This document shows positions 1 to 17,139 of a DNA stretch of 17,139 nucleotides, piece after piece; the first letter of the stretch is position 1; each line of letters opens with the position of its first letter. Source of the stretch: Chloroflexota bacterium (GTDB taxonomy: Bacteria; Chloroflexota; Ktedonobacteria; Ktedonobacterales; Ktedonobacteraceae). Location of the stretch: assembly GCA_005879655.1 (NCBI GenBank), contig VBJK01000455.1:4937-22075 (forward strand), written 5' to 3'. Both the position numbers and the translations under genes were made by a program. The notes beneath the pieces were generated by a model. That model ran no database searches. It had not been told where the DNA came from and saw nothing but the letters and a program-made list of their open reading frames with translations.

Positions 1-1558
1 CTTGCTCAGAGGTAGGCAACGTGCCTATCCACGGCTTCCCGAGTACCTTTTCTGTCACGGTCATCACTTGATACTGGGAAAGATGTTCGGCAAAATGCTC
101 TAACACCGGGGTAAGATCTAGCCCAAGCTCTGTATGTCCGATCACATAATTACGCAGTTTTTCTTCTACCGTTAATGTATACTTGGGACCAGACGGCCTG
201 CCAAAGCGATGCATCCACAGCAGCCAGGGCAGACAGAGACAGTGTCTGCCAGCTTGCCGGAACTTTTCATGAATATAGCCTTCCTCTCCACCAAACCCCC
301 GAAACTCAGGATTAAAGCCGAGCCAGGCACGTTTCGTACAACTGAATACACCTAAACCTTGCATGGGGATCTCGAAAGGTTCACCATTGGGGTCCTGCCC
401 TCTAGGATCATTGCCCCACGTTCCCCACATTTGTGCTCTCCACTGTGGCTCGAAATGGGTAGCAATAGTTTTCTTATCATCCAAGAGCAAGGGACCTTGC
501 AGCAGATCATTGCAAGCAGGATGCTCGCGGTAGAACTGTTTGAGTCGGGCAATGGCACCCGGCGCAAATAACACATGGCAATCGCAACATAAGACCGCAT
601 TACCTCGTGCTTCCCTAAAGACAAGATCGCGGGGAGCCGCCGTACCAGTGACATCTGTTGCTCTGATATAGCGTGCCCCCTTAATCCACCTTTCGACCAG
701 TTTTTTGGTCTCATCGCACCCATAGTTATCAATCACCAGCAGCTCTGTATGCTCTAGATCCTGGTAGAGTTGGAGAGCCTGCAACGTGAAGTACACCCCA
801 TCAAAGTCGTTATAGACTGCCATCCCTATGGTCAGTTCTATATCCTTCGACTGCTCCTGTATTGGCGTAGAGGGCATCGCTGGCAGTTCCACACTTGTAG
901 ATGGAGCAATAACAGTGCTCCTGCCTTCTTCAGAGGTGGCCGTGAAAACGGATGAGAAAGGAGCCACCGTCAGACTCACAGCTGAGAGTTCCTCCACATC
1001 ATCCTCAGTAGTCGGTTGTACTTCCAATGCCTCAATGCGCAGCAGCAACCGTCCCTGTTGGCTGAGCGCATGAAACTGGACCCAGACCACCAAGAGCAAG
1101 AGCGCTGACAGAACCACGGCAATCAGCAGTCCGATACGCTGAACCATGCTCAGTGGAGCAAGCCAATCTAGCACGCCAGGACCGACATTATACTGGCCCT
1201 GCCAGAGCATGAAAGCGACGATACCAGCGAGCACAAGGTGAAATCCCAGCTTCAGCCAACTTCCGATCCCTGTGTGCCTTTGCCCAACATCATGACGCTC
1301 TGGCTGCCGCCCACGGACTAGCTGGGAGCCAATGCTAGCTACGGAGAGCAGTAACAAGGCACATGCAGCACGAGTAGCCCACCAGGCAGTGAGCGTCGGT
1401 ATGAGCGCCACAGCCACCACCAGCTCAGCTAGCGGAAGCAAGACAGCAAAGCCGCGCAAGGTCTGTCGTGAGCCAGCTATATTAGCCAATTTAGCCAGTC
1501 CGGCCCTGACAAAAATGAAAGCGAGTAGCAAACGTAAGAACAAAAATGCTAGACCCAT
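1..1558 (-). CDS. MauE/DoxX-like membrane domain fused to family-2 glycosyltransferase (C-terminus beyond window)
   Basis: I translated the minus strand from ATG 1558-1556 to base 1 as one open frame, 519 residues with no stop, so the C-terminus lies outside. Residues 1-165 are a MauE-like module with about four hydrophobic segments. It has the family landmarks: 'VRAGLAKLAN' (17-26), 'LLPLAELVVAVALIP' (40-54), and 'RGRQPERHDVGQ' (82-93), where redox-linked homologues have a CxCFG motif; both Cys are replaced here. It ends in 'QQGRLLLRIEALE' (167-179), the usual linker to a TlpA/thioredoxin domain. Instead, an acidic/Ser-Thr linker (180-239) leads to a GT2 domain: 'LTIGMAVYNDFDGV' (242-255), 'LLVIDNYGCDET' (274-285), a DxD-like 'CDCH' (325-328) and 'GFGGEEGYIHEKFRQAG' (421-437). 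The RBS is AAGGAAAAGAGAA just upstream. It would be an inner-membrane sugar transferase; acceptor and donor are unknown. The fusion is seen directly; the function is inferred. Confidence 0.85.
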   Translation of the reverse strand, partial: MGLAFLFLRLLLAFIFVRAGLAKLANIAGSRQTLRGFAVLLPLAELVVAVALIPTLTAWWATRAACALLLLSVASIGSQLVRGRQPERHDVGQRHTGIGSWLKLGFHLVLAGIVAFMLWQGQYNVGPGVLDWLAPLSMVQRIGLLIAVVLSALLLLVVWVQFHALSQQGRLLLRIEALEVQPTTEDDVEELSAVSLTVAPFSSVFTATSEEGRSTVIAPSTSVELPAMPSTPIQEQSKDIELTIGMAVYNDFDGVYFTLQALQLYQDLEHTELLVIDNYGCDETKKLVERWIKGARYIRATDVTGTAAPRDLVFREARGNAVLCCDCHVLFAPGAIARLKQFYREHPACNDLLQGPLLLDDKKTIATHFEPQWRAQMWGTWGNDPRGQDPNGEPFEIPMQGLGVFSCTKRAWLGFNPEFRGFGGEEGYIHEKFRQAGRHCLCLPWLLWMHRFGRPSGPKYTLTVEEKLRNYVIGHTELGLDLTPVLEHFAEHLSQYQVMTVTEKVLGKPWIGTLPTSEQ

Positions 1559-1583
1559 AAAGTTCTCTTTTCCTTAAAGCTGA

Positions 1584-1608
1584 CAGGACTGCTTATTCAG
1601 CAGTCCTG
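1584..1608. promoter_or_regulatory. 9-bp perfect hairpin upstream of the membrane glycosyltransferase gene
   Basis: CAGGACTGC and GCAGTCCTG are perfect inverted arms separated by TTATTCA, about 25 bases before the ATG at 1558. No T-run follows on either strand, so it is not a standard terminator. It may be an operator or a leader hairpin; no regulator is identifiable. Confidence 0.4.
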
Positions 1609-1638
1609 CCACTGAGCACCGATCATGCTCAATCTGCT

Positions 1639-1760
1639 CTAGTGCAGAACCCCAAAACCCTTTGGGGAATGGGAGAATTTGGGGACACCCCAAAACCCGC
1701 CAGGGTGACTTCGCCAAATGCCACCCCCAATCCCTACCACCTCTCGTGTTTCTGCACTAG
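1639..1760. repeat. 122-bp MITE-like element with 11-bp terminal inverted repeats
   Basis: The ends are CTAGTGCAGAA (1639-1649) and its exact complement TTCTGCACTAG (1750-1760). Inside are two short hairpins built on the same word: CCCCAAA-ACCC-TTTGGGG (1650-1667) and TTTGGGG-ACA-CCCCAAA (1678-1694). There is no coding capacity and no clear target duplication. Size and architecture fit a MITE or other non-autonomous palindromic repeat. It sits between the Tat-signal gene and the glycosyltransferase gene, both read leftward, and could attenuate transcription between them. Confidence 0.55.
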
Positions 1761-1829
1761 ACATTAGTGACCTGCGACACCGCTATTGGTAATAGGCGGT
1801 TTGCTGGTAGACACCTTGAGCAGCAGATG

Positions 1830-2225
1830 CTACTGAGAAGTTGTTGGTGGAACCGTTGTTGGTGGAACCGTTGTTGGTGGAACCGTCGTCGGTGGAACCG
1901 TCGTCGGTGGAACCGTCGTCGGTGGAACCGTCGTCGGTGGAACCGTTGTTGGTGGAACCGTCGTCGGTGGAACCGTTGTTGGTGCAACTGTGGTTGTGGT
2001 TGTTGGTGGACAGGTCGTTGTCGTCTTTGGTGGATGGGTCGTTGTCGTCTTTGGTGGATGGGTCGTTGAAGGTTCGTCTTTCTTGCTATGCGCCAGAACT
2101 TGCTGTGGGAACAACCCAGCCAAAGAGCCACCACCCACTACCCCCAGAACCCTTTTGAGGGCGTGGCGACGCGATGCTGGGGTGGCCAGGGCTTTGGTAA
2201 ATGCATCAAAGGTTTTCGGTTTCAT
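1830..2225 (-). CDS. Tat-signal secreted protein with Thr/Pro pentapeptide repeats
   Basis: A 131-residue protein from ATG 2225-2223, stop TAG at 1832-1830, preceded by a purine-rich AGAAAGA. Residues 1-46 look like a twin-arginine export signal: 'SRRHALKR' (18-25), a glycine-rich hydrophobic stretch (26-40) and a possible cleavage after 'QVLA' (42-45). The mature part is low-complexity: two 'HPPKTTTT' copies (57-71), a single Cys (72), a Thr run, 'VAPTT', then nine consecutive VPPTT units (85-129) and Ser-Gln. No enzymatic domain exists. This resembles stalk or cell-wall Pro/Thr linkers, which in other secreted proteins are often O-glycosylated. The neighbouring gene downstream encodes a membrane glycosyltransferase, so it is a candidate substrate, but that is inference. 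Repeat number may vary by slippage. Confidence 0.65.
   Translation of the reverse strand: MKPKTFDAFTKALATPASRRHALKRVLGVVGGGSLAGLFPQQVLAHSKKDEPSTTHPPKTTTTHPPKTTTTCPPTTTTTVAPTTVPPTTVPPTTVPPTTVPPTTVPPTTVPPTTVPPTTVPPTTVPPTTSQ
1840..1989. repeat. 15-bp tandem repeat array, nine units plus one degenerate
   Basis: Nine head-to-tail 15-bp units (1840-1974) differ only in GTTGTT versus GTCGTC before a constant GGTGGAACC. A tenth diverged unit, GTTGTTGGTGCAACT, ends at 1989. Read on the minus strand they encode Thr-Val-Pro-Pro-Thr. Near identity with synonymous changes indicates recent expansion under protein-level constraint. Two 24-bp copies encoding 'HPPKTTTT' follow at about 2017-2064. Confidence 0.85.
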
Positions 2226-2773
2226 TTTTGTTTATATCTTTCTATAGGAACAATGGGTACTTCACATGCACGTGACAACACGCAAAACATATAATGACTT
2301 TCACATGGATAGGACAGCATGTAAAGCATAAAGGAAGATCATCACTGGAGAGGAAAAGTCCTCGGATCAGGTCTCTTGTCATGAAGTGTCATAGAAACAT
2401 GCCAGTGAAGACGAGAGATTAGGGTGCAGATGAGCACATTCCCCAATGAACTCATCCGTGTTGGCATCTGCCAGCACAGAGCTAGCTGTGCATGAGCTGG
2501 ATTAAATCGATTACAAGATGTGTACAAGATAAAGGTGGACTCGGCAAAAGTGAGTCGAGCTAAACTACCACACAAGCAACTCCATATAAAGAAGGGATCA
2601 AGCCACATTCTTGTTAAAAAAAACGTGCTACCGATTTAGCAACTCTTGCCGCCTAGTATACCTCATAAATTAATAAATTACAATGCATAGATATGACCAG
2701 ATAGGGCTTTGAAGTTTAGTAGGTTAGTCATGGTATATCGATGGTATGTCATACTGTGTGAAGCAGTACTAAA
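2226..2773. other. Spacer with no recognisable gene, AT-rich toward its right side
   Basis: Between the leftward Tat-signal gene and the rightward defence module I see no convincing coding region. It holds only short inverted repeats, for example GCACAG-AGCTAG-CTGTGC (2474-2491) and GTATG-T-CATAC near 2744-2754. The composition changes to AT-rich at about 2610, which may be the left border of the transferred defence island. No attachment site or tRNA was seen. Confidence 0.5.
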
Positions 2774-2953
2774 ATGAACAAAATTGAACGAGATACTGTC
2801 AAGCGCATTGAGGAGGGCGAAAGAGATAATCACAGAGTGCCTAGTAAGCAACTTAATATGAAAGAAATTTCATGTAAAAAAATGTATGAAGGGTGCTATA
2901 ATAATCGGGTTAAAGCTAGAGCTAGCGATTTTAATTTTGTTCATGATATCTAG
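2774..2953 (+). CDS. Doubtful small ORF upstream of hamA, 59 residues
   Basis: ATG 2774 to TAG 2953 encodes a charged 59-residue peptide starting 'MNKIERDTVKRIEEGERDNH' and containing two Cys (41 and 47). I recognise no family. Codon use is AT-rich like the downstream hamA/hamB genes, and it lies on the same strand 120 bp before hamA, so it could be a small accessory protein of the defence locus. Against it, there is no clear ribosome-binding site and a good -10 box (TATAAT, 2897-2902) sits inside it. It may be a chance ORF or a decayed gene. Confidence 0.3.
   Translation: MNKIERDTVKRIEEGERDNHRVPSKQLNMKEISCKKMYEGCYNNRVKARASDFNFVHDI
2897..2902 (+). promoter_or_regulatory. Candidate -10 box for the Hachiman operon
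   Basis: A perfect TATAAT lies 170 bp before hamA; the -35 region at optimal spacing (TGTAAA) is weak. A second AT-rich -10 candidate, TATATA (3050-3055), is closer to the gene. A short GGGAA-GTTC-TTCCC hairpin (3021-3034) lies between. Which one is used cannot be decided from sequence. Confidence 0.3.
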
Positions 2954-3073
2954 CTTAACTACTCTATGAGAGAGGTGAAGTCTCAGGTGATATTACAAAC
3001 TGACCGGACTACTGAATGAGGGGAAGTTCTTCCCATTCTTATGAAGTTTTATATAGAATGTTGAGGATTATCG

Positions 3074-3916
3074 ATGACAGTCCCCTTCGTGCTCACAGAT
3101 AAGTTGGACTTTGATGAGCATCATTTTCGTGTCTACGAGCCAAATGGCAGTCCAGAAGCAGATTGGCTGAGTCCTCTGGCTCAGGAGTACATAGAACTTC
3201 TCACTCATCGTGAAACTGCTCCTAGAAAAATAATCATCAATCAAAGCGATCTACAGATGGATGTATCTCGCATCCAAAAATACCTGAAGAAGGCATCTAT
3301 CCCAAAGTATAAAGCAGGAAATTTTAATGTTGTTCGTAGCGACTTCGGCGAGCTTCTCTGCTATATGATTCTTGAACGTGACTACGGCACGTCATTTGGA
3401 GCTAAAAGCATATGTCACCGTGAGCTGAGAGATAGCACAGGTCGTGGTATAGATGCGATTGGTATTGAACTCGATAATGAAGGGCTACTCACGCTTGTAC
3501 TTTGCGAAGTCAAGGTGTCTGATGAAAAAAAATCTCCTCCTCACGTTGTCGATGATAGTGAAGACAGCCTGGGTAAACAACACCGCCATCATCTGGATAA
3601 CTTAGATGAAGCTACAAAAGATAAAGTATGGCGTGCAATGAAATTTACGAAAGACCAAGACACTGCTGATCTTTTAACAAGAGCAGCAATCTGCCTTGAA
3701 GAGAAACAATTAGGTAAGCTCCGTATTATTATAAGTAGTGTCTTAATTCGTCCAAAAACAAAATATACACAAGCTGATTTTGGAAGTTTCCGAAAAAAAC
3801 CGAGCAAGTACGATCCTGCCACTATTCGGTTCCTGGTCGCTTGCATTCCCGCTGACACAGATGTTATCATTAATAAATGGTATGACGTTGTCGAAAAGAC
3901 GGAGGCACCTCTTTGA
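3074..3916 (+). CDS. hamA: HamA-like DUF1837 nuclease of a Hachiman anti-phage system
   Basis: 280 residues, a usual length for the family, from ATG 3074 with GAGG seven bases upstream. The central part has a PD-(D/E)xK-like nuclease layout: 'SDFGELLCYMILE' (89-101), 'STGRGIDAIGI' (121-131) with Asp127, and 'LVLCEVKVS' (141-149) with the E-x-K pair Glu145/Lys147. This matches DUF1837 of HamA/AbpA. In Hachiman, HamA is a DNase held inactive by the HamB helicase and released when DNA integrity is disturbed by phage, degrading DNA and aborting infection. The stop overlaps the next start by four bases (TTGA), so the two are translationally coupled. Base composition is more AT-rich than the flanking metabolic genes, suggesting transfer. 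The family call rests on motifs plus the adjacent helicase; AbpA is the close alternative. Confidence 0.82.
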   Translation: MTVPFVLTDKLDFDEHHFRVYEPNGSPEADWLSPLAQEYIELLTHRETAPRKIIINQSDLQMDVSRIQKYLKKASIPKYKAGNFNVVRSDFGELLCYMILERDYGTSFGAKSICHRELRDSTGRGIDAIGIELDNEGLLTLVLCEVKVSDEKKSPPHVVDDSEDSLGKQHRHHLDNLDEATKDKVWRAMKFTKDQDTADLLTRAAICLEEKQLGKLRIIISSVLIRPKTKYTQADFGSFRKKPSKYDPATIRFLVACIPADTDVIINKWYDVVEKTEAPL

Positions 3917-5781
3917 ATAACACCTTACTACAGACAACGTTAAAAGATCTGAACATCCCCTTTTTTATTCAGCAAGCAGATCATGCCACTCTTGCTCGCA
4001 TGATTGCTTCATCGCAAACAGACGATACCAATCAACACACTCCAGAGAAACTCCCAAGATACGGGTTCATTTATGAAAAACAAGGCATAAGAGTATTCAA
4101 GCAACTGATGGCCAAACAAAAAAATGTAAATAAAAATGATATGCTTGAACACTTCCAAAAAGCCTTCATCTGTTGGCGTGCTCTTGTCTCACTGCCAGAG
4201 GAGCCACACAAACCACTCAATGGTCATATTTCCACTACTGGCATCAGATTTGTTGAAAAAGAATTTCAAGATGAACTGCTCCCTGCCCATTTAACGCTTG
4301 CCTTTCGTCTCGGTGTATCGGGTCTCCTTGCAGAACTCACAGCAGAAGCACGTCTGGATTTAAAAAAATTTCAGTTCTCACCGCAAGAAAATCTTCAAGC
4401 CAATTGGCGTAGTATTGTTGTTGAATATATCTTTAGCGCATTTGTTCTTCTTGTCCGCAAAGATAAAGGCTGGGAAGATATTCATCAGGCGTTAACTAGT
4501 ATCAATAGATTAAGACAATTCCAGGATAATTATGAAGAGCACTATCTTGAAAGCATAGAAGAATCAGAAGAACAAACTTTAGCAGCACTTGAACTCATCG
4601 GCCTTTATCATCTTGCTCAGCTCATTACTCTTGTGGGTGAATATCTTCAAACAGGTGAGCCGGGCAACGATAAAGTAAATCTTCGTCTAGATCGTCATCA
4701 TGAACAGGCAACAGCTACTTTTGAAGAAACAAAGCAACCATTACTAGCACATCTGGCTGACCTTTTATGGGCCGGATGTAGAGAGCTGGTACAAAATGCT
4801 ATTTGGACACATGTAAGTCGTCTCGGTGAAAATGCCCAAAAATATGTGCAATTGCTTACCGCAAGCGCCCGTGAGCAACCTGTACTTGAACTTTGGCCGA
4901 GTCAACAAGAGGCATTTCGTCGTCATTTACTTGACTCTTATCAACGAGCTATCCTCGTGGAAATGCCAACTAGTGCTGGCAAAACTCTTCTTGCAAAATT
5001 TGCGGTCATCCAAACTAAAGCTCTCAATCCAAATAGTGTTATCGCCTATGTTGTTCCCACACGGGCCCTGGTTAATCAAGTAACTCTCGACTTCAGGATG
5101 GATTTTCGTCAGATTATGCAAGTAGAACAAACTATACCAGTTTTTGAGCTAGATCCTACAGAAGAACGGCTTCTCAAAAATAATGTTGATATCCTTGTTA
5201 CAACACCTGAAAAGCTTGATCTTCTTATTAGAAGTGAACATCCTGTCACAAAAAAAATTTCTTTGGTAGTTGCTGATGAAGCCCATAACATTGGTGAAGG
5301 GGATCGTGGTGCTCGCTTAGAGCTATTACTTGGCACTATTAAACGTGACCGACCAAGAGCACGTTTTTTGCTACTATCACCTTTTTTACCGAATGGTCAA
5401 GAGCTTGTGCAATGGCTTGGTGATGATCAAGCTCTACCACCCATTTCCATTGACTGGAAACCAAGTCGCAAATTGGTTGGTTCAGTCCAATCAACAAAAA
5501 GTCAAGGCCAATGGACATTAGAATTTGAGACCTTACCAACCGCTCACGTAATGGACATACGCCCATTTATGAAAATTAATGTTGGACAAATCTCTGCTCG
5601 AATTACTTCTATTGAAGCACTTACAGAGGCAACTGTTCAGGCTCTATCAAAGCGCGGGACGCTACTTATTCTTTGTCATGGCCCTGGAACATCGGTCACA
5701 CGAGCTAAACAAATCACCACAAATTGGAGACAGAACTTGGTAAGCATTGCGATATTGCACAATGTTTACGCCATGGAGTAG
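3913..5781 (+). CDS. hamB: HamB-like superfamily 2 helicase, N-terminal part (frameshifted)
   Basis: Starts at TTG 3913, overlapping the hamA stop, with GGAGG (3901-3905) seven bases before. Residues 1-325 are an alpha-helical N-terminal extension typical of HamB. RecA domain 1 follows: 'LWPSQQEAFRRHLL' (327-340, Q-motif-like), Walker A 'MPTSAGKT' (351-358), 'VPTRAL' (381-386), 'TTPEKLD' (430-436), DEAH (455-458) in 'VVADEAHNIGEGD', and 'LLLSPFLPN' (486-494). Domain 2 begins at 'GTLLILCHGPGTS' (582-594). The frame then loses homology and ends at TAG 5781. The rest of domain 2, with the motifs before and including V and VI, continues in another frame from about 5724. As written this product lacks the arginine-finger motif and could not hydrolyse ATP productively. 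It would be the sensor/helicase partner of HamA. Confidence 0.82.
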   Translation: MNNTLLQTTLKDLNIPFFIQQADHATLARMIASSQTDDTNQHTPEKLPRYGFIYEKQGIRVFKQLMAKQKNVNKNDMLEHFQKAFICWRALVSLPEEPHKPLNGHISTTGIRFVEKEFQDELLPAHLTLAFRLGVSGLLAELTAEARLDLKKFQFSPQENLQANWRSIVVEYIFSAFVLLVRKDKGWEDIHQALTSINRLRQFQDNYEEHYLESIEESEEQTLAALELIGLYHLAQLITLVGEYLQTGEPGNDKVNLRLDRHHEQATATFEETKQPLLAHLADLLWAGCRELVQNAIWTHVSRLGENAQKYVQLLTASAREQPVLELWPSQQEAFRRHLLDSYQRAILVEMPTSAGKTLLAKFAVIQTKALNPNSVIAYVVPTRALVNQVTLDFRMDFRQIMQVEQTIPVFELDPTEERLLKNNVDILVTTPEKLDLLIRSEHPVTKKISLVVADEAHNIGEGDRGARLELLLGTIKRDRPRARFLLLSPFLPNGQELVQWLGDDQALPPISIDWKPSRKLVGSVQSTKSQGQWTLEFETLPTAHVMDIRPFMKINVGQISARITSIEALTEATVQALSKRGTLLILCHGPGTSVTRAKQITTNWRQNLVSIAILHNVYAME

Positions 5782-7076
5782 CTTACCACCATGCTGGACT
5801 TTCCCAAGAAGCACGGTGGCTTATAGAAGGACTTATTCGAGACCGTCTAGTAAATGTCGTCTGTGGTACAACTACTCTTGCCCAAGGTATTAATTTTCCC
5901 ATCACAACAGTCATCATAGAAACGCTGCGCAAAGGGAAAACAGGAAGATTATCCTTCCAGGACTTTTGGAATATTGCAGGTAGAGCAGGGCGTACGCTTA
6001 TTGATGTTGTTGGAACTATTGTTTTTCCTACCCCAAGTAAAGCAAAGCGACAAGAATATATTGACTTTCTAAAAAATGATGCTAAGGAAGTAGCAAGTCA
6101 GCTCATGGAACTCATCGCGAATGCAGATGAAATTAGTAAGAAGTTTGATCTTGAAACCCTACGAGCCAATTCAAGGCTGTCTCCTCTTCTTCAATTTCTT
6201 GCCCATGCAATGCGTGTGTCTGGGAATGAAAATTTGGCTGATGAAGTTGAAGAGCTACTAAGGGCTAGTCTCGTCTATCACCAAGTTCAAAAACGAAGTC
6301 CAGATGCAGCGGGAAAGTTAATTAAAATCTGCCGCTCTTATTTAGAACATGCCCGCCAATACCAAAGCATTCTCGACCTTGCTGATCGCACGGGTTTTGC
6401 GACTCCAAGTGTTCTCGAACTTCTCTCTCGAAAGGAACATAACAACGAGATCACTCGCGCGATAAATTGGAGATCGAGCAGATTGTTCGGTAATAATATA
6501 AATCCATTGAGAAAGCGTATAGAAGCTATTGCAGATCTACCAGAAATAAGGCTTGGACAAGATGAAGGCTATTCTCCCAATGCTGAGAAGGTCGCACGTA
6601 TCTTACGTGACTGGGTGAATGGAAAGACCCTCGAAGAATTGGCTCAGAATTATGGAAACCAGGATCTTGAGCCAAGTAGACAAGTTGTAGATTTCTCCAA
6701 GTACCTATTCTCAATACTAAGCACCATATCATGGGGTATTGGAGCGTTAGAAACAGTATGCTTGGGTAATGAACAATCACATATTAGCGACATAAACTAT
6801 ATTCCATCTATGATATTCTTTGGAGTGCAAAGAAAAGAAGCTATTTGGCTACGTATGGCTGGTGTTCCCCGTATTGTGGCTAATGGTCTAGCTGACATTT
6901 GGAAACAGAGTATTGCCGATGAGCCAAAAAGCTATGACGGAATTCGTGAGTGGGTCGCCAACCTATCAGATAGTGACTGGCAAAAAGCTATTCCCAGTGG
7001 AACTACTTTAACGCCAAGCGATATGCGCTTGATCTGGCAGGACTTCATGGGAGAAAGGGATAAGGCAGGATATTAA
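5724..7076 (+). CDS. hamB: HamB-like helicase, C-terminal part in shifted frame
   Basis: 450 residues if counted from TTG 5724, but it has no ribosome-binding site and is best read as the remainder of the preceding gene after a frame change. It carries 'LRHGVAYHHAGLS' (15-27), motif V 'VCGTTTLAQGINFP' (46-59), motif VI 'IAGRAGRT' (84-91) and a long helical tail as in Ski2/Hel308-like HamB proteins. An in-frame stop at 5706-5708 and the upstream frame's stop at 5779-5781 confine the shift to 5709-5778. The join corresponds to loss of one base modulo three. The stretch between motif IV and 'GVAYHHAGL' is also shorter than I would expect, so a small deletion is possible. Joined length would be about 1,050 residues, suitable for HamB. 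Either a natural inactivation or a sequence error. Confidence 0.8.
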   Translation: METELGKHCDIAQCLRHGVAYHHAGLSQEARWLIEGLIRDRLVNVVCGTTTLAQGINFPITTVIIETLRKGKTGRLSFQDFWNIAGRAGRTLIDVVGTIVFPTPSKAKRQEYIDFLKNDAKEVASQLMELIANADEISKKFDLETLRANSRLSPLLQFLAHAMRVSGNENLADEVEELLRASLVYHQVQKRSPDAAGKLIKICRSYLEHARQYQSILDLADRTGFATPSVLELLSRKEHNNEITRAINWRSSRLFGNNINPLRKRIEAIADLPEIRLGQDEGYSPNAEKVARILRDWVNGKTLEELAQNYGNQDLEPSRQVVDFSKYLFSILSTISWGIGALETVCLGNEQSHISDINYIPSMIFFGVQRKEAIWLRMAGVPRIVANGLADIWKQSIADEPKSYDGIREWVANLSDSDWQKAIPSGTTLTPSDMRLIWQDFMGERDKAGY

Positions 7077-7084
7077 CCACTAAG

Positions 7085-7126
7085 CATGGTGGCAACCAAC
7101 GATGAGGATCGTTAGTTGCTACCATG
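7085..7126. terminator. Bidirectional hairpin between hamB and glmS
   Basis: Arms of 19 bases (7085-7103 and 7108-7126, starting CATGGT and ending ACCATG) pair at 18 positions counting one G-T wobble, around a GAGG loop. It begins nine bases after the hamB stop and lies about 90 bases beyond the convergent glmS stop. T-rich sequence follows but there is no strict T-run. It would serve both converging genes and marks the right edge of the defence module. Confidence 0.7.
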
Positions 7127-7216
7127 TTTCGCAGCTTTATTTAACGCTTGCGCTTAATTTCATAGCAACGACTTAAACACCCCATGTATACAGCCGAGGA
7201 AAACCTCCACCTCACC

Positions 7217-9088
7217 CTACTCCACCGTCACCGACTTCGCCAAATTCCTCGGCTGATCCACATTACACCCCCGCGCCACCGCTACATGGTACGCGAACAA
7301 CTGCAACGGAATAATCACTAGCAGAGGACTAAACACCTCCAGCGTTGCAGGCACGTAGAGCAGATCATCAGCGTGCTGCCGGATCTGCGTATCGTCCTCC
7401 GTCGCCACAACAATCACACGCGCATCGCGCGCACGCACCTCCTGAATATTGCTCACCACCTTTTCGTAAACGTGCGAGGCGGTCGCAATCGCAACCAACG
7501 GCGTCTCAGGATCGAGCAGAGCAATCGAACCGTGTTTGAGTTCACCCGCCGGGAAGCCCTCAGCGTGTATGTATGAGATCTCTTTGAGTTTGAGCGCACC
7601 CTCCAGCGCTGTGGGGAAGCCAACACCACGCCCGATGAACATCATACTACTGCAATGCGCCATACGCTTCGCCAATGGCACGATGCAATCATCTACACTA
7701 TCTGACTGTGTGAGAATCCGCTGAATTTGCTCCGGTAGCAATTCCATGCTAGCCAGGATCTGACCCATTTGCTCTTCCTTGATATGCCCTCGTAACTGGC
7801 CAAGGTAGAGACCCAACAGGTAGAGTATAGCCACCGAACTAACGAACGTTTTTGTGGCAACAACACAGATCTCCGGTCCAGCTTGCAGGTAGAGCACTGC
7901 ATCAGCGAGCCGCGTAATCGCACTGGCCACAATATTGGTGATCGCCACAACGGGCGCGCCACGCTCACGCGCCTGCCGGATACCCACAATGGTATCTAGT
8001 GTTTCACCGGATTGAGTTACCGCCACACACAGCGTCTCCGGCCCAACAATGGGATCGCAGTAGCGAAACTCCGAAGCGGTAATCGCCTCAACTGGCACGC
8101 GCGCCCACTTTTCAATCGCGTATTTGGCCAGCAGACCAGCATGGTATGAGGTGCCGCACGCAATAATCACAATGCGCTGGATATGATCGAGCGCTCCACT
8201 TTGTCGCAAGTTTGCTAGCTCTGCAAGGTACAACTCTCCCTTATGCACACGACCCAACAAGGCCCGCCGTAATGCTTCAGGCTGCTCGTGAATCTCTTTA
8301 AGCGCAAAGTGCGGATAGCCACCCTTCTCAGCTGCCTCAATATCCCATTCAACCTTGAGTGGCTGGCGCTGTATCACCGTACCATCCTGCTTGACGATAG
8401 AGACGCTGCGGGAACGTAATTCAACCACATCGCCCTCTTCCAGCACGACAATCGTACGCGTATGCTTGAGCAAGGCCGGAATATCCGATGCCAGGAAATT
8501 TTCCTGCTCCCCCAGTCCCACAATGAGTGGTCCTCCATTGCAGCGCGCACCCACCAGTACATCGGACTGCTCACGACTCACAACGGCAATAGCGTATGTT
8601 CCCTCAACATGATGTAGAGCCTGCCGTACTGCCTCCGCGAGATTACGTTTGGCCTCCGCAAAGTAGGACTGTTCAATCAGGTGCGCGAGCACTTCTGTAT
8701 CGGTCTCTGAGCGGAAACTATGCCCGCTTTGCACTAATTTCTGGCGTAACGCGGTATAGTTTTCGATAATGCCGTTGTGCACGACCGTGATCATACCGGT
8801 ACAATCAGGATGGGGATGAGCATTCGTCTCATTGGGACGGCCATGGGTGGCCCAGCGTGTATGACCGATGCCAAGTGTACCCTGGCCGGGGCGTGAACCG
8901 TTCTCGACGGTGGCGATCAGATTAGCGATCTTTCCAGCGCGCCGGTGCAGTTCAAGTGAGCCTGTAGAGGTAAGAACCGCGATACCAGCGGAGTCATATC
9001 CGCGATACTCAAGTTTACTCAGGCCATCAAGCAATATGGAAGTAACGTCAGTGCCGTGCTGGCCGACGTAGCCGATGATACCGCACAT
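7217..9088 (-). CDS. glmS: Glutamine--fructose-6-phosphate aminotransferase (isomerizing)
   Basis: A full-length 623-residue GlmS. It makes glucosamine-6-phosphate from fructose-6-phosphate and glutamine, the first committed step to UDP-GlcNAc for cell-wall and glycan synthesis, in the cytoplasm. The N-terminal glutaminase has the catalytic Cys2 after the initiator Met ('MCGIIGYVG'), 'GHTRWATHG' (75-83), 'VVHNGIIEN' (103-111) and 'ETDTEV' (128-133). Two SIS isomerase domains follow with 'ACGTSYHAG' (310-318), 'VTQSGETLDT' (357-366) and 'GALKLKEISYIHAE' (497-510). The invariant C-terminus 'DQPRNLAKSVTVE' ends the protein. ATG 9088-9086 follows an AAAGGA ribosome-binding site. The leader contains a glmS-type ribozyme, implying product-feedback control of the mRNA. 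It lies downstream of nadE on the same strand but has its own promoter. Confidence 0.97.
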   Translation of the reverse strand: MCGIIGYVGQHGTDVTSILLDGLSKLEYRGYDSAGIAVLTSTGSLELHRRAGKIANLIATVENGSRPGQGTLGIGHTRWATHGRPNETNAHPHPDCTGMITVVHNGIIENYTALRQKLVQSGHSFRSETDTEVLAHLIEQSYFAEAKRNLAEAVRQALHHVEGTYAIAVVSREQSDVLVGARCNGGPLIVGLGEQENFLASDIPALLKHTRTIVVLEEGDVVELRSRSVSIVKQDGTVIQRQPLKVEWDIEAAEKGGYPHFALKEIHEQPEALRRALLGRVHKGELYLAELANLRQSGALDHIQRIVIIACGTSYHAGLLAKYAIEKWARVPVEAITASEFRYCDPIVGPETLCVAVTQSGETLDTIVGIRQARERGAPVVAITNIVASAITRLADAVLYLQAGPEICVVATKTFVSSVAILYLLGLYLGQLRGHIKEEQMGQILASMELLPEQIQRILTQSDSVDDCIVPLAKRMAHCSSMMFIGRGVGFPTALEGALKLKEISYIHAEGFPAGELKHGSIALLDPETPLVAIATASHVYEKVVSNIQEVRARDARVIVVATEDDTQIRQHADDLLYVPATLEVFSPLLVIIPLQLFAYHVAVARGCNVDQPRNLAKSVTVE

Positions 9089-9102
9089 GAGGTCGGGTAT
9101 CC

Positions 9103-9147
9103 TTTCTTATTAAGAAATCACCTATACCACCTGAAAAATGGTATAAG
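9103..9147 (-). promoter_or_regulatory. Two hairpin-forming repeats between the ribozyme and the glmS start
   Basis: CCTATACCA (9121-9129) and TGGTATAAG (9139-9147) form a nine-pair stem, one G-U, in the glmS mRNA. Closer to the gene, TTTCTTA-T-TAAGAAA (9103-9117) is a near-perfect palindrome whose 3' arm on the mRNA runs into the AAAGGA ribosome-binding site. They could affect stability of the cleaved mRNA or access to the RBS, or be DNA operator sites. The symmetry is visible; the role is inference. Confidence 0.4.
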
Positions 9148-9149
9148 CT

Positions 9150-9310
9150 CTCTCCATCACTGATTGTCTTTTGTAGAGGTTGTCACCAACCGGCTTTGTA
9201 GACTCTCTTCGCAGGGATGTGATGAAACCCTGAAGGCTCCCCGCTGATGCTTCCGAACAGCCTTCACCTCGTCAACCGTGGCTTCCTCCTAATAGCCCGG
9301 CCCATGCGCT
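9150..9310 (-). ncRNA. glmS ribozyme: glmS self-cleaving ribozyme (glucosamine-6-phosphate riboswitch)
   Basis: In the glmS leader, read on the minus strand, the whole glmS ribozyme layout is present. The cleavage site is A|GCGC (A at 9310, G at 9309). A hairpin GGCT/AGCC (9297-9294 with 9283-9280) stacks on CCG/CGG. The invariant core GGTTGACGAGG lies at 9277-9267. Helix TGAAGGC/GCCTTCA (9266-9260 with 9237-9231) encloses 'CAGCGGGGA', which supplies the GCG partner for the CGC at the cleavage site. Then AGGG-loop-CCCT (9231-9228 with 9216-9213) has loop TTCATCACA exactly as in Bacillus, and its CATCAC (9224-9219) pairs with GTGATG (9160-9155) at the 3' end. GGTGAC and CTACAAAAG segments also match. 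In known examples glucosamine-6-phosphate is the cofactor for cleavage, after which the mRNA is degraded. About 60 bases separate it from the glmS ATG. Confidence 0.92.
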
Positions 9311-9337
9311 ACTAAACCAGACATTGTTCCTGACAAA

Positions 9338-9366
9338 AGTATAGCATTACCGTGAGGCACTTTGCC
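9338..9366 (-). promoter_or_regulatory. Candidate glmS promoter
   Basis: On the minus strand TATACT (9343-9338) is a good -10 box about 28 bases before the ribozyme cleavage site, placing the transcript start near 9330. The -35 at 17-base spacing is poor (GGCAAA, 9366-9361). It gives about 20 nt of RNA 5' to the cleavage site, a sensible arrangement for a glmS ribozyme. Confidence 0.5.
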
Positions 9367-9371
9367 ACGAA

Positions 9372-9540
9372 GTGCACGTCATTTTTTACATCAAGGAGAT
9401 GTAGCTGCGCAATTCATTGCGCCGTGCTCACAAAAAAACATCCGTAGCTGCACAATTCATTGCGCCTGTTTTCTTTATTTGTGGCCCTAGCGCAATGAAT
9501 TGCGCGGCTACGTCTCCCTGGTCCATAAAATGACGTGCAC
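9372..9540. repeat. 169-bp large palindromic element with internal GCGCAATTCATTGCGC repeats
   Basis: Two 51-base arms, 9372-9422 and 9490-9540, are inverted copies matching at 44 positions. They begin with a perfect 14-base end (GTGCACGTCATTTT) and finish with GTAGC(T/C)GCGCAATTCATTGCGC. A third, direct copy of that core lies between them at 9444-9465 (with GCAC for GCGC). Each core is itself nearly palindromic. The element starts six bases after the nadE stop and reaches the -35 region of glmS. It resembles a BIME/REP-type or MITE-type repeat and may also end nadE transcription. Confidence 0.75.
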
Positions 9541-9545
9541 CCGGT

Positions 9546-11378
9546 TTAGCCTCTGAAGAGGCTATCCCGATAATGATTTGTAATAGGTAAACGACGATCG
9601 CGACCAAAAGCGCGTGGCGTAATTTTTATCCCTGGCGGTGCCTGGCGACGCTTGTACTCACTAATATCGACCAAACGCATAACTCGTTCAACTATCGCAG
9701 GTTCAAAGCCCATTGCCAGCATCTCCTCAAAGCTGCGATCATCTTCCACGTACGCATTGAGAATGGGATCAAGCACATCATATGGTGGCAGACTATCGAC
9801 ATCCTTCTGATTGGGACGTAGCTCGGCAGATGGTGGCTTATTAATGACCTCTTGCGGGATAACTGGCGTCTCGCCGAGCGTGTTGCGATATATGCAGAGT
9901 TCATACACTAACGTCTTCAGCACATCTTTGATCACGGCAAAACCGCCTGCCATATCACCATAGAGCGTACTATAGCCCGTCGCCATCTCTGATTTATTGC
10001 CCGTGGTAAGGACCAGTGGTCCGAGTCTATTGGAGATGGTCATCAGAATATTGCCGCGAATACGCGCTTGCAAGTTTTCCGCTGCCAAGCCAGGATACTC
10101 GTCGCCTAGCGCTGGTCGCATCATCTGCAACGATTGGCGGAACGTCTCCTCAATGGGAATAGTCAGGTACTGAATACCCAGGTTCTCAGCCAATTGTTGC
10201 GCATCGGTCTTGCTCCCCTCCGACGAGTAGCCGGATGGCATAGAGACGCCCAGTACATTTTCGGGTCCCAGCGCATCGGCGGCGATCGCAGCAACCAGAC
10301 TTGAGTCGATCCCACCTGAGAGGCCAATGACAACTTTGCTGAAACCGTTCTTCCGTACATAGTCTCTGGTACCCAACACGAGCACTGAGTAGATCTCCTG
10401 TAGACGGCCCATCTTTGCGGCGATGCGTTGCGGTGCACCTAGTACAAAACCACTTGACATGCCAGGCATTTTTTGCTTAGAATCACATACATCTGGGAAT
10501 GTGGTAGGTGACATCAGGTTTTCGCTACTCCCTCTCTTGAGAGATTGTAACAACACAGGTACTTCTTCTGGCGTCACCTGCCAGCGTTCCTGGCGGCGGC
10601 GCGGATCGTGCAAACGCGAACGGAAGACCGAGGCAGTATCCAGATCGACAAGCAATAGGTCTTCTACTAACTGTTTTGCACGTGCCACAAGCAGACCCTG
10701 TTCGTTAAAGACCATACTGCCACCATCAAAGACCAGTTCGTCCTGCCCACCAACCAAGTTCAGGTAAGCAATGATCACGCCATTATCGACGGCACGCGTG
10801 GCAATCATCTCTTCGCGTACGACACCTTTGCCAGTATAATAGGGCGAGCCATTGATGTTAATCACCACTTCGGCACCCGCACGCGCCTGCTTGGTCAGTG
10901 GTCCAGTAGGATACCAGATATCCTCACAGATGTTCACACCGACATACACGCCATTGATGAGGAAAATGGGAGCGAGACGACCAGCTGCGAAGTAGCGATT
11001 TTCATCAAATACGCCATAGTTGGGCAAGAAGTGCTTGTGATAGGACCCGACCAGTTGTCCCTCATGGATAATGGCCGCAGCATTGTAGATATCGTGGTCG
11101 CGGTCTACATAGCCGACGACGCTAGTTAGACCAGGAAAATCGCAGCTGGCCTTCACCAGCGTCTGCAACTTACGTAAATTGGCGGCAACAAAACCAGGCT
11201 TGAGCAAGAGATCTTCGGGAGGGTAGCCGGTAAGAGCCAGTTCGGGAAAGCACACAATATGTGCCCCTGCGGCGTGCGCCTGCTGCATCGAGGAAAAGAT
11301 TTTGTGTGTGTTCCCTTCCAGATCGCCGACGGTGACATTGATCTGGGCAAGGGCCAAGCGAAGCGGTATGATATTCAT
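9546..11378 (-). CDS. nadE: Glutamine-dependent NAD+ synthetase
   Basis: 610 residues, two-domain form. It performs the last step of NAD biosynthesis: ATP-dependent amidation of nicotinic acid adenine dinucleotide with ammonia from glutamine. The N-terminal nitrilase-fold glutaminase shows the Glu-Lys-Cys triad: Glu46 in '[15 protein letters not shown]', Lys115 in '[14 protein letters not shown]', Cys151 in 'NICEDIWYP'. The synthetase domain carries the PP-loop 'GLSGGIDSS' (352-360) and downstream '[20 protein letters not shown]'. A poorly conserved linker (about 281-312) joins the domains. ATG 11378-11376 gives the expected N-terminus '[14 protein letters not shown]'. It starts 35 bp from the divergent membrane-protein gene, so they share an upstream region. 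It ends just before a large palindromic repeat. Confidence 0.96.
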
Positions 11379-11413
11379 AAGATTTTTACTTTCTAGAGGA
11401 GTTTCCCTTCATT

Positions 11414-11959
11414 ATGACGACCATTTATAATTTTGCCGTGCTTTTTTCGTTTGTGGCCCCTTTTACGGTACTGATCTATCTGGCTGGACTGCTCTTTATT
11501 CGTCCGCCAAGGACAGTACTTGTTGCCTCACTGCTCGGTGGCCTGGCAATGGGCCTGCTCAACATGCTGACCGACCTTGCTGCGTACCATGCCCATTGGT
11601 GGCATTATACCCTTAAAGAGTTAATTTTACATGTGCCAGTGCCCTTTTATCTGACACCAGTCTTGATCTATGGCAGCTTGGCCTATCTGCTGATCTGGCG
11701 TTTGTGGCCGGGCAAGGCCGGTTGGGTAGCGCGTGCCCTGCTGTTTGGGCTACCCGTCTTCGGTATAGTGCGCGACATCTTTAGCGTGCAGGTGGGCGCT
11801 TCGTATATTGCATGGGATAGTATACTCGCTATTCCGGTGACAGTGGTCATGTGGCTACTCATGTTCTACGCAGGCTTCTTTCTTTTCAGGAGTCTCGCGC
11901 CATCCAGCAAAGCCAGCCCGGAGAAAATCTCAATATCAAGTCAAAAAGCGCCAAATTAG
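11414..11959 (+). CDS. Integral membrane protein of unknown function, about five helices
   Basis: 181 residues from ATG 11414, with AGAGGAG about ten bases upstream. Hydrophobic segments at roughly 7-29, 34-58, 75-97, 104-120 and 133-159 suggest five membrane helices. A short polar Ser/Lys-rich tail (163-181) follows. The only distinctive feature is an aromatic/His cluster 'YHAHWWHY' (58-65) at the end of helix 2. I do not recognise the family and assign no function. It is divergent from nadE with only 35 bp between them, and is followed by a strong promoter belonging to the next operon. Confidence 0.75.
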   Translation: MTTIYNFAVLFSFVAPFTVLIYLAGLLFIRPPRTVLVASLLGGLAMGLLNMLTDLAAYHAHWWHYTLKELILHVPVPFYLTPVLIYGSLAYLLIWRLWPGKAGWVARALLFGLPVFGIVRDIFSVQVGASYIAWDSILAIPVTVVMWLLMFYAGFFLFRSLAPSSKASPEKISISSQKAPN

Positions 11960-11971
11960 TCCATTTTCTAC

Positions 11972-12000
11972 TTGACAAAAAGCAAAGAGTATGCTATAAA
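11972..12000 (+). promoter_or_regulatory. Consensus housekeeping promoter, TTGACA-17-TATAAA
   Basis: TTGACA (11972-11977) and TATAAA (11995-12000) are separated by exactly 17 bases, the best sigma-70-type promoter in the window. Transcription would start near 12007, almost 400 bases before the next coding region, so it drives a long leader or a separate small RNA. Confidence 0.75.
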
Positions 12001-12006
12001 TATGAG

Positions 12007-12300
12007 TGTTAAGAACTTTCTGGATGCAACAGAGATAGTCTGGTTGCCAACCTTGCACGATGGTGACTTCTCTTGACACCCAAACGGCTCCTGTGTTTTT
12101 GTTGTTTCGTAGTGACTTCGCTTATTTCACCTTGATGCTCTTGATGCAGATGACCTCTTCTTTTCTTATGCCTCCCCGTGGGAGTATGGAATTGAGGAAT
12201 ATAGGCTGTTAGATCTCTCCTCTGCCAATTCCATGCTCCTGCGGGTTGATGGCATTATTATCAGATAATCATTATTTTCATTACTCCATTTGAAAATCTC
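12007..12300 (+). ncRNA. Candidate structured leader or small RNA upstream of the Ro60-like gene
   Basis: A region of about 300 bases with no plausible gene lies after a strong promoter. Its core is a 20-pair stem, 12175-12194 with 12226-12245. Seventeen pairs are Watson-Crick and the other three are G-U on the + strand (A-C mismatches if read from the minus strand), which indicates RNA-level constraint in the + direction. The 31-nt loop can add AGGA/TCCT (12195-12198 with 12218-12221). Upstream are smaller possible stems such as GCAAC/GTTGC. It matches no riboswitch I know. Genes for Ro60-like proteins often sit beside Y RNA genes, so a Y-RNA-like ligand is possible, but no bacterial Y RNA motif or tRNA-like domain was recognised. 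The 3' end is unknown. Confidence 0.45.
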
Positions 12301-12337
12301 TTACTCAAAGGAGGAGCGGCGTCTTGTTTTACAGACA

Positions 12338-12384
12338 CGTATACTGACGACCGGTATGCCTATTGACATACTGACCTGTATACG
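12338..12384 (+). promoter_or_regulatory. Paired ATACTGAC inverted-repeat operators
   Basis: ATACTGAC occurs twice (12341-12348 and 12368-12375). Each copy is part of an ATAC-spacer-GTAT symmetry (12341-12357 with 9-base spacing; 12368-12381 with 6). The block is bounded by CGTATAC (12338-12344) and GTATACG (12378-12384). It overlaps the second promoter, so a TetR- or GntR-like repressor site is likely. The regulator is not in this window. Confidence 0.45.
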
Positions 12385-12392
12385 TTTATACG
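12363..12392 (+). promoter_or_regulatory. Second promoter immediately before the Ro60-like gene
   Basis: TTGACA (12363-12368), an 18-base spacer and TATACG (12387-12392; or TTATAC at 17) would start RNA near 12399, a few bases before ATG 12404. This would give a near-leaderless mRNA, consistent with the missing ribosome-binding site at that ATG. A strong SD-like AAAGGAGGAG (12307-12316) further upstream leads only into short closed frames. Confidence 0.5.
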
Positions 12393-12403
12393 CTGCATAG
12401 CGC

Positions 12404-13861
12404 ATGGATAAAAACTTGCTATTAGAGTACCTGTTTTGCCGTCGCGCGCCGATGACAGAGCAAGAGGGGGCGATCCATCTCCATAGCGTGCTATGCGAGA
12501 CTGCACCCCATTTCTATGCTCGGCTCTTAAGTGATCCAGTGACAGATATCTCGCATAAGCGCGAAATTCTCGTTAATCTCCTTTGGAATCCTGCGGGCCA
12601 TGAGGTTGCACGTCAGCGTATTCTCGCCGAACTGTATACATTACCATTTACAGAGGCATTGGATGTCGTATCGGTTATTCGTCTCCAGCGTATCAACCGT
12701 AGCCGTGCGCGCGCACTGGTGCTGGCATTTTTACTTGGTCATGAGCAGTTTCCATTGCTGGCCGCAACCAGGAAACAGCGTGTCACCCACCTGCTCAAAC
12801 ACGCTTTAGGTGAGCAAACATGGTCGGCGGCCAAGCGCTTTCTGGCACACAGTACACCGGAAGGTGAGGCGTTCCTGCAACGTGAGCTACTGCGCTATGC
12901 GTGGCGCGAGGATACTACACAGGCACGCGAAGTACTGTGTTTCCTAGCTGGTGTACCATTTAAACCAACCGATCCTGCCCTGGCGAAAAGTGTAGCGGCA
13001 CGTGAGGAGTTAGAGCAAGGGCAGGGCTTGCCTTTAGAGACACTATTAGGTATGCGTGGCATCTTTCACAAACAGGTGCCGGTCGGCAAGGTACGCCATT
13101 TAGCGGCGACACGCCTTATGACACGTAGCGATGAACCGTTGACGGCACTATATAAAGAAGTGTTTTTAGAGGCCGCAGGTCTTGCCAGGTCAGCGGCCAT
13201 TCCTGAGCAGAAGGCAAGTCCATCTGCCGCACTTTACCAAGCATTTGCCCCGCTCTTTGCGGCATCTGACATCAATTACGATCTAGCTGGTCGCCTGGCA
13301 CAGGCTGTGGAGGCTATCCCGTTGATCGCGGGCCGTCTTGCCATCGTACTTGACCTGTCGGCTTCGATGCTCTCTTCGGGAGAGCGCCTGTACCATCCAG
13401 CTGCCTTAGCGCTGGCGCTGACGCGTCTGCTTCAGGAGCGTGTGCAGGAAGTCATCTTGCACCAAGTTGGTGGCGCTATGACGGACAAGGATGATCAGCT
13501 GCCACAGCCACAAGGGGCAACCGATATAGCAAGCGCATTGCTTGCTGCTGCACGGCAACAGCCTCAAGCAATCGTAGTAATTACTGATGGGTACGAGAAC
13601 GTACGACAGGGAGATACAACACAGGTTGTTCACGGTTTGCGCTTGCTTGGATTGCAAATGCCGATCTATCAGGTTGTACCGCTCTTTACCGCAGCGGAGA
13701 AGCTGACGCAGCGTCGTTTGAGTGAAGAGGTGCCAGTGCTTCCGCTGGCGCACGAGGATGGTGTACGCGAGGTACTAGCTTATACCTTACTGGCGAAGGC
13801 CCAGAATCCTCTCACTCCAGAGGAATTGGAGCAACTGCAAAAGACCTTATTGGCGAGGTAA
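12404..13861 (+). CDS. Ro60/TROVE-like protein with C-terminal von Willebrand factor A domain
   Basis: 485 residues. Residues 1-305 are alpha-helical, repeat-like sequence, including 'LPLETLLGMRGIFHK' (209-223), which is placed like the 'MPLTALLRNLG' segment of Ro60. Residues 311-430 form a vWA domain with a complete metal-binding MIDAS: Asp317-x-Ser319-x-Ser321 ('DLSAS'), Thr373 in 'GATD' and Asp395 in 'ITDGYENV'. Ro60/Rsr proteins are ring-shaped RNA-binding proteins that hold misfolded RNAs and Y RNAs and assist exoribonucleases under stress. ATG 12404 is the first usable start but has no Shine-Dalgarno; Met17 (12452) is the alternative. It is followed four bases later by an ARPP-1-like gene, clearly one operon. 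The vWA assignment is firm; the TROVE assignment is moderate. Confidence 0.7.
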   Translation: MDKNLLLEYLFCRRAPMTEQEGAIHLHSVLCETAPHFYARLLSDPVTDISHKREILVNLLWNPAGHEVARQRILAELYTLPFTEALDVVSVIRLQRINRSRARALVLAFLLGHEQFPLLAATRKQRVTHLLKHALGEQTWSAAKRFLAHSTPEGEAFLQRELLRYAWREDTTQAREVLCFLAGVPFKPTDPALAKSVAAREELEQGQGLPLETLLGMRGIFHKQVPVGKVRHLAATRLMTRSDEPLTALYKEVFLEAAGLARSAAIPEQKASPSAALYQAFAPLFAASDINYDLAGRLAQAVEAIPLIAGRLAIVLDLSASMLSSGERLYHPAALALALTRLLQERVQEVILHQVGGAMTDKDDQLPQPQGATDIASALLAAARQQPQAIVVITDGYENVRQGDTTQVVHGLRLLGLQMPIYQVVPLFTAAEKLTQRRLSEEVPVLPLAHEDGVREVLAYTLLAKAQNPLTPEELEQLQKTLLAR

Positions 13862-13865
13862 AACC

Positions 13866-14867
13866 ATGACCATGTATAACACAGAAGCGACTAAAGCGTT
13901 CACTGACCTCCTGGCTGGTCTACAGCCAGGAGTAATCCAGACGCGCAACACGTTCTCGCTGGTCCCGCTCTTGCCAACGGAACAGCGAGCGGCATTCGAC
14001 CAGTACGTAGCCCCCTTGGAGCATCTAAAACTGATACGGGTACAGACCTATGGTACATTGATCTTGCAGAACGTAGCGCCACAAGGGCAGCTGATCGCGC
14101 CAATGCATGTAGGCTTCTTTCAGCCAGGAGCACAGAACCATGCCACCAGTCGTGTCGTGATCCTAGCCGATGGCAAGCAGATTACCGTCAACGACTGCTT
14201 CTGTGTGCAGCAGACGCAGGGAGGCTTATTGCAGGAGGCTCAGCAACGTTTTATTATTCTGCCGTTGGGCTTGCGTAAGGCGGCATTGGCCAAACGCGGG
14301 GACAACAGCTTCTCTCGCCTATGGCAGGATATTGACTTGCATAACCGTCGCTATGGTATTGCACGCGGTGGACATCTGGAACGTTTTCTGCGTCCCTACT
14401 TCCCGCGTTTGCAGCCGTTCCGTCACGCCTTTGAAATCTTGCCCCAGCAGGTTGGTGCGGCATACTTTATTGCGGGCCAACTGGTCGGTATCGAGGTTAC
14501 GCCAAATGCAGCCTATTGGCGAGATGTCGGGCCAATCCTGAACATTTATTGCTATGGTGCTGCGGCATTGCTTGCTCAACGCTATCGCCTCAAGGCAGAA
14601 GAGCAGAAGATTGATCTGGAAGGGCTAGCTGATCTGGACGATCTGGCACAACGCTTGCGGGAGGCACGCGAGTGGGAGGCTGCTGTACGGGCTGATCTCA
14701 TTCAAGAGGTCGCGGCTCTGCCATGGCAGTCTTCTGTAGAGGATGAGACTCATGGCTTGCGCGCTTTGTATGTGCAGCAGGGTGAATGGGTGGGGCAGGT
14801 GGTGAAGGAGAAGGATGAGGTGGTGTATGTGTCGCTGTTTCGGGATGTTGTGGTGGATGAGGTATAG
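13866..14867 (+). CDS. ARPP-1-like (DUF6569-type) protein
   Basis: 333 residues from ATG 13866, four bases after the preceding stop; the GAGG in the end of the upstream gene serves as its ribosome-binding site. The pattern fits the ARPP-1 family: an N-terminal 'TFSLVPLLP' strand (29-37), then 'PGAQNHATSRVVILADGKQI' (87-106), which lines up with the family's 'GAKQNR' region, then 'VNDCFCVQQTQGG' (108-120) in the place of its 'CVE' motif, and 'QVGAAYFIAGQLVGIEV' (195-211) near the C-terminal half. No signal or membrane segment is present. The biochemical role of this family is not established. Pairing with a Ro60-like vWA gene suggests a common process, possibly RNA-damage response. The family call is from remembered motif patterns. 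Confidence 0.68.
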   Translation: MTMYNTEATKAFTDLLAGLQPGVIQTRNTFSLVPLLPTEQRAAFDQYVAPLEHLKLIRVQTYGTLILQNVAPQGQLIAPMHVGFFQPGAQNHATSRVVILADGKQITVNDCFCVQQTQGGLLQEAQQRFIILPLGLRKAALAKRGDNSFSRLWQDIDLHNRRYGIARGGHLERFLRPYFPRLQPFRHAFEILPQQVGAAYFIAGQLVGIEVTPNAAYWRDVGPILNIYCYGAAALLAQRYRLKAEEQKIDLEGLADLDDLAQRLREAREWEAAVRADLIQEVAALPWQSSVEDETHGLRALYVQQGEWVGQVVKEKDEVVYVSLFRDVVVDEV

Positions 14868-14896
14868 AGTCATCTATCAGGTGTGACAAGGGGAGC

Positions 14897-16399
14897 GTGA
14901 CCAGTTTTCCCATCGATCTGCCTACGCGTCAGCAAAGCCTGCGCCAGACACTCGATTGGAGCTACAACTTACTCGAACTAGGAGAGCAGCGCATTTTTCG
15001 CCGCCTCGGCGTATTCGTTGGTGGCTGTTCGCTAGAGGCGGTAGAAGCGCTAGCTAACTTACCAGATGATTTGCCCCTAGATGTGATCAGCCACGTCGCA
15101 GCGCTGATTGATAAAAGCCTGCTCAATCAGGAAGAACAAGCAGATGGGAATCCACGCGTGAGCATGTTGGAGACAACACGAGAATATGCATTGGAGCAGT
15201 TACATGCCAATGGTGAGCAGGCGACGCTACGTTGCGCATATGCCAGATACTATTTGAGGTTGGCCCAAACTGCCGAGGGCTTTCTGCTTGGCCGGGAGCA
15301 GCGTGTGTGGCTCGATCGCCTCGATCAGGAACGGAACAACCTGCGTGCGGCACTACGTTGGGCGGCTGAAAGCAACGATGAGGCAGCTATTGAAATTGGC
15401 TTGCAGCTGGGCAGCGCGTTATGGCAGTTTTGGGCTTATCGGGGGTATCTGGAGGAGGGGCGCGATCAGTTGGCGAGATTGTTGTCCCTGCCCGGCACGC
15501 TGCACTCACAGCTCCAGGCGGCGCGCGCCAAAGCACTGACCGGTGCCGGGCTACTCGCTATCCGCTACTCGGATTATGCAGAGGCAGGCAGGCTACTTGA
15601 AGCAGGCTTGCAGCTCTGGCGTGAACAAGGAAACGATGGCCAACAGGGAACAGCACTCGCTCTGGATGGCTTGGGTTGGGTCGCCAGCGCTTTTGGTGAT
15701 TTTGCGCGTGCACGAGAACTCTACCAAGCCAGCCTCCAACTCCACCGTGAACTGCATACGCAAGGCAACTCTGAGGCTGCTGATGTGCTTGCCCATCTCG
15801 CAATGGCAGACTTCTTTGACGGGGGTCTGGTCAGTGCACAAGCACTCAGTGAAGAAAGTCTGCGCATCAAACGCATCCTCGGTGAAAAATGGGGCATCGG
15901 CTTTGCCCTGTATCTTCTGGGGTGTATCGCTCTTGCGGACAGCCGTTACGATGAAGCACGGACCTACCTTCATGAAGGTCTTACCCTCTCCAACGAAGCA
16001 GGCATACAGCTTTTGCGAATTTTCCTGCTGGAAGCGCTTGCCTGGTTAGCAATAGCACCGACCAAGAGGCGAAACCCTCCGCTGGCAGCTCAGGCACTTA
16101 GCACGGCGCATAGCCTGCGGTCAATGTTAAGAGTGCCTCAACCACCACAATGGCGTACACTTATGCAACGAGTTACTGGCGAAGTTCAGGCAAAAGTAGT
16201 GACGCGTAAGACCTTGCGTGGCACTCACAAGGGCGATCTGATGGGTATTGCTCCTACGGGAAAGACCGTCGATATTGAGATGATTGATATTCTGGCGGTC
16301 AAAGATGGCAAAATCACCGACCACTGGAACCTTGTAGATCAATTAGGTCTGCTGAAACAGCTAGGCGCTCTATCTGGTGGGGAGACCGCACATGCATGA
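14897..16399 (+). CDS. Chimeric remnant: truncated AfsR/LuxR-type regulator (WHD-TPR) fused to C-terminal part of a SnoaL-like cyclase
   Basis: 500 residues from GTG 14897, which is 29 bp after the previous gene. The protein begins inside what is normally mid-protein: 'LPTRQQSLRQTLDWSYNLL' (8-26) follows the NB-ARC ATPase in complete regulators, then 'VFVGGCSLEAVEAL' (39-52) is its winged-helix region. TPR-like repeats cover about 140-415. The N-terminal ATPase and any DNA-binding domain are absent, so it cannot be a normal regulator. From about residue 427 it switches to the end of a SnoaL-like ester cyclase: 'VVTRKTLRGTHKG' (434-446), 'GIAPTGKTVDIEMIDILAVK' (450-469), 'GKITDHWNLVDQLGLLKQLG' (471-490), missing the first half of that fold. 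The frame stays open across the junction. The ORF is real, but its product is probably non-functional. Confidence 0.75.
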   Translation: MTSFPIDLPTRQQSLRQTLDWSYNLLELGEQRIFRRLGVFVGGCSLEAVEALANLPDDLPLDVISHVAALIDKSLLNQEEQADGNPRVSMLETTREYALEQLHANGEQATLRCAYARYYLRLAQTAEGFLLGREQRVWLDRLDQERNNLRAALRWAAESNDEAAIEIGLQLGSALWQFWAYRGYLEEGRDQLARLLSLPGTLHSQLQAARAKALTGAGLLAIRYSDYAEAGRLLEAGLQLWREQGNDGQQGTALALDGLGWVASAFGDFARARELYQASLQLHRELHTQGNSEAADVLAHLAMADFFDGGLVSAQALSEESLRIKRILGEKWGIGFALYLLGCIALADSRYDEARTYLHEGLTLSNEAGIQLLRIFLLEALAWLAIAPTKRRNPPLAAQALSTAHSLRSMLRVPQPPQWRTLMQRVTGEVQAKVVTRKTLRGTHKGDLMGIAPTGKTVDIEMIDILAVKDGKITDHWNLVDQLGLLKQLGALSGGETAHA

Positions 16400-16925
16400 A
16401 TACAAAGGACAATCCACTATCACCATCCAAGCGCCTATCGATCGCGTGTATGCCTATCTGGCAGATTTCAGAAGGCATCCTGAATGGGCTAAAAACCTCA
16501 GCAAGGTCATGCAAGTAACGCCCGGTCCAATTGCCGTGGGCACAGTCTTCAAGACCCAGGAAGGAGCACCCCCTGTACGGATGGGGCAAAAATTGAAAAT
16601 GATCGTAGCCTTGATACAGGGCCTACTTGGTGGGGCTAAGCCATTCAGTGAGGCCAAAATCACTGCGCTGGAGCCGCATGGTCGCATAGCCTAGCAAGCT
16701 GGGATGCCAAAAGGTGAGGGCTTTTTCAACTTTGCCGAGTGGGAGTTCGCGCTGGAAGCACAGGGCAACGCCACACACCTCACTCAGTGCTTCCACTGGA
16801 AGCCACAAAACCCCACCGCTGAACGGATGGTCAGCGCTGCGGGAGTGGCAGGGTTGGAAAGCGCCGTGGCGATAAACCTTGCACGGCTCAAGCGGCAGGT
16901 GGAAATATCCGCCAGGGAGCAATAA
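16392..16925 (+). pseudogene. SRPBCC (polyketide cyclase/dehydrase-like) family protein with internal TAG
   Basis: ATG 16392, with GGAG eight bases upstream, overlaps the preceding gene by eight bases. The frame reads 'STITIQAPIDRVYAYLADF' and 'PEWAKNLSKVM', the usual N-terminal SRPBCC pattern, to 'LEPHGRIA', then hits TAG at 16692-16694. It continues in the same frame with 'GFFNFAEWEFALEAQGNATH' and a C-terminal helix 'GLESAVAINLARLKRQVE' to the stop at 16925. In relatives a Trp usually follows '(R)LAW', so the TAG is most likely a TGG-to-TAG change. SRPBCC proteins bind hydrophobic ligands in a deep cavity. Joined length would be about 177 residues. It is most likely inactivated by nonsense mutation. 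Confidence 0.75.
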
Positions 16926-16928
16926 GCC

Positions 16929-17099
16929 ATGTATGCGCGCTTAATTACGGCACACATTCAACCCACCAAATGGGAGGAATTTGCGACGGCATTTAGCACC
17001 GTGATCTTACCTGTTATCAGTCGTGAACATGGCTTCAAAAGCATCTACTTCAGAGACAGACCACTGTGCTTTTCTCAAGTTACAGTGCTGGTACATTAA
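16929..17099 (+). pseudogene. Truncated antibiotic biosynthesis monooxygenase (ABM) domain
   Basis: ATG 16929, three bases after the SRPBCC stop, encodes 56 residues: 'MYARLITAHIQPTKWEEFAT' then 'VILPVISREHGFKSIYFRD', the first strand-helix-strand of an ABM/ferredoxin-like dimeric barrel. Relatives are about 95-100 residues and continue with a strand and 'WETEAD'-type helix. Here the sequence diverges after 'FRDRPL' and stops at TAA 17099. The second half is missing, probably through deletion. It fits the decay of the adjacent SnoaL and SRPBCC genes, formerly a small-enzyme cluster. Confidence 0.6.
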
Positions 17100-17139
17100 C
17101 ATAAAGTGCCAGGAAAGATTGAACACTGCACTTACGCTT

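Follow-up and report, generated by a model that had tools for sequence, protein, structure and literature searches.

The glmS ribozyme is best known from Bacillota, and a leader resembling it, found upstream of glmS in a Chloroflexota contig, raises the question of whether a working member of the family stands there, how widely it is shared among related bacteria and how it was acquired. Here, the window (the whole stretch of 17,139 nt that was analysed) was compared on both strands with all 4227 Rfam families by cmscan, at the gathering thresholds. A single family, RF00234 (glmS), reached its curated cut-off anywhere in the window, on the minus strand at 9321-9152, with 50.4 bits (cut-off 37, E 2.7e-9) and a match that runs over the entire model (positions 1-167 of 167); no further Rfam match appeared in the whole window even with the threshold relaxed to E 1. 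This score bears out the identity given in the original prediction, and the motifs listed there are present as well: A/GCGC (the stroke marks the predicted cleavage site, between A 9310 and G 9309), GGTTGACGAGG and TTCATCACA, with CATCAC facing GTGATG. The span first proposed, 9150-9310, had the place right but the Rfam element is slightly longer, and the description of the ribozyme as complete holds for the coverage of the Rfam model but not for every helix, as P4 and P4.1 contain mismatches and P2.2 an A.A step. The minimum free energy of the element is not separated from that of shuffled sequences (z -0.29; 70 of 200 shuffles at least as stable, with a predictor that does not handle pseudoknots). 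What supports the element is its covariance-model score, together with its gene context and covariation, and not its folding energy.

That the element lies in the leader of a bona fide glmS gene, as had been claimed, is confirmed by the TIGR01135 score of the encoded protein (Table 1); its ATG begins 64 nt downstream of the ribozyme end, on the same strand. The gene upstream of the leader (11378-9546, minus strand) encodes NAD+ synthase. Between that gene and the likely glmS promoter sits an inverted-repeat element (9372-9540), with 67-nt arms that are 81% complementary and with inner GCGCAATKMATTGCGC palindromes; a 13-mer from its inner part was absent from all 289 loci compared.

Occurrence in Ktedonobacteria and descent of glmS

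The class to which a Ktedonobacterales metagenome-assembled genome (MAG; L001) belongs, taken as Ktedonobacteria, was sampled with 47 genomes. A comparison with the glmS leaders of other Ktedonobacteria, which had been proposed as a check, found the ribozyme above the RF00234 cut-off in 40 of the 47; the MAG itself has it (75.7 bits), and in all 40 class copies a GlmS match from the first residue begins at most 269 nt from the ribozyme (identity about 55-81%, a few matches being cut by a contig end). Two of the copies are longer than the others (L087, 209 nt; L216, 206 nt). The score of the window copy is below that of 37 of the 40, within a class range of 41.6-89.3 bits. In the seven genomes without the ribozyme (G008, G016, G019, G030, G045, G046 and G047; assembly completeness not given) no GlmS orthologue was found; they gave paralogue-level hits only, with best E values from 9.9e-38 to 3.7e-10, and for want of an orthologue they are not counter-examples. 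Since every sampled genome of the class in which glmS was found also has the ribozyme (40 of 40), feedback by glucosamine-6-phosphate (GlcN6P) through a self-cleaving RNA is likely to be stably maintained across an entire class that lies outside Bacillota, and the isolated extension of range that the original prediction had envisaged gives way to this wider occurrence before glmS. Of the 40 class copies, 19 share a promoter-like element, the pattern TGnTA[TC]ACT at most 80 nt upstream of the cleavage site, where mononucleotide shuffles would lead one to expect 0.14. This pattern came from the comparison of copies; a generic sigma-70 consensus scan listed no promoter before glmS.

In a sample of 400 genomes of the phylum, 125 match RF00234 at E 0.001 or better (40 of the class and 85 others) and 111 are above the cut-off. 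Among the 275 without a match, 20 were examined, and 16 of these have a near-full-length GlmS-like gene; when 14 of the 16 loci were rescanned with laxer settings, 13 gave no match and one (L261) gave 34.7 bits, which is below the cut-off. Beyond the class the trait is patchy, with real absences. The window and 130 places in the phylum make up 131 instances, 125 of which have a GlmS-like match in the downstream DNA examined; the other six are L191, at a contig end, L203, and four copies that precede glnA (see below). At L203 (also L240; G057:C334:30271-30512) an AGCGC ribozyme of 46.1 bits stands before a DegT-type sugar aminotransferase gene and not before glmS; the best model for the protein is PseC (259.6 bits, under the cut-off of 423.5), a putative murF frame was seen by eye further downstream, and the best GlmS match of that genome, of 36% identity, is on another contig. 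In four further Chloroflexota copies (L233-L235 and L237) the start of the Rfam match lies within the RNA, and by eye the ACGAGG core is further upstream.

The literature found by pairing "glmS ribozyme" with "Chloroflexi" (PMC3766115, PMC2258182) mentions no Chloroflexi glmS ribozyme in the text covered, which lies outside the taxon tables of PMC3766115 and the McCown 2011 census and is thus not proof of novelty. The element is a known RNA family in a little-advertised host range; it widens the natural sequence set of a much-studied RNA catalyst, and its core haplotype can be compared with the mutational maps of Bacillus and consensus ribozymes.

The Chloroflexota host that had been proposed is supported by the GlmS protein, which falls inside a Ktedonobacteria clade of 33 rows including the window (local support 99; nearest row 81% identical), the class being anchored by the Ktedonobacterales MAG, whose GlmS is also the best hit among the 80 loci listed from a scan of named genomes (61% in the best segment). 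The tree was built with FastTree from 182 proteins and carries local support values, not bootstraps; it has long branches, and 43 of its 179 inner branches are open. The original prediction had also raised the possibility of transfer, and a recent joint arrival of glmS and ribozyme from Firmicutes could draw on the prominence of the ribozyme in Bacillota and on the next-best GlmS hits among the matches listed, which include ribozyme-bearing Bacillota (L002-L004, 50-51% identity). The tree, however, keeps the Ktedonobacteria in one clade and places all ribozyme-bearing Bacillota rows in another (24 rows, support 100), and the ribozyme is present throughout most of the class sample; we consider such a transfer into the lineage of the window extremely improbable. 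A third clade holds 51 of the 58 other ribozyme-bearing Chloroflexota rows; one of the remainder (C_G161_L232), on a long branch, adjoins the Ktedonobacteria, and six are on a long branch at the root as drawn. To explain where on the tree the ribozyme is present takes at least 12 changes, and its deep history may have been one old gain followed by many losses, or several gains.

Helices and their covariation

The helices were placed by hand on the window sequence (Table 1), under the names used in the available text of PMC11602151. They were then followed through an alignment that comprised, beside the window, 38 class copies, two of the 40 (L087 and L216) being left out for their inserts; merging identical sequences left 38 distinct rows. 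Around the cleavage site, T11 to A17 of the alignment show no change in the 39 aligned sequences; A/GCGC is invariant, and so is GACGAGG except for one base in one row.

Table 1. Coordinates of the features discussed (window positions, or loci of other genomes in the last line)
Feature	Position	Strand	Details
glmS ribozyme, full RF00234 model	9152..9321	-	covariance-model score; 170 nt
Predicted cleavage site, A 9310 (A-1) / G 9309 (G1)	9309..9310	-	A/GCGC motif
glmS, glutamine--fructose-6-phosphate transaminase (isomerizing), 623 aa	7217..9088	-	TIGR01135 794.5 bits, cut-off 418.05
Likely glmS ribosome-binding site, AAAGGA	9100..9105	-	11 nt before ATG
Putative promoter, extended -10-like TGCTATACT	9338..9346	-	28 nt before cleavage site
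P1 hairpin, 9302-9295 with 9282-9274, bulged A 9279	9274..9302	-	8/8 pairs standard
P2, 9264-9259 with 9238-9233	9233..9264	-	6/6 pairs standard
P2.1 pseudoknot, 9271-9269 with 9256-9254	9254..9271	-	3/3 pairs
P2.2 pseudoknot, 9308-9306 with 9244-9242 and 9303 with 9246; A.A at 9305/9245	9242..9308	-	4/4 tested pairs standard
P3, 9232-9228 with 9216-9212	9212..9232	-	5/5 pairs; 92.6% paired in class alignment
P3.1 long-range pseudoknot, CATCAC 9224-9219 with GTGATG 9160-9155	9155..9224	-	6/6 pairs
P4, 9207-9201 with 9168-9162	9162..9207	-	5/7 pairs; mismatches G.A and A.A
P4.1, inner 5 bp 9191-9187 with 9182-9178; GTGA (GNRA) loop 9186-9183	9178..9191	-	5/7 pairs
glnA-linked RNAs	L195, L197, L214, L225, L226:395-602, L282:1490-, L288:1490-		pattern search and Rfam

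Over the 38 distinct rows, 91.0% of cells are paired, as against 79.7 +/- 0.5% in shuffles, and pairing falls to 33-44% when the partners are slid by 1-3 columns. Changes on both sides were seen in 30 of the 46 pairs (21.7 in shuffles), with 208 double-changed cells (66.5 in shuffles), in line with the earlier remark that the helices differ in sequence while pairing is kept. These controls lean towards structure, since the aligned sequences are relatives of one another and one of them served to draw up the helices; it is the size of the gap that counts. By helix, P1 is 88.5% paired, with double changes in five of its eight pairs; P2 is 95.6% paired, with double changes in five of six; P2.1 is paired in every row, with one double change (A-U to C-G); and P4 and P4.1 are 91.0% and 89.8% paired, the mismatches of P4.1 in the window being in its two outer pairs (C.C and C.U). 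The pairs of P2.2 never vary in the alignment, and this helix thus gives no covariation evidence either way. The long-range pairing of CATCAC with GTGATG (P3.1), which had been recognised from the start and is intact in the window, also holds in the class: five of its six pairs are 94.7% paired, and four of these five are double-changed, one pair being U-A in 21 rows and C-G in 13. One of the five has gaps in 20 of the 38 rows, and the outermost, sixth pair falls on misaligned columns, where it pairs in 1 of 37.

Where at least 85% of the other aligned class copies agree, the window departs by two substitutions, and these face each other in a single P2 pair (9264/9233), A-U where the class usually has G-C; it also has two one-base inserts around the P1 loop. 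By eye, GGAGG was noted within the P1 loop of the window (9290-9283) and of many Ktedonobacteria copies.

Proposed function and competing readings

The element is an ordinary RF00234 member for its class and very probably works as named. Our main reading, to which we give a probability of roughly 93%, is that it is a functional self-cleaving ribozyme, activated by GlcN6P, through which glmS is under feedback. Transcription would start just upstream, probably from the TGCTATACT element, and the leader would fold into the double pseudoknot of P2, P2.1 and P2.2, braced by P3 and P3.1 and, as expected for the family, by the GNRA loop of P4.1 docked on P1. When the GlmS product GlcN6P is abundant, it would occupy a preformed pocket and, as cofactor, help to cleave the RNA between 9310 and 9309, and the downstream message, left with a 5'-OH end, would be destroyed, probably by RNase J, so that less GlmS is made. 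For the family, the available text of two papers describes binding of GlcN6P in a preformed pocket, where it contributes to the acid-base catalysis by which the RNA is cut, and degradation of the cleaved product by RNase J1 (PMC7125110, PMC11602151). In the present case the reading is based on the sequence, on structure by covariation, on gene context, on conservation in the class and on the RNase J family genes of the class, and the promoter, ligand, tertiary docking, cleavage and mRNA decay would be as the family suggests. Genes of the RNase J family (TIGR00649) exceed the cut-off in 46 of the 47 class genomes, a count that adds weak support because 9 of 14 control genomes exceed it too.

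Compared with the RF00234 types of Bacillus subtilis, B. anthracis and Thermoanaerobacter tengcongensis, the window copy is alike in its position in a glmS leader, in A/GCGC and the GACGAGG core, in the P2/P2.1/P2.2 and P3/P3.1 arrangement and in the GNRA-looped P4 arm. Mapped onto the B. subtilis sequence, the general-base G of GACGAGG, the UCG of the second P2.1 strand and the G after GCG are presumably all in place. It differs from the Bacillus and Thermoanaerobacter types in the segment GUUCGGA...GCGGGGAG on the side of the cofactor pocket and in its weaker P4 and P4.1; the GGAGG loop of P1 in many class copies, seen by eye, is a further difference. At position 5-53 of P2.2 it has A.A, whereas the Bacillus-type consensus has C-G. 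Within Chloroflexota this position takes two coupled forms, AGCGCC with UCGGCGG and AGCGCA with UCAGCGG: UCAG was found in no readable AGCGCC copy and UCGG in four AGCGCA copies (three of the 90 other Chloroflexota copies were unreadable by the pattern), and the A.A form is that of the window and of all 40 class copies. Variants of the glmS ribozyme with extra core stems were reportedly described by McCown in 2011 from Deinococcus-Thermus. They share family and gene with the window copy, which at 170 nt has no extra-stem insert, and they are resembled by the other Chloroflexota copies of about 200-240 nt. In such longer copies (for instance L191, L195 and L203), two extra hairpins seem, by eye, to lie between P2 and the UCGA segment.

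The mismatches in P4 and P4.1 and the low rank of the window among the class scores would also suit a degenerate ribozyme, still recognisable by descent, that has lost cleavage and has left glmS to some other control. The class-conserved core is intact, however, and the only two substitutions atypical for conserved class positions compensate each other within P2; moreover, in the P4 domain of B. subtilis 46 of 52 sites tolerated single substitutions, according to the available text of PMC11602151. We regard loss of function as very unlikely. The pocket-side positions (UGUUCGGA...GCGGGGAG) call for more comment, since their departure from the Rfam consensus means that the kinetics or the affinity for the cofactor may differ, and one could go further and suppose that the same fold responds mainly to another amino sugar, or with a much altered affinity. 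The window has the whole haplotype GUUCGGA...GCGGGGAG, as do 31 of the 40 class copies; it was found in none of the 90 other Chloroflexota copies, nor, as an exact pattern, in any of 299 genomes of the phylum Bacillota (the ribozyme carriers among the 299 being uncounted), and residues of the second P2.1 strand are part of the cofactor pocket in the available text of PMC7125110. Against a change of ligand, no aligned class copy has lost a P2.1 pair, the controlled gene is still glmS in 40 of 40, and neighbouring positions vary in the other Chloroflexota copies too; for this last reason we take the haplotype as a mark of the lineage and no proof of a new ligand, and have played down the idea of a rebuilt pocket. 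A switch to another ligand or a much altered affinity seems to us hardly credible beside the GlcN6P-activated ribozyme.

Relatives before glnA and other features of the window

RNAs resembling the glmS ribozyme were also found before the glutamine synthetase gene (glnA) in seven Chloroflexota genomes (Table 1). A pattern search over 396 genomes of one Chloroflexota class returned eight genomes, and the reversed pattern none; the eighth (L289), with no glutamine synthetase behind the match, was set aside as a chance match. In all seven others glutamine synthetase follows the RNA, 66-100% identical to the one behind L214, and the two of these proteins that were run against NCBIfam are GlnA (TIGR00653, 533.7 and 518.6 bits; cut-off 429.15). 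Three of the seven RNAs, at 47.7, 46.6 and 42.9 bits, score above the Rfam cut-off of 37, while two fall just under it at 35.0 and 34.9 bits and L282 further below at 23.7 bits; for L288 no RF00234 match was reported, and its membership thus rests on the pattern and on alignment by eye. The first of the two L226 copies is counted among the 125 GlmS-linked instances given above only because glmS lies 2 kb further on.

These RNAs share with the glmS ribozyme the core segments GACGAGG, AUCGA and UCAGCGG, together with the extra hairpins of the Chloroflexota type. They differ from the window copy, which has AGCGC and precedes glmS, in the gene they precede and in position 4 of the cleavage-site helix, which is G in six (AGCGG) and A in one (AGCGA); the glmS-linked copy of the same genome, seen in five of the seven, has AGCGC. 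In the consensus core, C4G is highly detrimental, according to the available text of PMC7125110. Taken together with the class data, these relatives could be read as signs of a second centre of diversification in Chloroflexota, in which the Ktedonobacteria form would be a distinct subclass, marked by the A.A step in P2.2 and the changed pocket side, and a sister lineage would have taken glutamine synthetase as its new target, where it could serve as a switch, cleaving slowly or not at all, that responds to GlcN6P or to something else. We offer this joint reading tentatively and think it possible but rather unlikely. The relatives themselves point to a move of this RNA scaffold to the gene that makes glutamine, a substrate of GlmS. 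The titles and opening abstracts of the literature found describe no glnA-linked form; the McCown censuses are outside that scope, and this is not proof of novelty. In two of the seven genomes a 6S RNA match precedes the glnA-linked RNA: these RF00013 matches (L288:1297-1472 with 66 bits and L241:2598-2773 with 47.1 bits; cut-off 46.4) stop some 30-40 nt short of its AGCG, the order being 6S RNA, ribozyme-like RNA and glnA.

Elsewhere in the window, a Hachiman-like pair lies at 3074-7076 on the plus strand. Its first protein matches HamA weakly (25.0 bits in Pfam, where the cut-off is 25; about 31 bits for PADLOC PDC-M23A), and the second has a strong PDC-M23B/HamB helicase match that is split over the overlapping frames 3913-5781 and 5724-7076. 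Repeats at 1757-2225, open in several frames, code for a Thr-Pro-rich protein of TTVPP units, with an N-terminus that is Tat-like by eye, and a frame at 14897-16399 (plus strand) combines TPR repeats with the C-terminal portion of a SnoaL-like domain.
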